Positions 1 to 64,000 of a DNA stretch of 64,000 nucleotides are shown piece after piece. Origin of the DNA: a virus; IMG/VR virus record IMGVR_UViG_3300021364_000018, positions 1 through 64,000 of that record; one strand, 5' to 3'. Both the position numbers and the translations under genes were made by a program. Under the pieces are notes generated by a model. The model did no database searches, was not told the origin of the DNA, and worked only from the letters and a program-made list of their open reading frames with translations. Within the stretch, counting starts at the first letter, position 1; each line of letters starts with the position of its first letter.

Positions 1-57
1 CGGCGGCGGTGGCGGAGGTGGCGGCGGAGGTGGTGGAGGAGGTGGCGGTGGAGGTGG
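1..57 (-). repeat. Polyproline-coding tract
   Basis: Nineteen consecutive proline codons (mixed CCG, CCA and CCT) in frame with the DUF4815 gene, continuing off the window edge. The mixed codon use argues for selection on the protein rather than simple nucleotide slippage. It is far more GC-rich than its surroundings. Confidence 0.9.
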
Positions 58-3000
58 TGTTGAACCATCTGTTTCCACATTTAATCTTTCACCTCTTCTC
101 ATTATAGTTCTTTCGCCAGTTAATCTTTCAGTTATAACTCTTGCGTTTCTAGTTGAAACAATTTCAGTTTGTGAACTGTTAAGAAGACCTTGCGCCTGAT
201 ATACGCCTGTAGCGTTTGAATCTGGATTACTTAAATTATTTGCACTTGATGTTACCCTTAGTTCTCTCTGACCTGTAGGGAATCTTTGGAATCTATCGTT
301 TGGTATATTGAAATATGCACGAAGTCTTCCGTTTCCATCTGATTGAACACCAGATGAGGTTGTAATGCCACTGTCTTGCGAGAATGAAGCACTGTATGGT
401 CTTACATAACCATCAACTCTAATACCATCAAAGTAAATAAAGTGTTTTGTATTTGGTTTTAAGTTAGTCGCATCAATCTCAATTTCTCTACTTCTAATAA
501 ATGGTATCACTGAAACTGATACTACTCTATCATTTCTAGTTTCTACGAAATCTTCTACGACTGATGTTCTTACACCTGTTCTTGATTGTATTTCAGGTGT
601 CTCTGTTAATTCTGTTGAGATAATTGTGCCTTGCAACCATTCACCACCTTGAGCTGGGTCTCCTGACCATGAACCTGATGTAGATGATTGTTGTTCTGTT
701 TCTACAACTACTGGTTCACCAGCCCATGTTGTCTGCCAGTTATTCCAAACTGTGCCGAGTGAATTCTGATTCTCTGCAAGAACAGCATCAAAATTACCTT
801 CTCTATTAATTCTAACTTCTGGTAATTGTTCTGTATCATTCCATATGTCTGTTCCAGGTGTTAACTTAACATTACCTACGAATGCAAAGACATGATATGG
901 GTTAACATTAATATGTCTTGATGCCTTGTTTTGATTTACATATGAAATCTCTGAGAATGGTAAAGTAATCAAATCACCTGTTCTTACATAACCAGATGAT
1001 TGTGATGTGTTTAAACCAATATCAAAGAATTGTGAATATGATTGAGGTCTTAGATGACCCATTTTTGTATCGATTGAACATCTATAATCAGGATGAGACA
1101 CATTACCAATTTTGTGACCTCTAAAGTTATCTACTAAGAAACCTGATTTGAATCTATCGAAACCATCTGCATCTAATACTTGTAATGATTGTGTATCTTT
1201 TTCAAGCAAGGATAATGCTGTGACTCTTTCTAAGTTTGTGACTCTCTGATTGATTTTACCAATGTCTGCCATTGTAAATCTTCTGTAGTCTTTAGACCTT
1301 ACTTTAATTTCTTTTACATTTTTAGTAAATGGTGGAACAAATAGTTCAAACATCTCTAATGAATCATCGATTCTGGTTGGTCGAGAAGGAGTGATTGAAG
1401 GATTACCTTGCGATACTATGAACTCGCCACCTTTGTGTAAGAAAATTTTATCTATTCTTGGAACATAGAAACTAATATTACCTGCAATCATTGATGTAGG
1501 TAATGGGCATCTACTAAATGAAGGTCTAGCAGCAGTGATATCTGCGTTTGCTTTTGCACTTCCGTCATAAGGAATGTTTTCTCTTGCACTCTCGTAATTT
1601 CTTGCTTCATAAACAAAAGGTGCAATCTTTATACCTTCACCTGAACCATTTGATGAATCGTAATCTGAAATATCAACAGTTGATGTAATATCAAAATTAC
1701 TTGTAGTTAAACCAAATGCTGAACTTGGGAATATTTGACCAACACTTGGTCTAAAGTCTACTGCATCTGCAAGTTCAAACTGACCATCTGGTTCAAAACC
1801 ACCTAAGTCAACTTTGTTTGGAGAAAAGTTTGGTATATCTACATAGTCGATATCAGAATATGAACCTACATCATAGAAATCACCGTCACCACCTACGAAG
1901 TAATCAAAGATGATTGTTAATGCGTTGTTAGGGGCAGGTTCGCCTTGTTTTCTAATAATCTTACCATGGTCATAGAAACCATCTCTTTGACCGTTATCTA
2001 AGTAAAATCTATTAGCAATGTTTGGTGATGCAGTGTGTAAAGTTGTAATTGTTGCGACTGCATTAGTTGATTCATCAACTACAGTTTCACCTTCTGTAAA
2101 TTTGTTATCTGTTAGATAGTAAAAATATGAACGACCACCTGAGTTGAAGTCGATTAATTTTGCACGAACACCTGATGTTTGTCCTTTGACAAAATGACCT
2201 GTATCAAAAGAACCTGATGATACATCTAATGTGAAACTTGGTGGTGTTGCAACTTGTTTTGACCCAACTGTTGTAGTTGTTCCTGGAACTGCTTCATAGA
2301 TTGCACGAATCTTATACACATCTGAAACACCCAATGAAATTTCTTGGTGTTTATATGAAGTTCCGTAGAAATTGTCAATAGTATTACCACTCGATACTTC
2401 TAATGACCTGTATTCTCTTAATGTCTTACTTTTTCTACTTGGGTTAGCAACGATTACAGTCCAAGATGCTCTGACTCTTCCGTTTTGGTCATCCGCATTA
2501 CCGATTTGAACTGTTTTAGATGTTGTGCCTGTAATTGAGACATCATCTCCTTTTAAAACATTACCTAATGCTCTCTGAGGCGATGAACCTGAACCCGCTT
2601 TGATAATTGCGAATTGATAATTATCGTTGTTTACAGCAGAGAAGGTTTCATCTGATGACTTAGTGATTGATATTTGACCGTTAGCATCAATATTAAATTC
2701 TTCTTGTCTTCTTACAGTGCATAATGTTGGCGTATGTTCTTTAACATAGTCTCTAGGCCATGCGAAGATAGATGCTGATTGGTCTTGATTGTAGAGTTTC
2801 GCTCTTCTTCTAATTAATGAAACTTGATTTAATGCTGTCACACCTGATGAAGCAACTGTTTGTGCGTTTGAATTATCTGTGACTTCACTAATTACTTGTT
2901 GAGTACCGTTGCCATCTAATATGACATCGCCTATTCTCAGTTCTGTTAAGAATGCAGTTCCGATACCTGTAAGAGCACCACTTGTTGACAAATTAGATGA

Positions 3001-4749
3001 ACCTGATATAATCTTATCATTATCTAAAATGATGTTAGCAGTGAAATTACCGTCTGATGAATCTGATGGACTTTGTGCGACACTTCTTGCATCTTCAATG
3101 TTGAAAGGTCTGACTTTTTGAATAGCACCACCAGAAGTAGATGTTGACCTTCTTCCGAATGTTTGAATATCATTACCGTCAACGAATGTACCGTTTACAT
3201 CTGATATAAACAAATAATTGTTAGAAGCATCTATTGCTTGAATAATACCTGTTGCACCTGTGTCTAGCGACATAATTTTATCGCCTACTGCATACAATGA
3301 ACCTGATACAGATGACATTTCAAGTCTTGTAAACATCTTAATGTCGAATAGATACAAGTTCAATAAAGATGATGATTGTTCATCTATGTTTCTTACTCTT
3401 GCGAAACCTATTTGATGTTGAGTTGCATTACCCAAAGCATCAGGTATTGTGCCTGCACTTGAATTTGCTTGTGAATAAAGTATAATAGGTTTGTAAGACT
3501 CAATAGATGTTGATTCACCAAACTCTGGTAAACCAAATGCATCTTGAATTCTAAGTTTATTACCTAATCTTGCAGGTGTATTAGCATTTGATAATGATTC
3601 TGTTGTTCTTGCTTTATTGATTTCAATAGGAGTTGTTCCTGTTTTTTCAATTTCATAACCTTTAACATATGCTTTACCAGGCGATGCCATAAACATAACT
3701 TTAGATTCGTCACCACCTTGATAATCTTCGTAGTAACCTCTATTGAAATCTTTTAATAAGTGTTCTCTAAATGAATGTGTAAATTGTCTTATAACGAAAT
3801 CACCATTTGCATCGAATGTTCTTCGTGCTAGTGAGTTTTCGATATGATTGTAAATTGGTCTATTAACTTCTAGTTCAATGACACCTGCGTTTACTCTTCC
3901 TAATTCTATGAAGTTAGTATCAGTGACATCTGTTAATGTGTATTTTGCAAGATTTAAAGAAAATTTTAATCTATCAGCGCCAGGTGCGTTTTCGTTTGTT
4001 GAACCTTGAGCATTATCTAATAGTGAATTGTCTTCTGAACTTGTCACTAGAGATTCTACTATGTTGATACCGATTCTATATGAAGGTTTACCTGAATATT
4101 TCTCTAATGTGATAACTTGTTTTTCTACTTTAACAAAGTATCCTCTTAAAAAGAGAACACCCTCTGATACTGAAGCAATAGATGCTCTACCTACAGGGTC
4201 ATCTCCTAATGATTTGACTTTGAATTCGTTATTGTTAGATGCTGAAGTTGCAGTTCCATCAGCGTCAAGTGTGATTTCTCTTAGTTCTTCTGCACCTTTA
4301 AATCTAACTGAAGCGGCAGTTGTAGATGTTCCGTCTGTACCCTCTTGTAAGTATTTGACTATAAGTGTATCAGGTTCTGTTTCAGTTTGTGCTTCAGTGT
4401 TTACCACTAATGCGATACAACCTGACTCTTCACCTTGAATTAATTTGTCTTTGAAACCTGATAGATAACTTGCAACAGCGGCGTTTCCTGATGTGTTAGG
4501 ATTGTCTGAATCGACTTTTACATATTCGACATCCATATCGATATCTGACTCAGCGCCATTAACGATACTGCCCTCTTTGAACATATGATTACCAAATTTT
4601 TGAATTTGGTTTTGTAAGATTGATTGTGACTGAGTTAACTCTCTTGCCTGAATAGGTCGACCTGCACGGAATAAGACCTTATGAAAGTTTTTGTCCTCTG
4701 AATAATCATCGTAATAGGGTGATATGTTTAAGTCTGTTTTCTCTGCCAT
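1..4749 (-). CDS. Giant DUF4815-type virion structural protein (partial, C-terminus beyond window)
   Basis: Open on the minus strand from an ATG at 4749 to the window edge, at least 1583 codons; no stop appears in the lines I checked in frame. The N-terminus (AEKTDLNISPYYDDYSED, then FHKVLFRAGRPIQARELTQ, then QKFGNHMFKEGSIV) matches from memory the start of DUF4815 structural proteins of T4-like cyanophages. The family is virion-associated, probably baseplate or short tail fibre; its exact location is not known to me. The gene is last in the baseplate block, directly downstream of gp8, the place T4 uses for gp9-gp12. The visible C-terminal end is a run of 19 prolines. Identity of the family is fairly sure; the function is inference. 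Confidence 0.85.
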   Translation of the reverse strand, partial: MAEKTDLNISPYYDDYSEDKNFHKVLFRAGRPIQARELTQSQSILQNQIQKFGNHMFKEGSIVNGAESDIDMDVEYVKVDSDNPNTSGNAAVASYLSGFKDKLIQGEESGCIALVVNTEAQTETEPDTLIVKYLQEGTDGTSTTAASVRFKGAEELREITLDADGTATSASNNNEFKVKSLGDDPVGRASIASVSEGVLFLRGYFVKVEKQVITLEKYSGKPSYRIGINIVESLVTSSEDNSLLDNAQGSTNENAPGADRLKFSLNLAKYTLTDVTDTNFIELGRVNAGVIELEVNRPIYNHIENSLARRTFDANGDFVIRQFTHSFREHLLKDFNRGYYEDYQGGDESKVMFMASPGKAYVKGYEIEKTGTTPIEINKARTTESLSNANTPARLGNKLRIQDAFGLPEFGESTSIESYKPIILYSQANSSAGTIPDALGNATQHQIGFARVRNIDEQSSSLLNLYLFDIKMFTRLEMSSVSGSLYAVGDKIMSLDTGATGIIQAIDASNNYLFISDVNGTFVDGNDIQTFGRRSTSTSGGAIQKVRPFNIEDARSVAQSPSDSSDGNFTANIILDNDKIISGSSNLSTSGALTGIGTAFLTELRIGDVILDGNGTQQVISEVTDNSNAQTVASSGVTALNQVSLIRRRAKLYNQDQSASIFAWPRDYVKEHTPTLCTVRRQEEFNIDANGQISITKSSDETFSAVNNDNYQFAIIKAGSGSSPQRALGNVLKGDDVSITGTTSKTVQIGNADDQNGRVRASWTVIVANPSRKSKTLREYRSLEVSSGNTIDNFYGTSYKHQEISLGVSDVYKIRAIYEAVPGTTTTVGSKQVATPPSFTLDVSSGSFDTGHFVKGQTSGVRAKLIDFNSGGRSYFYYLTDNKFTEGETVVDESTNAVATITTLHTASPNIANRFYLDNGQRDGFYDHGKIIRKQGEPAPNNALTIIFDYFVGGDGDFYDVGSYSDIDYVDIPNFSPNKVDLGGFEPDGQFELADAVDFRPSVGQIFPSSAFGLTTSNFDITSTVDISDYDSSNGSGEGIKIAPFVYEARNYESARENIPYDGSAKANADITAARPSFSRCPLPTSMIAGNISFYVPRIDKIFLHKGGEFIVSQGNPSITPSRPTRIDDSLEMFELFVPPFTKNVKEIKVRSKDYRRFTMADIGKINQRVTNLERVTALSLLEKDTQSLQVLDADGFDRFKSGFLVDNFRGHKIGNVSHPDYRCSIDTKMGHLRPQSYSQFFDIGLNTSQSSGYVRTGDLITLPFSEISYVNQNKASRHINVNPYHVFAFVGNVKLTPGTDIWNDTEQLPEVRINREGNFDAVLAENQNSLGTVWNNWQTTWAGEPVVVETEQQSSTSGSWSGDPAQGGEWLQGTIISTELTETPEIQSRTGVRTSVVEDFVETRNDRVVSVSVIPFIRSREIEIDATNLKPNTKHFIYFDGIRVDGYVRPYSASFSQDSGITTSSGVQSDGNGRLRAYFNIPNDRFQRFPTGQRELRVTSSANNLSNPDSNATGVYQAQGLLNSSQTEIVSTRNARVITERLTGERTIMRRGERLNVETDGSTPPPPPPPPPPPPPPPPPPP

Positions 4750-4767
4750 GTTTTGCTTCTTTTGTTG

Positions 4768-4785
4768 TGGGGTCTATTGACCCCA
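4768..4785 (-). other. Intergenic hairpin between gp8 and the DUF4815 gene
   Basis: Perfect 7-bp stem TGGGGTC/GACCCCA with a 4-nt loop, 19 nt upstream of the DUF4815 ATG and just after the gp8 stop. No U tract follows, so it is not a standard intrinsic terminator; an mRNA processing or stability element is possible. Confidence 0.5.
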
Positions 4786-4789
4786 TTAA

Positions 4790-6259
4790 TTACATTTCGA
4801 TAATCAGTTTGATATCTTCAATTTGGTCAGCAGCCCTTGTCACTGCACCTCTATTTTCAACATAGAGAATTTGACCTGAGAATCTAGTCATCTCTGGATG
4901 AGCAGTAGAAACTCCGTCTGAATTAACATCAGCAACTTTAGTACCATCGACATAAACTTCATCTGAGTTTGCAAAGTCGACATACTCACCACCTGAGTTA
5001 ACTACAGGTAATGTTTTGATAACATTATTTGTTTTAGATACAACTCTATGTTTAGCAGTAGTTGCTGATTCTGAGTTTGAATCCATAATAATGTCATCTA
5101 CTGAGATACTAGCAGCGTTGTCAACTGTTATCTGACTTGTTGCTGTTAGTGATGTTTCACCTGAAATAGTTGAATCAGATGATTGAACTGGATTCTTAAT
5201 AAGACCAATTCTTCTAAAATCGTTATCAGTTGGGAAATCACCTGCACCTTCGCCGAACTCTAAACGAGAGTTGACGATAACATAGTTACCACCCATTTCT
5301 TCGATTGGGTTAGCACCATGTCCGTTGATTGGTGAAATGATTGGTTTGATTGAACCACCAGAACCGCCTGAGATTCCTGAAATTGTAGAATCTAAAGTTG
5401 GGAAAGATGCTCTTTTATAACCTGAACCATATGATGATGAATCTTTAAATGTGACTGAACTTATTGAACCACCTGAGAAGTTGATAGTTGCGACAGCACC
5501 TGAACCATCTCCTTCTACAGCGACATCAACTGAGTCACCTGAGTCTAAAGTATAACCTGAACCTGCTTGTTCTACGATGTAATGATAGATTGCACCATCA
5601 ACTGAAGCATTTTCTACATCCCATTGTGAACTTCCATCATCATCAGCAGTTGAACCGAATTCGCCGTTTGTTCCTGAACCAGCGACTCCTGATTTTGCAC
5701 CTAATGTTTTAACTGGAATAAAGTCGTTAGTCACGAACTTAATAACATCTGATGCTGAAACTGTATACATGAACTTCCAAAGATAACCGTCACCTGTTGC
5801 TTCAGGATTTACAGTATCTACAGAAGTAGGTTTGACTGTTGAATTTACAGGACTTCCTGATGATGTGCCTGTTCTAAGACATTTATACACTTTATATTCA
5901 TCAGTGATTACATAACCTCTTCCATCGAAGAAGTTTGATACACCTGTGACATTAGTAGGATTAGCAGAAGAATAATTATCTCTCCACTCATCATACTGTG
6001 TATTGCCTGTTGAGTCCCAATCATATCTGACTAGACCATGTGTAATATCAGAAGTTGCTACTTTTTTAAGAGCAATCATATCTTCATATGCTTGTATCTC
6101 TTCTGATTCTGAATTAGCTGGTGCAGGAGGACTTGTATCGTCTGCCCAACTATGACTTCTGCCAATGAAGATATAGTTTGAAGAGTTTGCTTCACCAAAA
6201 TCTTCAATGAACTGCCTTGCATTGTGCGTTCTAAATTTTTCTGTTATTATTGCTGCCAT
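4790..6259 (-). CDS. 8: Baseplate wedge protein gp8
   Basis: 489 aa; T4 gp8 is 334 aa. Collinear matches to T4 gp8 run along the protein: TEKFRTHNARQF near residue 6, YIFIGRSHSW near 30, GDGYLWKF near 157, FRRIGLIKNPV near 345, and the C-terminal MTRFSGQILYVENR followed by a DQIEDIKLII end. T4 gp8 forms the dimer that joins the gp7 and gp6 parts of each baseplate wedge. The extra length is a Gly/Ser/Asp-rich insertion around residues 190-330. It follows the 1259-aa structural gene and has its own T4-late promoter motif and a GGAG Shine-Dalgarno. Confident. Confidence 0.93.
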   Translation of the reverse strand: MAAIITEKFRTHNARQFIEDFGEANSSNYIFIGRSHSWADDTSPPAPANSESEEIQAYEDMIALKKVATSDITHGLVRYDWDSTGNTQYDEWRDNYSSANPTNVTGVSNFFDGRGYVITDEYKVYKCLRTGTSSGSPVNSTVKPTSVDTVNPEATGDGYLWKFMYTVSASDVIKFVTNDFIPVKTLGAKSGVAGSGTNGEFGSTADDDGSSQWDVENASVDGAIYHYIVEQAGSGYTLDSGDSVDVAVEGDGSGAVATINFSGGSISSVTFKDSSSYGSGYKRASFPTLDSTISGISGGSGGSIKPIISPINGHGANPIEEMGGNYVIVNSRLEFGEGAGDFPTDNDFRRIGLIKNPVQSSDSTISGETSLTATSQITVDNAASISVDDIIMDSNSESATTAKHRVVSKTNNVIKTLPVVNSGGEYVDFANSDEVYVDGTKVADVNSDGVSTAHPEMTRFSGQILYVENRGAVTRAADQIEDIKLIIEM

Positions 6260-6290
6260 TTTTCTCTAAACTCCAGTTTATTTATTAAAC

Positions 6291-6298
6291 TATTTATA
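6291..6298 (-). promoter_or_regulatory. T4-type late promoter for gp8
   Basis: Perfect TATAAATA on the minus strand. With T4 spacing, transcription would start near 6285, giving a 26-nt leader that contains GGAG before the gp8 ATG. The motif overlaps the end of the upstream gene. Confidence 0.7.
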
Positions 6299-9200
6299 AC
6301 GACTGTAAGGTCGAATTTGTTATATTTGATGAATTAACATAAGAACTGAATGCAATATTCGTTCTTTTTCTTTCGTGTAGTGGTAATTCATTGACATAGA
6401 AGTTTCCTAGTTGTTCTTCTAACTGAGAAATAGTCAAACCTGTTGCTTCTACATCTTCCATTAATATACCACTGATTCCGTCTTCCATTAAGATTTTATC
6501 TTCATCATTTGTATCAGAAGTTTCATCTAATAGATAATGTGATATCTTATAACAGTTCTGGAATGCAATCTTATTTAGAGTTCTAAAAGTATGCCCTAGA
6601 GGAACAAAAGTATGAACACTCTCGCCTGCACCTTCTTTAATAAGAACATCTCCATTCTCCATTACAATTCTATCATGGTCTTCGTAATACAAGAATGGCG
6701 AATGTAAATCAATCGACCTTTCAGTGACGAAGAACTCTCTATCTTCTGGTACAGTATCATCTTCTAACAAAATTGTACCTGAATCGTCTTCCATTAAGAT
6801 TTTGTGACCATGCAAGTCACCCTTATCAACAGGGTCAAATCTTAAATTGTTTAAAGGTTCTTCATTTAATATTTTATATCCATCTTCGAGTATGAGTATC
6901 TCTTCTGATGGATGATAATATTGAAAAACCTTACCTTGGTCAGACGGTCTAACACCGATTGCCCCATATTCACTATCGATTGGGAACGATGTTTCTTTTA
7001 TATAGTAATCATTATCAGGTGTATCTAAGTTAAGAACACTGATTACTCCGTCTAATCTTGGCGACCTTTGATTCAACAATGTGACGGACTCTGCTACAGG
7101 TGCAATCGGTAAACTTACTCTTGCATCAATAACAGCGTTTGTCGAATCGTTAATGAATTTTTTAATTGTATGAACATTGTAATGAGCATTCTCATGTAAA
7201 TCTTTATTCTTCTCATTACCTGCATCACGAAGTTGAGTAATCATATCTTGAGCATTCACTTCGTCTGCTGTAGTCCATAACATCAATACTGTTTCTTTTG
7301 ATGTTTGTGCGATATTATCTCTAGAATCTTCGTTCTCTAATAGATGACCATCTTCTAATAGAATTCTATGTTCTATGTCTCTTGTTGATTCTTCTAATAA
7401 GACATTGTTTGTTGGGAATGCCGTAATGATAATTGTCGGAACGAACTTAGTAGATAATATACCTAATTTGTTATCTTCGTTTACATCGAATCTACCTTCA
7501 ATATCTGAACTTAATATCTGAGTCTTAACTGCAACTTCACCAAAGAAGATGTGACCAGATGGATGAATTAAGTCTTTTACAATTGAACGATAGTTGTTGA
7601 TTGACTCACCAACTTTAATGATGTATGAATGTGATTGATAAAGTTTACTATCATGTATGTTAGCAACTTTAGAATCTGCGAAACCTGTATCACTGAGGAA
7701 TGAATCGTTTAATAGACCTTCACCAGCGACTGTTCCTCTTCCTGTGTAAGGAGAGTTTTTAATGATATCGAAACTATCACTATTCTCGTATCTGACTTTC
7801 TCGTTATCGATAAACATTCCATTTAACTGTTTGTATTTTAGAATGTGTCTTTGAGAATCATATGATTGTATTAATGCTGTTGCGCCTGATGATTGACCTG
7901 TTATCTGAACATCTTGGTTTAGATTTCCTGTAGGTGTAGTAATCATCATATTGTAATATGATGTAGCATCAATTATCGCATCACTATCGAACTCATCACC
8001 TTGCGATGTGATTGTTAATTTTTCTACACCGCCGATTGAATCTGAATATGAGAATAGACTTGCACCTGTACCTGTTGATACAGTTGTTTGTGTTAGTGTT
8101 TTTTGAGTTAAAGAGTTAGAACCTCTAATTGCTTCTCCGACTGAGAAAGCATTAATATCTGTTGAAGTTCTTTTGATAACGAGTCTATTACTTTTAGACT
8201 CTACTCTTATTATACTACCTGTTGCATCTGATGTCAACCCAACTATACCTTCTCCTTTTTGGAAACCTGATACATCATCAAAGTATAGATAACCACCTGG
8301 GAATGCAGTTGGTAATTTTGTATAACCTGCACCTGCGTTTGTTATTTGAACAGACCTAATTCTCTGGTCTGTTATAACATTAACAAAGTTTCCACTGTTG
8401 AGGACATCTTCTACTTCATATGCATTCAATAACATCTCAGTGCCATCTTCATAGAGTAGTCTACTTTTATCTGTAAATATCTCCACTCTTTCTCCCCCTA
8501 AAAGTGTAGGAGGTGTAGTGAACACGATGCTATCTCTAAAAACTTGATAATGTTCAGGATTCTGAACGATACCGTTAATGTGAACTTCTACTGCTTTGTT
8601 TACAGCATTGATTGCTATTGGTTTGCCATGGTCATCTCTTACTGCTTTACCATTGAGCATACCACCGAAATGCACTTGACCTGCTTCAGCAGTGATTTCA
8701 TACTGTTCAAAGGCAAGAGCATCTTCTAATATAATCTCATCACCAACAGAACCGATAAGTGCTTCTGCACCATTACCACCTGTTGCTGAGTTATCGAAGA
8801 CAATTAAATCACCACCCTCGTAGTTGATACCACCCTCTTCGATGAAAATTCTTTCTACGCCACCTCTTGTTAGACCTGTGACATTTGCTTTTGCTAATAG
8901 TGTATCTGTATCTGCTTTACCGCCTGAGTAATTGATAACATCTTGCATATCATACAAGGAACCAATTGTAGATTGTTCATGAACAATACCACTTCCTGTT
9001 TCAAGTAATAAATCACCTGAGTCATCTTCTAAACTTACAAAGATAGATGATGAACTATCAGAAGGTTTTGATACAACACCTTTTAATGTTCCGACATATT
9101 TTGTCACACCATCTCTATCTACGAATGTGACTTCTCTATTGAATTCAAACTCACCTCGATGTTCTAGGGATATCGATACTGAGTATTTTCCTGCGTTCTC

Positions 9201-10073
9201 ATCAATGATGAAAACATTTTCTACGATTGCTTCGGCAGATATTAATGTCGGATTTATAATATCATACTGAATAATCTTATCTGTTCTCTTAGGTGTTCCG
9301 CCTGGTTCCATAGTGACGGATACTCTTCTCTCTTCGTTATATGCTGAACCTGAAGCGAATAGAGTTTCGTCTATCGGATACTTGACTTCTGCATTTTCGC
9401 CATATAGAAGTCGCATTAAGAACTTGACTGATTCAGCAGTACCTTTTTGTTTGTATAACGAACCAATGTTCTTTAATGTTAATCTTGCGTTTTGTGTTTC
9501 TTTTAAATCTAGTGACGGAATGAAATCTTTTTGGAAATATTTTAAGAACGATTCTAATGTTCTATCAATATCTGAATAGTCTAATAGTCTGTTTGATGCA
9601 ACAACTGAGTTCTCTTTATAATTCTTAACTACACCTGTTTGTTTACCATCTCGACCTTCTATAGATTCGCTTTCTGCAAAACCTGTACCTGATATCGTAT
9701 CAACTATTAGTGTTAGACCATTAATAACTTTTATCTTTGCAACTGAACCGTTTGTTTTACCATAGATGTATTCACCTACTTGAAATGGTTCTGTTGGAGA
9801 TTCTTGTAATAGTTTTGATGTGTCAATATCAGGAGCGGCAGGGTCGGTACCTCTTTCGATTAATATCTTAGATTCTTCTAGAGAAGTACCGTCCTCTAAC
9901 CTGACGCCCTCTAAATCGCCTTGCGATTCGAGGACTATTATTTCGGATTCTAGGTACTCGAAATACGCTTGTAAGAATTCTTCAAAGAAAGGTGAGTCTT
10001 CTCTGATATGTTCAGGAAGAAGACTCGGTAATCTTGTCGATAATCTATCTACAATGTGTTTTTCGTGTGCCAT
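6294..10073 (-). CDS. Large baseplate/virion structural protein at the gp7 position
   Basis: 1259 aa between the gp6 block and gp8, the position of T4 gp7 (1032 aa), but I cannot align it to gp7. The N-terminus (RLPSLLPEHIREDSP, then FFEEFLQAYFEYLE) and a following segment about a 'FLKYFQKDFIPSLDL' helix are like large structural proteins of cyanomyoviruses. The protein is dotted with short hydrophobic-acidic repeats of the type ILMEDG, RILLEDG, KILMEDD and RIVMENG, concentrated after residue 900. This pattern suggests repeated beta-strand units. A wedge role is inferred from gene order. Confident as a virion protein, unsure about the precise part. Confidence 0.8.
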   Translation of the reverse strand: MAHEKHIVDRLSTRLPSLLPEHIREDSPFFEEFLQAYFEYLESEIIVLESQGDLEGVRLEDGTSLEESKILIERGTDPAAPDIDTSKLLQESPTEPFQVGEYIYGKTNGSVAKIKVINGLTLIVDTISGTGFAESESIEGRDGKQTGVVKNYKENSVVASNRLLDYSDIDRTLESFLKYFQKDFIPSLDLKETQNARLTLKNIGSLYKQKGTAESVKFLMRLLYGENAEVKYPIDETLFASGSAYNEERRVSVTMEPGGTPKRTDKIIQYDIINPTLISAEAIVENVFIIDENAGKYSVSISLEHRGEFEFNREVTFVDRDGVTKYVGTLKGVVSKPSDSSSSIFVSLEDDSGDLLLETGSGIVHEQSTIGSLYDMQDVINYSGGKADTDTLLAKANVTGLTRGGVERIFIEEGGINYEGGDLIVFDNSATGGNGAEALIGSVGDEIILEDALAFEQYEITAEAGQVHFGGMLNGKAVRDDHGKPIAINAVNKAVEVHINGIVQNPEHYQVFRDSIVFTTPPTLLGGERVEIFTDKSRLLYEDGTEMLLNAYEVEDVLNSGNFVNVITDQRIRSVQITNAGAGYTKLPTAFPGGYLYFDDVSGFQKGEGIVGLTSDATGSIIRVESKSNRLVIKRTSTDINAFSVGEAIRGSNSLTQKTLTQTTVSTGTGASLFSYSDSIGGVEKLTITSQGDEFDSDAIIDATSYYNMMITTPTGNLNQDVQITGQSSGATALIQSYDSQRHILKYKQLNGMFIDNEKVRYENSDSFDIIKNSPYTGRGTVAGEGLLNDSFLSDTGFADSKVANIHDSKLYQSHSYIIKVGESINNYRSIVKDLIHPSGHIFFGEVAVKTQILSSDIEGRFDVNEDNKLGILSTKFVPTIIITAFPTNNVLLEESTRDIEHRILLEDGHLLENEDSRDNIAQTSKETVLMLWTTADEVNAQDMITQLRDAGNEKNKDLHENAHYNVHTIKKFINDSTNAVIDARVSLPIAPVAESVTLLNQRSPRLDGVISVLNLDTPDNDYYIKETSFPIDSEYGAIGVRPSDQGKVFQYYHPSEEILILEDGYKILNEEPLNNLRFDPVDKGDLHGHKILMEDDSGTILLEDDTVPEDREFFVTERSIDLHSPFLYYEDHDRIVMENGDVLIKEGAGESVHTFVPLGHTFRTLNKIAFQNCYKISHYLLDETSDTNDEDKILMEDGISGILMEDVEATGLTISQLEEQLGNFYVNELPLHERKRTNIAFSSYVNSSNITNSTLQSL

Positions 10074-10085
10074 TAAATTATCCTA

Positions 10086-10580
10086 TTAGATGCCTTGAAC
10101 AGAAGAGTTAGTTCCGACTACGCTTAGTGGATACCAAACTAAATCTGAATCTGACCCTAATGCAATCAATACACATGCCCCACCTGTTGCTAATACGATG
10201 TGAGGTCCTGAACCTGTTGAAGTCCAAGAGTTAACAGTGATGTCAACATTTTGTGCAACTGCATCATCTTTTCTTACGATGATTTTGATTTGACCAACTG
10301 AAGCGCCATCAGCTAAAGTCATTGCAACATCTGAACCACTTTGACCTGTAATGTCAATCAAAGATACTGCTTCAGTTGCTGAAACTACTGATGAAGATTC
10401 GTCTAATGCTTCAACATCATCGAATGCAATGTAAGTTGGAAGATTGTTAAACATTCTTGCCAAACTCATTTTTTTGTTAACAGGTGTTCCTGATGGATTG
10501 TCAACGATGTGTAGTAAATCTACTGCGTTTACATCACCAGCCGCTATCTCTGTTAGAGCGGTTATTTTTTTATCTGCCAT
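10086..10580 (-). CDS. Small structural protein downstream of gp6
   Basis: 164 aa starting MADKKITALTEIAAGDVNAV, with DLLHIVDNPSGTPVNKK, a start typical of many marine phage tail or fibre-associated proteins. The rest is Ser/Thr/Val-rich and probably beta-structured. A strong Shine-Dalgarno (AGGAGG) precedes the ATG. It lies between gp6 and the 1259-aa protein in the same transcription unit, so it is probably a baseplate-associated or fibre-attachment protein; the exact role is unknown. Confidence 0.75.
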   Translation of the reverse strand: MADKKITALTEIAAGDVNAVDLLHIVDNPSGTPVNKKMSLARMFNNLPTYIAFDDVEALDESSSVVSATEAVSLIDITGQSGSDVAMTLADGASVGQIKIIVRKDDAVAQNVDITVNSWTSTGSGPHIVLATGGACVLIALGSDSDLVWYPLSVVGTNSSVQGI

Positions 10581-10621
10581 TTTAGTTTCCTCCTATAAAA
10601 ACCAAGTTAATGGAATGCTAC

Positions 10622-10639
10622 TTACGGTAAATGCCGTAA
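10622..10639 (-). other. Intergenic hairpin after gp6
   Basis: Perfect 6-bp stem TTACGG/CCGTAA with a 6-nt loop just downstream of gp6. No U tract follows on either strand; it may mark an RNA processing site or attenuate read-through. Confidence 0.35.
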
Positions 10640-10653
10640 TCACCTTATTCATA

Positions 10654-12525
10654 TTAATATGATGTGCTTGATGTAGAGTTATATCCTATACCAGCACTAC
10701 TTTCACCACTTGAAATGGTGTCAACTTCACCTGTTACTTTAATGTCATCGACACTGATGTCAATCAAAGAACCTCTGATTGCAACAACATCGTCACTTTC
10801 TGGTATCACGGTGAAATCGATTGATGTATCACTGTTTACTGTTGAGGTAAACTTAATGGCATCAATCGAAACTTTACCACTGGCGTAATCTATTGTGCCA
10901 GCAGATGAATCTGCGATGACTCTCTGACCTGATGCGAGACTATATCGTCTTACATTGCCTGAACCGTCATCATCAAAGAAGTATGTATTTACAGAATCGC
11001 CATCTACTTTGAAACCTGTTGATACTAAAATACCACCTGACATTTTGTTATGTCCGTCATGTGGGTGATAGAATGAGTTTCCGAAATTGATAACTAAACC
11101 TTCTGAGAAATTTAATTTTACATCTTTCTTCTTTCTTAATCTTATGTTTGTTATGTTTGAAAGAATAGAATCGTTTATCTCGTCAATCGCCTTAACAAGA
11201 TTTGAATGTCTAAAGATTGCATCAAAGTTGTTAAGATTTGTATTATCGAAATTGACGATACCTGTTCTTACTAATTGTTCTAATTCTCCCTTTGAAAGAG
11301 TTGTGTCATTCTTATTGTATTTGAATACTGTTGATATAAGAATCTTGACTATCTCTGCATCTTTGATAACAGGTCTAACAGTCAACATATTAAGTTGATT
11401 AAGTTTGTTTTGAACTTCTGTTTTTTCTGTTTCAGATAGATAGTCTGAGTTTTGTGGTTTAAGTGATATGAACACTTTACCATATTCAGGTGGGTCGTTG
11501 TCTTCACCACCCCATACTGCAACTGCATCAGCATTCGGATAATACTCTTGCACTTTTGCTTTATAGTCATTCAATGTGACTAATCTGTTTTGTGATGTAT
11601 AGAATTTTGTTGCCTTAAACTTGATTGAATCAATTGATTCTTTTTCTGCACCACCTGATGAACTTGATAATGTTGTGATTGATGCATTTGTAAATCCGTT
11701 AATTGCATCTACCATTGAAAATATCTTTGCACCATCGGCATGAAAATCATCAACTACGATATATGTGATATCTATTGTGTCGCCATCTAATAGTTCTTTA
11801 CCTAAGACACCATCACCAAAATAAATCTCTATGAAACCTTCTTCGTTTTCTTGGGTGTAAAATACTCTAGTTGAATTTGTAATTGTAGATACATCAGTTG
11901 ACAATGAAAATTTGTTTGAGAAACCACCTGATGTGACTGATACTTCTAATTTAGATTTATCAACTCTTGCATTTGACAAAACAAATTTAGAGTTTTTAAT
12001 TTGACTATCATATACAAAGGTATCTGTTATGTATTGACCTTGAACTAAGTTTACATTTTCGTATTTAAAATTCAAACCATCTCTAGTCGGTATGATTGAA
12101 TCTGCATTTACATAGTTGTATGATACGCCGTCATAGACTGAAACAAAATTATGACCTCTAGCAAGTCTCATCTGGTCACCTGTAGGGATTGTGCCATCGA
12201 TGTTTCTTATATTGTTCATTGATAATTCTACAATAGCAGTAGATGCTTTCTCTGATGCAGGTGTAAAACCTAAGTCTTTTGCTCTTGATACTACATTCTT
12301 ACGAATCTGTGCTGAATCTAGGAATAATTCTGAAGCGGCGATGTTTGTATTGACACCACCGATATGTGATGCATATGCCAACATATCAATAAGAACTGAC
12401 ATGTTTGAACCTTCGAAGTCATAGTCTTTAAATTTGTCTTGACCTTTGAGATATGTTTTAATATTATCGACTATATCATCAAAGTCTAAATCGGTTGCGT
12501 TTATTTGTGAACTTTTTACTGCCAT
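10654..12525 (-). CDS. 6: Baseplate wedge protein gp6
   Basis: 623 aa, close to T4 gp6 (660 aa). The N-terminal region (DIVDNIKTYLKGQDKFKDYDF, then NMSVLIDMLAYASHIGGVN, then ASELFLDSAQIRKNVVSRAK) is the conserved part of gp6/J-like wedge proteins. Gp6 dimers form the ring that holds the baseplate wedges together around the hub. The gene overlaps the gp25 stop by one base (TAATG), so the two are translationally coupled, as expected for partners of the inner baseplate. Confidence 0.93.
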   Translation of the reverse strand: MAVKSSQINATDLDFDDIVDNIKTYLKGQDKFKDYDFEGSNMSVLIDMLAYASHIGGVNTNIAASELFLDSAQIRKNVVSRAKDLGFTPASEKASTAIVELSMNNIRNIDGTIPTGDQMRLARGHNFVSVYDGVSYNYVNADSIIPTRDGLNFKYENVNLVQGQYITDTFVYDSQIKNSKFVLSNARVDKSKLEVSVTSGGFSNKFSLSTDVSTITNSTRVFYTQENEEGFIEIYFGDGVLGKELLDGDTIDITYIVVDDFHADGAKIFSMVDAINGFTNASITTLSSSSGGAEKESIDSIKFKATKFYTSQNRLVTLNDYKAKVQEYYPNADAVAVWGGEDNDPPEYGKVFISLKPQNSDYLSETEKTEVQNKLNQLNMLTVRPVIKDAEIVKILISTVFKYNKNDTTLSKGELEQLVRTGIVNFDNTNLNNFDAIFRHSNLVKAIDEINDSILSNITNIRLRKKKDVKLNFSEGLVINFGNSFYHPHDGHNKMSGGILVSTGFKVDGDSVNTYFFDDDGSGNVRRYSLASGQRVIADSSAGTIDYASGKVSIDAIKFTSTVNSDTSIDFTVIPESDDVVAIRGSLIDISVDDIKVTGEVDTISSGESSAGIGYNSTSSTSY

Positions 12526-12953
12526 TATCGTACCCTACTTACGGTGAAATCTACTTGTTGACCTGGTAGACCGTTTTTTATTGAATAGAATACTCTGACA
12601 TCTAAGTTGTTTCTCTCAACTGGTGAAACATCAACCTTTATGTTAAATATTCTAGGTTCGTATATCTTTAATACCTTTTCTAAATTGTTTTTAATTCTTC
12701 GACCAGCACCAACAGTGTCTAATTCGAATAATTGTTGTCTAAGATTACCACCGAAGTTTGGTCTAAATGGTCTCTCATAGTGATTTGTTAATAAGATATT
12801 TCTCACTGCTCTCTTAATTGCATCTGAATCTTTCTTAACTGTAATGTCGTTTGTGACAGGATGAGATGTAAACATTATGTCAAGGTCTGAATAAGCGTCC
12901 TTAACTGCTGTTGTCTTAGAATTCGGTTTTGTGTAATCTCTAGAGTTTGCCAT
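12525..12953 (-). CDS. 25: Baseplate wedge protein gp25
   Basis: 142 aa (T4 gp25 is 132 aa), GPW/gp25 family. DLDIMFTSHPVTNDITVKKD, then AIKRAVRNILLTNHYERPF, then LEKVLKIYEPRIFN contain the conserved R-P-F-P and E-P-R motifs of this family. Gp25 sits in the inner baseplate and initiates sheath assembly. The ATG at 12953 lies only 5 nt after a perfect TATAAATA, so the late transcript may begin at the start codon; I see no Shine-Dalgarno. Confidence 0.95.
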   Translation of the reverse strand: MANSRDYTKPNSKTTAVKDAYSDLDIMFTSHPVTNDITVKKDSDAIKRAVRNILLTNHYERPFRPNFGGNLRQQLFELDTVGAGRRIKNNLEKVLKIYEPRIFNIKVDVSPVERNNLDVRVFYSIKNGLPGQQVDFTVSRVR

Positions 12954-12958
12954 TTAAC

Positions 12959-12966
12959 TATTTATA
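12959..12966 (-). promoter_or_regulatory. T4-type late promoter abutting gp25
   Basis: Perfect TATAAATA on the minus strand ending 5 nt before the gp25 ATG. T4 spacing would place +1 on the A of the ATG. Confidence 0.55.
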
Positions 12967-12982
12967 ACATTCTTAATAGTGT

Positions 12983-14815
12983 TTAATGCCTGAATATAGA
13001 AATAAATGCACCTTGTGCTGGTGGATTACGAAATACAACTGAGTTACCAGACATATACACTTGTCCTAAACCACCTACACCAAAATTTTGTTTTACACCA
13101 TCTACGAATACATACAATGACCCACCTGTTGTTGGGGCGGCATATGTATCTTCACCATCAATTGCATCGAATGTGTTAACATCACTATCATCGTTTTTGA
13201 AACTCTCTTTTGAAAATAGACCTTGAACAGTCTTAACATCTTTTTTAGTGCTTTCTATAACACCTTCGATATCTGGCATGTTAATATTGATATCAAACTT
13301 CATTCCTAGTAATTTAAGAATATCACAAAATGTCAAGAATAGAGGTTTAAAAATTTTACCCAAACCAATTGCATTAAAGAACTTCTTAACTATCTTGACC
13401 CATGAAAATAGAATTTTCTTATGCCAATTCGCTTTGAAATCTTTTAGTTCAAGAGCAAAGTCAGCGATTTCTTCTTCTATAGAAGCTGCTGTTGATTCAA
13501 TCTTATCGCCAATGATTTTTCTAAGGTCAAAACCGAAAATACTGATACCTTCAATAGCATCTCTTACAGCAGTATGAAATTCATTAACTTCTTTGAGTAA
13601 GCCTTCTTCTAATAATCGTTTTTCTTCTTCTAGTTTATCCAATTCTTCTGAAAACTTGACATGGTCGTCCATCGAAATGTCTTTGTCATCTAACTTTTTC
13701 TTCAATTCTTCTATTTGTTTGTTTATCTGTTTAATTTTTACTAATTGACCTGCTTTTGATGCTTGAAATTTTGCTTTTATTGAAGCAATTCTTGCCTCTA
13801 TCAATGCACCAATGTCTAAAGTCATTATTGAGATTAATTCACCGATAGGTATTCCTGGTAAACCAAGTAAATCCCAAATTTCTTTGAATATACTAATTAA
13901 TTTCTCAAATGCTTTCATATGAGCGTTTTGAATCCACTCTTTAATCTCTGTTTTGATGTATTTCCAGACTAATTTTGCTTTTGCTTCAGTATCAATGACT
14001 CCGAATTCGCCGTCAAACTGTCTTAACTCTTCTGGAATCATTTTGAAGAACTTATCAACCCATTCTTCTCTCTTTTTTTCTAAATCTTCTATCTCTTTTT
14101 TAAGAGTATCAATCTTCTCTTGCAACTCTTTGTCATCTGGCGTTGATTTTTGTTGTTCTTGTAAATCTGATAACTGTTTTTTCTTTGCGATAATCTGTGT
14201 TAGATAATTTTTACCTGCAATTTGGTCAATCAACTCATTTTTATAACTTGGCGAAGTGACAAGTTTAAGAATGTTAATCGATAGACCCATAATGCTAATT
14301 GTAAAATTGAAAGGCACTAACTTAGATACGAATTCTGCAATTTTTGTAGGTATGTAAGTATGAAACTCTTGTAATAATTCAGTAAAAGCATCTCTTGCTT
14401 CTTTTTGCCAATTACGAACTGAACCTTTTTGCCAGAATGGTGATAATATGTCTGCTAAGTCTTCTATGAATGCTTCAATGTCTGCAATTGTTTCATCTAT
14501 CTTTTCTTTAATCTCACCAAACAAGACATTTTCAATATAGTTCTCTTTTGCTTTTATCTCTTCTTGTATCTTTTTGAGTTCATCGGGGTCATCAATCTTC
14601 TTCATCTTCTCAGTCAATTCAGCAATCTCTTTTTCTTTTTCTGCTTTCATCTCTAAGACTTTAGCTTGCAACTTTCCTGGAATAGATGCTATCTCATTAA
14701 AGGTGTTAATGAGGTCTGCTTTTGTTGGGAGAGAAAAGATGTCACCGTCTGGACAATTAAATCCAGAAGGTATCGCTTCTTTTAAACTTGCTGTTGTGTT
14801 TGTTTCACCTGACAT
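12983..14815 (-). CDS. Coiled-coil virion structural protein between gp5 and gp25
   Basis: 610 aa, unrecognised beyond its position, which is shared by an uncharacterised structural protein in T4-like cyanophages. Long charged heptad regions lie at about residues 45-110, 205-260 and 350-410 (runs of E, K and L). Between them are hydrophobic stretches such as FNFTISIMGLSINILKLV. The C-terminal 45 residues are a compact Gly-rich beta-like segment (SLYVFVDGVKQNFGVGG). The gene ends 2 bp before the gp5 region's downstream neighbour and is co-transcribed. A tail-tip or hub accessory is plausible; no catalytic motif is visible. Confidence 0.7.
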   Translation of the reverse strand: MSGETNTTASLKEAIPSGFNCPDGDIFSLPTKADLINTFNEIASIPGKLQAKVLEMKAEKEKEIAELTEKMKKIDDPDELKKIQEEIKAKENYIENVLFGEIKEKIDETIADIEAFIEDLADILSPFWQKGSVRNWQKEARDAFTELLQEFHTYIPTKIAEFVSKLVPFNFTISIMGLSINILKLVTSPSYKNELIDQIAGKNYLTQIIAKKKQLSDLQEQQKSTPDDKELQEKIDTLKKEIEDLEKKREEWVDKFFKMIPEELRQFDGEFGVIDTEAKAKLVWKYIKTEIKEWIQNAHMKAFEKLISIFKEIWDLLGLPGIPIGELISIMTLDIGALIEARIASIKAKFQASKAGQLVKIKQINKQIEELKKKLDDKDISMDDHVKFSEELDKLEEEKRLLEEGLLKEVNEFHTAVRDAIEGISIFGFDLRKIIGDKIESTAASIEEEIADFALELKDFKANWHKKILFSWVKIVKKFFNAIGLGKIFKPLFLTFCDILKLLGMKFDININMPDIEGVIESTKKDVKTVQGLFSKESFKNDDSDVNTFDAIDGEDTYAAPTTGGSLYVFVDGVKQNFGVGGLGQVYMSGNSVVFRNPPAQGAFISIFRH

Positions 14816-14816
14816 A

Positions 14817-15863
14817 TCATGAATTCAATTTAAGGTCTTGGGCACTTAGTTTGATTGTCTTAGCAGACTTGATGTTAATATCATCACCTGCTTCTAAGTC
14901 AATCTTACCTGATGCATCAATCTTAGTATCATTATATGATTTGATATCTACTTTACCATTTGCATGAATCTTAGCATCGCCCAATACTTTGATGTTTACT
15001 TTACCACCAATGTATACTTCATTGTTTTTACATATAACTGTATAATTATCGTTAACTACTCTATGAATCTGATTACCATCTTTATCAATTTCATAGAATG
15101 TTCCTGTTCTATGTTCTAAAGATATTCTTTCATTACCTCTAGTATCATCTAATTCTAATATGTGACCTGACTCTGTATAAAGCGCCTTGTTGAATGGATA
15201 CATTGGCGTTGCATTTGACTTCGCTTCTTTTAAGTCATCTGACACTTCGCTCATATCTCGACCTGTGTAGATTGCATCGCCTGTTGAGAATACATTGATG
15301 TCACTTGCATCAGTGACTAATGGATAATAAGGTAATGTTTTTTCTGACTCTTCAAACTCTGTAATCTTTGAACCTGCACCTGTGTATTCTATCTGAACTT
15401 CTTTTGGGAGTTGTGGTGAAGTTTCTAAAGATAAAGAAAGAGCATTTGGTCTAGGACCTGATGGTGGGTTTAAACCGTCATCAGTTCCTTCATAATCAGA
15501 TTGTGTTGTTCTTCTTGGGTCATTAAAACCTCTGAGTGGTGTCACTGTTCTGGATAACAACTCATCGGTCACTGTTTCTTTATAACCCTTTTGAGAGATA
15601 CCTTGACCAACACCTAAAACTACAAAATCTTGTAAGTCGTCATCTCTAAAGTGACCATAGACTGTTGTACCTTCAACTATAGAATGTTGAGTTCCGAATC
15701 CACCCAAACCTGCTGTTGTCGCCGGCATGATTACTTGCGACCAAGGTAAATCAGGTGTTGCAATTAATGATTTGTTATCTGTATGCAAACCATGAACACG
15801 AACTCTAACACGACCAATCTTCAATGGGTCGTTTCTATCTTCTACTATACCATAATAAAACAT
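14817..15863 (-). CDS. 5: Baseplate central spike gp5, without lysozyme domain
   Basis: 348 aa, against 575 for T4 gp5. Residues 1-110 (YYGIVEDRNDPLKIGRVRVR, then DLPWSQVIMPATT) form the OB-fold domain of gp5/VgrG proteins. The last ~85 residues have the regular eight-residue spacing of the triple beta-helix needle (VNIKVLGD, KVDIKSYN, KIDLEAGD, DINIKSAK). The T4 lysozyme domain that normally sits between them is absent. The spike trimer caps the tail tube under the gp27-like hub. The stop-start overlap with the upstream gp27-like gene is one base. Confidence 0.9.
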   Translation of the reverse strand: MFYYGIVEDRNDPLKIGRVRVRVHGLHTDNKSLIATPDLPWSQVIMPATTAGLGGFGTQHSIVEGTTVYGHFRDDDLQDFVVLGVGQGISQKGYKETVTDELLSRTVTPLRGFNDPRRTTQSDYEGTDDGLNPPSGPRPNALSLSLETSPQLPKEVQIEYTGAGSKITEFEESEKTLPYYPLVTDASDINVFSTGDAIYTGRDMSEVSDDLKEAKSNATPMYPFNKALYTESGHILELDDTRGNERISLEHRTGTFYEIDKDGNQIHRVVNDNYTVICKNNEVYIGGKVNIKVLGDAKIHANGKVDIKSYNDTKIDASGKIDLEAGDDINIKSAKTIKLSAQDLKLNS

Positions 15864-17350
15864 TACACTTCCTCAGGTTCACTTGTTTGACTTAATGGAT
15901 TGTATGATTTAATATCTACACCATAACTCTCTTTGATTGTCTGCATTGTCACTGAACCTTTATTGTTAATAGGGTCAATGAAGAAAACAAGTTTACCAAT
16001 TAAATATTTTCCGTCTTCTAGTTTATCGCCGTCATCAGAATCAGTTTTGATTTCAGTTGTTGGTAATGTAAGTCTTACAACTGAACCAACTGAGATATCA
16101 CTTCTAAAAGGTATAGTTGCTTTGATAACATTTTGTTCGAATAGAGACAACAATGCTTTTCTCTCTAAGATACCTGTATCTCTATATTCATTACCTCTAG
16201 GTTGTGTTGTTGATTTACCATCAGTTGCATCAATCAACTTAGATTCATCTGAAAAAGCATTCGTTGGATTGACCTTATAATGTGTTTTAGATTCCCATGC
16301 TTGGTCAGGTGCAAGGTCTACAAATGCTTCTTTTGAATCAGGATTAGTTGTGACATCTAACATCTCTTCTGCTTCGTATATAGTTTCTAAATCAGAAGCA
16401 CGAATTAAAGGAAAACCTGATACATGAGCTGCCTTTCTATCAAAAACTTTTGATATAGAATATACATTCTCTTCTTCAAGTTTACGAATTGGGTCGTATG
16501 TTTTTAACATGGAAGCATACGCACCATCTTGAACACCTTTCATTGTATTGAACTTTTGTGGAAACTGATAATCTAAAATCTGACTATTCAAACCCACATC
16601 TGGTGCATTGATATCTATCTCTTCTGTATCTAATTTTGCATTTCTTGGATAATAACTAAATCGTAATGGAAACTCCATTTCTCTACACATGGTGTCAAAA
16701 GAAACAAATCTAAAACTACCATTTAATGTTTGAAAGAAGAACATACTGTTTTGCCAACTTGCATCTTCTCCATAGTTTGCGTTTTCGGTGCAATACTTAA
16801 TTACTTTGTTTAGATTCCAATTAGGACAAATGAATTGTTGATTTTCTGGTTTAGATTCTTCCCAATAATCTGCTAAATCATCTACACTTCTTAGTTTACC
16901 AAACCCACCATCTTCTCTCAATGCTTTAAGTAAGATACTAGAATATGAACCTCTATATGTTTTACTTACTACAGTCTTTTGACAAGTAAAGAATTTTGGG
17001 TCTACAATATGAAGAACATAAGACTTTGTTAAATCGTTGACTGGTTGAATATTTGTTAGACTGTAGATTCTGAATACTTTATCGATTGAGTTTTCTGTGC
17101 TAGAGAATTCACCTTCTGAACCTTCTCTTTGTCTTATCTTCATAGTAAGAGATTCTTGACCAACAAGTTTGAAGTTTTTGATTAAGTCTAGACCATCGAC
17201 AATAGACAATCTACCTGATAAGAAAGGTTTGTCTATCGATTCAAATATTTTGATGCTTGTTGTTATGCCTGATATGTCAATCGTATCTCCTTCTGGATTG
17301 ACTATAGTAAGGGCATCAACAACAAGTTCTCCTTGTTGTAAATTGCTCAT
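15863..17350 (-). CDS. Baseplate hub protein, gp27-like
   Basis: 495 aa. The start (LVVDALTIVNPEGDTIDISG, then IKIFESIDKPFLSGRLSIVD) and the later VLHIVDPKFF segment resemble hub proteins that join the tail tube to the gp5 spike. T4 gp27 is 391 aa. Gene order gp48-gp53-hub-gp5-gp25-gp6 supports the call. It overlaps the gp53 stop by 4 nt (ATGA), so it is translationally coupled. The identification rests on position and N-terminal pattern rather than a full alignment. Confidence 0.8.
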   Translation of the reverse strand: MSNLQQGELVVDALTIVNPEGDTIDISGITTSIKIFESIDKPFLSGRLSIVDGLDLIKNFKLVGQESLTMKIRQREGSEGEFSSTENSIDKVFRIYSLTNIQPVNDLTKSYVLHIVDPKFFTCQKTVVSKTYRGSYSSILLKALREDGGFGKLRSVDDLADYWEESKPENQQFICPNWNLNKVIKYCTENANYGEDASWQNSMFFFQTLNGSFRFVSFDTMCREMEFPLRFSYYPRNAKLDTEEIDINAPDVGLNSQILDYQFPQKFNTMKGVQDGAYASMLKTYDPIRKLEEENVYSISKVFDRKAAHVSGFPLIRASDLETIYEAEEMLDVTTNPDSKEAFVDLAPDQAWESKTHYKVNPTNAFSDESKLIDATDGKSTTQPRGNEYRDTGILERKALLSLFEQNVIKATIPFRSDISVGSVVRLTLPTTEIKTDSDDGDKLEDGKYLIGKLVFFIDPINNKGSVTMQTIKESYGVDIKSYNPLSQTSEPEEV

Positions 17351-18078
17351 GCTCTCATTACTTTTTCAAATCGTCTGACTATCGTATCAATTAAACTAGG
17401 TCTGATGACTTTGATTTTTCTTTTTTCCTCGTTGATGTTCTGTTCATTAATATCATGTGATACAGCAGTGAAACCTGCCTGTGGACAATTTCTTTTTAGA
17501 CCTTCTGCATTAACATAGTATGCGACACCATCTCTTTCTTCAACTACAGTTGTTGGTGTAAATGTTCTAGTTGATACTGCACCTGTGATAAGTTCATTCG
17601 ATTTAAAATCACCACCTTCTATTGCAATTCTATGATGTTCTGGTTCTACTTTAGTGATTCTACCTTCACTTGATACACTTGTTACCTTCTCACCTAAGAG
17701 ATATTTATTTGATATATCTGCAACTGTTGTCTTAGCACTAACTATCTCTGCCTGTGTCAAGGCAACTGCATATTGACCTGGATATTTTGCAGTCATATAT
17801 CTTTCAAATGTTTCACTATCTTTGTGCCAATCATAATAGTTTTCTATCTCATTAACTAAAAAGAAAGTCCAATGTAAATCTGGATTACCATATAGTTTTG
17901 TTGCAACAACATCTGGTCTCTCACCGTCTTCTATATGATAGTAAGAATAATCGACAATAGATTCAACTGCTTCTTGTTCTATCTTAGACTTACGAAAAAA
18001 GTCTTTGATGAAAATGACTTTACCGTCATCTAACTTATATTGAATCTCTGGAAAGTTTTGAAAAAATTGACTAGCCAT
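17347..18078 (-). CDS. 53: Baseplate wedge protein gp53
   Basis: 243 aa (T4 gp53 is 196 aa). The N-terminal half shows the family pattern: FFQNFPEIQY, VDYSYYHIEDGERPDVVATKL, YGNPDLHWTFFLVNEI, and a LysM-like YMTAKYP region. The C-terminal RRFEKVMRA ends the protein. Gp53 clamps the inner baseplate wedge. It overlaps gp48 by 8 nt and the hub gene by 4 nt. Confidence 0.92.
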   Translation of the reverse strand: MASQFFQNFPEIQYKLDDGKVIFIKDFFRKSKIEQEAVESIVDYSYYHIEDGERPDVVATKLYGNPDLHWTFFLVNEIENYYDWHKDSETFERYMTAKYPGQYAVALTQAEIVSAKTTVADISNKYLLGEKVTSVSSEGRITKVEPEHHRIAIEGGDFKSNELITGAVSTRTFTPTTVVEERDGVAYYVNAEGLKRNCPQAGFTAVSHDINEQNINEEKRKIKVIRPSLIDTIVRRFEKVMRA

Positions 18079-19177
18079 CTACATCACCTCTTTGTGACCT
18101 TTCGAATATACTTTCTTCTGCACCATACTCATGTTCGAATCTAAGGTCTTGCGATTCTGCTTTGATGACATTGTAATTTCCTTGTGTAAGAATTTTGATT
18201 TCTAAGAACTGTAATGTCAATTGAATATGTGCAGGCATTCCGTCTTCAAATGTTGAGAACTTCTGCCCACCTGTGTAATCAACCTGTGCGTTTGAACAAA
18301 CAGCAGGTAAGAAACCATCTACTTTATTACCCATAGGTCCGTCAAAGTAAATATCGAATATGTTTGGATAGTTAAAGAAGTTTGCGTTTGGGTTGTCTTC
18401 TGGTGATATGACTTCTTCGCCACCTAATATTGATACATCTGAATATGTATCAGGCAACATTGACATTCTAAATGTTTCAATGATTTTTAAAACACTCTTT
18501 GCCTCTTCTTGCGACCTTGGATAAAAGTCATATGTAAAGTCCCACGACCTGAAAGGCACACCATCTAGTATTTGTTCGTTTTGTGGATTGACTGCTCGAC
18601 CTGCTCTAAGGTTTGTTAAACCACCTGTCATTTTATTCAGCGTTTCTTTAACGAATGCGTTTGCCATTTTTTTACCTTCTTCAGCACCCACATCTGCCAA
18701 ATCTTTTTCTGGTGACATCAGAGCTTGTCCAATTCTTTCTAAACCTCTAGTGAATGAATTAACACCTGTTTGTGTATATTGAACTGTTGCTTGTGATATG
18801 ATTTGGTCTGGAACATACAATGCAATAGAACGAGACTTGTCTGCAAATTTAGATGAACCTCTCGCTCTTCTTGGTCTAATATCGAATACTAGATAATTTG
18901 CAAGTCTATCGTGTATCGGATAAACTATTTGGGGTTCACTACCTGCTGGTAATCTCTTTGAATGCCCTCTACCTTTTGAACCGTCATAGTTCAATGAGTT
19001 TTGAAGACTACTTCTTCTTTGGTCTAACTTCTTTAATGCGCTTTCTTTTGCTTCGCCTAGTTCATCTAAGGCACTCTCATAGTTTATTGCTTGTATCTGA
19101 CTTGCAATACCTTTGATAGAGTTTATAGCATTTTTTGCTTTTTGAAACTTCGATAATAATTTGTCTATGTATGCCAT
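18071..19177 (-). CDS. 48: Baseplate tail tube cap gp48
   Basis: 368 aa (T4 gp48 is 364 aa). The middle (LANYLVFDIRPRRARG, then RSIALYVPDQIISQATVQYT) and the C-terminal half (SWDFTYDFYPRSQEEA, then IETFRMSMLPDT, then NVIKAES) fit the gp48/gp19-like tube-cap pattern. Gp48 sits on the hub and nucleates the tail tube with gp54. It is first in the minus-strand baseplate block, with a CATAAATA late motif and AGGA in its 23-nt leader. Confidence 0.88.
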   Translation of the reverse strand: MAYIDKLLSKFQKAKNAINSIKGIASQIQAINYESALDELGEAKESALKKLDQRRSSLQNSLNYDGSKGRGHSKRLPAGSEPQIVYPIHDRLANYLVFDIRPRRARGSSKFADKSRSIALYVPDQIISQATVQYTQTGVNSFTRGLERIGQALMSPEKDLADVGAEEGKKMANAFVKETLNKMTGGLTNLRAGRAVNPQNEQILDGVPFRSWDFTYDFYPRSQEEAKSVLKIIETFRMSMLPDTYSDVSILGGEEVISPEDNPNANFFNYPNIFDIYFDGPMGNKVDGFLPAVCSNAQVDYTGGQKFSTFEDGMPAHIQLTLQFLEIKILTQGNYNVIKAESQDLRFEHEYGAEESIFERSQRGDVDG

Positions 19178-19178
19178 G

Positions 19179-19186
19179 TATAAATA
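19179..19186 (+). promoter_or_regulatory. T4-type late promoter for the gp4 block
   Basis: Perfect TATAAATA on the plus strand. Predicted start near 19192, 19 nt before the gp4 ATG; AAAGG lies in the leader. Confidence 0.7.
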
Positions 19187-19205
19187 ATCCTAAAAGGTTT
19201 ATTGT

Positions 19206-19213
19206 TATTTATG
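19206..19213 (-). promoter_or_regulatory. T4-type late promoter for the gp48 block
   Basis: CATAAATA on the minus strand, one base from the T4 consensus. Predicted start near 19200, 23 nt before the gp48 ATG. It overlaps the first codon of gp4, so the two late promoters are divergent and interlocked. Confidence 0.6.
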
Positions 19214-19657
19214 TCATACAGTGGTAAGTTCAAACCAAAGAACTATAAAAAGTATAGGGGCGACCCTACTAAAATCTTCTATCGCTCATTATGGGAAAGA
19301 AGATTCATGGTCTATTGCGATAATAATGAAAAGATTATTGAATGGGGTAGTGAAGAAGTAATCATACCTTACAGGTCGCCATTAGATAAAAAAGTCCATA
19401 GATATTTTCCTGATTTTTATATAAAATATATTAATAAGGATAAACAAGTGGTACGAGAGATAATTGAAGTTAAACCTAAGAAACAACTCAACCCACCTAA
19501 AGAACCAAAGAGAAGAACTCAAAGATATCTAAATGAAGTCACTACATATATGGTGAATCAGGCAAAGTTCAAAGCAGCTCAAGAATACTGCAATGATAGA
19601 AAACTAGGTTTTAGAATCTTAACAGAAGACCACTTGGTTCCAAAAAAGAAAAAATGA
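19211..19657 (+). CDS. 4: Head completion protein gp4
   Basis: 148 aa (T4 gp4 is 150 aa). I chose the ATG at 19211 (MSYSGKFKPKNYKKYRGDP), which is the conserved start; an in-frame TTG at 19202 only adds MLF. KIFYRSLWERRFMVYCDNN, then HRYFPDFYIKY, then IIEVKPKKQLNPP fit the TnsA-like endonuclease fold of this family (D and E-x-K). Gp4 completes filled heads before tail joining. The stop overlaps the next ATG by 4 nt. Confidence 0.93.
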   Translation: MSYSGKFKPKNYKKYRGDPTKIFYRSLWERRFMVYCDNNEKIIEWGSEEVIIPYRSPLDKKVHRYFPDFYIKYINKDKQVVREIIEVKPKKQLNPPKEPKRRTQRYLNEVTTYMVNQAKFKAAQEYCNDRKLGFRILTEDHLVPKKKK

Positions 19658-20268
19658 AAAAATTATATGTATTCGATTTAGACGGCGTTCTAATCGATTC
19701 TCTACCCAATATGGAAATGTCTTGGGGTGTAGTTCAATTACACCATAAGATAGACATACCCTTTTCTGAATACGCAAAACATATCGGTAAACCTTTCTTT
19801 GACATACTAACTGAAATCGGTATACATGATAATCAATCAAGAATTAAACTGACTTATGATGAAGCGTCTATTCAAGGCACTGAAATAAAAATATATCCAG
19901 GTGTTATTGAAACACTTGAAGAACTCAAATCAAGAGGTTGTAAGATTGCAATCTGCACATCGAAAGATATTAAAAGAGTTCATCATGTCATTGCTAGTTT
20001 GATACTAGACGGTAAAAAGATGCCAAAGTTCGATTGGGTATGTGCCCCTAAAAAAGGTCTAAGAGGAAAACCAGCACCAGACCAACTACTAAATACTATT
20101 GCATTCTGTAATGAAGACCCACATGATACATACTATATCGGAGATATGGAATCAGATATGTTTTGTGCTAACAGAGCAGGTGTAGACTTTATACATGCAA
20201 ACTATGGATATGGACAAGTGAAATGCGAACTCTCAGTGAACCAGATAGAACAAATCCTCTCACTGTAG
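19654..20268 (+). CDS. HAD-superfamily phosphatase
   Basis: 204 aa with the complete HAD motif set: motif I DLDGVLID at residues 7-14, motif II as AICTSKD near 110, the lysine in RGKPAPD near 143, and motif IV IGDMESDMFCANRAG near 163. The cap is of the phosphoglycolate-phosphatase type. It overlaps gp4 by 4 nt and kdsB by 46 nt. In bacteria Kdo-8-phosphate phosphatase acts one step before KdsB, but this protein looks like the PGP-type rather than the capless KdsC type, so the substrate is open; a sugar phosphate is the best guess from context. Confidence 0.85.
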   Translation: MKKLYVFDLDGVLIDSLPNMEMSWGVVQLHHKIDIPFSEYAKHIGKPFFDILTEIGIHDNQSRIKLTYDEASIQGTEIKIYPGVIETLEELKSRGCKIAICTSKDIKRVHHVIASLILDGKKMPKFDWVCAPKKGLRGKPAPDQLLNTIAFCNEDPHDTYYIGDMESDMFCANRAGVDFIHANYGYGQVKCELSVNQIEQILSL

Positions 20269-20972
20269 GATTAATCCCAGCAAGATGGCAGTCGACTCGT
20301 TTCGAAGGCAAACCCCTAGCATTAATCAAAGGTATTCCGATGATTCAGCGAGTCTATGACCGTGCAAGAATGTGTAAGAACTTAGATACTATTGTAGTCT
20401 TAACTGATGATGACCGTATCAGACATTATTGTGCTGTAAATGAAATACGATGTATAGTAATCGAAAATGATTGTCTGACCGGAACAGACAGGTGTGCGAA
20501 AGCACTAGAACTACTTGACGGCGACTTGTTTGTCAATATTCAAGGAGACGAACCACTTATCAATCCTGATGCAATAGATACCTTAATAGAAAAACACGAT
20601 AGGAATATAGGAGTGTCTAACTCTTATGTCTATGTAGATGATGATAGATTAAACGATAGAAATGTTGTCAAGGTCGTCACTGACAAAAATTCTAATGCAA
20701 TCTACTATTCTAGATTAGGCATTCCGTTCCATCAAAAAGAAGAGACCCCATATAAACAACAAATGGGGTTATATGTTTTCAATCGAGAACTGTTAGAATT
20801 ATTCAATCTCTTAAAACCTGGTGAAGTAGAGAAAGCAGAATCAGTAGAGATGTTAAGATTCATCGAACACGGTTACGATGTGAAAATGATAGAAGTAGAA
20901 GATGAAGGTCTTTCCGTAGACACAATCGAAGATTTAAAAAAAGTAGAGGAACATATTAATGCGTATCAATAA
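20223..20972 (+). CDS. kdsB: 3-deoxy-manno-octulosonate cytidylyltransferase (CMP-Kdo synthetase)
   Basis: 249 aa, full family length. Motifs in order: GLIPARWQSTRFEGKPLA at residues 16-33 (nucleotide binding), TGTDRCAKALE near 84, FVNIQGDEPLI near 102 with the metal-binding Asp, IYYSRLGIPF near 160, and the C-terminal GLSVDTIEDLKKVE. The enzyme joins CTP and Kdo to make CMP-Kdo, the donor for Gram-negative lipid A inner core. The ATG at 20223 is inside the preceding HAD gene; no later in-frame ATG precedes the first motif. It overlaps the next gene by 14 nt. A host surface-sugar metabolism role is inferred. Confidence 0.92.
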   Translation: MRTLSEPDRTNPLTVGLIPARWQSTRFEGKPLALIKGIPMIQRVYDRARMCKNLDTIVVLTDDDRIRHYCAVNEIRCIVIENDCLTGTDRCAKALELLDGDLFVNIQGDEPLINPDAIDTLIEKHDRNIGVSNSYVYVDDDRLNDRNVVKVVTDKNSNAIYYSRLGIPFHQKEETPYKQQMGLYVFNRELLELFNLLKPGEVEKAESVEMLRFIEHGYDVKMIEVEDEGLSVDTIEDLKKVEEHINAYQ

Positions 20973-21870
20973 AGATGAAGTCGTGTTGACACCTGAAATA
21001 GTTGAAACATCAAAAACATACGAACCTGAATGTAAACATTTTTTCTTAAAACAAGATGGCAGTCAAAGAGGTTCAATATATGAAGAGATGAAAGAACATT
21101 GGCATTGGATTGTAGAAAACAGGTCTACACCTTATCTCTTAACTATGACTGACTTATTAGAATTGAAACTAATAGGTCCTGAAAATAGTCGATACAACCA
21201 TAACGAGATTTTTAGAAAGGTCACTCAACTATTAGATTACATTGACGGACCAGAACTCAATAAAGAAAACTTTATGGAGTTGACAGGTAATGATACAAAA
21301 ATGAATCAATGTTATCATACATGTAAAACAATGTATCTGATAGACCAATACAGAACAGTCGGTTTATATTCGACAATGCAGGCAATCACTGAGAACAAAG
21401 GTGCAAACATGTTTGTTCACCCTGGTTTCTCTCGTATACATGCTTATTACTACATGGCGAATCCAGAAGATGTTTTAATTTTATGGGACAACGACAACAT
21501 AGTAAAAGACAAAACACCTTTGACATTTGATGAATGGTTTGAAATCTTTGACAAGATTGAAGATAAAGATATCTTCGCCGCCAATGTAAAAGGTAAGATT
21601 ATGGAAATGCATATGGAAGAAGATAGACCACAAATCTTAATATCTACAGAAAGCATTAAAGATATGTTTGATAGAAAACTACCTGTTCTCATCGGCGAAT
21701 GTGATGAAGAAGTAGAACAATACTTTAGAAAAGAAGGTGATAAAGGCGTATTCTTTGAAACTATCAACGACCATAAAATCAATAAACTCGATATGTGTCA
21801 CATATTATCACTTTATCCAGAATCATCTGAATCTTTTGAAACAGAAAACTTTAAAGTTTATGTAAAATGA
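20959..21870 (+). CDS. Unknown protein in the kdsB cassette
   Basis: 303 aa, not recognised. It is acidic and seems globular, with the segments EHWHWIVENRSTPYLLTMTD near residue 46, CYHTCKTMYLIDQY near 117, and ANMFVHPGFSRIHAYYYM near 149. No signal peptide or membrane segment. It overlaps kdsB by 14 nt and precedes gp54-side genes, so it is part of the same transcript. A role in surface-sugar handling is only suggested by proximity. Confidence 0.75.
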   Translation: MRINKDEVVLTPEIVETSKTYEPECKHFFLKQDGSQRGSIYEEMKEHWHWIVENRSTPYLLTMTDLLELKLIGPENSRYNHNEIFRKVTQLLDYIDGPELNKENFMELTGNDTKMNQCYHTCKTMYLIDQYRTVGLYSTMQAITENKGANMFVHPGFSRIHAYYYMANPEDVLILWDNDNIVKDKTPLTFDEWFEIFDKIEDKDIFAANVKGKIMEMHMEEDRPQILISTESIKDMFDRKLPVLIGECDEEVEQYFRKEGDKGVFFETINDHKINKLDMCHILSLYPESSESFETENFKVYVK

Positions 21871-21871
21871 A

Positions 21872-21879
21872 CATAAATA
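21872..21879 (+). promoter_or_regulatory. Late-promoter-like CATAAATA before the 211-aa gene
   Basis: CATAAATA on the plus strand, 6 nt before the ATG at 21886; predicted +1 is one base before the ATG. Confidence 0.35.
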
Positions 21880-21885
21880 ATAGGC

Positions 21886-22521
21886 ATGAAAAGTCTATTA
21901 GAAAGATTAGATTCAGAATCACCCAAAGAACTTGAAAGAAGAAGTAGAGAATCTTTAGAGTGGTTTAGAAAAAATACCAGAAGATTAAAGATTACTTCTG
22001 AACGATTCTATAAACAGTCTCATCTTCCTAGAACTAACAAGTATATAGATGGTCGTTTCTACACTTACTTTTATAATCCAGAATACGCCGCTAAATTACC
22101 TTATTACGATAGATTTCCTTGCGTTCTGATAATCGAAAGATATCAGAATGGTTTTCTAGGTTTGAATTTTCATTACATTCCACCTAGAATGAGAGTAAAA
22201 CTTTTATACAATCTATTTGAGTTTGCTATCTACGAAGAAAAAGATGAGAGGGCACCTAACGACCCAGCACTTGAAGGTATCGGTTCAGAAGACAATGAAA
22301 CAAATAGAATTCGTATGAACTATAGACTTTTAAATGCAATAACAAAATTAAGATTCTTCAAACCTTGTTTGAAAAGATATAGATACGACAAGATACTCGG
22401 AAGAGCATTAGAAGTAGAACCCAAATATTGGGATATCATGGCAATGTTGCCAACTGCTCAATGGGAGAAAACAACAGCATCATCTGTTTATAGAGATGCG
22501 AGACAAATGGTAAATGCATAA
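21886..22521 (+). CDS. Conserved T4-like phage protein, function unknown
   Basis: 211 aa. The segment RFYTYFYNPEYAAKLPYYD followed by RFPCVLIIERYQNGFLGLN and HYIPPRMRVKLL is a pattern I associate with an uncharacterised family of marine T4-like phages. The N-terminus is basic and helical, and the C-terminal part (PTAQWEKTTASSVYRDA) is conserved-looking. It shares one base with the next tail-tube gene, so it is probably a virion or assembly protein. Confidence 0.75.
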   Translation: MKSLLERLDSESPKELERRSRESLEWFRKNTRRLKITSERFYKQSHLPRTNKYIDGRFYTYFYNPEYAAKLPYYDRFPCVLIIERYQNGFLGLNFHYIPPRMRVKLLYNLFEFAIYEEKDERAPNDPALEGIGSEDNETNRIRMNYRLLNAITKLRFFKPCLKRYRYDKILGRALEVEPKYWDIMAMLPTAQWEKTTASSVYRDARQMVNA

Positions 22522-23288
22522 TGGCACTATTAGATAAAACACAAACAACAAAACCTCAGACTACACAAAAAACATATGGGGGTCGATTAAACATCGATAA
22601 GATTAAATACAACTTTGACCAAGGTGCAAGAGCAAATAGATTCAATGTAGACTTTTTCTGTCCGCCTCTTGGTATCAACTTTGAAGGTCTAAGAGTATTA
22701 CAATGTAGTTTACCTGGTCGTCAATTAGAAACACAGGATTTTTCAGAGTATGGTATCACTCGTAAGATGCCATTTCAAGTCGGTAATGATGGTGGTGAAG
22801 TAACATTCACTTTCTTATGCGACTCGACCTTTGCTGATAGATTTGTCATAGAAGCATGGAACGGTGCTATCTTTGACGGTAAGGGTCCAGCAGGTGACGG
22901 ATTGAACCTTGGTGGTTCAGCAGTTAACCCACAGTTTAGATATTACAATGATTATATTGGTGAAGTTCATATTCAACAAATAACTCATAGTGATAAAGAT
23001 TCATTAAAGTATGTCTTGTATGAGGCATACCCTATATCATTTGCACCCATGGAGTTAGACTCAGGCACTGTAGATGATATAATGAAATTTGAATGCACAT
23101 TTGCATTTAGAACCTTCTCCACTGAATATGCAAATCCATCTAATTTAGATGGACTAAATAGAGGAAGAAGGATATTAGATACTATCACTGATACTCTCGG
23201 TTTATTCGGAAGTAAAGGTAGAAAAGCATCTAGTAAAGTTCAGAAATTTAGCGATAGACTCGCTAAAATTTCAGGTATATTTGATTAG
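22521..23288 (+). CDS. Baseplate tail tube initiator-like protein (gp54/gp19 fold)
   Basis: 255 aa. ANRFNVDFFCPPLGINF, then LRVLQCSLPGRQLETQDFSEY, then GGEVTFTFLCDS, then YNDYIGEVHIQQIT, then YEAYPISFAPMELD are in the order seen in gp19-like tube proteins. The same fold is used by gp19, gp48 and gp54. Its neighbours (gp26, tape measure) and the presence of a separate gp48 make gp54, the tube initiator, the best match. T4 gp54 is 320 aa. Confidence 0.78.
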   Translation: MALLDKTQTTKPQTTQKTYGGRLNIDKIKYNFDQGARANRFNVDFFCPPLGINFEGLRVLQCSLPGRQLETQDFSEYGITRKMPFQVGNDGGEVTFTFLCDSTFADRFVIEAWNGAIFDGKGPAGDGLNLGGSAVNPQFRYYNDYIGEVHIQQITHSDKDSLKYVLYEAYPISFAPMELDSGTVDDIMKFECTFAFRTFSTEYANPSNLDGLNRGRRILDTITDTLGLFGSKGRKASSKVQKFSDRLAKISGIFD

Positions 23289-23298
23289 AGGATAAATT

Positions 23299-24003
23299 AT
23301 GGCATTACCAATTCAGGCGGCGCCCAAGTATAACTTGACGCTTCCGATAACAAATAAAAAGGTTTCATACAGACCTTTTCTTGTTAAAGAACAAAGAAGT
23401 TTGTTGTTAGCGAGAGAAAGTGAGAGCACAACAGATGTGTTTGAAGCAGTATGTGATATGATTAGTAGTGTGACAAATGGCAAAGTCGATGCAATGAAGT
23501 TGCCTGTCGCTGACTTAGAATATCTTTTCTTACAGATTAGAGCAAAATCTGTAGGTGAAACAGCAGATGTTTCTCTAGCATGCACAGAGAAAGAATGCAG
23601 TGGTTTTGGTCAAGCAAGTATTGACCTGAATAGTGTAGAGGTAGATGTTTCAGGATTAGAAGACAATAGAGTCGAATTATCTGAAACTCTAATTGTAGAA
23701 ATGCAAGCGCCTACTACATCAACTGCTCTAAAGATGGAAGGTCTTGATGAAGCAGAATCAATCAAACCAATGCTTCGTTCTTGCATGACTAGAATCTTTG
23801 ATGAAGATTCTGTATATGAACTTTCTGAATATAGAGATTCAGAAATTGATGACTTCATCGAAAGCATGACCGTTTCACAATTTGAAAAGATATCTGATTG
23901 GTTTACTAATCTACCGACACTAAAACATGATGTAGAATACACATGTGGTGTCTGTAAAACACACTGTAACAGAACACTAGAAGGATTGAACTCTTTTTTT
24001 TAA
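23299..24003 (+). CDS. 26: Tape-measure chaperone / hub assembly protein gp26
   Basis: 234 aa (T4 gp26 is 208 aa), T4_baseplate family. The start (PKYNLTLPITNKKVSYRPF, then LVKEQRSLLLARES) is characteristic, as is the Cys pattern: CTEKEC near residue 94 and CGVCKTHC near 215, which may bind zinc. In T4, gp26 acts in hub assembly; equivalents in other tailed phages chaperone the tape measure. It ends in a T8 tract that forms a -1 frameshift site into the gp51-like frame. Confidence 0.9.
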   Translation: MALPIQAAPKYNLTLPITNKKVSYRPFLVKEQRSLLLARESESTTDVFEAVCDMISSVTNGKVDAMKLPVADLEYLFLQIRAKSVGETADVSLACTEKECSGFGQASIDLNSVEVDVSGLEDNRVELSETLIVEMQAPTTSTALKMEGLDEAESIKPMLRSCMTRIFDEDSVYELSEYRDSEIDDFIESMTVSQFEKISDWFTNLPTLKHDVEYTCGVCKTHCNRTLEGLNSFF

Positions 24004-24022
24004 TCGCCCTTTCACATGAAAG
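23994..24022 (+). promoter_or_regulatory. Probable -1 ribosomal frameshift site (slippery U tract plus hairpin)
   Basis: The gp26 frame ends TCT TTT TTT TAA. Seven Ts at 23994-24000 form a heptamer U UUU UUU that allows both tRNAs to re-pair after a -1 slip. Eight bases later lies CTTTCACATGAAAG (24009-24022), a 5-bp hairpin with a 4-nt loop. After the slip, the frame reads LIALSHESLVNY and continues to 24194. Confidence 0.65.
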
Positions 24023-24194
24023 TTTAGTGAACTATATCAATACTAACTTTCAGATGATGCAACATCACAAATATTCTTTAACAGAATTAGAAGGTATGAT
24101 TCCATGGGAAAGGGAGATTTACATAAAGTTATTATTAAATCACCTTGAAGAAGAAAAAGAAAGGCAAAAACAAAGAAATGCTAGGAGAAGATAA
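24000..24194 (+). CDS. 51: gp51-like extension in the -1 frame
   Basis: Open reading frame of 64 codons that continues gp26 after a -1 slip; it is too short to stand out by itself. Its end (SLTELEGMIPWEREIYIKLL, then LNHLEEEKERQKQ) matches the WER-x-I-Y-x-x-L-L-x-x-H-L-x-x-E pattern of gp51 and other tape-measure chaperone tails. It could alternatively start at tandem ATGs near 24052 (46 aa). The stop overlaps the next ATG (TAATG at 24192-24196). Placement just before the tape measure gene is the same as for lambda G/T. Confidence 0.75.
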   Translation, partial: LIALSHESLVNYINTNFQMMQHHKYSLTELEGMIPWEREIYIKLLLNHLEEEKERQKQRNARRR

Positions 24195-24577
24195 TGGCTA
24201 AAGAAGATTCTGCAAAGGATAGGAATGAAGTAGAAATTGATTTGGATAAGTATATGGAGCTTATCAATAAGCTCGATGAACAAGAAGACCAAATCAAAGA
24301 GATGCAAGAAGAGGCAAAGAAAGCTGCCGCTCAACTTGCACCTCCAAAGAGAAAAATGATTGACTTGTTCCTTGACGATAACGACATAAACGAGAAATCA
24401 ATTATTGGTTTTATCTCGTTCGGACTAATGACTGTATTCGGTATTACCGATTTAGTCACAGCGCTGATGTGGGACATGGACTTGAAAGTATCTGAAACTA
24501 TATACACCTCATTTGTTGTAGTGACATTGGGTGCATTTGGTATCAGTGAAGCAGGTAAAGCATTCGGCGGAAAATAA
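24194..24577 (+). CDS. Small membrane protein upstream of the tape measure
   Basis: 127 aa. Residues 15-50 form an acidic/basic coiled coil (KYMELINKLDEQEDQIKEMQ). Two hydrophobic helices follow, at about 75-95 (IIGFISFGLMTVFGITDLV) and 102-122 (TIYTSFVVVTLGAFGIS). No family recognised. It sits between the gp26/gp51 region and the tape measure, so it may be a hub or tail component (T4 gp28 is a membrane-associated hub protein at a related place). A holin-like role cannot be excluded. Confidence 0.75.
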   Translation: MAKEDSAKDRNEVEIDLDKYMELINKLDEQEDQIKEMQEEAKKAAAQLAPPKRKMIDLFLDDNDINEKSIIGFISFGLMTVFGITDLVTALMWDMDLKVSETIYTSFVVVTLGAFGISEAGKAFGGK

Positions 24578-24589
24578 AGGACACACTAA

Positions 24590-26416
24590 ATGGAAAACAC
24601 CCTACCAGTTGCAAGTATCGGTTCAAACGAACCTTTAATGGTTGAAGTTATAAGTTCATCATCAGATGACCCTATAGCAAAAAGATTAGACCAAGTTGTT
24701 GAAACATTAAAAATTGGTTTTAACGGACTCAATAAGTCTATTGGCGTATTAGCACAATCAATGCTAAAACAACCCAAAGTAGAACCTGCTGAGTTTGTTG
24801 GACCTCAACAACCTGATGAACCAACAGAAACAGGTGGGGGAGAAGTTAACACACCTCAATTAAGTTTCTTTGCAAAATTTAGAGAACAGATTGCAGGTTT
24901 GGGTGAAACATTCTCTGCTGTTGGTCAATCAATTAAAGAAGCTGGTGGGGGTGATATTCAAGATGGTTTCAGTAAACTCGGTCAAGGTCTTGGAGTTCTA
25001 GGACCTATTGTATCTGTTGCAAAAGATATCTTCGAAAAAGTCACAGGTGTTTTTCAAATTGTAAAAGGTTTCGGCAAACTAATATTCAATTCTGTTAAGG
25101 GTGTTGTTGGTGGTATCAAATCAGGTATCGGTTCAATCTTCGGTTCAAGTGAAGAACAAGAAGTCGATGATAGTAGAGAAGAGAATAAAGATGCTATTGA
25201 TGAACATACTGAGGCAATGCAAGAGAATGTCGAAACAATGAGAGAAACGAGTAATCTTCTCGGTAAAGCAAGTGGTGACGAAGCAAACGAAAGAAAGAAA
25301 ACGAGCAAGGTATTCAATAAGTTTAACATGGGTATTCTTCTTGTTATCGCCGCTATATTAGCAGTGATATTTGCATTTAAGAATAACATGTTTGCCGCTT
25401 TAGGTCAGATTGGTAAACAAGTTGCACTTAAAGTTGGTAGTATCGGTCAAGGTATCAAAACAGGTATTGAAAAATCAGTCAAACAAATCAGTGATGGTGC
25501 AAAGGTTGTCAAAGATAAATTTGCTAAGACTGCCGATGATGTCGCTAAAGGTTTAAAAGCAAGATTCCCAAAAGCAACTGAAGCAGTAAAGAATGCCGCC
25601 ACTAAAACCAAAGATGTAGTAAAAGGTGGTTTAGAAAAAGGTAAGAACTTCTTTCAGAAAGTAGGTTCAGGTATCAAAAATGCTGCTGGTGGTGCAATCG
25701 ATAAAGTTAAATCAGGTGCAAAAGTTGTTGCTGAAAAAGCAGGTAAGGCAGGTTCAGTTGTCAAAGGTGCCGCTAAAACTTTAATAAAAAGATTACCAGT
25801 TATCGGTGCTGTTGTCGAAGGTGGTCTTGATGCAAAAGATAATGCTCAAAAATTTGGTGTAATCAAAGAGGCATACGAAAACGAAATACCAATCGTGCCT
25901 GTTGACCCAAACAATCCTGATGCAGGTAAAAGACCTCTAACAAAAGAAGAGTTCGAAGAACAAGAACAAATCTATAAAGCATCTCTCGCCGGTTCTACAG
26001 GTAAGGCAGCCGGTGCTGGGGGTGGTGCCGCCGCTGGGGCAGCTGCAGGTGCAGCTATCGGTTCAGTTGTGCCAGTTGTTGGAACAATTGCAGGTGGTAT
26101 AATCGGTGCAGTAATCGGAGGTTGGTTCGGTGGTAAAGCAGGTGATAAAGCAGCTACTGAAATTGCTGAAGCAGGTATGGGTGTTGATAATGTAAATGAA
26201 CTAGATACAAGTCTAGTAGCAGCCGCTACTCAATACATGAATGCTGAGAAACTAGAATCTGCAAACAGTGAAATCGCTGATATGAAAACAGAAGGTTCAG
26301 GCACTAGTGTAAATGCACCAACTGTTGTAGACCAATCATCACAAACAATCAATGAGAGTTATTCTACAACGAATACAAATATGAACGACTCTCAATTAGG
26401 TTATTCAACAACCTAA
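24590..26416 (+). CDS. 29: Tail tape measure / hub protein, gp29-like
   Basis: 608 aa, near T4 gp29 (590 aa). Composition and layout fit a tape measure. There are long amphipathic and Lys/Ala-rich helical parts (residues 270-400), a hydrophobic helix near 244-268 (MGILLVIAAILAVIFAFKNN), and a Gly-zipper membrane segment near 490-530 (AAGAAIGSVVPVVGTIAGG). Placement after the gp26/gp51 frameshift pair is diagnostic for tailed phages. It sets tail length and may enter the membrane on ejection. The stop overlaps a convergent gene by 4 nt. Confidence 0.82.
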   Translation: MENTLPVASIGSNEPLMVEVISSSSDDPIAKRLDQVVETLKIGFNGLNKSIGVLAQSMLKQPKVEPAEFVGPQQPDEPTETGGGEVNTPQLSFFAKFREQIAGLGETFSAVGQSIKEAGGGDIQDGFSKLGQGLGVLGPIVSVAKDIFEKVTGVFQIVKGFGKLIFNSVKGVVGGIKSGIGSIFGSSEEQEVDDSREENKDAIDEHTEAMQENVETMRETSNLLGKASGDEANERKKTSKVFNKFNMGILLVIAAILAVIFAFKNNMFAALGQIGKQVALKVGSIGQGIKTGIEKSVKQISDGAKVVKDKFAKTADDVAKGLKARFPKATEAVKNAATKTKDVVKGGLEKGKNFFQKVGSGIKNAAGGAIDKVKSGAKVVAEKAGKAGSVVKGAAKTLIKRLPVIGAVVEGGLDAKDNAQKFGVIKEAYENEIPIVPVDPNNPDAGKRPLTKEEFEEQEQIYKASLAGSTGKAAGAGGGAAAGAAAGAAIGSVVPVVGTIAGGIIGAVIGGWFGGKAGDKAATEIAEAGMGVDNVNELDTSLVAAATQYMNAEKLESANSEIADMKTEGSGTSVNAPTVVDQSSQTINESYSTTNTNMNDSQLGYSTT

Positions 26417-26619
26417 TCTAACTTATCGTAATACTTCGCCTTTCTAGGGATTACTTTAGTCTTGTCTTTATGCACCTGAGTAGATGCATGGGAAGGTGAT
26501 TCTTTACGAACCTTTATTTCAGGTTTCTTTTTACCAAAGATTTTTTCCCAATTGTCAGCATATAACTGTTCATCTGAGTTTCGTCTTTTACTACCTTTGC
26601 CACCGTGCCAATTGCTCAT
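26413..26619 (-). CDS. Small basic phage protein
   Basis: 68 aa. I take the ATG at 26619 (MSNWHGGKGSKRRNSDEQLY) because it overlaps the preceding stop as ATGA; an earlier in-frame ATG lies inside the neighbour. The G-G-K-G-S-K-R-R start and ADNWEKIFGKKKP are conserved-looking and, as I recall, occur in marine T4-like phages. Function unknown. Last gene of the bS21 transcript, converging on the tape measure gene. Confidence 0.75.
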   Translation of the reverse strand: MSNWHGGKGSKRRNSDEQLYADNWEKIFGKKKPEIKVRKESPSHASTQVHKDKTKVIPRKAKYYDKLD

Positions 26620-26768
26620 CTTGTATAATAGAATAATAAACCACAACCAATTAGAAGAAGCGCTCCTAAAAGAGCTGAGATGATTCTTTGTCGTCTTATT
26701 CTTTTCTCCCTATTAGTTAATTTTGGTGCTCTTCTTGGCGACCAATTTATACCGTGTTTATTACCCAT
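26616..26768 (-). CDS. Small basic single-pass membrane protein
   Basis: 50 aa (MGNKHGINWSPRRAPKLTN, basic RRQR region, then a hydrophobic helix IISALLGALLLIGCGLL). The start overlaps the bS21 stop (TAATG) and the stop overlaps the next ATG (ATGA), so all three genes are translationally coupled. The N-in topology with a basic cytosolic part is predicted. Function unknown. Confidence 0.72.
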   Translation of the reverse strand: MGNKHGINWSPRRAPKLTNREKRIRRQRIISALLGALLLIGCGLLFYYTR

Positions 26769-26998
26769 TATCTACGATAACCTTTCATCATTGCTCGTTT
26801 AGCATTGAGTTTTTTCTGGCGTTTGATTTCTTGGTTTCTTTGATTACGAGTATCATTAGGTTTCTCAAAATACTGCCTGTCTCTACACTCTTTAACAATA
26901 CCTTTTTTATCACACGCTTTCTTAAATCTTCTTAACATTCTATCGAATGGTTCGACATTTTTAGTTTTCGGATTTATTCTTGGTTTTACCTGAGTCAT
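26768..26998 (-). CDS. rpsU: Ribosomal protein bS21
   Basis: 76 aa. The core NVEPFDRMLRRFKKACDK followed by KGIVKECRDRQYFEKP and a basic tail (QRNQEIKRQKKLNAKRA) is the standard bS21 pattern, slightly longer at the N-terminus than in bacteria. bS21 sits on the 30S platform near the anti-Shine-Dalgarno and affects initiation. Phage copies, known from several marine phages, may bias host ribosomes to phage mRNA; that is inference. No Shine-Dalgarno precedes the ATG, and a TATAAT lies exactly 7 nt upstream, so the mRNA may be leaderless. Confidence 0.93.
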   Translation of the reverse strand: MTQVKPRINPKTKNVEPFDRMLRRFKKACDKKGIVKECRDRQYFEKPNDTRNQRNQEIKRQKKLNAKRAMMKGYRR

Positions 26999-27004
26999 GT
27001 TTAT

Positions 27005-27034
27005 ATTATATTAAAAAAGTGTTGTTATTGTATA
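27005..27034 (-). promoter_or_regulatory. sigma70-like promoter for bS21
   Basis: TATACA (27034-27029), 18-bp spacer with a T6 run, TATAAT (27010-27005). The predicted +1 falls on the A of the bS21 ATG at 26998. Confidence 0.55.
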
Positions 27035-27044
27035 GTGGTTTTTT

Positions 27045-27205
27045 AAAAAAAGATGTGTAGTCGCCCCAGCACTTTACAGCAACCCGCTCTACACCAATTG
27101 ATTCCGCATCTATACTAATCAATTTTTCCCCTACTGAGTTCCCCCTATTCCACGGTCTCAGTTCTGTAGTCGCATTCACGGACACATGATTAATCACGAC
27201 TACAC
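27045..27205 (-). ncRNA. Candidate structured RNA between gp32 and bS21
   Basis: On the minus strand four hairpins follow each other: TGTAGTCG/CGACTACA (27204-27197 with 27172-27165), ACTGAG/CTCAGT (27162-27157 with 27138-27133), AATTGATT/AATCAATT (27124-27117 with 27103-27096), and GTGTAG/CTACAC (27094-27089 with 27060-27055). A T7 run follows at 27051-27045. The 5' strand can instead form a 9-bp GTGTAGTCG/CGACTACAC closing helix with 27063-27055. The stretch is richer in G than its surroundings. A 67-codon frame with a TTG start (27209-27006) is the alternative reading, but it lacks a good start signal and uses codons rare in the neighbours. It is not a tRNA; I do not recognise the class. 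Confidence 0.55.
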
Positions 27206-27213
27206 CCAATATA

Positions 27214-27236
27214 GAAGTTAGTCGTTTGCTAACTTC
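27214..27236 (-). terminator. Hairpin at the gp32 stop codon
   Basis: Perfect 8-bp stem GAAGTTAG/CTAACTTC with a 7-nt loop that includes the last codons of gp32. Only a weak U-rich sequence follows (TATATT), so it may protect the 3' end or pause rather than terminate. Confidence 0.4.
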
Positions 27237-28117
27237 TTAAAGTAATCCATCGCTTCGTCTTCACTTGAATCACCTACTGATGAAGATTCTGCTGATGCGA
27301 TTACAGGTTCTTCTGCCACTGTTTCAGTGTTTACATTTGACCAAGGCACTTCTTCTAGGTCTTCTGCAACTGATTCAGCAGTAGAGTTTGATACACCTGT
27401 TGTCCCTAACACTCTATCGAGTTTCTCTTTCAGTTCGTCATAAGACTTGAACTGGTCTGGTGAGATGATAGAGGATAATGGACTCAGTGAAGTATATATA
27501 TCATTTAACTGATTTTCATCAGTAAATAATGGTGCTGGTGAATCAAATTCTGATTTATCGTAGTTCCAGTAACCATCGACTTTTCTGATTTTGATTTTAA
27601 AGTTAGCACCTTCTTCTCTGAGGTCAAAAGGGTTGATAGCACTCTCATCTTCAAATGCTGGTGAGATTGCCTCTTTCAACATTTCAAAGATTTTCTTACC
27701 ATAACGGTATTGAAATACTTTCCCTTCATTATCAGGATTTTTAGGGTCTGAAACAACATAGATGTTAGACACATAATGAAGTCTACGCTTCTGCTTACGA
27801 GCCTGTTCTCTGTTTGCTTCGATATTAGTGTTCCACAACTGAGTGTTGTATTCACTAACAGGGTCTTTTTTACCAATGGTAGTCAAAGACTTTTCGATAT
27901 ACCAACCACCTGGGCCTTGAAAGCCATGGTCGAAGTAAGATACCCATGGCATCTCTTCGTTCTCTGGTGTTGGGAGGAATCTGATAATTGCGTAACCGTT
28001 ACCTGATTTATCAAGTTCTGGTTTCCAGAAATTATCATCTGAGTAGGATTTTTTTGCACCTTGTTCAGGTGAAGCAGATTCCATAGCTGCTCTTAGTTTA
28101 TCTAATGATGTCGACAT
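27218..28117 (-). CDS. 32: Single-stranded DNA-binding protein gp32
   Basis: 299 aa (T4 301 aa). The N-terminal cooperativity region is followed by DDNFWKPELDKSGNGYAIIR and the OB-fold core (RRLHYVSNIYVVSDP, then NEGKVFQYRYGKKIF). The C-terminus is acidic (SSEDEAMDYFKK), the part that recruits replication partners. The T4 zinc ligands (three Cys and a His) between WYIE and the VSNIYVV strand are not present: the loop reads EKSLTTIGKKDPVSEYN. It is in a cluster with gp59 and gp33. Its leader has three ATACAAT copies. Confidence 0.95.
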   Translation of the reverse strand: MSTSLDKLRAAMESASPEQGAKKSYSDDNFWKPELDKSGNGYAIIRFLPTPENEEMPWVSYFDHGFQGPGGWYIEKSLTTIGKKDPVSEYNTQLWNTNIEANREQARKQKRRLHYVSNIYVVSDPKNPDNEGKVFQYRYGKKIFEMLKEAISPAFEDESAINPFDLREEGANFKIKIRKVDGYWNYDKSEFDSPAPLFTDENQLNDIYTSLSPLSSIISPDQFKSYDELKEKLDRVLGTTGVSNSTAESVAEDLEEVPWSNVNTETVAEEPVIASAESSSVGDSSEDEAMDYFKKLAND

Positions 28118-28145
28118 TGTATTCTCCTATTGTATCGCATTGTAT
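28116..28145 (-). promoter_or_regulatory. gp32 leader with three ATACAAT repeats (possible autoregulatory operator)
   Basis: ATACAAT occurs at 28145-28139, 28135-28129 and 28122-28116, the last running into the ATG; AGGAG lies between the last two. T4 gp32 represses its own mRNA by binding an unstructured AU-rich leader. The repeats fit such an operator; this is inference. Confidence 0.45.
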
Positions 28146-28182
28146 TAGCATTTTATGTAAAGGTATTGGGATGGCGTCTACT

Positions 28183-28980
28183 TTAGATTTGACTCTGAAA
28201 GCAAGCTTCAATCAATACCCACTCGTCTTCGATATTAAGATTTTCAGTCTTGTATCTATTGAGTATATCATTATACTCAATTTTATCGAATCCGTCTACC
28301 GAGTTTTTAAAATAAACATTGGCATTCGGATGATTCTCTTCTATCCATTGTAATAGAGATAGAAACTGCAACTTTTGACGGTCGCCCACTTCGGAATCAG
28401 AAGTGTATTCGTCTTTATATGTATGACAAACAGTAGAGTCATAGATGTTATCTACAACATCAAACTCTAATGTATCAAACCCTATAAGACAAATTTCTGT
28501 TTCTCCATGTTCTAAAGCATAACCTAATGCTTTTAGACCACAGAGTAAATTCTTAAACTCATCTTTTTTATATATAACTATGTTATCTTGATGAACAGAG
28601 CTATAAGCTGTAAAGTAATGAACCAGGTCATCTTTACCTTTGAAGTTTTCACTATTAACTACAAACTTATCATCGCCAGGTTTTCTGACATCAAAGTAAG
28701 TAAATACCACATGTGGATTTGCAACTTTCATACCTTCGTGCAACATGTTCCATGATTCTTCGTCTTCATCTAAATCAATCGAATCAAAAGTCTCACCAAC
28801 ATACATTCTGATTTGTTTATAGACTTCTTCATCAATAGCATGTGACATAGTTGCAACATCATTTACGAATAACATTTCTGGCATCGCATCTCTATAAACC
28901 ATATTCATACCCCACCATCTTTCGAGAGTGGATAAATCGTAGTTATTTCTTGATGGTCCGTTTCCTACTATGTAGAGCAT
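28183..28980 (-). CDS. Putative glycosyltransferase-like protein (VGNGPS motif)
   Basis: 265 aa. The start LYIVGNGPSRNNYDLSTLE with WWGMNMVYRDAMPEMLFVND resembles the nucleotide-sugar loop of DUF115 and GT42-type sialyltransferase-like proteins, which begin with a G-N-G-P-S turn and then a residue pattern for a D or N in the next strand. A later segment GLKALGYALEHGETEICLIGFDTL also fits. No membrane segment. It lies between gp32 and gp59, overlapping gp59 by 13 nt. The activity and acceptor are unknown. Confidence 0.6.
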   Translation of the reverse strand: MLYIVGNGPSRNNYDLSTLERWWGMNMVYRDAMPEMLFVNDVATMSHAIDEEVYKQIRMYVGETFDSIDLDEDEESWNMLHEGMKVANPHVVFTYFDVRKPGDDKFVVNSENFKGKDDLVHYFTAYSSVHQDNIVIYKKDEFKNLLCGLKALGYALEHGETEICLIGFDTLEFDVVDNIYDSTVCHTYKDEYTSDSEVGDRQKLQFLSLLQWIEENHPNANVYFKNSVDGFDKIEYNDILNRYKTENLNIEDEWVLIEACFQSQI

Positions 28981-29561
28981 AATTGTATTAACTTCTTTTT
29001 AAACTTGTTATAGTCATAATTAATAAATGACTTATACTTATTTATCTTGTTTATAACCTCCGGATAAATTAAATTATCACTTATGAGATTATCCCATTTC
29101 TTTTGGCATTGTGTTATCTCACATAACATTACCATTGTTTCAATTGATATCTTCTTACCCATAAACTGTTTAAGAAGATAAGGGTGTTGTCCGTCTTTGA
29201 CTGTTAACACCTCTTGTATCGATTTCTTCTTTAGAAGATTACTAACTTCATTCTCAAATAGATAAGTTAGTTTTTGATTTCTTTTCTTCCAATCGATAAA
29301 AGTTTTCTTCGCCTCGTTTTCAATCATGTCACCAACCCACATATCTTTTGTGCATAGATTAGCGACATAGAAATCTTTTAACTCTTCTTTATATAGTCGT
29401 GCCAATTTAGCGAAGTGAAATCTATCATTTCGTTTGAGAAAGGAAGATAGTTCTGCTTTGACTTTACCATTGTATTGATTAAAGTCATAGTCCCTAGAAT
29501 GAAAATGTAATTTTATTCCAAGATACAGTTTATAACTATCAAATCCTTCTCTACTACTCAC
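28968..29561 (-). CDS. 59: DNA helicase loader gp59
   Basis: 197 aa (T4 217 aa). GFDSYKLYLGIKLHFHSRDYD is the conserved start of gp59, and FLKRNDRFHFAKLARLYKE and the KMWVGDM-like region (TKDMWVGDMIENEAKK) follow. The protein binds fork DNA and gp32 and loads the gp41 helicase. Position directly downstream of gp33-side genes and upstream of gp32 is the cyanophage order. It overlaps the preceding gene by 8 nt. Confidence 0.92.
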   Translation of the reverse strand: MSSREGFDSYKLYLGIKLHFHSRDYDFNQYNGKVKAELSSFLKRNDRFHFAKLARLYKEELKDFYVANLCTKDMWVGDMIENEAKKTFIDWKKRNQKLTYLFENEVSNLLKKKSIQEVLTVKDGQHPYLLKQFMGKKISIETMVMLCEITQCQKKWDNLISDNLIYPEVINKINKYKSFINYDYNKFKKKLIQLCST

Positions 29562-29850
29562 CGCCTACAATGACCTTCTTTTTCTTAGGCACAACTAAGG
29601 CACCTGTAGCAGTTCTCCATGCTTCTTCTATTTGGTCGTTAGTTGGAACAACTAAAGATACTGTATAGAATCTTGCTTCTTTTGGATTCTCTTCACCTGT
29701 CATTGCGACACCTCTTGCGAAACCCATTTTGCCTTCTGGCGCTTGAACAATCATTCTAGGGTTTTCTAATATCAGAGGTTCTTCACTTTTCATTTTACCA
29801 ATGAACTCTCCGTTCATTGTGACTACGCTTACTATATCACCTTTCTTCAT
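29554..29850 (-). CDS. Conserved protein between gp33 and gp59
   Basis: 98 aa. The start MKKGDIVSVVTMNGEFIGKM followed by LILENPRMIVQAPEGKMGF looks like a small beta-barrel (Sm/SH3-like), with a basic C-terminus (VVPKKKKVIVGGE). It overlaps gp33 by 4 nt and gp59 by 8 nt. Present at this place in marine T4-like phages as far as I recall. Function unknown; RNA or protein binding is a guess from the fold pattern. Confidence 0.78.
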   Translation of the reverse strand: MKKGDIVSVVTMNGEFIGKMKSEEPLILENPRMIVQAPEGKMGFARGVAMTGEENPKEARFYTVSLVVPTNDQIEEAWRTATGALVVPKKKKVIVGGE

Positions 29851-30089
29851 TTCGACTCCGTATAAAAAGATGTGAGAGATGCTCTACTAGACTTCTCAAC
29901 ATTAATTAATTTTAACTTCTCTGCCTCAGCAGTAAGTTTTTCTTTTAAAGGTGGAGAAAGAAGTCTTTTTGCACCTTCTGGTTCTACACCATTCACTTCA
30001 CAAACTTTGAGTATAGCACTCATTACATCTGTTTTGTTTCCTACTAATAGTCTTTCGACTTGTTCTGTAAATTCTTTTCTAGTTATCAT
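29847..30089 (-). CDS. 33: Late transcription coactivator gp33
   Basis: 80 aa (T4 112 aa). VMSAILKVCEVNGVEPEGAK followed by RLLSPPLKEKLTAEAEKLKL lines up with T4 gp33 (ATTAFLEENSIPETQFAKFI, then PSGIIEKIQSEA). The C-terminal hydrophobic end (LTSFYTESK) would be the sliding-clamp binding tip. Gp33 bridges RNA polymerase and the gp45 clamp so that the gp55 sigma uses TATAAATA promoters, which are present in this window. Confidence 0.85.
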   Translation of the reverse strand: MITRKEFTEQVERLLVGNKTDVMSAILKVCEVNGVEPEGAKRLLSPPLKEKLTAEAEKLKLINVEKSSRASLTSFYTESK

Positions 30090-30436
30090 ATCAAATTTAT
30101 TGGAGCGTGTTGAACTTCCTCACCATTATCAAAGTTTTCAATCCAATCCATCATGACTCTATAGTATGCATAGTATGTTGGACTATGACCATTCATATCC
30201 ATACCTTCACCACCGTCAGCATAAGGAGTTTCTAAGTAATCAATAAGTGCTTGACATTCGTCTAAGTGAACTTCGGTAAGTTCGTCTTCACTTCCTATTT
30301 CAAGATACTCTAACATATTGTCATATGCAGTATCGTATGCTTGTTGATGAATCCAATCATCTGATTTATGAAATATCTTACCCCAATTCCAATCTTGTTT
30401 TAGAGTAAACTTCTCTTCGTTATAAAAATCTGCCAT
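30086..30436 (-). CDS. Acidic hypothetical protein
   Basis: 116 aa, rich in D, E, W and Y (KQDWNWGKIFHKSDDWIHQQ, then DGGEGMDMNGHSPTYYAYYR). No known domain. It overlaps gp33 by 4 nt and abuts the next acidic gene, so it belongs to the early/replication transcript. Acidic small proteins of this kind often bind or mimic nucleic-acid partners, but nothing specific is visible. Confidence 0.78.
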   Translation of the reverse strand: MADFYNEEKFTLKQDWNWGKIFHKSDDWIHQQAYDTAYDNMLEYLEIGSEDELTEVHLDECQALIDYLETPYADGGEGMDMNGHSPTYYAYYRVMMDWIENFDNGEEVQHAPINLI

Positions 30437-30873
30437 TAGAATATCTCCTTATCTGTTTCTTCTACTACAATTGGACCATAGAATAGATATTCACAATCTA
30501 TTGAATCATACCCATTGTCAAAGAAATAACTTGTACCTTCTTCATAGAGAGTTTCTTCTAATACTTCTCTCTCTTCATCGGTGCCTTTCCATTCTAATAT
30601 TTCAGAATCGAATGAACAACCATCCCAACATTCCTGAAACTCTTGTTCTTCAAAAACTTGTGGTTCAAACCAATCAGTGTCTTCCTGATTCATTGCATCT
30701 GTTAACCATTCAACTTCATCTTCATTCATTGGTTTGATTAACCATTCACCGTTTCGCCACATTGTCTCTGTTTTAATTCTATTGCCTGATTCATCAGTCC
30801 AATATTCTAATTCATAGACACTCTTCTTATTAGCACATGATATTTCATATGTCTTTCCAATCTCAATATTCAT
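30436..30873 (-). CDS. Acidic hypothetical protein
   Basis: 145 aa with very high Glu/Asp/Trp content, especially residues 50-125 (EDEVEWLTDAMNQEDTDWF, then VFEEQEFQECWDGCSFDSE). The N-terminal IEIGKTYEISCANKKSVYEL looks like a beta strand pair. One-base stop-start overlap with the next gene. Function unknown. Confidence 0.78.
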   Translation of the reverse strand: MNIEIGKTYEISCANKKSVYELEYWTDESGNRIKTETMWRNGEWLIKPMNEDEVEWLTDAMNQEDTDWFEPQVFEEQEFQECWDGCSFDSEILEWKGTDEEREVLEETLYEEGTSYFFDNGYDSIDCEYLFYGPIVVEETDKEIF

Positions 30874-30882
30874 AATATACTC

Positions 30883-31485
30883 CTATTTAAACTCTCGTTC
30901 TCTAAACCACAAATTGAATGCATACTTCTCTCCTTCAAGCACAGGCAAACCTGCATGTTTAGAAAAGGGGTCTCTCTTATTTGTGTCTGGTAAAACATTA
31001 TGCCAGAATATCATTGTGCCTTTTCTAGGTTGCACTTCGATACCTAACAAATTAAAACCTGTTCCGCCACCTTTGGGCACATCTCTTAGATAACCTAAAG
31101 CAGTAATCATTCTTTGACCGCCTCTATCTAAGTAGATTGAATTGAAATCTTCATCTTCTTCATCAAAGGTGTCATAGTGATAATCATACATTTCACCTTC
31201 GCTATAATAAACTACTTGAAAAGGTTCAGCATGACTTAAAGGTATTCTAACAGTGTCAGCAATCTTCTGACCGATTCTCTCTATTTCAGGTGATACATTA
31301 TGATACACCCATGTATGTGAACCTGTGCGACCTTCTGTAAGTTGACCTTTGCCGTCTTTACTTGATACTGTTGCTTTCTCTAAATCTTGCCATGACCATC
31401 TTAAAATTTCATCGCATTCTTCGTCTGTTAGAAAGTCATGTATTACTGATAGCATGACTCTATCATTCTTCATTACATTTATCAT
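30883..31485 (-). CDS. Prolyl-4-hydroxylase-like 2OG-Fe(II) oxygenase
   Basis: 200 aa. The Fe ligands are visible: H-x-D in MYDYHYDTFDEED near residue 105 and the distal His in KHAGLPVLEGEKYAFNLWF near 178. The Lys/Arg in the same segment would bind 2-oxoglutarate. GRTGSHTWVY and the RMITALGYLRDVPKGGGTGF segment are typical of the P4H family. It overlaps the exonuclease stop by 4 nt. The substrate (protein proline or other) is unknown; phage oxygenases of this type are common in marine myoviruses. Confidence 0.88.
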   Translation of the reverse strand: MINVMKNDRVMLSVIHDFLTDEECDEILRWSWQDLEKATVSSKDGKGQLTEGRTGSHTWVYHNVSPEIERIGQKIADTVRIPLSHAEPFQVVYYSEGEMYDYHYDTFDEEDEDFNSIYLDRGGQRMITALGYLRDVPKGGGTGFNLLGIEVQPRKGTMIFWHNVLPDTNKRDPFSKHAGLPVLEGEKYAFNLWFREREFK

Positions 31486-32162
31486 ACGCCGTATAAGTTT
31501 TTGTATTGTTTTCTAAGTTGCACTAGTTCTTCTATATGTTCACTAGGGTCACTAATGAATAATTGAAATGTATTCATGCCTTCAACGCCAACTATTGCAA
31601 CAACTTCATCGATTGCAACACCTGTAAGTTCTTCGACCATGATAGCATATGCAGTCATTTGTATGAACCATGGTGTCGCCATGTAATCATCTTTTGGTTT
31701 ACCTGATGATTTAAAATCTATGATTGCAAGTTGGTCTTCAAATAGTCCGACACAATCAACTCGACCTGCCATTTTTAATTCATGTGAATATAGAGGTGCT
31801 TCTAGAGCGATTGGTGTGATACCATCTAAGACAGGTTGAACTGCTTTGAACATACCTTCTTGTAGTATGTTATCAAACTCAATGTATTCTTTTTCTTGTC
31901 TTAGATAGTCTTCTATGTGTTGATGAAACTTTGTGCCTCTATTCGTTGCTTGTTTAGTAATCTTGTTTGCAGTCTCTTCTCCGACTCGTTGACGCCAGAG
32001 TTTAATTTGTTCTTTTGCTCTTAGACCAACAACTGTCGTAACACTTGGATACTTAGCATCGTTTTCGCCAACATAAAATCTTTGACCGTTCTCTGAGATA
32101 GTTTCTAATTGTATAGATTCTAAGTCACCAAGTTCATACAGTTTTGTTTTCAATTTTGTCAT
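31482..32162 (-). CDS. PD-(D/E)XK exonuclease
   Basis: 226 aa of the RecB/Cas4-like nuclease fold. RGTKFHQHIEDYL near residue 74 supplies the His; AGRVDCVGLFEDQLAIIDFK near 130 carries the catalytic Asp and the D-x-K (IIDFKSSGKP); WFIQMTAYAIMVEE is the Q-x-x-x-Y motif. Cyanophage relatives are annotated as exonucleases. It may act in recombination or host DNA breakdown. Overlaps the oxygenase by 4 nt. Confidence 0.87.
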   Translation of the reverse strand: MTKLKTKLYELGDLESIQLETISENGQRFYVGENDAKYPSVTTVVGLRAKEQIKLWRQRVGEETANKITKQATNRGTKFHQHIEDYLRQEKEYIEFDNILQEGMFKAVQPVLDGITPIALEAPLYSHELKMAGRVDCVGLFEDQLAIIDFKSSGKPKDDYMATPWFIQMTAYAIMVEELTGVAIDEVVAIVGVEGMNTFQLFISDPSEHIEELVQLRKQYKNLYGV

Positions 32163-32173
32163 AATGTATTATA

Positions 32174-32470
32174 CTACTTATTTCTTTGTTTGTGAATATG
32201 TTTTTTAACAACCTCTTTGGTCTTAATATCTTTGATTGATTTGTTTGTGTTCAATGGTGAACCTGGATGTCCTTCACCAATCTTAGATAAGACTTCTTTA
32301 AACCCACTATCAGTTTTAATTCTATCACCATGACCACCCACGATATTAGGGGCGCCAATGATTTCTTTTACCTGTGGATTCTTTTTAAGATACTTGACTT
32401 TGTTATCATAAGACATCATAAGTTCGTATCTCTCATCTAACTCTGAGTTATAAAATTCGTAAAGGGGCAT
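32174..32470 (-). CDS. FmdB-like small protein
   Basis: 98 aa. The N-terminus MPLYEFYNSELDERYELMMS resembles the FmdB zinc-ribbon start, but the cysteines are missing. The middle (APNIVGGHGDRIKTDSGFKE) and Gly-rich GEGHPGSPL are like small phage proteins of this type. The basic C-terminus suggests nucleic-acid contact. Its ATG overlaps the preceding stop (TAATG). Confidence 0.72.
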   Translation of the reverse strand: MPLYEFYNSELDERYELMMSYDNKVKYLKKNPQVKEIIGAPNIVGGHGDRIKTDSGFKEVLSKIGEGHPGSPLNTNKSIKDIKTKEVVKKHIHKQRNK

Positions 32471-32643
32471 TAAGTTCTCGGTAAGTTTTGTTCAACGATA
32501 TCAAGCACATCTTGTTCTTTATACCAAAGACCAGAATAGACTTGTTTGTGACCGTCATTCCATTCTACATGATATCTTTTATAACCAAAAGGTCTATCAC
32601 TAAAGACTCTACAATCGCCGTAATTTTTTATTAATATTCTCAT
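32470..32643 (-). CDS. Small hypothetical protein
   Basis: 57 aa (MRILIKNYGDCRVFSDRPFG, then YHVEWNDGHKQVYSGLWYKE). It starts in an ATGA overlap with the upstream gene and ends in a TAATG overlap with the downstream one, which strongly supports translation. No known domain. Confidence 0.75.
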   Translation of the reverse strand: MRILIKNYGDCRVFSDRPFGYKRYHVEWNDGHKQVYSGLWYKEQDVLDIVEQNLPRT

Positions 32644-33176
32644 AACATAAATGCAGGTGTATCTCGTTTAGTCCACACTGCGAAGTCTCTCTTATATTTA
32701 TTGTAATATTGTTGATACGCTTTTACTACATCACTTGACTTGACATCATCTGGCATTGCAGGTGGTGGGGGTGAAAACGGACCTGGTGTAATATTATTTG
32801 GTGTTTCACATAGAACATTTCTAAGTTTTGAATCTGTTAGATGTTCTCTGCCATATCTGAAAGTATACTCATCACAAAGATGAACAAACAACTCATACAA
32901 GAATTCATAGTTGCCTGATGTTTGTCTTGCCCATACAGCAGTAGGGTGATTCAGGTGTGACGCCTTGTATAAAGTGTTTTCTAAGTTAGAGTTTGGCATA
33001 CGCCATCTTTTGATTCGTCTACCGTTTTTAGATAACGCCTCGTATTGGTCGCCATCTAACATACGATGTGCTGTAGACATCAACTGAGCATACTCAATAA
33101 TCATTTTAACAACATGCTTATCACAATGTAATTCAGCACATGGTTTGGGTTCTTCGTGTAAGTAAAATAAATTCAT
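32640..33176 (-). CDS. Conserved marine phage protein, function unknown
   Basis: 178 aa. The start MNLFYLHEEPKPCAELHCDK followed by HVVKMIIEYAQLMSTAHRML is a well-conserved pattern I know from marine phages, with several His, Cys and Asp that could bind metal. HLNHPTAVWARQTSGNYEFL and a Pro-rich loop follow. I do not know a function. The ATG at 33176 sits exactly 7 nt after a TATACT, so it may be translated from a leaderless mRNA. Confidence 0.78.
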   Translation of the reverse strand: MNLFYLHEEPKPCAELHCDKHVVKMIIEYAQLMSTAHRMLDGDQYEALSKNGRRIKRWRMPNSNLENTLYKASHLNHPTAVWARQTSGNYEFLYELFVHLCDEYTFRYGREHLTDSKLRNVLCETPNNITPGPFSPPPPAMPDDVKSSDVVKAYQQYYNKYKRDFAVWTKRDTPAFML

Positions 33177-33182
33177 AGTTCT

Positions 33183-33211
33183 AGTATATCATAAATTAAG
33201 TTCATTGAGAA
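33183..33211 (-). promoter_or_regulatory. Possible promoter for the 178-aa gene
   Basis: TATACT at 33188-33183 and a weak -35 TTCTCA (33211-33206) with a 17-bp spacer. Predicted +1 falls on the ATG. Confidence 0.4.
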
Positions 33212-33220
33212 CCTGTTTTG

Positions 33221-33751
33221 TCATTTGTAAAATATGTGGTCGTTAATAACTACAGTCTCATTCAATGAATCATTCCAATATGGGTCGACATACAAAGTAT
33301 GATAATGTGTTGCACCTTCTGTAATATCAGGATACTTACCCATAATCACATCTTGAGCAATCACATATGATTCAAAGAATGTATCAGTGTCTAAAGGTTC
33401 ATCTGACTTGCCATCACAGAACCAACTGAACTGACATTGATTACGAATTGGTACCATGTTGCCTTTCCAGTTCTCTCTATACTTTGCTTGATAAATTACT
33501 CCACATATATCTTTTGGATATGCGGAATGTTCCATACGATTTAGAACAACCTGTGCGACAGCAACTTTACCTGCAAGAGGTTGATTACCTGCCTCAAAGT
33601 AAATGTTCTTCGCCATACAAACTACCTCACCATTTTCATCAGCAGCATTGACTGTTTGTGGTAACATCATAACGAACATTAAAAAGGCACCGAAACCCAT
33701 GCCATATAAGAATGCTTTGAAAGCATCTTTCTCTGTATGTTTATGTTGCAT
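33221..33751 (-). CDS. SleB-type cell wall hydrolase (endolysin candidate)
   Basis: 176 aa. I take the ATG at 33751 (MQHKHTEKDAFKAFLYGMGF) since it gives a signal peptide or anchor (FGAFLMFVMMLPQTVNAADE) and overlaps the upstream stop region. The catalytic domain has the Hydrolase_2 motifs: CMAKNIYFEAGNQPLAGKVA with the probable catalytic Glu, VVLNRM, CQFSWFCDG near residue 105, and EGATHYHTLYVDPYW. It would cut peptidoglycan between glycan units. It is remote from the spanin-like pair near 51 kb. Confidence 0.87.
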   Translation of the reverse strand: MQHKHTEKDAFKAFLYGMGFGAFLMFVMMLPQTVNAADENGEVVCMAKNIYFEAGNQPLAGKVAVAQVVLNRMEHSAYPKDICGVIYQAKYRENWKGNMVPIRNQCQFSWFCDGKSDEPLDTDTFFESYVIAQDVIMGKYPDITEGATHYHTLYVDPYWNDSLNETVVINDHIFYK

Positions 33752-33752
33752 A

Positions 33753-33953
33753 TTAATACCCGCTGGTTGTATGTGCATACTCATCAGCACAATCTTTCTC
33801 ACCACAAACACAATAACCTGGTGCAGGTTCATCTGCTGGGTCAGGTGCAAACTCACTAGGGTGTTTGACACCATATGTTTCTAAATTGTAAACTTCTTCT
33901 TCGGTTAGTTTACCGCCACTTGCCTCTGCAAGTATCTTATAATGATTAAGCAT
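33753..33953 (-). CDS. Small Cys-containing protein
   Basis: 66 aa (LNHYKILAEASGGKLTEEEV, then a C-terminal YCVCGEKDCADEY). The C-x-C-x4-C cluster may bind a metal. It ends one base before the endolysin ATG and begins 8 nt inside the upstream gene. Function unknown. Confidence 0.7.
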   Translation of the reverse strand: MLNHYKILAEASGGKLTEEEVYNLETYGVKHPSEFAPDPADEPAPGYCVCGEKDCADEYAHTTSGY

Positions 33954-34365
33954 AACTCTCTCCTAATTCTGCTGGGTCTAATTGACCGTTAGCGATTAAT
34001 GATTGCTCATGTAAATAAGTTTCTGAGATTAACTCATTGAAACTACCTTGAAAGTAAATATCTTCCTCAGGACTTCTGAGATAGTCTTCAAGGTATAACT
34101 TCTCAATAGAAGTAATGTAATCAAACGAACCTCTGAGTCCGTTGTACCTGTTAACATGCTTCATGACCTCAGCGGCAACTGATGCTTCAGTTACACTCGG
34201 CACCTCATAGTAGTCATGTTCGCCTGGACCATAAGCATCTCTCTCAAAGATTTCTTTGGTCAGTTCAGCATGAACAACATAAGTTGAACCACCCTTGAAC
34301 TTATGAAAGTTAGAACCATACTCTTCAAGGTTCTGAGTGTTAACAATGTATACAAATTTTTCCAT
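33946..34365 (-). CDS. Hypothetical protein
   Basis: 139 aa. Start at 34365 (MEKFVYIVNTQNLEEYGSNF) chosen for the Shine-Dalgarno AAGGAG 8 nt upstream; an upstream in-frame ATG lies in the neighbour. A short beta-strand start with TYVVHAE and an acidic C-terminus. No family recognised. Confidence 0.78.
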   Translation of the reverse strand: MEKFVYIVNTQNLEEYGSNFHKFKGGSTYVVHAELTKEIFERDAYGPGEHDYYEVPSVTEASVAAEVMKHVNRYNGLRGSFDYITSIEKLYLEDYLRSPEEDIYFQGSFNELISETYLHEQSLIANGQLDPAELGESYA

Positions 34366-34366
34366 A

Positions 34367-34678
34367 TTAGTCTCCTTTAAAATCAAAATTAGCCCAAAAC
34401 TCATCGGTTTCTTTTTCTCTTAGTTCGCAAGAAACTCTGAGTTGTTTTGGTGTTATCATTAGTGCCTCACAGAAATCTAACAACATATCACCGAAAGGTA
34501 TTTGATTGTTAGAATGCCATCTTACGATGTCGCCTGGTGCAACATAAAAATCTTTAGCATATTTGTTGACTGCATCTTCTGTAGTAGAAAAGGTGCCTGT
34601 CACACCCCACCTTGAATAGTGTCGACCTGCAACAGTCATATTGTCTTTGAATCTTTTTTTGTATTCTCTAAACTTCAT
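34367..34678 (-). CDS. Hypothetical protein
   Basis: 103 aa with an AAGGAG site before the ATG. The part from YVAPGDIVRWHSNNQIPFGD to CEALMITPKQLRVSCE reads like a small helix-turn-helix-like or beta domain, but no family is recognised. Next to other small early-type genes. Confidence 0.75.
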   Translation of the reverse strand: MKFREYKKRFKDNMTVAGRHYSRWGVTGTFSTTEDAVNKYAKDFYVAPGDIVRWHSNNQIPFGDMLLDFCEALMITPKQLRVSCELREKETDEFWANFDFKGD

Positions 34679-34687
34679 AATGTCTCC

Positions 34688-35047
34688 TTATATTAAGTAA
34701 TCTGGACCAAACACTCTATGAGTTGGGTAAGCCTGACCAACCACATAACCTTCGAGAACATTACCTCTCGGTTTGTTCAAAGCAGGGGCAGCCCAACCTG
34801 CAGCTTTTAGAACATCACCGACTGCAAATTTTGGGTTTGCAATGTTGATAAAACCCCAAACAGAACTAGGGTGACCTTCTCTGGTTTCTATAATTTTAAT
34901 ATATTTTTTGCCGATAGAATAATCGTGGGCAGTATTGTTATCTTTAGTGTGGGGGTAAACTTTATACAGTGCTTCTGAAATATCAGAACATAATTTCTCA
35001 CAAGCATCAGCAAGTTTGGTTGCATTTTTTAAAGTATCTTTATTCAT
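34688..35047 (-). CDS. Hypothetical protein
   Basis: 119 aa. Start at 35047 (MNKDTLKNATKLADACEKLC) chosen for AGGAG 7 nt upstream. The C-terminal part (FINIANPKFAVGDVLKAAGW, then AYPTHRVFGPDYLI) is probably a small globular domain. A TTGACA promoter with a 27-nt leader drives it. Confidence 0.77.
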   Translation of the reverse strand: MNKDTLKNATKLADACEKLCSDISEALYKVYPHTKDNNTAHDYSIGKKYIKIIETREGHPSSVWGFINIANPKFAVGDVLKAAGWAAPALNKPRGNVLEGYVVGQAYPTHRVFGPDYLI

Positions 35048-35080
35048 GATTTCTCCTTTCTTATTTCTCATCATGGTTAT

Positions 35081-35110
35081 ATGGTACAAAAAAAGTGAAC
35101 CTATTGTCAA
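35081..35110 (-). promoter_or_regulatory. sigma70-like promoter (TTGACA-N18-TACCAT)
   Basis: TTGACA at 35110-35105, 18-bp spacer with a T7 run, TACCAT at 35086-35081. Predicted start near 35074. The initially transcribed CATGATGAGAAA is shared with the promoter at 44398. Confidence 0.65.
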
Positions 35111-35113
35111 CCC

Positions 35114-35377
35114 CTACTCTTTGATATATTGTTTCTTGTTGTTTAGATAATGCAGAACTGCATTCTTCTCGTTGCTTGTTAGATGATTGACACTATTGAA
35201 TCGAGACCAAGGTGTGCCATATGTGACCATCTTATTACCTGCTGTCACAGCGGCATTCCATAGTTCATCATCTTTTGGGAATAGTTTGTTTTCTTCACAT
35301 AGGGTTATGAGTTGTCGCCCTATCTCGACAATTTTTTTGACCTCTTTAGGGTCATCGTAATATGATTTGTAAGTCAT
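35114..35377 (-). CDS. Hypothetical protein
   Basis: 87 aa, helical and basic (DDPKEVKKIVEIGRQLITLC, then NSVNHLTSNEKNAVLHYLNN). Has its own promoter and GGAG. No family recognised. Confidence 0.75.
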   Translation of the reverse strand: MTYKSYYDDPKEVKKIVEIGRQLITLCEENKLFPKDDELWNAAVTAGNKMVTYGTPWSRFNSVNHLTSNEKNAVLHYLNNKKQYIKE

Positions 35378-35407
35378 TATGTTTCTCCGTTAGTTTTGAT
35401 ACTGTTA

Positions 35408-35437
35408 AGTGTATCAAAAAGTGAGACCCATAATCAA
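35408..35437 (-). promoter_or_regulatory. sigma70-like promoter (TTGATT-N18-TACACT)
   Basis: TTGATT at 35437-35432, 18-bp spacer containing CACTTTTTGA, TACACT at 35413-35408. Predicted start near 35401, giving a leader with GGAG for the 87-aa gene. Confidence 0.6.
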
Positions 35438-35443
35438 GTGTTT

Positions 35444-35692
35444 TTAGATATTTTTCTGGAGTTCATTCAGTTCTTCAAGTTTCTTTTGAAGAATCTCTGC
35501 CCTGTTGGGCCAATAGATGTAATCTTTGTCTGAGTCTTTTGCAAGGTTCTCTAACAAAGGTCTAATAAAGTTATCTAATTTTTCAATAACTTCTGTTGCT
35601 GTTGTGGTCTTCTCTACAATCTTTGTGTCTACTGATGCAAGTTCATCAGCGTCCATCGCTGTAAATCCGAAATCGTTGTATTCAATACTCAT
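35444..35692 (-). CDS. Hypothetical protein
   Basis: 82 aa, acidic and helical (DADELASVDTKIVEKTTTAT, then RAEILQKKLEELNELQK). No family recognised. The ATG sits 5 nt after ACTAAATA, a late-promoter-like sequence shared with several genes here. Confidence 0.75.
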   Translation of the reverse strand: MSIEYNDFGFTAMDADELASVDTKIVEKTTTATEVIEKLDNFIRPLLENLAKDSDKDYIYWPNRAEILQKKLEELNELQKNI

Positions 35693-35696
35693 ACTA

Positions 35697-35816
35697 TTAT
35701 TTAGTATGTTTTGGGTAATTATCCCAACGATAAAATTCTTTTCTCTCTGAGTGCCAATACCAACCCTTATGTTTCTGTTCGTTTTGAGGCGTATTAGACT
35801 CGTTGTATTTTGACAT
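35697..35816 (-). CDS. Very small aromatic-rich protein
   Basis: 39 aa (MSKYNESNTPQNEQKHKGWY, then WHSERKEFYRWDNYPKHTK). It overlaps the upstream gene by 23 nt and ends 4 nt before the next ATG. The W/Y/H-rich composition is unlike a random frame. Function unknown. Confidence 0.6.
   Translation of the reverse strand: MSKYNESNTPQNEQKHKGWYWHSERKEFYRWDNYPKHTK
35698..35705 (-). promoter_or_regulatory. Late-promoter-like ACTAAATA
   Basis: ACTAAATA on the minus strand, 5 nt before the ATG at 35692; predicted +1 is the A of the ATG. One mismatch from NATAAATA. Confidence 0.3.
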
Positions 35817-36216
35817 GTCTTTCATATTCTCCATCTCCGTCAACTACGGTCATTGTATATTTGCCGAGTTGAATATCATCAGGTGGCATTAAGAAGAACT
35901 GAGCATCATCATCTTCTTCTACTGCTGACTGAGGATTACAATTAACTTTCGACCAGTAGAGTTTAGGTTCTGCTAGCCACTCGTATGGCATATCTAAGAT
36001 ACTAAACACCATGGTGTCATTTTCATCTTTATATACCTTAACCGACTTCGGTTCGTGATATCTAGTTCCTAGTATTGAACATATTTCTCTAGGAATATTG
36101 ACACGAAAAAACTCGCAGTTAGCGAGTTCTTCGTGGTAATCTTTAATTATGTTTTTAAGATTAACAGTAGTTACCTCTGTATTAGAAGTAACCTCCGTCT
36201 TTGTTATCTTCTTCAT
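35794..36216 (-). CDS. Hypothetical protein
   Basis: 140 aa from the ATG at 36216 (MKKITKTEVTSNTEVTTVNL), overlapping the preceding gene by 35 nt; alternative ATGs lie further upstream. Contains EFFRVNIPREICSILGTRYH-like and YTMTVVDGDGEYERHVKIQ beta segments. Unknown. Confidence 0.7.
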   Translation of the reverse strand: MKKITKTEVTSNTEVTTVNLKNIIKDYHEELANCEFFRVNIPREICSILGTRYHEPKSVKVYKDENDTMVFSILDMPYEWLAEPKLYWSKVNCNPQSAVEEDDDAQFFLMPPDDIQLGKYTMTVVDGDGEYERHVKIQRV

Positions 36217-37387
36217 CATTATCATCTGTTTCAGCGGAAACAAATTCACCACTATCTTGTAGACTAGCGATGAATTCGTCCGTTTGTTGAGTGAATGAAC
36301 TAATCATAGTCGCCTTAGGAGATGACACTGATACATCGAAACCTAGTTCAGTTGCCGCCTCAGCGATTTGTTTCTTAGTCATTGATTTTAATTCTGATTC
36401 GGAAGGTATAGTTATCTCTTCATACTCTTCTTCTGGTTGAGGTGTTTCTTCGATAACTTTTACTTTGTCGGTCTTTAATACTTGTTTATTTTCTGCTGTG
36501 ACTTGACCGTCTGAGATTTTAGGTAATGAAGGTGTTGACTCTGTATCTTCTTCTGCAACTTTAAGTTCAGGTACAGCATCATAGTCTTCATCATCGATTT
36601 CTAATTCAGCAGCCATCTTCATCTGTTCATCGAGAACATTAGCTACTTCTTCTTGGAATTCTTTTGTGCCTTTCGCATCTTCTGGCACTTCTAGTTCTGT
36701 TGTCTTAGTCTCTGCTTCCCATTCTGAAAATGATTTTTTAGTTTCTTCAACTTTCTCTAAAAACTCTTCATCATCTGAAATTTTAGGTTCAGGATTTAAT
36801 GCCCTTGCCATTTCAAAAGCACGACTCTTAGGTTTATTTAATGGTGCAGGTGCAATGTTATCTTTCTCTACTGATACAATGCTATCAACCTCTGCCTGTT
36901 CTTCTGCTGTTAACTCTCTTTGAACTTGACCTTGTTTTAACCCTACTACGCCATCGCCGTCTAAGTCCATGCTAATGCCATGTGACTTTAACACTGCTTC
37001 CATTTGAGCTACTCTGTCTTGGGTTGCCTTTCTTAATTGTCTTTCGTCTGAAAGTTTTTGATTAAAAGCATTTTCTCTCTTAGCAAGTTCAATTTGTTTT
37101 TGTTCTTGTTCTTCAATCAACAATTCTTGCAATCTCTTCTGCTCTCTTTCCATCATAGAACGATAGTCGATTGTCGCCTTGTTGACCTCATCTCTTAACA
37201 TTACTAATGCTTCAAGGTCAGTAGATTTAATTAGACCTGCTTTTAATTGTTGTTCAAGCAATACAGATATTACTTGTAGACTGTTGGGTGAAATTGACGC
37301 CTGGTAAGTTTGAATACGCTCTCGTATTCTTTCTGATTCTGATTTCTCAGTAGTCACTTCACTTGCGAATGTTGGTTGTTCTGCCAT
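36182..37387 (-). CDS. Coiled-coil acidic protein with C-terminal SAP/HeH-like segment
   Basis: 401 aa. Residues 60-140 are a coiled coil (EQKQIELAKRENAFNQKLSD). DLDGDGVVG near 143 resembles an EF-hand loop. A very acidic linker (residues 190-330) leads to SELKSMTKKQIAEAATELGF near 340, a helix-extension-helix pattern seen in SAP/HeH DNA-binding domains. Similar proteins are carried by marine T4-like phages. Function unknown. Confidence 0.78.
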   Translation of the reverse strand: MAEQPTFASEVTTEKSESERIRERIQTYQASISPNSLQVISVLLEQQLKAGLIKSTDLEALVMLRDEVNKATIDYRSMMEREQKRLQELLIEEQEQKQIELAKRENAFNQKLSDERQLRKATQDRVAQMEAVLKSHGISMDLDGDGVVGLKQGQVQRELTAEEQAEVDSIVSVEKDNIAPAPLNKPKSRAFEMARALNPEPKISDDEEFLEKVEETKKSFSEWEAETKTTELEVPEDAKGTKEFQEEVANVLDEQMKMAAELEIDDEDYDAVPELKVAEEDTESTPSLPKISDGQVTAENKQVLKTDKVKVIEETPQPEEEYEEITIPSESELKSMTKKQIAEAATELGFDVSVSSPKATMISSFTQQTDEFIASLQDSGEFVSAETDDNDEEDNKDGGYF

Positions 37388-37494
37388 TATATTAATACTC
37401 CATGGAGTCGGACTCTGCTAGAAAGTTTACACATAGGAAAGTGTATAACCTTTCCCTTTTATTATGTATAGCATCTGCCGACAATAATATTTAT
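37388..37494 (-). promoter_or_regulatory. Leader of the 401-aa gene
   Basis: A GATAAATA motif at 37495-37488 (overlapping the upstream stop) could be a late promoter, giving a leader of about 95 nt. The leader contains a 6-bp hairpin GGAAAG/CTTTCC and the palindrome ACTCCATGGAGT just before the start. No Shine-Dalgarno other than GGAG in that palindrome, which could be masked. Confidence 0.4.
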
Positions 37495-38010
37495 CTAAAA
37501 TTGAGCATCAGGAAACGCTTTTTGTGCAATTTCTTTACTCAGGTTTTTGAATGGATTTACCTTGTCTTTAACAAGTTCCATAAGTTCTGCCTCTTTGGCA
37601 GGTATACTTTCTAACATTTCAATCCACATTGTCTCTCTACGAGTCTTAGGGATTTGTTCTGTCACAAAGTATTTAAACTTTCTAAATTCAAATCTTAATG
37701 CTGATTCAGTTAAATCACTTGCTGGTGCATCATTAGATTTATAAGGTGTTTTACCTGCAGGCAAGGTTGATTTAATGTGGTCACTAAACAACCATTGCAA
37801 TACAGATTGAACTGCACCGTTGTTTTTATTAAATGCTTGTAGACCATTTACTGCATGGTCTTCATTTTCAGCGGCAACTAATTCTGCTTGGCATAGTATT
37901 TCATACACATCAGCATTCTTCATAAGCTTCTCTCGCTTAGTGATTAGTTCCATTTTTGGTTTATTAGGGGCGCCCTTAGGTCTGCCTCTTCCTCTTTTCT
38001 TTTCTGTCAT
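37495..38010 (-). CDS. AT-hook-type conserved protein
   Basis: 171 aa. The N-terminus KKRGRGRPKGAPNKPK is an AT-hook (R-G-R-P core), predicted to bind AT-rich minor grooves. The rest (NNGAVQSVLQWLFSDHIKST, then IPAKEAELMELVKDKVNPFK) is conserved-looking in marine T4-like phages. It overlaps the RNase H gene by 4 nt, suggesting a DNA replication or transcription role. Confidence 0.78.
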   Translation of the reverse strand: MTEKKRGRGRPKGAPNKPKMELITKREKLMKNADVYEILCQAELVAAENEDHAVNGLQAFNKNNGAVQSVLQWLFSDHIKSTLPAGKTPYKSNDAPASDLTESALRFEFRKFKYFVTEQIPKTRRETMWIEMLESIPAKEAELMELVKDKVNPFKNLSKEIAQKAFPDAQF

Positions 38011-38843
38011 AACGAAAAATCTCCAATGTTATCTAGTAATTGATTAAGTCGATGAGTTCTGAGATAGTCGAATACTTTCCCTTTGACTGGTTCTGTTTGA
38101 GAATATTCACTGAGAATTGCATCTTCTATTTTTTCAGGTATCATATCTAGGTCAATCAAGTTTTGATTTCTTAAATAATTACGATAGTATTTATCATCAT
38201 TTTCAATACTAATCCTGAGATATTTTTCTAATACAGGTTTTCTCAAAGGTGTTTGTCTGATACCCAAATCTAAACAATCATCATTAGATAAGATATTAGG
38301 TATGCCATCTGACTTATCACCTTTTAGAATATGCTCTTTCAAAAACATATCTGGTTCATCACAATCAACAAACTTATTTAGATTAGGTGACCATTGTTTC
38401 ACATAGTCATACTTCTGTAATTGTTGAAAGTCTTTATCACCAGACACAATCAATACTGATTCTTTTGAGTGTTTAGTTAACACTGCAATGATATCATCTG
38501 CTTCACAATTCTCAACATACATGTATCTGTATGGGAAGTTCTCTTTGATTTCCATTTTAACTTCATGTAATGTATCAAAGATTAACTGCCAATCTTTATC
38601 ATCTGCCTCTCTACTCTTTTTACGATTCGCCTTATATAAGGGAAAGAAATCTTTACGCCATGGGTTTGATGCATCGGTGCATAATACCATCTCGCCGTAA
38701 TCAGAAGCATATCTCTTCTGATAGTTTCTGAGTGAGTTAAGAATCATATGTCTTAACATGTTCTCGTTTATTTCGCCATCGTTTGATTTGATTTGTGCCA
38801 TCAGACCAGCGATAACAGTTTGAGTAAAGTCAATTAATATCAT
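38007..38843 (-). CDS. rnh: RNase H / 5'-3' exonuclease (T4 rnh-like)
   Basis: 278 aa (T4 305 aa). FEN-like active-site acidic residues are present: LIDFTQT at the start, CTDASNPWRKDFFPLYKANR near residue 55, VENCEADDIIAVL near 107, and VSGDKDFQQL near 132. KGDKSDGIPNIL is the helix-hairpin-helix region. The enzyme removes RNA primers behind the fork. A TATACT lies 7 nt before the ATG. Confidence 0.93.
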   Translation of the reverse strand: MILIDFTQTVIAGLMAQIKSNDGEINENMLRHMILNSLRNYQKRYASDYGEMVLCTDASNPWRKDFFPLYKANRKKSREADDKDWQLIFDTLHEVKMEIKENFPYRYMYVENCEADDIIAVLTKHSKESVLIVSGDKDFQQLQKYDYVKQWSPNLNKFVDCDEPDMFLKEHILKGDKSDGIPNILSNDDCLDLGIRQTPLRKPVLEKYLRISIENDDKYYRNYLRNQNLIDLDMIPEKIEDAILSEYSQTEPVKGKVFDYLRTHRLNQLLDNIGDFSL

Positions 38844-38849
38844 GCGACC

Positions 38850-38879
38850 AGTATAACAGAAAATGTATGTTATTGTCTA
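38850..38879 (-). promoter_or_regulatory. sigma70-like promoter for RNase H
   Basis: TAGACA at 38879-38874, 18-bp spacer, TATACT at 38855-38850. Predicted +1 is the A of the ATG at 38843, so the mRNA may be leaderless. Confidence 0.6.
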
Positions 38880-39308
38880 GTGAGTTTTTCTACCCTTAGT
38901 TTCTTCAATAATCTTCATTCGTTTTTCTCTTGCTTTTCTCATCTTAGTATTCAATCTTTTCATGGCAGTCTCTTGGTCCCATTTTGCCTGATTCTTCTGA
39001 ATGTAGATATCGCAACCTTCGATTATTGATTCAATAAATTTTATAAACTTTTTCTTTTGAGGTTTAGTCATGTAATTATAACCCTCGATTAAATCCGGGT
39101 CATCTGATGTGAGTTCTTCGAGTAGAGGTTTATATTCTTCTCTACACATATCGACTAACTTAGGTTTGAATTCAATCTGACCCAAGTATTTGTCCATTTT
39201 AAAATTTGATTTGTAATTATTAGATAAGAACTTATCTATTTGGTGCTCGACTTCCCCCAACGCATGGTTGACTTTCTTTCGCATCGCTTCTTTAATTGGG
39301 TTCGCCAT
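38877..39308 (-). CDS. Hypothetical helical protein
   Basis: 143 aa, highly charged and helical (NHALGEVEHQIDKFLSNNYK, then MKRLNTKMRKAREKRMKII). Basic C-terminus. No family recognised. It is followed by the RNase H promoter, and a TATACT lies just before its own start. Confidence 0.75.
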   Translation of the reverse strand: MANPIKEAMRKKVNHALGEVEHQIDKFLSNNYKSNFKMDKYLGQIEFKPKLVDMCREEYKPLLEELTSDDPDLIEGYNYMTKPQKKKFIKFIESIIEGCDIYIQKNQAKWDQETAMKRLNTKMRKAREKRMKIIEETKGRKTH

Positions 39309-39314
39309 ATCATT

Positions 39315-40019
39315 TTAGTATACCAGGTTTACATTCCCTGCTACACTTATCCTAATTTTACCTTCTTCATAAAATGAATAAACTGTATGCCTTAACCAAC
39401 TAGGGAACATTATAATATCACCTCTACTTGGTACATGGTTGAAGAGTTGCCAGTTAAAGAAGTTTGCCTCACCGTATGACAATTCAATCATACCTGCAAT
39501 TGCTCTTTGGTCGATACCGCCTTTAGAACGATTATCGTATTCATTATCCTGTATCTCTTCTACAGTCATATTCTCTAAATCATTTCGGGTATATATAACA
39601 AACGAGAACGCACCGTCATGTTGATGAGGTGGATTGAACTCTCTTGCCTCTTGTATGTTTGACCAAAGCGAAGTCAATTCATACATGTTATATGTGTTAG
39701 GTTGATTCTTTGTCTGTTCGATAGGCGACATTCCTTCTGTAAAACTTGTAGTAATACCTGTCATTTGATTTACAGTATTATGATAGTGTGCTACATGTTC
39801 TAGCATATGATTTCTGCAATCTTTAGAGATGACATCAATCAGATGTGTTTGTTTTTTAATACGACCTGCAAGTTGACCACTAGCATCGAATTCAGGTTTG
39901 CCACCGTTCTCTTCGATACGAGCATCTAACTCTTCAATACATTCTTCTGCAACCTTATTAATATAGACTGGCGGCCCAAAAGGAAATACTACAGGATTAT
40001 ATTCTTCATTCTGATTCAT
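39315..40019 (-). CDS. 2OG-Fe(II) oxygenase (2OG-FeII_Oxy_5-like)
   Basis: 234 aa. FNPPHQHDGAFSFVIYTRND near residue 137 holds the first His and the Asp of the H-x-D, and GDIIMFPSWLRHTVYSFYEE near 205 holds the distal His; KIRISVAGNV supplies the Arg for 2-oxoglutarate. It shares the fold of the oxygenase at 49765-50535. Overlaps the next gene by 14 nt. Substrate unknown. Confidence 0.85.
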   Translation of the reverse strand: MNQNEEYNPVVFPFGPPVYINKVAEECIEELDARIEENGGKPEFDASGQLAGRIKKQTHLIDVISKDCRNHMLEHVAHYHNTVNQMTGITTSFTEGMSPIEQTKNQPNTYNMYELTSLWSNIQEAREFNPPHQHDGAFSFVIYTRNDLENMTVEEIQDNEYDNRSKGGIDQRAIAGMIELSYGEANFFNWQLFNHVPSRGDIIMFPSWLRHTVYSFYEEGKIRISVAGNVNLVY

Positions 40020-40344
40020 TGTGTAACCTCACAAAATATTCGGCATCAATTACGACTAAGGGTTTCTTACGATTCTTTTTTATTACTACAAGAGGTTCGT
40101 ACCCTTTACAGTTTGATTCTGCCTGTTCGTATGCCGACCATACATTAACTTTCTCTTGATTCTTACATTCTACACTATAAGGGAAGACCTGTCTAGATTG
40201 TTTTCCCATTATGATATCTTCACCACTAGACCCCATTGGTCTAGATTCTAAATCTTCTTCGTCTAAGTGTAGATGTTCAATTAACTTTTGCACAACCCAT
40301 TTCTGTAGATTGCGACCTTTTGCTTTCGCACTTGATGTTTTCAT
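40006..40344 (-). CDS. Putative small PD-(D/E)XK nuclease
   Basis: 112 aa. GRNLQKWVVQKLIEHLHLDE is a helix start as in Holliday-junction-resolvase-like proteins. MGSSGEDIIM and FPYSVECKNQEKVNVWSAYE give the D ... E-x-K catalytic pattern, and KNRKKPLVVIDAEYFVRL closes the fold. Archaeal-type Hjc or restriction-like nucleases have this layout. Activity is inferred from motifs only. Confidence 0.75.
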   Translation of the reverse strand: MKTSSAKAKGRNLQKWVVQKLIEHLHLDEEDLESRPMGSSGEDIIMGKQSRQVFPYSVECKNQEKVNVWSAYEQAESNCKGYEPLVVIKKNRKKPLVVIDAEYFVRLHNESE

Positions 40345-40345
40345 A

Positions 40346-40723
40346 TTATAATTCTACTGCAAATATTTTACTTTTATCGACCTCGACTTGTTCTAAATCA
40401 AAATTAATACTGACACCACAACCACATGAATCTTTTTCTTTAGGGTTGTGAAACTTGAATACTTCGTTTAAACCTTCTTTCACAAAATCGAGTGTCATTC
40501 CATTTATATATGGTACACTGATTTTATTTACTACGAATTTTAATTGACCGAAGTCTATGATGATGTCATCTGACTCAGCAACATCGCTAGAGTCAAACAC
40601 ATATTCAAAACCAGCACAACCACCACCAGTAATACCCAGCCTAATATAATTGAATTTCTCTTTCTCTTTTTTTCTAAGTAATTCAACAATCGCTTCATCG
40701 GTTATATCAATTAAATTGTCCAT
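40346..40723 (-). CDS. A-type Fe-S cluster carrier (HesB/IscA/ErpA-like)
   Basis: 125 aa. I use the ATG at 40723 (MDNLIDITDEAIVELLRKKE); the TTG codon before it is not needed. The three cluster-binding cysteines are in LGITGGGCAGFEY near residue 36 and KDSCGCGVSINF near 106. Such carriers deliver Fe-S clusters to apoproteins; phage copies are known in marine myoviruses. A CATAAATA late motif lies 4 nt upstream. Confidence 0.9.
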   Translation of the reverse strand: MDNLIDITDEAIVELLRKKEKEKFNYIRLGITGGGCAGFEYVFDSSDVAESDDIIIDFGQLKFVVNKISVPYINGMTLDFVKEGLNEVFKFHNPKEKDSCGCGVSINFDLEQVEVDKSKIFAVEL

Positions 40724-40727
40724 CAAT

Positions 40728-40735
40728 TATTTATG
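40728..40735 (-). promoter_or_regulatory. Late-promoter-like CATAAATA
   Basis: CATAAATA on the minus strand, 4 nt before the ATG at 40723; it overlaps the stop of the carbamoyltransferase C-terminal gene. Confidence 0.35.
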
Positions 40736-41384
40736 AAGGTGGTAAAGGTTTATCGTCTCCATCTGTTGAAGTTGCAGGTTTAAATCCTGGAATATATTTT
40801 GTTTTATCTCGTATACAATCGTAAGGGACATGAATCTCTTGGTCTTCTGGAATATATAAATGATTAATCATAGAACGATTACAGGTGTCAATGGCATCAT
40901 AGACTGTTTCACATATTGCTTCGCCACCTAGATTAAATGATGTATTAAATAATATTGGTACACCTGTTCTCTCATAAAAACCTTTAATGAGATTATAATA
41001 ATTTTTATTCTGTTCTTCGGTCACTGTTTGAATTCGACAAGTGTTGTCGGCATGAACAAGTGTAGGAATATCTTTGAGTGCCTTAGGTTTACACTGAATG
41101 GCAAACGACATCCAAGGCGATTCAGGTAATTGCAACATGTCAAAGTATTCTTCTGCATGTTCTAACATAACAGTGCAAGCAAATGGTCGATAGGACTCTC
41201 TCTTCTTTACATCATTGACAATTGCTTTGGCATTGTGATGTCTAGGGTCAAATAATATAGAACGATTACCTAGAGCACGAGGACCCCATTCAGAATGATT
41301 CTGAAAGATTGCGACAATCTGTTCGTTGTCAATAATTTCATCAAGAATTGAATCTTGGTCTCTATGAATATTAGTTGTTAGCAT
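40731..41384 (-). CDS. Carbamoyltransferase, C-terminal domain as a separate gene
   Basis: 217 aa. AIFQNHSEWGPRALGNRSIL followed by FDPRHHNAKAIVNDVKKRES and RPFACTVM matches the C-terminal domain of NodU/CmcH carbamoyltransferases, and PILFNTSFNLGGEAICETVY completes it. The ATG at 41384 has GGAG eight bases upstream, within the end of the N-terminal domain gene (14-nt overlap), so it is made as its own polypeptide. The pair would O-carbamoylate a sugar using carbamoyl phosphate and ATP. Confidence 0.85.
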   Translation of the reverse strand: MLTTNIHRDQDSILDEIIDNEQIVAIFQNHSEWGPRALGNRSILFDPRHHNAKAIVNDVKKRESYRPFACTVMLEHAEEYFDMLQLPESPWMSFAIQCKPKALKDIPTLVHADNTCRIQTVTEEQNKNYYNLIKGFYERTGVPILFNTSFNLGGEAICETVYDAIDTCNRSMINHLYIPEDQEIHVPYDCIRDKTKYIPGFKPATSTDGDDKPLPPS

Positions 41385-42546
41385 GATTTCTCCAATAATC
41401 TAAAGCGACACCAACCGCAGTGCCACCGTCATGTGGGATAGGGTCAACAAAAAATTGCACATCAGGAAATGCCTGTAGATACTTATAGTTGTTGGTGCAG
41501 TTCAATGAATACCCACCTGAGAGAACTACATTCTTACAATCAGGTACCATATCAAGTGCCTTCTGTATGATTTCTTTACTATGTTCAAGAGCAGCAAGTT
41601 CAAGTCTTTGTGCTTCTGTATGTTTAGTAAAGACTTTCGGATGGGCGCCACCATATGATGCCATACCCATAACTTTACCTGACGCTCTTCCCATTTTATC
41701 ACACCCTAATGCATAAGACATTTGTGAGAAGTTCATACCCATTGAAGGCATTGATGTCAGGACGACTGGCACACCATCTCTCTCATAGACTTCATCTGTA
41801 TAACACATAAAGGCATCTTCACCAAATGCATCTAAATCAAAATGCATTGAGTGAGAGAATCTCTGATTTGATAATCTTTTCCAAATAGGTGTGACTTGTT
41901 TGTCTTTGTAATGCCAAATGGTTTCAATTTCTTGATACATAGGGAACTCATCAAAGTAAGTTTGTGCTCCCCCACCGTCCCAGGCGATAACAATTGCCTC
42001 ATCGTAAGGTGATAAATGCGACCCACAGACAGCATGATAATAATGATGGTGACGAATATCAAAATGATAATTCTCAACTTCTACTTGTCTTGCAATTGCC
42101 TGATTAATGTGGTCGTCTTCGTCAACAAAGGTATGATTATCATCAAACACACTATCACCAAAGGCCTTTCTTATCTCTTCGATTCGTTTAAGAGTAAGTT
42201 GTGCTGATGAAAACTCCTGAGTTAATTCTTTTTGTAAGAGTCTATCTTTGTAAACTCTATCTTTAAACTTGACTTGAAAATCTCTACGGTCAAACGAGGC
42301 TAACGCCAGAGCGCTAGGTTTGTGTAACTGTTTGTGGTCTATTGCCAGTAAGGCAAAATTTTGATAGGAGTCAAGACCTTCGTTCTCATGGGTATCAAAC
42401 CCAGCATCGTCAATCGGTGAGAAATGTTTTTGTCTACGGCATCGTTCTTCTTCGTAAACATTTAAAACTTCACCTGATTTCCTATCAATACATGCGACTG
42501 ATGTATCGTGTGATTGGTTCACGCCCAATATAATATTGTCATTCAT
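41371..42546 (-). CDS. Carbamoyltransferase, N-terminal (Kae1-like) domain as a separate gene
   Basis: 391 aa. IILGVNQSHDTSVACIDRKS at the start, YEEERCRRQKHFSP, then FDIRHHHYYHAVCGSHLSPY with metal-binding His, and VVLSGGYSLNCTNNYK near 350 match the N-terminal domain of NodU-family carbamoyltransferases. Normally this is one protein of about 550-600 aa with the next gene's domain. The last residues HANN lie where the linker would be. There is an in-frame stop, not a frameshift, and the downstream start has its own Shine-Dalgarno. Confidence 0.85.
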   Translation of the reverse strand: MNDNIILGVNQSHDTSVACIDRKSGEVLNVYEEERCRRQKHFSPIDDAGFDTHENEGLDSYQNFALLAIDHKQLHKPSALALASFDRRDFQVKFKDRVYKDRLLQKELTQEFSSAQLTLKRIEEIRKAFGDSVFDDNHTFVDEDDHINQAIARQVEVENYHFDIRHHHYYHAVCGSHLSPYDEAIVIAWDGGGAQTYFDEFPMYQEIETIWHYKDKQVTPIWKRLSNQRFSHSMHFDLDAFGEDAFMCYTDEVYERDGVPVVLTSMPSMGMNFSQMSYALGCDKMGRASGKVMGMASYGGAHPKVFTKHTEAQRLELAALEHSKEIIQKALDMVPDCKNVVLSGGYSLNCTNNYKYLQAFPDVQFFVDPIPHDGGTAVGVALDYWRNHANN

Positions 42547-42569
42547 AATAATCCTGAATTGTAAAATAC

Positions 42570-42746
42570 TTATTTAGTAATATTTTTATAGTTATCAATT
42601 AATTGTTTTGAGGTTACCAGACCTCTATCGAGTAAATCGTATAATAAATCAGACTGACCTGTTCTGGCACCGACATAATAACCGTACCAATACGACCCAC
42701 CGGCACATACTGAAATAAAAATGATGTGTATTAAATATAAATCCAT
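42570..42746 (-). CDS. Small membrane protein
   Basis: 58 aa with a hydrophobic N-terminal helix (LYLIHIIFISVCAGGSYWYG) and a soluble tail (SDLLYDLLDRGLVTSKQL). The tail resembles short helix-turn phage motifs. Its ATG directly follows the upstream stop (TAA-ATG). Function unknown. Confidence 0.68.
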   Translation of the reverse strand: MDLYLIHIIFISVCAGGSYWYGYYVGARTGQSDLLYDLLDRGLVTSKQLIDNYKNITK

Positions 42747-42908
42747 TTATTTGTCCTCGTTGTATTTATTGCGAACAATAGGACTACGAAAAGAAATATA
42801 ATTACCAGTTAAAACTGCGTAGATACCTCCAACGAGAGTAATCCAGAACATGAGAGTGAACCCATACTTAAAGATGGAAAAGGGTAACATAAAAATTTCA
42901 TATAACAT
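42747..42908 (-). CDS. Small membrane protein
   Basis: 53 aa from the ATG at 42908 (MLYEIFMLPFSIFKYGFTLM), chosen for AGGAG 7 nt upstream. One or two hydrophobic helices (MFWITLVGGIYAVLTG). Basic C-terminus. Function unknown. Confidence 0.72.
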   Translation of the reverse strand: MLYEIFMLPFSIFKYGFTLMFWITLVGGIYAVLTGNYISFRSPIVRNKYNEDK

Positions 42909-42926
42909 AGCGTCTCCTATAAACCT

Positions 42927-43001
42927 GGCAGGGAGGGATTGCACACATCAATCGTATAATGCTTGTGGATTTTGTGATATTTAATCCCTTTATCCCTTGC
43001 C
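42927..43001 (-). other. Inverted repeat that may fold as leader RNA
   Basis: On the minus strand GGCAAGGG (43001-42994) and GGGATT (42988-42983) pair with AATCCC and CCCTGCC at 42940-42927, with one bulge and a short internal loop, closing an apical region of about 42 nt. It lies upstream of the 53-aa gene. No U tract follows. A structured leader is possible. Confidence 0.4.
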
Positions 43002-43035
43002 CGAGCTCATTCGCCCCTATTATTTAAAATCAACT

Positions 43036-43051
43036 ACCAGTATACACTGGT
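43036..43051 (-). other. Short hairpin after the 38-aa gene
   Basis: Perfect 6-bp stem ACCAGT/ACTGGT with a 4-nt loop, 19 nt downstream of the stop at 43070. Only TTGATTTT follows on the minus strand, so termination is uncertain. Confidence 0.4.
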
Positions 43052-43069
43052 CTGCGACATACGACAACC

Positions 43070-43186
43070 CTATTCCCAAGGTAATTTGTGGTATTTACCG
43101 CTTTTGCTTTCACCATAACAGTGTGCTGAACCCCATGCGAAGACACCTGCAACGCAAAGGGCAATGATTTGTGTAAATATTTCCAT
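43070..43186 (-). CDS. Very small secreted or membrane protein
   Basis: 38 aa (MEIFTQIIALCVAGVFAWGS, then AHCYGESKSGKYHKLPWE) with AAGGAG 8 nt before the ATG and directly following the upstream stop. The hydrophobic N-terminus could be an anchor or signal. Function unknown. Confidence 0.65.
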   Translation of the reverse strand: MEIFTQIIALCVAGVFAWGSAHCYGESKSGKYHKLPWE

Positions 43187-43414
43187 TCAAATCTCCTTTT
43201 TCCGACTAAAATAACGCCTTATAGTATACACCCTTACATAAGCGACCACTGTCATCCATGCGGTGACTGTAGTCCCAATGTGTAAAGTGTTCGTCATACC
43301 CCATAAATCTATGCAAATAAACAATCCGAGTAGATTTAAAGGGTAATTTATCAGTAGACCAGTGAAGACTGTAGTAAAAGTCTCTTTGTGCCTCTGTCTA
43401 ACCTCTTGATTCAT
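43187..43414 (-). CDS. Small two-helix membrane protein
   Basis: 75 aa. NQEVRQRHKETFTTVFTGLL then NYPLNLLGLFICIDLWG and TTVTAWMTVVAYVRVYTIRR give two transmembrane segments. The N-terminal pattern (RQ-x-KETFTTVF-x-GLLINYPL) is one I know from marine T4-like phages. It overlaps the upstream gene by 4 nt (ATGA). Confidence 0.78.
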   Translation of the reverse strand: MNQEVRQRHKETFTTVFTGLLINYPLNLLGLFICIDLWGMTNTLHIGTTVTAWMTVVAYVRVYTIRRYFSRKKEI

Positions 43415-43680
43415 GCAAAACCATACCTCCGTGCATAGTATTTTAAGTCTAAGATGTTATTCTCAGGAGTGTAAGACTCCTTATCCATCTCATAAACAGG
43501 GTCTCCTTCATCATCATCACCATAATAGACTGATAATACGAGTTGACCGTCTCTGTCCTCAATATAAAAGAGTGTATCTTCTTCTATACCGTGGGTTTCG
43601 AGAAACACCTCTGCATCTAATTCATCATCAAAGTGTATCTCATCGTCAATTACCTCAAAATTATAACCGACATATCGCAT
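43411..43680 (-). CDS. Acidic hypothetical protein
   Basis: 89 aa, very acidic (VIDDEIHFDDELDAEVFLET, then SVYYGDDDEGDPVYEMDKES). No family recognised. Preceded by AAGGAAACC and coupled to the membrane protein. Confidence 0.75.
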   Translation of the reverse strand: MRYVGYNFEVIDDEIHFDDELDAEVFLETHGIEEDTLFYIEDRDGQLVLSVYYGDDDEGDPVYEMDKESYTPENNILDLKYYARRYGFA

Positions 43681-43735
43681 TTTTGGTTTCCTTCTTCGTT
43701 TTTCCCAAAAAAAATTTTAATAAGGGTACCGGTCA

Positions 43736-43763
43736 GAAAAACAACCCGATGCCTTAACATCAG
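43736..43763 (-). terminator. Possible intrinsic terminator
   Basis: Stem CTGATG/CATCGG (one wobble) with a 6-nt loop at 43763-43746, followed by GTTGTTTTTCT on the minus strand. It lies downstream of the 59-aa gene and upstream of the 89-aa gene. Confidence 0.45.
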
Positions 43764-43780
43764 TGGACCAAGGGCAACAC

Positions 43781-43807
43781 AATCGCTGGGACTGTTCCTA
43801 AGCGATT
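43781..43807 (-). other. Long hairpin directly after the 59-aa gene
   Basis: Perfect 7-bp stem AATCGCT/AGCGATT with a 13-nt loop that itself contains GGAACAGTCC. It begins at the base after the stop codon of the 59-aa gene. No U tract directly follows; it may protect the mRNA 3' end together with the terminator-like hairpin downstream. Confidence 0.5.
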
Positions 43808-43987
43808 CTACTGCACCCGAGTGACTTCGACTACACACTCCTTCGATTCTAACTCTGAGGCGACTTCCATCGCTTCTCTCATAGGTATCGGAGTCGTATT
43901 ATAGACCTGCCATACTCTGTCACCACTAATGTGTTTGATATTCTTATGGAAGTACCTCACAGTGGCATTCATGTTGTCTACTGTCAT
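43808..43987 (-). CDS. Small protein behind a structured leader RNA
   Basis: 59 aa (MTVDNMNATVRYFHKNIKHI, then DRVWQVYNTTPIPMREAMEV, then ASELESKECVVEVTRVQ). Looks like a compact alpha/beta domain; no family recognised. AAGGA lies 8 nt before the ATG. It is preceded by the four-helix leader RNA at 44006-44119 and followed by a strong hairpin, so it forms its own short transcription unit. Confidence 0.72.
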   Translation of the reverse strand: MTVDNMNATVRYFHKNIKHISGDRVWQVYNTTPIPMREAMEVASELESKECVVEVTRVQ

Positions 43988-44005
43988 ATGTATCCTTATA
44001 CTATA

Positions 44006-44119
44006 TGCTGTAGTGGGCGGGGCAACCTCCTCCCCGCCATGGATGTTCGGACATCAACCTCTGGGACTTTCACATATGCATGATATATTACAGGTAACTC
44101 CCAGATGAACCCTACAACA
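44006..44119 (-). ncRNA. Four-way-junction leader RNA (candidate regulatory RNA)
   Basis: On the minus strand four nested-compatible helices form a closed junction. P1 TGTTGTAG/CTACAGCA pairs 44119-44112 with 44013-44006 (8 bp, one G-U). P2 TCTGGGA/TCCCAGA pairs 44105-44099 with 44066-44060. P3 GATGT/ACATC is at 44055-44042 with a 4-nt loop. P4 GGCGGGG/CCCCGCC is at 44038-44016 with loop AGGAGGTTG. A TATAAT promoter places +1 at about 44120, exactly the 5' edge of P1. The 59-aa gene starts 18 nt after P1, with AAGGA between. The geometry is that of a riboswitch or other cis-regulatory RNA; I do not recognise the class. Confidence 0.68.
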
Positions 44120-44126
44120 TATAACC

Positions 44127-44156
44127 ATTATACTATGGTAATGCAGTCTATGTCTA
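44127..44156 (-). promoter_or_regulatory. sigma70-like promoter for the structured RNA
   Basis: TAGACA at 44156-44151, 18-bp spacer, perfect TATAAT at 44132-44127. Predicted start near 44120. Overlaps the stop of the upstream 72-aa gene. Confidence 0.7.
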
Positions 44157-44372
44157 GTGGAAAACTCGCTCAACACCTCCAATTACTATGAAGTCTATGG
44201 CTATCTCACCCTCTATGACTATGCCCTCTCTATGGAAGACACTCGCACACATGAGTGACCAGCATTCATTGATGTTTTCCTTAACCATTGCCAGTTGCAT
44301 CTCCTTACTATTAAGGGGTATGTCTACTGGTATATTGGATGCGATATGCACCCCTCGTAATCCGTTAATCAT
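44154..44372 (-). CDS. Small hypothetical protein
   Basis: 72 aa from the ATG at 44372 (MINGLRGVHIASNIPVDIPL), chosen for AAAGGAA 8 nt upstream. KEMQLAMVKENINECWSLMC and the beta-rich IEGEIAIDFIVIGGVERVFH end follow. No family recognised. Driven by two tandem TTGACA promoters. Confidence 0.75.
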   Translation of the reverse strand: MINGLRGVHIASNIPVDIPLNSKEMQLAMVKENINECWSLMCASVFHREGIVIEGEIAIDFIVIGGVERVFH

Positions 44373-44373
44373 G

Positions 44374-44457
44374 TTATTTCCTTTTCTCATCATGGTAATG
44401 GTAACAAAAAATGGAGGTCACTGTCAACCCCTCTATGGCGCTACGAATCACCTGCAT
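44374..44457 (-). CDS. Possible 27-aa leader peptide
   Basis: An ATG at 44457 opens 27 codons (MQVIRSAIEGLTVTS, then IFCYHYHDEKRK) ending one base before the ATG of the 72-aa gene. Its ATG follows GGAGGGTT and lies just after the predicted start of the distal promoter. The frame also spans the proximal promoter, so coding may be incidental. Confidence 0.35.
   Translation of the reverse strand: MQVIRSAIEGLTVTSIFCYHYHDEKRK
44398..44427 (-). promoter_or_regulatory. Proximal promoter of the 72-aa gene
   Basis: TTGACA at 44427-44422, 18-bp spacer with a T6 run, TACCAT at 44403-44398. Predicted start near 44391, leader with AAAGGAA. Confidence 0.65.
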
Positions 44458-44465
44458 AACCCTCC

Positions 44466-44495
44466 ATGGTATCATATATGGGGGTCATATGTCAA
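44466..44495 (-). promoter_or_regulatory. Distal promoter of the 72-aa gene
   Basis: TTGACA at 44495-44490, 18-bp spacer containing TGACCCCC, TACCAT at 44471-44466. Same architecture as the proximal promoter 68 bp downstream. Confidence 0.62.
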
Positions 44496-44517
44496 ATCCT
44501 CAGAGGGTCTCAAAAGG

Positions 44518-44547
44518 TTGACATCTCTCGAATTATACATATACTAA
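44518..44547 (+). promoter_or_regulatory. Divergent sigma70-like promoter (plus strand)
   Basis: TTGACA at 44518-44523, then TATACT at 44540-44545 (16-bp spacer) or TACTAA at 44542-44547 (18-bp spacer). It would transcribe the 98-aa membrane gene with a ~100-nt leader. A second weaker TTTACA-N17-TAATAT lies at 44587-44615. Confidence 0.55.
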
Positions 44548-44653
44548 CATCTCTGAACACACTCCGCTAAATGCAAAATAATCCCCTTTACACAATCTCA
44601 CATATATACTAATATATTCCACACAATTACACACTTTGTCACACTAATATATT

Positions 44654-44950
44654 ATGAGCATACTTGAACGATTCAAAAAAATATTCAAAGACCCCATTCC
44701 TAAGGGGTTTCAACCCTATAAGTTCACCTTAGATTGGTATGTGAAATGGATTGCATCTATCTTTGTTATCCTTGCAATGTCACTTCGAGGCGTATCTGAG
44801 TTAGTCTTCTATGATATGTTATTCACACTTATCGGTCTCATACTATGGTTATGGGTGTCTATCATATGGCGGGATAGAGCATTAATCATACTCAATGCGG
44901 TGGGTTTTATTCTCGTTTTGCGTAATTTCGTAGAGTTTCTCTTAGTATAA
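44654..44950 (+). CDS. Membrane protein, three helices
   Basis: 98 aa. After an amphipathic start (SILERFKKIFKDPIPKGFQP), three hydrophobic helices follow at about residues 29-46 (WYVKWIASIFVILAMSL), 52-70 (FYDMLFTLIGLILWLWV) and 76-96 (LIILNAVGFILVLRNFVEF). No Shine-Dalgarno is evident. It is on the plus strand between minus-strand blocks. The function is unknown; such proteins are frequent in marine phages. Confidence 0.8.
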   Translation: MSILERFKKIFKDPIPKGFQPYKFTLDWYVKWIASIFVILAMSLRGVSELVFYDMLFTLIGLILWLWVSIIWRDRALIILNAVGFILVLRNFVEFLLV

Positions 44951-45062
44951 GGGTCAGCGGAAGCGTGGTGTCTATGGAGGTGCGTTTTTGCGTGTATGTA
45001 TGTCCCCTTCGTTTGCCTCATCCTGGAGCGGACTTGTAGTATCTACGGAAATCGTGTATTAT

Positions 45063-45070
45063 ACTAAATA
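45063..45070 (+). promoter_or_regulatory. Late-promoter-like ACTAAATA
   Basis: ACTAAATA on the plus strand ends 5 nt before the ATG at 45076; predicted +1 is the A of the ATG. A TTGTAG-N17-TATTAT pair just upstream (45030s-45060) is an alternative sigma70-type signal. Confidence 0.35.
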
Positions 45071-45075
45071 GTAGT

Positions 45076-46356
45076 ATGAAATATGAAATGATAGTCAATC
45101 AAATCGCAGGTGCAATCAAGCATACTGAGTGGGAGTTTAAAGAACCTGGTCTTCCTGATAATACGAATAGATTAATAAAGGTTATATGTAGCACAAAAGA
45201 AGATAGAGATTCTATTCGTAGGAGTGTGCAAAAATATATTCGTAAGACCTTTAAGTTTAAGGTGAAAGAACATAAGACTAGCGATTCAGGTAAAAAGGTC
45301 ACATCATTTAATAGTCAAAATCATAAGTTTCGTATCATTTATAAACCTAAGTCTGGCGGAATGTCTCAGACTACCCTTAATAGTAGTATTACTGAGTTAT
45401 TTCCTTGTATTGCGTTTGAGAATAAAATCACTAGTAAGAATGTCGATGATTTTTATCATAAAGTATATGTGTTAGCGAATGTCAATCATAAGTGTTATAC
45501 AAGTGTTAAGAACTTTGAAGCGGGTGAACAGTTTATTGAAAAAGCAGATAGTAGTAGTAAGTTTAAAGAAAAGATTAAGAATGCTATTGCGATTACTCAG
45601 TTTATAAGAGATACAGATAAGAAAAAGAAAGTAAAACAAACCTATTGGACATATCGACCACCTAAACCTAAGGGTGTTCCTGATAATAGTCCTGCTGATA
45701 TTGTGTTAGAGTTTGATGATAATACTATGTTAGGTGTATCATTGAAGGCGGGTGGCGAGAAGACAGCAGAACCTTTACTTAACACTTATGTAAATCCTGT
45801 GTATGAATTCTTTTATACATCTACTCTGCAAAAGAATAATCTGCGTAAAAAACTATGGAAAAACTCATACTCTAAGATAGAAGGTATTGACGAGAAATAC
45901 GATGAGAAGGCGAATCTAAAAGTCACAAAACAACAATTAGAATATTTCGAAGAGAATTACTTAGATGAATACGAAGCGATGTATAATAGTAATCTGAATA
46001 TTATACGAGATGACCTGATGAAAGCATTTACATCGAATGTCGATAAGTTTAAGGATTATTGTAATACACAGATAATGAAAAAGAGTGACTTACCTACTAT
46101 CATCATTAAAGCAATCGGTAAATCATATAAAGAAGTTGAAGATAGTAGTCAACTTGCAACATTACTAGCGATGACTGATAATGTAAAAGCGAAGAAGTCT
46201 ACTACCTCAAAACAAAACTTCAATCTATGTCTCTACGACAAATCGAATCGTTTACTTGGCGAAATGAAGATGTCTGTTCGTTCTAATAAGGTCGGTGTTG
46301 ACCATAAACTCGGACAGTTCTTTAATCTTGCAGTCAAGTATAACGGATTAGAGTAA
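45076..46356 (+). CDS. Nuclease-like protein (PD-(D/E)XK-type pattern)
   Basis: 426 aa. The central segment NSPADIVLEFDDNTMLGVSL followed by KAGGEKTAEPLLNTY gives a D-x(n)-S-x-K pattern as in restriction-like nucleases, with D and K in the expected strands. The N-terminal domain (EFKEPGLPDNTNRLIKVICS, then QKYIRKTFKFKVKE) and the C-terminal KMSVRSNKVGVDHKLGQFFN are not recognised. It is a lone plus-strand gene among minus-strand blocks, converging with the next gene by 9 nt. A phage-encoded restriction-type or DNA-processing enzyme is possible. Confidence 0.6.
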   Translation: MKYEMIVNQIAGAIKHTEWEFKEPGLPDNTNRLIKVICSTKEDRDSIRRSVQKYIRKTFKFKVKEHKTSDSGKKVTSFNSQNHKFRIIYKPKSGGMSQTTLNSSITELFPCIAFENKITSKNVDDFYHKVYVLANVNHKCYTSVKNFEAGEQFIEKADSSSKFKEKIKNAIAITQFIRDTDKKKKVKQTYWTYRPPKPKGVPDNSPADIVLEFDDNTMLGVSLKAGGEKTAEPLLNTYVNPVYEFFYTSTLQKNNLRKKLWKNSYSKIEGIDEKYDEKANLKVTKQQLEYFEENYLDEYEAMYNSNLNIIRDDLMKAFTSNVDKFKDYCNTQIMKKSDLPTIIIKAIGKSYKEVEDSSQLATLLAMTDNVKAKKSTTSKQNFNLCLYDKSNRLLGEMKMSVRSNKVGVDHKLGQFFNLAVKYNGLE

Positions 46357-47235
46357 TCTTAACTTCAAAAAGTAATCGTGTTCGTCCTCGAATTCAGGAT
46401 GTTTGACTAAGTGTAGTAATGAACATTGACGAGAGAAGTCACGATAGTCATGATTCCATGATATGAACTTAGCATCTTCTTCTCCGCCCATACCTCTCCA
46501 ATTATCAGGAAAGTTAGGTCTTACATTCTCTTCCCATGCTTCGTTAAGTTCATCATTCTTTGCTTTATCTCTGACATAGTATTTACCAACAATACCAGGT
46601 TCCATAGGAATCACAAACTCTGAGTATTCTTCATCTAAGAATTCCATGAATGAACTATACTGAGATATAACCTCATCATCAAACATCTTTGCAACAAAGT
46701 CTGAATGTTCGCCATAATTGAATTGATAGAAATATGGCATGAGTGTTGTTTGTTCTGTCTTCGTCCAATCAAGTTGACCTGAGATAGATGCATAATTGTT
46801 ATCGGTGATTTCTGCTTTCTGAGATTCAGACAATGCATATGATGAGTGACTTGGGTCACCTTTATCAGGTAATGTTGAGAATAAGATTGAGTGACATAGA
46901 CCCATAGGAATCGTATTACAATCTATGAACATAGTTTTATCTTGCGACCCAAAGACATCGTTCTTCCATACATGTCGTTGATGAAATGATGTATCAGGTA
47001 CATCATCTGATTTTACAAAGAGAAACTTTACAGATGTTTCTACATTGGGGTCGTCTTCATATGGATTTGTGAAGTCTTCGAGTGCGTAATCAGTGATAAT
47101 TACAAATCTCACTAATTGCATCCCTTCGTTCATAATTAACCTTTGTTTGTCAAGGTGTGCTTTCATTCTCAGTGCTGAATCAGGTGTGACATTTGGGTCA
47201 TCCTTCATCACTAATGTTGCCATGTTCATCGCCAT
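46348..47235 (-). CDS. Unknown protein, possibly glycosyltransferase-like
   Basis: 295 aa. RFVIITDYALEDFTNPYEDD, then TMFIDCNTIPMGLCHSILFS and GGEEDAKFISWNHDYRDFSR. The pattern of a strand followed by D-C-N and a late W-N-H-D recalls GT-A enzymes, but no clear D-x-D is visible. It starts after GGAGATAATATATC. Its 3' end overlaps the converging plus-strand gene. Only weakly assigned. Confidence 0.55.
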   Translation of the reverse strand: MAMNMATLVMKDDPNVTPDSALRMKAHLDKQRLIMNEGMQLVRFVIITDYALEDFTNPYEDDPNVETSVKFLFVKSDDVPDTSFHQRHVWKNDVFGSQDKTMFIDCNTIPMGLCHSILFSTLPDKGDPSHSSYALSESQKAEITDNNYASISGQLDWTKTEQTTLMPYFYQFNYGEHSDFVAKMFDDEVISQYSSFMEFLDEEYSEFVIPMEPGIVGKYYVRDKAKNDELNEAWEENVRPNFPDNWRGMGGEEDAKFISWNHDYRDFSRQCSLLHLVKHPEFEDEHDYFLKLRLL

Positions 47236-47241
47236 GATATA

Positions 47242-47577
47242 TTATCTCCTCATTCGTGCTAAATCTTTAGCATATTGTTTATCTTCTTCAAAAACAGGTA
47301 CAAGATTAGATTTATGCATCACTCCTATACCTATCAACTTTCTTTCACCTGAGTATTGCATCGGTTCAATTCTAGGGGTTGGATTCCCTGTCGATGTAGA
47401 TACAAGACTCGGATATTCTTGTTTAATCTCTCTCATCACTTGGTCATATTGTCGTTTCTGAGATTCGATTAATTCATTATATTTAGTTCGTTTAGACTTT
47501 GTAGTAAATGCTTTAGTCTTGCGTTTTTTACCAGTCGGTCCATATTTAATAGAACTAGATAAATTCAAATAACCCAT
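47242..47577 (-). CDS. Hypothetical basic protein
   Basis: 111 aa, basic N-terminal half (SSSIKYGPTGKKRKTKAFTT, then KRTKYNELIESQKRQYDQVM) and a C-terminal PRIEPMQYSGERKLIGIGVM that looks conserved in marine phages. No function known. Short intergenic spacing with the next gene suggests co-transcription. Confidence 0.75.
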   Translation of the reverse strand: MGYLNLSSSIKYGPTGKKRKTKAFTTKSKRTKYNELIESQKRQYDQVMREIKQEYPSLVSTSTGNPTPRIEPMQYSGERKLIGIGVMHKSNLVPVFEEDKQYAKDLARMRR

Positions 47578-47624
47578 GTATATAATTATAATCTATGTAT
47601 GTATTTTATTCAATATGGTTTTTA

Positions 47625-48257
47625 CTATAAAGTGTAATTAATCCAACCTGTTAATACATATTTGTCATTCTTCAAAGGTGGGTTACCCCTATGTATATGT
47701 GTCCAACCCGCTGGCCAACATACGAATCGACCTTGTCTTGGGGGTACTCTCACACTTTGATATAAAAATTCTGTTTCGCCACCTTCGTCTACATCATTGA
47801 GATAGACCATGAATGCAAGTATACTATTTCTATCATAGATAGTTGAACCTGCTTCTGAGTGCCATTGATGATAACCTTCTGTCGGTCTTGTCTTTTGCAT
47901 CTTAATCTGAGATGTAAACAGTCCATCGTATGTATTAGAATCAAGTAGTGGGTATTTAATCTGCCACGACTCTATGATTTCATTGTTGATATAGTTTACA
48001 ACATCTTGTAAAGGTTCGTTCATTGATGCATCGCATGATGTGTAAAAGATTTGTTGGTCTGCTTGTGCAAGATTAGGTATGCCACTTGCTCTTCGACTTG
48101 TTGTTAAACCTTTATCTTCTAAGTAATTGAATCTATTGATACATTCATTACATATATTTTCATCAAAGAGATTATCAATGATTCTGATATGGTCGCCATA
48201 CGAATCATCCCATGGCAAATCAGGTCTATTCTTTACTTGTTCGTTTTGTTTTGTCAT
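47625..48257 (-). CDS. 2OG-Fe(II) oxygenase, P4H-like
   Basis: 210 aa. EGYHQWHSEAGSTIYDRNSI near residue 124 holds the H-x-E/D pair, GGETEFLYQSVRVPPRQGRF near 155 is the typical P4H strand, and AGWTHIHRGNPPLKNDKYVL near 177 holds the distal His and the Lys for 2-oxoglutarate. First of four consecutive oxygenase-type genes in transcription-reverse order. Substrate unknown. Confidence 0.88.
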   Translation of the reverse strand: MTKQNEQVKNRPDLPWDDSYGDHIRIIDNLFDENICNECINRFNYLEDKGLTTSRRASGIPNLAQADQQIFYTSCDASMNEPLQDVVNYINNEIIESWQIKYPLLDSNTYDGLFTSQIKMQKTRPTEGYHQWHSEAGSTIYDRNSILAFMVYLNDVDEGGETEFLYQSVRVPPRQGRFVCWPAGWTHIHRGNPPLKNDKYVLTGWINYTL

Positions 48258-48393
48258 AATATTTTAAACTGCATTCAGGTCCACAAAACACTTTTGCAGG
48301 TGAACCTTCTTTAATCGATGTATGATATTTGACTTCTGATACTTCTATCTCAGTTCTACATACAAAACATTTAACTACTTGGGGTCTAAACAT
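48226..48393 (-). CDS. Small zinc-ribbon-like protein
   Basis: 55 aa (VVKCFVCRTEIEVSEVKYHT, then VFCGPECSLKYYDKTKRTSK). The two pairs C-x-x-C and C-x-x-x-C resemble the small zinc-binding motif of MYM/TRASH-type or FCS fingers. It overlaps the upstream oxygenase by 8 nt and the downstream one by 32 nt. Translation is likely but unproven. Confidence 0.65.
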   Translation of the reverse strand: MFRPQVVKCFVCRTEIEVSEVKYHTSIKEGSPAKVFCGPECSLKYYDKTKRTSKE

Positions 48394-49075
48394 CTTCTCC
48401 CATTAGTTCATCATTTGTTGGGTGTGGGTTGTCATTGAATGTGAACCACATCAACAATACATATCTTTCACCTTGAAATATAGGTTCTACGCCGTGCCAT
48501 CTCTCTGTAGAGTTATTGAATGCAAGAACTGAACCCTCATCTAAATCAAAAGTATTTCTATCAACTGACACCCTTGCACCTTTATAGTTGTTATTGAGTG
48601 TCATTATGAGTGTTCCTGTATCATTCATATCTCCTACATCTTTGTGATATGGGAAGAATGAATCGTCTTTGTAGTGTGCTATCTGAACATATTGCACGAC
48701 CTCGAAGTCAACATGATTAGGTATGCAGTGACCCATGATGTCAAGTATCTTGTTAAACTCTTTTGATTCTAAAGGTATAACAGTATAATCTACATTCATT
48801 TCATGAGCATACTTATATGGAAGATTACGAGATACTTTATCCTCAGGACCTTTTACTTTGTTAGTCTCTAAATCGTGTTCTACTTCTTCAAAAGGTGTAT
48901 TATGATGTATGTCTATAATCTCATCACAACCCTCTTCTGTTATTGATTGTGAAAATACTTGAATGAAGTCTTGTTCTCTCTCAAAGTGAAATTCACTTTT
49001 CTCCTCTTCTTCTTTTACAACAATCGGTGTGTGTTGTTCTGCATTTGTAAAGTCTGTGACATTTAGTTTACCCAT
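48386..49075 (-). CDS. 2OG-Fe(II) oxygenase
   Basis: 229 aa. IAHYKDDSFFPYHKDVGDMN near residue 142 has the H-x-D, VLAFNNSTERWHGVEPIFQG near 193 the distal His, followed by ERYVLLMWFTF with the Arg. A long acidic N-terminal extension (EEEEKSEFHFEREQDF) precedes the domain. Distinct from its neighbours in sequence, so this looks like an array of paralogous or independently acquired enzymes. Confidence 0.85.
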   Translation of the reverse strand: MGKLNVTDFTNAEQHTPIVVKEEEEKSEFHFEREQDFIQVFSQSITEEGCDEIIDIHHNTPFEEVEHDLETNKVKGPEDKVSRNLPYKYAHEMNVDYTVIPLESKEFNKILDIMGHCIPNHVDFEVVQYVQIAHYKDDSFFPYHKDVGDMNDTGTLIMTLNNNYKGARVSVDRNTFDLDEGSVLAFNNSTERWHGVEPIFQGERYVLLMWFTFNDNPHPTNDELMGEDV

Positions 49076-49078
49076 TTT

Positions 49079-49762
49079 TTACCTCGGATGATAGAATCTG
49101 ACAAAGGTGTATCTCCATTTGTCATCTTTAAATTTGTTATAGTCGTTTATATATGCACCATGCATTCTATTTCCTGCAAAGATGGCGCATCTATTGAATT
49201 TTGCAGGTATAACTCGTTGAAGTGTAAAGATATCTTCAACAGGATATAATAAGTCTATGTTCTCATCATTAGTAATCCATTCACCCCCATAGATAGCAGT
49301 TCCGCCATCGTCTTCTTTGTCCATGTATACTAACATGTTGAGTGTCGAGTCTTCGTCACTAGCATCTAAGCGTGAATCAATATGTGGATAATGTTGATAC
49401 TTGTTGTCGAATTGTGTAATAGTTTGAAAACAGTTGAACTCAATGATGTGTTTAAAGTCGTAATGACCTTTCCAGAAGTATTGTCTGCATAAGTCTAAGA
49501 GTCTTTGATTCTCTATTTCGTTAATTCGTGTAGGATGACCAATGGTATCAGTAATACGACAATCATTATAATCAATGTGATTGCGAGTGCGAGATTCAGG
49601 ATTGTATTTCCAAAGTGGATAATCTCTGTTAGTGATGTGTTCATATATGTCTTCAGCGTTTTCAAAAAAGTCATCGATTATTATTACCTCGCCATCGAAA
49701 GTGTGATTACTGAAATCACTTCTAAATTTATATAAGTTGTCTACTGCATAAGGTTTACTCAT
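49079..49762 (-). CDS. 2OG-oxygenase-like protein (DUF6445-like)
   Basis: 227 aa. QHYPHIDSRLDASDEDSTLN near residue 123 shows the H-x-D, GGTAIYGGEWITNDENIDLL follows, and RCAIFAGNRMHGAYINDYNK near 195 contains the distal His; WRYTFVRFYHP supplies the Arg. Lies 3 nt from the next gene. Substrate unknown; the family is less certain than for its neighbours. Confidence 0.75.
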   Translation of the reverse strand: MSKPYAVDNLYKFRSDFSNHTFDGEVIIIDDFFENAEDIYEHITNRDYPLWKYNPESRTRNHIDYNDCRITDTIGHPTRINEIENQRLLDLCRQYFWKGHYDFKHIIEFNCFQTITQFDNKYQHYPHIDSRLDASDEDSTLNMLVYMDKEDDGGTAIYGGEWITNDENIDLLYPVEDIFTLQRVIPAKFNRCAIFAGNRMHGAYINDYNKFKDDKWRYTFVRFYHPR

Positions 49763-49764
49763 AA

Positions 49765-50535
49765 TTAACTCTCTTGTATGAATGAATAGTCCATATTGTC
49801 ACCTGTCTCGTATGAACCTAAGTCTTCTTTATGATTTAGGTTAAATGAAATCGCAATTCTCTCATAATCATCTGAGTATTCTTGCGATACTCTAGGAACA
49901 CCATGCATGATATACGATGGCCATAAGAGAAAATCACCTGTCTTAGGTGTAAAATGTATTTCTGATTGAGCACCTTTTGAACCCACCCACATCAATTGGT
50001 CTTCATCAGGCGTTGACATAGCAGTATCGGAGGCGCCATGATTAAATGTAGTTGTGATGTTAGGATTTATGAACTTGATAGGTTGAACCTCGTCTTGAGC
50101 AAAGGGATAGTATGTACCACTGATACGACTTTTTACATGATTATGTAATTCGTGTTGATGAGGTTTATTGTAGACACTAACCCATGCAAAGAAATGTATG
50201 TCATGTCTACTGATGTGTTTGATATCAAAATCAAATTGAGTTGAAATAAAATCAATATACGAATCTTTCATTTGATTTGAGAATACTCTGAACCATTCTT
50301 CTTGTTCCATCTCTCTTCTCAAATCTTGATGAAAATATGTTGTGTAGTTTGTCTCATCGTTTTCAGGTTCTATCATCTTCGCTTGAGAGACCTGATATCT
50401 ACAGTATTCTGCTATCTGATTATGAGGTTGATTGACAACACCTTGAAAAAAAGGTGTCGGAAATAATGCATGATATCGACCTCTTTGAGGTTGATACATG
50501 TTTTTATTTGGTAGATTAGTTTGAATCGGATTCAT
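49765..50535 (-). CDS. 2OG-Fe(II) oxygenase (2OG-FeII_Oxy_5 family)
   Basis: 256 aa. FFAWVSVYNKPHQHELHNHV and SRISGTYYPFAQDE near residue 125 contain the N-terminal His residues, and GDFLLWPSYIMHGVPRVSQE near 205 the distal His, followed by YERIAISFNLN. This is the TIGR02466-type family of marine phages and bacteria. It overlaps the spanin-like lipoprotein gene by 20 nt. Confidence 0.87.
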   Translation of the reverse strand: MNPIQTNLPNKNMYQPQRGRYHALFPTPFFQGVVNQPHNQIAEYCRYQVSQAKMIEPENDETNYTTYFHQDLRREMEQEEWFRVFSNQMKDSYIDFISTQFDFDIKHISRHDIHFFAWVSVYNKPHQHELHNHVKSRISGTYYPFAQDEVQPIKFINPNITTTFNHGASDTAMSTPDEDQLMWVGSKGAQSEIHFTPKTGDFLLWPSYIMHGVPRVSQEYSDDYERIAISFNLNHKEDLGSYETGDNMDYSFIQES

Positions 50536-51067
50536 TTTTCTTCACTGCTACGCCAACACCCTTACTTCCGTCTGGCATAGTCACATTACGATAATATATT
50601 ACAACTTCTCCTAATTGTTTGATGTATCTTTTTAACTCTTGCATATCTTCTGCCATTACTTTGTAATCACCGATAGACGATGCAACGAACAATATCTCGC
50701 CATTGTTCTGTTCTTTCATTTCATCTAAGAATCTATCTAAGTATGTATACCCAACAGGCCAATCTGGATTTTCTCTCTCTGATAAATCACATGCTTTTGG
50801 TCGTTTGAGTTCTTCTGCACCATTCTCATCATATCTCTTAGGTTCGAATGATATTGATTTCTTACAAGGGTTTACAATCTTTGCTTCTGATACAACATAC
50901 CATGTTGGTGCTGTCAATTGAACCGGTCTCGGCAAATCAGGTTGCATGATGTCAATCTTTATTGGTTTTGATACTATTTCTACCTTTTTTGTTGGTAGAA
51001 GTGAACATCCACTAATTGTTATCAGTAGACTCAGGAACAGTAAGTTTATATAATTCTTCTGTATCAT
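50516..51067 (-). CDS. Outer-membrane lipoprotein, candidate o-spanin
   Basis: 183 aa. Signal peptide with lipobox LLFLSLLITISGCSLL (Cys 21). A Pro-rich periplasmic segment (VEIVSKPIKIDIMQPDLPRP) follows, then a globular part with ELKRYIKQLGEVVIYYRNVT. It overlaps the inner-membrane coiled-coil protein by 56 nt in a different frame, as Rz/Rz1 pairs do. It is longer than a typical Rz1; similar lipoproteins occur in marine myoviruses. Confidence 0.72.
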   Translation of the reverse strand: MIQKNYINLLFLSLLITISGCSLLPTKKVEIVSKPIKIDIMQPDLPRPVQLTAPTWYVVSEAKIVNPCKKSISFEPKRYDENGAEELKRPKACDLSERENPDWPVGYTYLDRFLDEMKEQNNGEILFVASSIGDYKVMAEDMQELKRYIKQLGEVVIYYRNVTMPDGSKGVGVAVKKNESDSN

Positions 51068-51401
51068 CTTCTAGACCCTCCATAACTGCTTCACTTGCAT
51101 TGTTAAATCTTAATTCAATCATTCCAGGTTTCTTTAGAGCAAGTAAATCTAAATTATGTCTACTGAATATCGCAAGATATTCTGCTTTCTCCTGTTCAAT
51201 CTCTGCATTCTTTCTACTCATGTTCATGAGTGCCTTACCTTGTTTCTCGTAAGACTCTTTAAGAGCGTTCATCGCTTCTTTTTGTTCTTCTACTGCATAC
51301 TCTAACTTTGCATTATTATCTTTCAGTGTTAGATTTTCCTGATAGAGATAATAACCCCCTAGTCCGAGCACAAGTATAATACCTATAAACATTTGATTCA
51401 T
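51012..51401 (-). CDS. Inner-membrane coiled-coil protein, candidate i-spanin
   Basis: 129 aa. N-terminal membrane anchor (MFIGIILVLGLGGYYLYQE), then a coiled coil at about residues 24-75 (KLEYAVEEQKEAMNALKESY) and a C-terminal HNLDLLALKKPGMIELRFN segment typical of phage Rz-like proteins. With the overlapping lipoprotein it would span the periplasm and fuse the membranes at lysis. Confidence 0.75.
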   Translation of the reverse strand: MNQMFIGIILVLGLGGYYLYQENLTLKDNNAKLEYAVEEQKEAMNALKESYEKQGKALMNMSRKNAEIEQEKAEYLAIFSRHNLDLLALKKPGMIELRFNNASEAVMEGLEDDTEELYKLTVPESTDNN

Positions 51402-51697
51402 AGTTCATCTCCATACTCATAGTCTTCTATGATATAATTCAACCCAGCGGAACTTCTATACTCGACAACTTTGTCGTCTTCATCTTTGAACTTTAGATGT
51501 TTCTCTTTCTGAGTAATTATTTTCTTTGCAATATAGGTTCTATCGTCTGCATCGCCCCATTCTTTGTTGAATGATACAGTAACTTTATATCGAGTGATGA
51601 ATAAATCTTTTACCCATATCGCAAATTTCTTCAGCATTCCTACCCACCATATAAAGATAGATGCAAGAATACTCCTGACTTTATTTAAAAACTTCAT
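51398..51697 (-). CDS. Small membrane-associated protein
   Basis: 99 aa. N-terminal hydrophobic/amphipathic helices (ILASIFIWWVGMLKKFAIWV) and a soluble charged part (RTYIAKKIITQKEKHLKFKD). It precedes the spanin-like genes with a 4-nt overlap, a possible place for a lysis function, but no holin family is recognised. The ATG lies 5 nt after ACTAAATA. Confidence 0.72.
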   Translation of the reverse strand: MKFLNKVRSILASIFIWWVGMLKKFAIWVKDLFITRYKVTVSFNKEWGDADDRTYIAKKIITQKEKHLKFKDEDDKVVEYRSSAGLNYIIEDYEYGDEL

Positions 51698-51702
51698 AAA
51701 AC

Positions 51703-51710
51703 TATTTAGT
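51703..51710 (-). promoter_or_regulatory. Late-promoter-like ACTAAATA
   Basis: ACTAAATA on the minus strand; predicted +1 is the A of the ATG at 51697. It overlaps the stop of the HAD gene. Confidence 0.3.
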
Positions 51711-52215
51711 CGTTATTTCTAAGAGACTTTAGAATCTCAATAGTGTTCTTAGCACTAGTATGAACGATACCTATACCCCCTGCTTCATTCCATGCATCGA
51801 TGTTCTTTTGTCTATCATCGATAAGAACAGAACCTTCGAAAGCATACGCCGCTTTCTGAGTACCTGTGAATGTGCAAGTGACAGGAATAGTTGGGTCGAC
51901 ATATCTTTTCACCCATTCATTCTTATCATATACTACTAACTCTCTGTTGACTTCACCAGCGGCAGTCAATATCTCCCATGGTGTCTCACAATGTCTGACA
52001 TATGCAAGTAAATCATACATATCGACCATTGGAGGTAGATTCGCAAAGAGTCTCTTGTTTGTTAGTTCTTCTTTTCTTAGGTCATATGTTGTATGACCCT
52101 CAGAATCATTAGTAAGTGGTTCACCCAAATACTGTGGCATCTCAACACCTCTTAGAAAGTCGGCAAGAACACCGTCCATATCTAAGAATATTCTTTTTAC
52201 TTTTCCTTTCATCAT
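51706..52215 (-). CDS. HAD phosphatase, 5'(3')-deoxynucleotidase-like
   Basis: 169 aa from the ATG at 52215 (MMKGKVKRIFLDMDGVLADF); the longer frame start lies upstream of the promoter -10 and is rejected. Motif I is LDMDGVLADF, the helical cap contains LPPMVDMYDLLAYVRHCETP, ILTAAGE is motif II, and SVLIDDRQKNIDAWNEAGGI is motif IV. These features fit the NT5C family, which removes phosphate from deoxynucleotides. It sits two genes from an HExxH protein. Confidence 0.83.
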   Translation of the reverse strand: MMKGKVKRIFLDMDGVLADFLRGVEMPQYLGEPLTNDSEGHTTYDLRKEELTNKRLFANLPPMVDMYDLLAYVRHCETPWEILTAAGEVNRELVVYDKNEWVKRYVDPTIPVTCTFTGTQKAAYAFEGSVLIDDRQKNIDAWNEAGGIGIVHTSAKNTIEILKSLRNND

Positions 52216-52221
52216 GTGGTT

Positions 52222-52251
52222 ATTATATGAAAAAATTGGGGTCATTGTCAA
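52222..52251 (-). promoter_or_regulatory. sigma70-like promoter for the HAD gene
   Basis: Perfect TTGACA (52251-52246), 18-bp spacer with a T6 run, perfect TATAAT (52227-52222). Predicted +1 is the A of the ATG at 52215. The -35 lies inside the end of the preceding gene. Confidence 0.72.
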
Positions 52252-52546
52252 GTGTTTTCTCTAGTAGATATGCTTCATGTTCGCATATATTTTCACCGTT
52301 TAACACTTGTTTGGCGTGAACCATTTCGTGTGCAAGTGTGACATATCTATCATCGTTCATTCTGACATAAATGTTGAGATATGTTTTGTCTTCTAATACT
52401 CTAGGGTGTTCTATTAAACCCTGTTGTTTGAATGAAGGAGGGAGACGCTTAATATCTAATACACAATTGTGATGGTCGATTTTAAGTTTCTTTGAGTATT
52501 CGACTGCTTTGTTTAAAAGGTCTTTATACTTACAATATATCTCCAT
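52223..52546 (-). CDS. HExxH metallopeptidase-like protein
   Basis: 107 aa. RYVTLAHEMVHAKQVLNGEN near residue 68 is the zinc-binding H-E-x-x-H with a downstream CEHEAYLLEKTLD that supplies a third ligand. This is the minimal zincin (SprT/WLM-like) layout. Related small proteins occur in cyanophages. It ends within the promoter of the HAD gene. Whether it cleaves a protein is unknown. Confidence 0.78.
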   Translation of the reverse strand: MEIYCKYKDLLNKAVEYSKKLKIDHHNCVLDIKRLPPSFKQQGLIEHPRVLEDKTYLNIYVRMNDDRYVTLAHEMVHAKQVLNGENICEHEAYLLEKTLDNDPNFFI

Positions 52547-52559
52547 TCTCTCTCATAAT

Positions 52560-52718
52560 CTAATCTTTATCCAAATCATCGTAATAGTATTCGTCTATCT
52601 TCTCACCTGTAAAAATACATTTCAAAGGTTTGTGTTCTTCGATATCGAAATCTTCTGATTTTGCTTTAACTTCAATTTCAACATCATGTTCTTCACAATA
52701 GTAAACTAGTCTAATCAT
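52560..52718 (-). CDS. Small acidic protein
   Basis: 52 aa (MIRLVYYCEEHDVEIEVKAK, then FDIEEHKPLKCIFTGEKIDE, then YYYDDLDKD). Overlaps the upstream gene by 8 nt. The C-x(n)-H-x(n)-C spacing could bind zinc. Unknown function. Confidence 0.7.
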   Translation of the reverse strand: MIRLVYYCEEHDVEIEVKAKSEDFDIEEHKPLKCIFTGEKIDEYYYDDLDKD

Positions 52719-52980
52719 ATTTGGGTATATACTCCTCTTCGTGTTTGATTAATTTCCATAATGATTCGAAGGACTTTTTCTTACCTTCTCTTTCACCTTC
52801 ATCAACAAGAACACCATATGGTAGTGGGTGTTTTGCATCTTTTTGTTTAAAGTCTAAACCTTGCGTATATATTCTAACTTCGTTGAGTTGATTATCAATA
52901 GACTTAAACAAGTGCTTATATCTCTCACATATGACATCTTGGTCTTTCTCTGCTGGAAGATATAAGTAAAACTTTCTCAT
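52711..52980 (-). CDS. Hypothetical protein
   Basis: 89 aa (FYLYLPAEKDQDVICERYKH, then GLDFKQKDAKHPLPYGVLVD). One-base overlap with the glutaredoxin gene. No family recognised. Confidence 0.74.
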   Translation of the reverse strand: MRKFYLYLPAEKDQDVICERYKHLFKSIDNQLNEVRIYTQGLDFKQKDAKHPLPYGVLVDEGEREGKKKSFESLWKLIKHEEEYIPKYD

Positions 52981-53204
52981 TACTTATTAGTGTGCCATTC
53001 GAGTAGGTTATCATACCCACCGATTGCAGTGCCATCGATTCTGATTTGTGGAAAAGTTCTTGCAGTTGGGAACTGTTCAAAGAGTTCTTCTCTTGTAAAG
53101 TCCTCATCTAACATCTTATATTCAAATTCATACCCTTGTTGTTCACAAAGCGCTTTCGCTTTTACACAATAAGGACATGACGGTTTACTAAAAATCTCAA
53201 TCAT
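52980..53204 (-). CDS. nrdC: Glutaredoxin
   Basis: 74 aa. FSKPSCPYCVKAKALCEQ contains the C-P-Y-C active site at residues 10-13; TFPQIRIDGTAIGGYDNL is the cis-Pro and Gly-Gly glutathione-binding part. It reduces ribonucleotide reductase disulfides. nrdB and nrdA lie just upstream in the same direction, the standard context of T4 nrdC-like genes. T4 nrdC is 87 aa. Confidence 0.92.
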   Translation of the reverse strand: MIEIFSKPSCPYCVKAKALCEQQGYEFEYKMLDEDFTREELFEQFPTARTFPQIRIDGTAIGGYDNLLEWHTNK

Positions 53205-53368
53205 AATATATGTTTCTCCCTGTCTTTCTTTGCAGTATATATTGTTCCTGTCTTACGACCATAATAAGGTTCTCTTTCGAGACCCTTGGTTCCTTCTGTA
53301 TTGAATAGTAATAGTATCAAACAAAAGATACTAACTATTAATGCAAATGTTAAAAGTATCGCCTCCAT
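53201..53368 (-). CDS. Small membrane protein
   Basis: 55 aa from the ATG at 53368 (MEAILLTFALIVSIFCLILL), which overlaps the previous stop as TAATG; an earlier in-frame ATG is less likely. One transmembrane helix and a basic tail. Ends with a 4-nt overlap into glutaredoxin. Function unknown. Confidence 0.72.
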   Translation of the reverse strand: MEAILLTFALIVSIFCLILLLFNTEGTKGLEREPYYGRKTGTIYTAKKDREKHIL

Positions 53369-53562
53369 TATGAGTTGATACCCTCTACCCAATTCTCAGC
53401 AGTGTTCTCTGCATAAACCTCTGAGTGATTGTGAACCTTTTTTGTTGCTTCGAATTCTGTTCCTTTAAATACATCAACTTCGAAACCCAAAGGTGTGCTA
53501 TAGACTTTCGCCATTCTATCACCTTTCTGATATTGATGTAATATTTCTCTTTCTTTTGTCAT
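53368..53562 (-). CDS. Small hypothetical protein
   Basis: 64 aa (MTKEREILHQYQKGDRMAKV, then GFEVDVFKGTEFEATKKVHN). Overlaps nrdB by 4 nt and the next gene by one base. Probably co-expressed with ribonucleotide reductase. No function known. Confidence 0.74.
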   Translation of the reverse strand: MTKEREILHQYQKGDRMAKVYSTPLGFEVDVFKGTEFEATKKVHNHSEVYAENTAENWVEGINS

Positions 53563-54656
53563 AATTTAAAGTCCGCAAATGTGTCATCACTGACATCTTG
53601 TTTTATACCCCCAATGACATAAGATTCAATCTCTGTTTCTTGGGGTGCATTCTGTAATCCTCTACTATTGAACCAATGTTTAGTCCATGGCAGTGGGTTA
53701 TTGGCACTTGAAATATCATAGATAGGATTCAACCCTATAGCTCTCAAGCGCTTGTTTGCAATGTATTCTACATATTGACCGAGTAAAGGTACTGATAGTC
53801 CAATCATTGAACCTTCTTTGAATAGAAACTCTGCCCATTCTTTCTCCTGTGCAACTGCATCTTCATACATTGCATAAACTTCTTTCTCACAATCTTTCAT
53901 GACCTTGTTCATCATCTTGTCATTCTCTTGATTTTTATATGCTTTGAGAATATGTTGTGATACTGCAAGGTGTTGTGCTTCATCTCTAGCGATGAATGAT
54001 ATAATCTTTGCTGAACCTTCCATGAGTTTTAACTCACCGAATCCGAAACTACATGCGAATGACACAAAGAATCGTATACCTTCTAAGATGTTGACTGATA
54101 TCAATGCGAGATATAATGCTTTATATAATTCGTATTCGTCTACTTTGAGACCTAATAGTTTTCTACGACCCAACTCAATGAACTTGTCATACTTCTCTGT
54201 TACCATCTCTGCTCTCTTAATGATTGCAGGTTCATCTATAATTGTGTCAAATATATCACTAGGGTCTGCATAAACATTCTTTATAATATGTGTATAACTT
54301 CTACTATGAATTGTCTCCATGAAGTCCCATGTAATAATACAAGACTCTAGTTCAGGTAGGGTGACAAATGGTAAGAATGCTATGGATGGCGCCCTACCTT
54401 GAACTGAGTCAAGTAAAGTTTGATATCTTAGATTTGATGTAAAGATATGTTTTTGTGCATCATTCAGTTGTAGATAGTCTGACCTATCTTTCTGTAATGA
54501 TACTTCTTCTGGTCTCCAAAAGAAACCTAATTGTGTTTGTGTAAGTTTGTCAAAGATAGGATATTTGAACTCATCAAATCTTTGAGTATTTAACTCTTCG
54601 CCAAAGAATATCTTGTTCTTTGTGAAGTCTACATTTTTCTTATTGAATACTGTCAT
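53559..54656 (-). CDS. nrdB: Ribonucleotide reductase class Ia, beta subunit
   Basis: 365 aa. Di-iron and radical motifs are in order: ITWDFMETIHSRSYTHI near residue 110 (E, H, and the radical Tyr), LEGIRFFVSFACSFG near 190, and ISFIARDEAQHLAVS near 222 with E and H. KEWAEFLFKEGSMIGLSVPL follows. The last residues DTFADFKL fit the R1-docking tail. It makes the tyrosyl radical for dNTP synthesis. Preceded by an ACTAAATA signal and the oxygenase gene. Confidence 0.95.
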   Translation of the reverse strand: MTVFNKKNVDFTKNKIFFGEELNTQRFDEFKYPIFDKLTQTQLGFFWRPEEVSLQKDRSDYLQLNDAQKHIFTSNLRYQTLLDSVQGRAPSIAFLPFVTLPELESCIITWDFMETIHSRSYTHIIKNVYADPSDIFDTIIDEPAIIKRAEMVTEKYDKFIELGRRKLLGLKVDEYELYKALYLALISVNILEGIRFFVSFACSFGFGELKLMEGSAKIISFIARDEAQHLAVSQHILKAYKNQENDKMMNKVMKDCEKEVYAMYEDAVAQEKEWAEFLFKEGSMIGLSVPLLGQYVEYIANKRLRAIGLNPIYDISSANNPLPWTKHWFNSRGLQNAPQETEIESYVIGGIKQDVSDDTFADFKL

Positions 54657-54662
54657 GGTTGT

Positions 54663-55634
54663 CTATTTAGTCGCCTCTCGTTCCATTTTCTTTTCGTCTA
54701 ATTCAATATCATCATAATTATTTACAAACTCTTTTAAATTACCCATTGCTTGAATATTTTTGTAGTGACCATTGAAATTTCTAAATGCATCTAATTGTCT
54801 ACATTGAATTTCGTTTGTGTTCATATATTTGTGTTTTCTAGCATCTAACTCTAATGCTTGTATGGGAGGGGCAGTTGCAACATTTCTACTTTTTGCATAA
54901 TTAAAACCTTCTATATGTTGCATCTTACTAAATCTATTGAACCAATGAATGAACATATGATAACTGTAATCGCCTAACAGATAGTCTCTCCAATGTGGAA
55001 TATTAGGACCTTGATAGAGAAGTAAATCACCTGGTTCTAGAGATATCGACTTACAATTATTCTTTAGTCTTTCTCTCTGACTCAGGTCTTGCGACTCACC
55101 CTTGACTGTTTCTGGTGACTCGTCAACATAATTCTTATCGTTTCTCACCCATATCTTCCAAGGTGTATTATCATCTGTTTGATAATCTAAACATAATGTT
55201 CCACTGACTTCACATGATGGTCTATCTAAATGTGACCCTAAGTATGCACCTCTAACATATTTTCTTGTATATGAATATGTTTCTACTAATTCCATGTCAA
55301 AGAAACTTTCTAACTTCTTCGTCAAGTAAGAGTGCATTGCGACACCCTGTGGTGTGCAATAACCCCCATGCGATTTACCTATTGATGACTGAGGATTATC
55401 GAATGTTATGTCTTTTGTTTCATGAAGCATGAAACCCTTTTCAGGTGCATTCTCATCTACTCGCCACATATCCATCGCCATCTCTATAATGTCTTTGGGT
55501 ATGAAGTTCTTTAAGACAACATATCTGTCTTTCATAAACTTCCATGTTTCAGGTGTAGTTGTGCCTCTAGAGTTTTTTACATCTGGATTCGTATTTCTTA
55601 TATGAACAGTTTTATTCTCAAATGGCACAGGCAT
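54663..55634 (-). CDS. 2OG-Fe(II) oxygenase between nrdA and nrdB
   Basis: 323 aa from the ATG at 55634 (MPVPFENKTVHIRNTNPDVK), chosen for GAGGAA 8 nt upstream; in-frame ATGs further upstream exist. GAYLGSHLDRPSCEVSGTLC near residue 130 gives the H-x-D, and GDLLLYQGPNIPHWRDYLLG near 205 the distal His; YSYHMFIHWFNRF ends the domain. It overlaps nrdA by 17 nt and lies 6 bp from nrdB, so it is made together with the reductase. Substrate unknown. Confidence 0.82.
   Translation of the reverse strand: MPVPFENKTVHIRNTNPDVKNSRGTTTPETWKFMKDRYVVLKNFIPKDIIEMAMDMWRVDENAPEKGFMLHETKDITFDNPQSSIGKSHGGYCTPQGVAMHSYLTKKLESFFDMELVETYSYTRKYVRGAYLGSHLDRPSCEVSGTLCLDYQTDDNTPWKIWVRNDKNYVDESPETVKGESQDLSQRERLKNNCKSISLEPGDLLLYQGPNIPHWRDYLLGDYSYHMFIHWFNRFSKMQHIEGFNYAKSRNVATAPPIQALELDARKHKYMNTNEIQCRQLDAFRNFNGHYKNIQAMGNLKEFVNNYDDIELDEKKMEREATK
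54664..54671 (-). promoter_or_regulatory. Late-promoter-like ACTAAATA before nrdB
   Basis: ACTAAATA on the minus strand, 7 nt before the nrdB ATG; overlaps the stop codon of the upstream oxygenase gene. Confidence 0.25.
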
Positions 55635-57927
55635 CGCAATCTTCCTCACTATCATCATATTGAGACATCACATTAGCGGCGTCTTCAACAGCGCTTGGTT
55701 TATCTTCAACAACATCTTCTACTTTACCATCCATTGTGTTCTGATAATAAGATGTTTTCCAACCATACTTATATGTATTCAATAAATCTTTTGCCATAAC
55801 TGATACAGGAACTTCATTGTTCTCATAGTTCTCTGGATTATAAGACCAGTTTCCTGATATCGCTTGGTCAAAGAATTTCTGCATAACTGCAACTACATTG
55901 ATATACCCTGTATTGTCTTTCATATCCCATAAAAGAGTGTATGCATTCTTTAAGTGAGAGTATTGTGGCACAATCTGTTTCAGTGTACCTTTCTTACTCT
56001 TCTTAACTGACAAGTAATCTCTAGGTGGTTCGATACCGTTTGTTGCATTGGACACAACACTTGACGATTCACTTGGCATTTGTGCTGTGAGTGTCGAGTG
56101 TCTCAACCCATGAACTTGAATATCTTTTCTTAGTTTCTCCCAATCACAATAGTATTTTGGTTCTACTAATTCATCTACTTCTTTCTTGTAATGGTCAATC
56201 GGCAATTTACCTTCTGCATATTTTGTTCTATCAAAGTATGTGCATTCACCTTTCTGTTCTGCAATCTTATTAGATGACTTTAACAGATAGTATTGAAATC
56301 TCTCTGTTAGTTCATGAACTAATTTCCATGCAATTGGGTCGTCATACTTGACTTTGTTCTTTGCGAGAAAATGTGCAAGACCGATATACCCAATACCAAG
56401 ACTTCTTCTTGCGAGTGTTGACCTCTCAGCAGCAGGAACAGGATACTCCTGATAATCTATCAGTTCTTCTAACCCTCTGACTGCAAGGTCGCATACTTCT
56501 TCTAGTTCAGAATCTTTTACTATACCCACATTGATAGCAGACAAGATACATAATGCAATCTCACCTTCACCATCAATGTGTTGAATAGGGTCTGTTGGGA
56601 GTGTAATTTCTTGACAAAGATTACTCATGTTAACTTTGTCTAAGAAACTACTATGCGAATTACAATGGTCAATATTCATAATATAAATTCTGCCAGTCTC
56701 CGCTCTTTCTTTTAGTAATTCTGTAATTAACTCCCTAGCACCTATTTTAGTTTTTGGAATTGAAGTCGCTCTTTCGTATTTCTCGTAGAGTTCATCAAAC
56801 TCACTTGTTCCAAACTTGTCGTATAAATCAGGCACATCATTAGGACTGAACAATGTAATGTCTTCATTCTGTAAAAACCTCTTATAAAATAATTCACTTA
56901 ATTGTATAGAGTAATCTAGTTTTCTTACTCTGTTGTCTTCTGTCCCCTTGTTGTTTTTGAGGACGATGATGTCTTCAATTTCTTGATGCCAGATTGGAAA
57001 GTGAACAGTAGCTGACCCACCTCTGACGCCGTTTTGAGTGCAACATCGTACCGTTGATTCAAATTTTTTAAGGAAAGGGATAACTCCAGTATGCTGAACT
57101 TCACCTCCTCTAATTTTTGACCCAATACCTCTAACTCTTCCTGCATTGATTCCAATGCCTGCTCGTTGTGCAACATATCTTCCTATCGCCATGTCTGATG
57201 AAAAGATTGAATCAAGCGTATCGTCTGTGTCGACTAATACACATGATGCAAACTGTTTTAAAGGTGTTCTTACACCCGCCATAATAGGAGTGGGTATGTT
57301 TATCTTAAACTGACTAATAGCATCATAATACTTCTTGATGAATTCTAGTCTATCACTCCCATAATCTCTAAACAATGTCATAGCAATTAACATATACATG
57401 AATTGTGGTGTTTCAAAGATTGCACCATTACTTCTATCTTGCACAAGGTATTTGTCTACAACCTGTTGGAGACCTGCATATGTGAAATCTAAATCTCTAC
57501 TATGTCTTAGATATGAATCTAACTTAGCGTATTCTTCTTCACTATACAGTTTTAGTAGTTCGCCTGTGTATAATCCTTTTTCTACATTACGCTCTACTAA
57601 ATCTTTTAAATTCGGATAAATCTCTGAGTCTTTCCATTTTGTGTTAAAGACCTGTTTCTGAACTGCAAATAACAATAATCTAGCAGCAACAAATTGATAG
57701 TTCGGTGATTCTAATGATATCAGGTCACTGGCACTTTTGACAAGTATCTTTTGTATCTCTTGGGTTGTAATGCCATCATAAAATTGTAGACCACTATTCA
57801 TCTCTACGAGTGACTCTGATACACCTGTAATACCTCTACAGGACTTTTCTACCATTCTATGAATCTTATCTAAATCAATACTGACTTTCGAACCATCTGA
57901 CTTTATAACTTTTATATCTGAATTCAT
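55618..57927 (-). CDS. nrdA: Ribonucleotide reductase class Ia, alpha subunit
   Basis: 769 aa. An N-terminal ATP-cone (IKVIKSDGSKVSIDLDKIHR) precedes the barrel. QFASCVLVDTDDTLDSIFSS near residue 226 has the first redox Cys, MSNLCQEITLPTD near 433 the substrate-site Asn/Cys/Glu trio, and LTAQMPSESSSVVSNATNG near 615 the phosphate-binding loop. The C-terminal CDACAI is the redox pair reduced by glutaredoxin. Overlaps gp61 by 4 nt. Confidence 0.95.
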   Translation of the reverse strand: MNSDIKVIKSDGSKVSIDLDKIHRMVEKSCRGITGVSESLVEMNSGLQFYDGITTQEIQKILVKSASDLISLESPNYQFVAARLLLFAVQKQVFNTKWKDSEIYPNLKDLVERNVEKGLYTGELLKLYSEEEYAKLDSYLRHSRDLDFTYAGLQQVVDKYLVQDRSNGAIFETPQFMYMLIAMTLFRDYGSDRLEFIKKYYDAISQFKINIPTPIMAGVRTPLKQFASCVLVDTDDTLDSIFSSDMAIGRYVAQRAGIGINAGRVRGIGSKIRGGEVQHTGVIPFLKKFESTVRCCTQNGVRGGSATVHFPIWHQEIEDIIVLKNNKGTEDNRVRKLDYSIQLSELFYKRFLQNEDITLFSPNDVPDLYDKFGTSEFDELYEKYERATSIPKTKIGARELITELLKERAETGRIYIMNIDHCNSHSSFLDKVNMSNLCQEITLPTDPIQHIDGEGEIALCILSAINVGIVKDSELEEVCDLAVRGLEELIDYQEYPVPAAERSTLARRSLGIGYIGLAHFLAKNKVKYDDPIAWKLVHELTERFQYYLLKSSNKIAEQKGECTYFDRTKYAEGKLPIDHYKKEVDELVEPKYYCDWEKLRKDIQVHGLRHSTLTAQMPSESSSVVSNATNGIEPPRDYLSVKKSKKGTLKQIVPQYSHLKNAYTLLWDMKDNTGYINVVAVMQKFFDQAISGNWSYNPENYENNEVPVSVMAKDLLNTYKYGWKTSYYQNTMDGKVEDVVEDKPSAVEDAANVMSQYDDSEEDCDACAI

Positions 57928-58949
57928 ACCTTTTTAAACTCCATCAATTGTAATCGTGCTGAGAGACCTTGAACTGTATTACGATTGATGATATCAATTA
58001 CTTCAATCTCACTAAGACCTGACATAATCATGTCATTGATGTCTTTGCATTCTGTTATTCTCTTATCATTCCATATACAGACACGATAACCAAGGTCAAT
58101 GACCTCTTCAATCTTCTTTATGATTTCTTGGTTTCTTGGTTCGTTGTCAAATATGAGTATCGCATTTTCTTTTATATCTTCGCTGATTTTCTTAAAGTCA
58201 CTACCTGCAACAGCAATACTATTTGGTAGGAATAGACTGTCTATGGGTCCCTCTGTCACATAGATTGTCTTAGTTCGGTCCACATTATTATAGTTGAAGA
58301 TGAGCGGAACATCATCTCGAAACCTAAGGGTTAAATATCGTAAAGGTGAGTCGTTGATTGCTCGACCTGTTAACCCTGTTAGTTTCCCATTCTCATCATA
58401 GAATGGCAATATGATTCTTGGGTCATTACCTAAGACCCTGTCTTTATACTTATCTGACAATAAATGTAGAACTTGTGCTTGTTCTACAAACCAGATGTCT
58501 TTCCATTGAAACTCTGGTATCATTCTCTTTCTGAGATATTGTCTTGACACCTCTTTCTCGCCAGCAGTGAATGCTATCGCTTTGAGTGAATCATCTTTTT
58601 TATTTAGAAAATCTGTCCGTGGACTGAACTTAAATTTAGACGAATCTGGCATTTTTCTTGACTTAGGTTTGACTCCTTTCTCTCTAAGATATTCTTTGAG
58701 ATACTCTTTATGTATAGAAGGGAAATTATCTTTGATAAAGTTAACACTAGAAGTCGACTTACTACAGTTATGACACTTGTAGATGAGTGATTGTTCTTTT
58801 ACAAAGTGATAACCCCTAGATTTGTAGACATTCTTTTGTGAATCACCACAATATGGACATCTATGATTAAAGGTATTTTCGTTTACCCATTTAGCTCGGT
58901 CAAGATAGACCGACACCATATTAAGATATTTCTTCTCTAACCATAGCAT
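57924..58949 (-). CDS. 61: DNA primase gp61
   Basis: 341 aa (T4 342 aa). The N-terminal zinc-binding domain has CPYCGDSQK near residue 32 and YKCHNCSKS near 58. The Toprim core is TIYVTEGPIDSLFLPNS near 232 and ILIFDNEPRNQEI near 268. It makes pentaribonucleotide primers with the gp41 helicase. It overlaps nrdA by 4 nt. A TATAAT lies 8 nt before the ATG. Confidence 0.94.
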   Translation of the reverse strand: MLWLEKKYLNMVSVYLDRAKWVNENTFNHRCPYCGDSQKNVYKSRGYHFVKEQSLIYKCHNCSKSTSSVNFIKDNFPSIHKEYLKEYLREKGVKPKSRKMPDSSKFKFSPRTDFLNKKDDSLKAIAFTAGEKEVSRQYLRKRMIPEFQWKDIWFVEQAQVLHLLSDKYKDRVLGNDPRIILPFYDENGKLTGLTGRAINDSPLRYLTLRFRDDVPLIFNYNNVDRTKTIYVTEGPIDSLFLPNSIAVAGSDFKKISEDIKENAILIFDNEPRNQEIIKKIEEVIDLGYRVCIWNDKRITECKDINDMIMSGLSEIEVIDIINRNTVQGLSARLQLMEFKKV

Positions 58950-58956
58950 GTATACT

Positions 58957-58985
58957 ATTATACATGGGTCTGATATAGATTACAA
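58957..58985 (-). promoter_or_regulatory. sigma70-like promoter for gp61
   Basis: TTGTAA (58985-58980), 17-bp spacer containing AGACCC, TATAAT (58962-58957). Predicted +1 is within one base of the ATG. Confidence 0.55.
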
Positions 58986-58992
58986 GGTGGTT

Positions 58993-59805
58993 TTATGTCT
59001 TTTTCTTGGGTAATTTTGACTTGGGAACCTGTAGAACATATCTGTTTTCTACCACTTTTGGTTTCTCTTGTTCAACTCTTCTTGCAATCAGACCAGTTGT
59101 TGACACCAGTAGTAACACCGCCAAGGGGTCGAACACGAAAATGAGTGCAAAAATCACCCACCTCACGGCGTTGTCAAGGTACTTGACAGACTCTTCTTGA
59201 CCGTATATTACTTCTGCAACATACTTAATTGGTCCTATTTCACTCTCTTGTTCTAATTGTAATCGTTCAAGAGGTAGTTTTTGTTCATTTAATAATACTA
59301 TATCATCTATGATAATGTCAATATCATTTGCAATTTCTTTTCTTTCGTCTTGTTGTCTTCTATCGATATAGTTTCTATCTTGGGGTCTTGCAGTTTCTAT
59401 AACTTGGTCAAGTGTTGCAACCCTACTCTCTAATCTATTGAGTTGTGATTCTTTTGCATCTATTCTTTTATCGATGATTGACATCTCTAATGTATACGAA
59501 TCTCCAACTAATGTTGTTTCTATATTCGCCTTAGATAGATAACCAAATATACCGAGTGATGTTATCAACATGAGAACTACGACTGATGCAGTCAAATAGT
59601 ATTTCATGTAGTTTAGTTTTTCCCAATAGAGATGTAGATAAGCGGCAGTGACTAATTTACCAAACTCTAAAGCACTTGTCATTACTACTACGCCAAGATA
59701 TGCACCTGCGAATATAGTTGCAAGTCCAATGACTGAGAAGTAAGCGGCGATTCCAGCAATGTAGATACTTGTCGCCAATGCTAGATAGTTCAAAAATTTG
59801 TTCAT
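58993..59805 (-). CDS. Membrane protein with central coiled coil
   Basis: 270 aa. Three hydrophobic helices in the first 90 residues (ALATSIYIAGIAAYFSVIGL, then GAYLGVVVMTSALEFGKLV, then SVVVLMLITSLGIFGYL), a periplasmic coiled coil at 105-195 (IIDKRIDAKESQLNRLESRV), and a last helix near 225-245 (WVIFALIFVFDPLAVLLLV). The C-terminus is basic. Found in marine myoviruses as an uncharacterised protein; a role in membrane remodelling or superinfection control is speculation. Confidence 0.78.
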   Translation of the reverse strand: MNKFLNYLALATSIYIAGIAAYFSVIGLATIFAGAYLGVVVMTSALEFGKLVTAAYLHLYWEKLNYMKYYLTASVVVLMLITSLGIFGYLSKANIETTLVGDSYTLEMSIIDKRIDAKESQLNRLESRVATLDQVIETARPQDRNYIDRRQQDERKEIANDIDIIIDDIVLLNEQKLPLERLQLEQESEIGPIKYVAEVIYGQEESVKYLDNAVRWVIFALIFVFDPLAVLLLVSTTGLIARRVEQEKPKVVENRYVLQVPKSKLPKKKT

Positions 59806-59808
59806 AAT

Positions 59809-61593
59809 TTATCTGAATCTTTTTAAAAGACCAAAGAGTTTTTTAGAATCTTCTTTATTCTTCTTCAAGTATTTAGACCGACTTTTCATGAGTGGTATAT
59901 CAGTCGATACTGCTGAACCTGTAGAGTTGAGAGGTGCATCTTCTGATACCTCATCAAAGTTCATATACTTTACAAGTTCGTCTGCAAGTTTTATACCTGC
60001 TTTGTAGTCACTAGGGTAATGTAAACCTGCAACTACTCTTCCATAAGCACTTTTATCTGCCATCTTTCTGAGTTCGTCTTTATGCTCTGGATATTTTTCA
60101 CTGTAGTAATTTGCTACTACATATGATTGAACAGTATGACCACTAGGGTATGATGGTGTATTTGCTGTTCCTGTTTTGAATTTCTTAAAAGGTATCTTTA
60201 GTGCTTCTGCAATCTGATATGGTCTTGGTCTATTGAATATGTTTTTATAATGTCTTTGAACTGGTGTAGATTGGTCTTCTAAGTATTCTATGACATCATC
60301 ACTGTAATCTAGACCGACTTCGTTTAGATACTCTTTGATGTAATACGATGTATCTTTATCAGTCATCTTGTATTCTATTTGTAGTTCTTTACTTGCACCG
60401 TTGACTTCTTTTTGTATTGTTTCTATCTCTTGTCTAGTAGTTTTAGAATCATTCTTAGGTGGTTCAGGTAATTTTATAGATGACCATTGGTCGTTGAAAA
60501 CTTTTATCTTTTTGTATTTTGCTTTTTTCAAATCTTTTGAAGGTGCAAATTGCATATCGTTCATCTCTAAGATGTTTACGATTCTCATTTCTGATACACC
60601 TTTGGGTTCATTGTTCTTATCGAGACCAATTGCTTTATCTACTGCTCTTGCACCTTTCTCTACAGTATCACCCATTTTTTGTGCCCATTTGACCATTCTC
60701 TCTTTCATGACCTTACCCGCTTCAGTTTGACCTGCGCTTTGTAGACCTGAATAAGTTAATGCTAGTGCAAGACCTGTAGCACCTCCCATCCATATAGGAA
60801 GACCACCTGTTGCTATACCTGCTGATAATAGACCCATACCCTTTATGCCATCAGGCGTTGCAATTAGTTCTCTAAAACCTGCTTCACCTGCAAATGCTTG
60901 AGGTATAATAGTCAAGTCAAAATCTGATTCGATATCACCTGAGAATGACATTCTTAACCATTGTCCGATTGCAAGACCTGAAACTGCAACAGCAGATAGT
61001 GTAGATAGAGGTTTGTTCTTCTGCATAAACTCATCTACTTTGATGATACCCTTTTCTAATTTTTGAAACGAATCAGTATCATGTATAGCGGCACCGCCAA
61101 CTGTTAGTGATTTACCAATAGTTCTGAGTGACCCCATAACAACTCTTGATGCACCTGTTATACCTGCACCCAATGCTTTTACTGTATTGTATACTGATGG
61201 TTCTTTGAATGCAATCGCAACTGTTTCTATGTCAGCGTCAACAGCATCTATGACACTTCTGACATGTTGTTTTAAATCTTTGACTGTATCAGGAAGTTCT
61301 GGTTGTTCTTGTTCTGGTGCAACCTCACCCTCTTCACCTTCTGGTTTCTCTTCGTCATCAGGTATTTCATGGTCGTCATCAGACATCGCATCTCTTTTCT
61401 TTGCGAGTTCTTTTGCTTTCTTAGAATTTGGGTGGTCTTTTAGATATTGTTCTTGTTCATCAGGAGTCATGTCGAAGAACCATGCATCCTTCTTATTGTC
61501 TTCTAATAATATCTCTTCACATATCTTATCTATCGCATCACAATATTGTCTGTATTCTTCGTCAATATGATATAATACTTCGTTAATATACAT
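59809..61593 (-). CDS. Large protein with C-terminal PAP2 phosphatase domain
   Basis: 594 aa. The last ~150 residues carry the three PAP2 motifs: KNIFNRPRP (K-x6-RP), YPSGHT, and GRVVAGLHYPSD (SRxxxxH-type with Arg, His and Asp). The N-terminal 100 residues are highly acidic (SDDDHEIPDDEEKPEGEEGE). The middle has hydrophobic Gly-rich segments near 200-300 (STLSAVAVSGLAIGQW, then GLLSAGIATGGLPIWMGG) that may insert in membranes. A lipid-phosphate or pyrophosphate hydrolase on or near the membrane is inferred. Overlaps the upstream gene by 11 nt. Confidence 0.78.
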   Translation of the reverse strand: MYINEVLYHIDEEYRQYCDAIDKICEEILLEDNKKDAWFFDMTPDEQEQYLKDHPNSKKAKELAKKRDAMSDDDHEIPDDEEKPEGEEGEVAPEQEQPELPDTVKDLKQHVRSVIDAVDADIETVAIAFKEPSVYNTVKALGAGITGASRVVMGSLRTIGKSLTVGGAAIHDTDSFQKLEKGIIKVDEFMQKNKPLSTLSAVAVSGLAIGQWLRMSFSGDIESDFDLTIIPQAFAGEAGFRELIATPDGIKGMGLLSAGIATGGLPIWMGGATGLALALTYSGLQSAGQTEAGKVMKERMVKWAQKMGDTVEKGARAVDKAIGLDKNNEPKGVSEMRIVNILEMNDMQFAPSKDLKKAKYKKIKVFNDQWSSIKLPEPPKNDSKTTRQEIETIQKEVNGASKELQIEYKMTDKDTSYYIKEYLNEVGLDYSDDVIEYLEDQSTPVQRHYKNIFNRPRPYQIAEALKIPFKKFKTGTANTPSYPSGHTVQSYVVANYYSEKYPEHKDELRKMADKSAYGRVVAGLHYPSDYKAGIKLADELVKYMNFDEVSEDAPLNSTGSAVSTDIPLMKSRSKYLKKNKEDSKKLFGLLKRFR

Positions 61594-62200
61594 CTTCTGC
61601 TGTGAATAGAACTCTATCTTCGCCTATTCTTCCCTCGTATATGAGTATGCCATATCCGATACTTTTCTCTGATATATGCGATACAATTGATTTTGCAGGA
61701 TAGATTTTTATCTCTTCGTTCTCATCAAAGTTTTGTTTGATTTGAGTTCTAAGTCGATATTCATCTTGTATAGATAACTTGCCAACATTTTGTGCTTCTG
61801 ATAGTTGTTCTGGTGTAAGTAGACCTTCATTCTTTAAATGTCTATAGAAGTCTTCAAATAGTTGGTCAGATTGTTCTGAATCTAATTCTGCATGTTCTTT
61901 TAGAAGTGCAAGTGCGACAGCGTATGAAGCGAATGCAGTCTTACCACCTGGTAATTTACCGAGTAGTTTCTTCAAGTTGAATACTAATCTATGTAAAGGT
62001 GTAAGAGAGTTCTTCTCTTCTTTTGTCTTAGGATTGTTTTCTACAAACTGATTCTTAATCTCTGGATGAGGAATCTTTTTAATTCTATTGCCATCTCTGT
62101 CAATAAAACCAAACTTATAAGCAGGAGTCTTTTGAAAATCTGTTGTTAACATTTTCAAAATCCTGAATACGATTAAACTGTCTATTACTCTTCCGACCAT
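61583..62200 (-). CDS. Conserved T4-like phage protein, probably virion-related
   Basis: 205 aa. VGRVIDSLIVFRILKMLTTD at the start, FQKTPAYKFGFIDRDGNRIK and PLHRLVFNLKKLLGKLPGGK are a pattern I associate with an uncharacterised marine T4-like protein coded beside head and structural genes. The C-terminal SIGYGILIYEGRIGEDRVLF looks like a beta-sandwich edge. A CATAAATA motif lies 6 nt upstream of the ATG, suggesting late expression. Confidence 0.76.
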   Translation of the reverse strand: MVGRVIDSLIVFRILKMLTTDFQKTPAYKFGFIDRDGNRIKKIPHPEIKNQFVENNPKTKEEKNSLTPLHRLVFNLKKLLGKLPGGKTAFASYAVALALLKEHAELDSEQSDQLFEDFYRHLKNEGLLTPEQLSEAQNVGKLSIQDEYRLRTQIKQNFDENEEIKIYPAKSIVSHISEKSIGYGILIYEGRIGEDRVLFTAEDVY

Positions 62201-62206
62201 AATATC

Positions 62207-62214
62207 TATTTATG
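62207..62214 (-). promoter_or_regulatory. Late-promoter-like CATAAATA
   Basis: CATAAATA on the minus strand, 6 nt before the ATG at 62200; predicted +1 is one base before the ATG. Confidence 0.4.
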
Positions 62215-62226
62215 CAATCTGAATGA

Positions 62227-62598
62227 CTACAATTCTCTGAGTCTAGCGATTAAAGTATCATCAAGAGGTATTTCGGTCATCCAATCTTCTTCTATAAGTT
62301 CTAAGTATAATAACATAGTCTTTATAGATGACCAGTGTTTGTCTTCCTTTATCTTAAACTGTAACATTCTCATGCAAGGGTCGAAACCGAATACATTGAA
62401 TAAACATATGATATGGTTCAACATGAGGCGTTCCCTCAGTTCACCATTTTCGTGATAACGATGTAGTAATCGTTTTAGATATCTGAACCTTCGTAAGTCT
62501 TCTTGAAAATCCTCAATGTCTTCACATTGGGGGTCATCGTAATACTTCATAGCGAATGCTTGAAAGTTCTTTGCTGTGATTTTGTCAAATAGACCCAT
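62227..62598 (-). CDS. Conserved hypothetical protein
   Basis: 123 aa, helical (FDKITAKNFQAFAMKYYDDP, then LRRFRYLKRLLHRYHENGEL, then NHIICLFNVFGFDPCMRML). No family name known to me, but the pattern is common in marine T4-like phages next to structural genes. It begins just after a terminator of the upstream gene. Confidence 0.76.
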   Translation of the reverse strand: MGLFDKITAKNFQAFAMKYYDDPQCEDIEDFQEDLRRFRYLKRLLHRYHENGELRERLMLNHIICLFNVFGFDPCMRMLQFKIKEDKHWSSIKTMLLYLELIEEDWMTEIPLDDTLIARLREL

Positions 62599-62619
62599 AA
62601 TATAGTAGTATGTATAATG

Positions 62620-62644
62620 TAAAAAAGGGTCTAATAAAGACCCT
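62620..62644 (-). terminator. Intrinsic terminator
   Basis: Minus-strand stem AGGGTC/GACCCT with a 7-nt loop (62644-62626), followed directly by a U6 tract. It follows the stop of the 150-aa gene at 62650. This is the clearest intrinsic terminator in the window. Confidence 0.82.
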
Positions 62645-62649
62645 AATCT

Positions 62650-63102
62650 TTACACTAAATTGCCGTAAACTTTAAATGAACCTGTTTCTAACTGTTCGTA
62701 TTTAACTTTTAAGTTTACAATTTTTTCTTCTTTATCGAATTCATCATGTGGTGTGTCTACTGACTTACCAAATGTTTCTCCGTATCTAGAAAATTGTAGG
62801 TCGAGTTCACCTGTTCCTGAGAACTCTTCTTCTTGCACAACTCCGTGTCCTTCTGTTGACACTTTCTTATGCAAACCGAGTAATGAAAGTTTACTTTCCA
62901 TCTGAGCGATTGCCGCTTTTGGATTCATAAACTCACTTACTGCAACATGACCTAAAACTGCGTTAATTTTGTTCTTAACATCTACATCATCTATATCATA
63001 AGGGACTTTTGATGAACTCAATCCTGCCCCACCTGATACTAGTCCAGCATCATGGAATGCAAGAGCGGTATTCTCTTCTAAGTAATCTTTAAATGATTTC
63101 AT
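62650..63102 (-). CDS. Hypothetical protein with MKSFKDYLEE start
   Basis: 150 aa. MKSFKDYLEENTALAFHDAG is a start motif shared by several phage head-associated or capsid-processing substrates. DIDDVDVKNKINAVLGHVAV and an acidic linker (VVQEEEFSGTGELDLQFSRY) follow. Terminator directly downstream. Probably virion-related by position; function unknown. Confidence 0.74.
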   Translation of the reverse strand: MKSFKDYLEENTALAFHDAGLVSGGAGLSSSKVPYDIDDVDVKNKINAVLGHVAVSEFMNPKAAIAQMESKLSLLGLHKKVSTEGHGVVQEEEFSGTGELDLQFSRYGETFGKSVDTPHDEFDKEEKIVNLKVKYEQLETGSFKVYGNLV

Positions 63103-63126
63103 ATTTTTCCCCTGTTAAATTGTTGA

Positions 63127-63411
63127 TTAACTATCTGCTAATACAGTATCGTCATCAACATCTGGTGTTCCAACATCTGAATCGTCATCAAAGTCAGCGA
63201 CATCAGCGCCCATTGAACCTGATGACATTGCTACCAATGTTTCCCATTGAGTTCTTGAACCGACCACTTTTCTTTTGACCCAACCTTCTGACTTAACACC
63301 TGCATTAGCAGCGACTTCTGCTGTATCAGCACCATATGTGTCTGCTTTATCTGCTGTGTTAAGGTATTTTGGTTTAGATGCTTCGTTATCTAATAATCCC
63401 CAAAGTGCCAT
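63127..63411 (-). CDS. Small virion-type protein
   Basis: 94 aa. MALWGLLDNEASKPKYLNTA followed by GVKSEGWVKRKVVGSRTQWE resembles small structural proteins of T4-like marine phages (the MALWG-x-x-D start and GWV-x-R segment). The C-terminus is acidic (DFDDDSDVGTPDVDDDTVLA). Probably a head or neck decoration protein; inferred from pattern. Confidence 0.72.
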   Translation of the reverse strand: MALWGLLDNEASKPKYLNTADKADTYGADTAEVAANAGVKSEGWVKRKVVGSRTQWETLVAMSSGSMGADVADFDDDSDVGTPDVDDDTVLADS

Positions 63412-63420
63412 GTTATTCTC

Positions 63421-64000
63421 CTAAAATTTATTTGCGACTTTCAATATCGCATTAAAAGTCTTCTTAAATGTATTACTATCTTTTTGTAATAGTTGTAAGT
63501 ATTTAGTCCGAATAGGTGCTTTAACCTTCATTAAAGTGTCATGAACTATACGAGCATCTTTGTTTTTGACCTTAGTCTTTTTCATGTCGTCTGTTCTGAC
63601 TTCGCCATCTTTTGTTAAATCTTTGAAACTTCTCAATTGCATTAACATAGCGGCGTCTGGTCTATTCTGAACACCTTTTGCTTTAGAATTAAATGCATCT
63701 AAAGCTCTTTGATAAACCTCATCTTCTTCTGCTTCTGAGTATTTACCTTTTGCCATGGTTGAAATCTTCATCAACCTTGATTTTAAATCTTTTTCATTCT
63801 TCGCTTGTGATACTGCACGAGCAATCTTTTTATTACCTGCATCAGACATCATAGAAAAGTCTGCAATCTTTTCCATGACTGCATTTACTTCTTTCGACTT
63901 CTTAACATAACCTAATTTCAAAAGTTTCTTCTTAAATGCTTTAGTTCTTGCATCAGAAGTTAGAACTTTCTCAATAGTTTGTTCTACTTCTTTTCTATCC
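63421..64000 (-). CDS. Basic helical protein (partial, N-terminus beyond window)
   Basis: At least 193 codons; the frame stays open to the window edge, so the TTG near 63921 (before KLGYVKKSKEVNAVMEKIAD) is internal rather than a start. Upstream codons read RKEVEQTIEKVLTSDARTKA. Highly basic and helical (KKTKVKNKDARIVHDTLMKV). Might be a scaffold or internal head protein; no family recognised. Confidence 0.7.
   Translation of the reverse strand, partial: DRKEVEQTIEKVLTSDARTKAFKKKLLKLGYVKKSKEVNAVMEKIADFSMMSDAGNKKIARAVSQAKNEKDLKSRLMKISTMAKGKYSEAEEDEVYQRALDAFNSKAKGVQNRPDAAMLMQLRSFKDLTKDGEVRTDDMKKTKVKNKDARIVHDTLMKVKAPIRTKYLQLLQKDSNTFKKTFNAILKVANKF

Follow-up and report, generated by a model that had tools for sequence, protein, structure and literature searches.

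A structured RNA family backed by covariation in T4-like marine phages: a predicted pseudoknot and stand-alone, operon-embedded and gene-enclosing forms

Elaborate non-coding RNAs such as GOLLD, ROOL and HEARO were found largely by comparative genomics; GOLLD is also present in phages, and ORFs may be contained in HEARO elements. Among T4-like phages, an H-type pseudoknot is known from the gene 32 mRNA of T4, T2 and RB69, and the tRNA region of T4 also encodes RNAC and RNAD, two small stable RNAs of unknown role (PMC3014915). A glnA riboswitch and a two-piece tmRNA have been described in the marine phages Melnitz and Mosig (PMC9004378). According to a review from 2010 on how T4 regulates gene expression post-transcriptionally, no riboswitch or trans-acting small RNA of this phage had been functionally characterised, and its relatives were hoped to yield candidates (PMC3014915). 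A survey of pelagimyophages with Riboswitch Scanner found no riboswitches (PMC7029224).

The window analysed here, a stretch of 64,000 nt from an IMG/VR virus record of 65,259 nt, encodes a T4-type single-strand DNA-binding protein (gene 32, 27218-28117), a ribonucleotide reductase that shares 73% identity with those of cyanophages and, close to the RNA considered below, a DUF6552 protein with a homologue in Pelagibacter phage HTVC008M. This RNA resembles the gene 32 element in being a predicted H-type pseudoknot of a T4-like phage, but it does not lie upstream of gene 32, it carries two conserved hairpins after the pseudoknot, and it belongs to a family with a putative promoter and a 3' module of its own that exists without a downstream gene. 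Like the RNAs of Melnitz and Mosig it is a structured RNA of a T4-like marine phage, and its position near a DUF6552 gene recalls the two-piece tmRNA of pelagiphage Mosig (L110, 717-1055), which lies about 2 kb from a DUF6552 homologue; nevertheless, no Rfam match to the glnA riboswitch or to tmRNA and no ARAGORN tmRNA call was obtained for it. The comparison with RNAC and RNAD is by description only, and the window, unlike T4, has no tRNA genes. GOLLD, ROOL and HEARO, none of which gave an Rfam match, are much larger than the phage RNA.

An earlier, sequence-only reading had proposed four helices (P1 to P4) at 44119-44006 on the minus strand, closing a four-way junction, as the leader of a 59-aa gene, a riboswitch or protein-sensing element of no recognised class transcribed from a TAGACA-N18-TATAAT promoter. 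The helices are indeed present there, and folding of the 114 nt returned all four, with the four-way junction, as the minimum free energy structure (-40.3 kcal/mol, z -2.18, with 4 of 200 shuffles equally good). Taken by itself, the window sequence has a fold that stands out only mildly, and proof of structure comes from the relatives rather than from the single-sequence fold. No better promoter match lies nearby, and the ORF begins 18 nt past P1 with AAGGA in between, as had been proposed. The features of the locus are as follows.

44127-44156, minus strand: sigma70-like promoter TAGACA-N18-TATAAT, with 11 of 12 consensus bases and a predicted +1 at about 44121-44120
44016-44121, minus strand: 5' module
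44111-44121, minus strand: 5' strand of S1, UAUGUUGUAGG, the first strand of the predicted pseudoknot, overlapping the 5' strand of P1 and forming an 11-bp helix with 44094-44084
44099-44105, minus strand: 5' strand of P2, UCUGGGA, forming 7 bp with 44060-44066
44084-44094, minus strand: 3' strand of S1, CCUGUAAUAUA, located in the P2 loop and closing the predicted H-type pseudoknot
44060-44066, minus strand: 3' strand of P2, UCCCAGA, pairing with 44099-44105
44042-44055, minus strand: P3 hairpin GAUG-UCCGAA-CAUC, with a nearly invariant CCGAA loop
44016-44038, minus strand: P4 hairpin GGCGGGG-AGGAGGUUG-CCCCGCC, the loop of relatives being AAU-GNRA-ACG-like
44006-44013, minus strand: 3' strand of P1, CUACAGCA, a lineage-specific helix competing with S1
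43808-43987, minus strand: 59-aa ORF, between the 5' and 3' modules
43707-43807, minus strand: 3' module, AACAGUCC ... UUGGUCCACUGAUGUUAAGGCAUCGGG ... U8, identified by alignment; the same sequence directly follows the 5' module in gene-free relatives

The 59-aa protein has a single relative, encoded in record L001 (92% amino acid identity). Between L001 and the window the leader is 91.5% identical and the promoter 97%, compared to 75-77% for the flanking genes, and both stem changes in L001 are compensatory (G-C to A-U in P2, C-G to A-U in P4). Further relatives came from three routes, namely the neighbouring DUF6552 gene, blastn against the retrieved loci and two DNA patterns, and fall into two groups in IMG/VR. 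Group 1, all related marine phages, comprises the window, L001, L088, L089, L092, L103, L104 (same RNA in L107 and L108), L105 and L106 (complete in L115). Group 2 comprises L009-L012, L086 (same module in L096), L090, L091/L095/L097 and the more divergent G003 (= L116). Scores with a covariance model (R1) were 55-127 bits in group 1 and 37-40 bits in group 2; a rebuilt model including L116 (R2) gave L116 a score of 52 bits, and found it in its own record with E = 8e-12, a value obtained with that sequence in the model. With one covariance model the module was found in 17 of the 23 records searched, once in each (ignoring sub-threshold extras), and no record in which it was found with confidence has more than one copy. 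Several candidates were set aside: G028/L123, in which the two conserved loops are both missing, the relaxed-pattern matches L098-L102, where the rest of the module is absent, matches in L034 and L068, which look like chance, and a weak R2 match in HTVC008M inside a dehydrogenase gene.

No match to a known family was found for these sequences. Rfam 15, whose scope includes riboswitches, tmRNA, RNase P, group I introns, GOLLD, HEARO and glnA, gave no match in the window at gathering cutoffs, and permissive scans of the window, L086, L092, L089, L104 and L105 gave nothing near a cutoff, the best weak match being to the Moco riboswitch in L089 (20.4 bits against a cutoff of 36). ARAGORN called no tRNA or tmRNA in the window or at the RNA loci. 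Distant blastn against 50,697 phage records and tblastn found no match in named phages, model R1 found none in the cultured pelagimyophages HTVC008M and Mosig, and exact and relaxed patterns gave 0 matches in 84,980 prokaryote genomes of GTDB. The RNA family is thus previously uncatalogued and so far known from uncultured phages only.

The stems P2, P3 and P4 have been kept through many compensatory changes. In a structure-blind MAFFT alignment, both bases have changed with pairing preserved at 11 of their 22 pairs, a count reached by none of 500 shuffles, and sliding the partner strand by 1-3 columns reduced the proportion of paired cells from 92% to 33-65%. A model-fitted alignment including group 2, which leans towards the structure, raises the number of covarying pairs to 17 of 22. 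P2 was also aligned by hand: each of the nine members for which both strands are available forms the full set of seven pairs, with both-side changes at six positions (one of which takes C-G, A-U, U-A and G-C) and G-U variation at the seventh; on the MAFFT alignment, five of the seven pairs show both-side changes. The P3 stem GAUG/CAUC becomes AAUG/CAUU in L103 and L104 and UAUG/UAUA in L116. P4 consists of seven G-C pairs in the window, as had been remarked, but has A-U or C-G at the same places in other members (GGAGGGG/CCCCUCC, GCGCCGG/CCGGCGC, GCGUGG/CCACGC). Covariation in related phages, the check suggested by the sequence-only reading, bears out P2, P3 and P4 but not P1, and together with the conserved promoter and the negative Rfam searches it supports the proposal of a structured RNA of no recognised class beginning at the predicted start site. 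The 5' module at 44121-44016 is thus that of an uncatalogued family of phage structured RNAs, as judged from comparative alignment.

The two hairpin loops are conserved as well. The P3 loop reads (C/U)GAA in all members, mostly CCGAA, and the P4 loop is, in every member except the window, a GNRA tetraloop closed by U-A (or U-G). The AGGAGG in the window's P4 loop, previously taken for a Shine-Dalgarno mimic, is unique to it, being replaced by AATGAAAACG in L001 and by similar sequences in other relatives, and this idea was dropped. Since both loops are kept in group 2, they probably form the functional surface of the RNA. Two contacts between the modules may be envisaged, of the P3 loop UCCGA with an invariant UCGGG of the 3' module and of GUCUUA with UAAGGC; these sequences are nearly invariant, so that covariation is uninformative on both, and CCGAA persists in group 2, where there is no 3' module.

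The promoter pattern CACTAGACA..TATAAT/TATACT is retained in L089, L092, L103-L105 and L108, and L115 has CACTAGACA followed by a TACCAT-like second box. Two more promoter-like sites of the form TTGACA-N18-TACCAT, with a TG extension, are found at 44398-44495 on the minus strand, within a non-coding stretch conserved in L001. The TACCAT box of these sites is the one that also precedes the RNA in L115, and may be a -10 variant peculiar to phage, with early promoters in tandem.

P1, described as the helix closing the four-way junction, is confined to the window and L001, where it measures 8-12 bp. The best helix at the equivalent place after P4 in L089, L092, L103, L104 and L105 has 4-5 bp and is no better than in shuffled sequences, and L106 has an unrelated 8-bp match there. 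Scanning of the 5' end against the whole RNA identified instead a partner, CCUGUAAUAUA, within the P2 loop, giving the strand order S1a, L1, P2a, L2, S1b, L3, P2b of a pseudoknot that had gone unnoticed in the sequence-only reading. Every member examined has the S1 helix in the same register, with 11 bp in the window, 10 bp and one A.A mismatch in L089/L104, CAUAUA..GAGG paired with CCUC..UAUAUG in L115, and AGGUC/GACCU (L086), AGGCG/UGCCU (L009) and CGUC/GACG (L116) in group 2. In group 2, L1 (about 1 nt), S1 (4-5 bp), P2 (6-7 bp) and an A-rich L3 are spaced as in a classical H-type pseudoknot. Single-sequence tests of S1 gave p values of 0.0006-0.11, each only around 0.05, which combine to 1e-5 over sequences that are related to each other. 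In the MAFFT register, S1 shows one-sided pairing-preserving changes only, partly of the G-U-preserving kind, and no both-sided change. As the tested sequences are related, the 5'-terminal H-type pseudoknot predicted from this pairing is best regarded as well supported, short of proof. P1 and S1 share one 5' strand in the window and L001 and are mutually exclusive there; the duplex energies calculated from +1 are -10.1 kcal/mol for P1 and -6.6 kcal/mol for S1.

The most marked difference within group 1 concerns the 59-aa ORF, whose absence from most relatives, like the 3' module beyond it, had also escaped notice. In the window and L001 the ORF lies between the two modules, with the 3' module retained behind it (43807-43707 in the window). 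Nine other group-1 records (L088, L089, L092, L103, L104, L105, L107, L108 and L106/L115) have no gene between P4 and the 3' module, which here reads CGUCUUAG..AACAGUCC..GUUGGUCCACU..UGUUAAGGCAUCGGGAU and ends near AAAUUUUUUU. Its invariant elements UUGGUCCACU and UUAAGGCAUCGGG are kept beyond the ORF in the window. The predicted complete gene-free RNAs measure 248-309 nt with a T7-T8 tract at the end, and the longest sense ORFs within five of them are unrelated and of 12-34 codons only. Applied to the full alignment, RNAalifold returned an overall model that was poor and had a positive covariation term, and no fold is therefore given for the middle and 3' modules. Of the traits that a putative stand-alone RNA would have, group 1 conserves a promoter sequence and a T tract, and most members have no long ORF; the window has an ORF inside. 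Records L103, L104 and L105 share the flanking genes of the window and do not have the ORF, so that insertion of the ORF in the window's lineage appears the simplest reading; loss elsewhere is possible.

The ORF itself looks translated, as 9 synonymous and 5 non-synonymous codon changes separate the window from L001 and 10 of the 16 base changes fall at third positions. The protein has no significant match in Pfam or PHROGs. Codons 47-59 (43847-43808) are identical in DNA sequence in the window and L001, and this 3' end of the ORF might double as part of the RNA.

Group-2 phages carry the 5' module only, inside operons. It begins within about 5-10 nt after a stop codon and lies 26-45 nt upstream of the next start codon, and the genes downstream differ among members. 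A T7 tract comes after P4 in L086 and L009, and an automatic terminator scan did not call P4 in group 2. Read-through of the stop codon at the group-2 pseudoknots was considered and rejected, the next in-frame stop being located within a few codons. The gene directly after the group-2 RNA of L009 (5463-5735) has a weak match to phrog_527, of unknown function (E 0.004).

On balance we lean towards a stand-alone phage RNA, probably acting in trans, into which a gene was inserted in the window's lineage. Host-type RNA polymerase would start at the conserved promoter, and the first bases of the transcript would pair with the P2 loop to form the H-type pseudoknot, followed by the P3 hairpin exposing its CCGAA loop and the P4 hairpin with, in most members, its GNRA loop. 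Transcription would continue straight into the 3' module in most group-1 phages and end near the T7-T8 tract, yielding a non-coding RNA of the length given above, whereas in the window's lineage a single transcript would comprise both RNA domains and a small mRNA, and in group-2 phages the 5' module would stand alone between operon genes. The invariant loops would be presented in trans to a protein or another RNA, and the 5'-terminal pseudoknot may shield the RNA from decay. It is tempting to speculate further, although this fuller scenario is rather unlikely as a whole, that the family consists of early phage RNAs of a new class, whose trans action targets a host factor while the phage takes over marine bacteria, and that insertion of the 59-aa gene produced a dual non-coding RNA and mRNA in which the new P1 and the ancestral S1 compete for the first bases as a two-state switch.

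The proposal of a cis-acting leader, riboswitch or protein-sensing, applies best to the window and L001, where the module directly precedes the 59-aa gene and a ligand or protein could switch between the competing P1 and S1 ahead of the ribosome site; the location of group-2 copies upstream of start codons is also in its favour. As a general account it is undermined by the gene-free records (L088, L089, L092, L103-L108 and L115), by the restriction of P1 to two sequences and the lack of conservation of the Shine-Dalgarno mimic, and by the variety of genes after group-2 copies, with no conserved position before one gene or pathway. Moreover, the Shine-Dalgarno sequence AAGGA lies outside P1 and would be sequestered in neither state, and even the best riboswitch match in Rfam (Moco, L089) falls well short of its cutoff. 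Regulation in cis is live but unlikely, weaker than the trans-acting RNA and of interest mainly for the window's lineage; a secondary leader role in the window's genome and L001 is conceivable. A comparable degree of doubt attaches to a transcript-end or stability element that would block exonucleases or mark operon processing sites, with P4 and its T tract terminating transcription in some phages. Such a role may apply to group 2, given the start of the module just past a stop codon, and group-1 RNAs end in T7-T8; the T7 after P4 in L086 and L009 would also fit a plain terminator; yet the terminator scan did not call P4, and a simple terminator has no need of invariant CCGAA and GNRA loops, a promoter of its own or a 3' module.

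Very improbable is an operator for the phage single-strand DNA-binding protein, comparable to the T4 gene 32 pseudoknot and possibly displaced from its gene. The T2 gene 32 pseudoknot, with its short L1 and A-rich L3, is similar in H-type geometry to the group-2 modules, i.e. a short L1, stems of 5 bp and 7 bp and an A-rich L3 in a T4-like phage; however, gene 32 of the window is 16 kb away and is preceded by no copy of the module, the only match being at 44 kb. A chance structure, or a by-product of an opposite-strand coding region, would agree with the modest single-sequence z-score and with the antisense ORFs that overlap the element, but is already refuted for P2-P4 by compensatory changes at most stem pairs and by the far lower pairing of the slid controls, and the antisense reading frame differs between the window/L089 and L092; the chance that it holds is negligible. 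The stand-alone RNA, if confirmed, would provide a concrete candidate RNA for phage takeover of abundant ocean bacteria, and the window's locus a natural case of a gene located within a structured RNA.

Elsewhere in the window, the sequence of a Nol/NodU-like carbamoyltransferase is divided between two overlapping ORFs (40731-42546, minus strand), which match different halves of phrog_1601; the same split is evident in L092.
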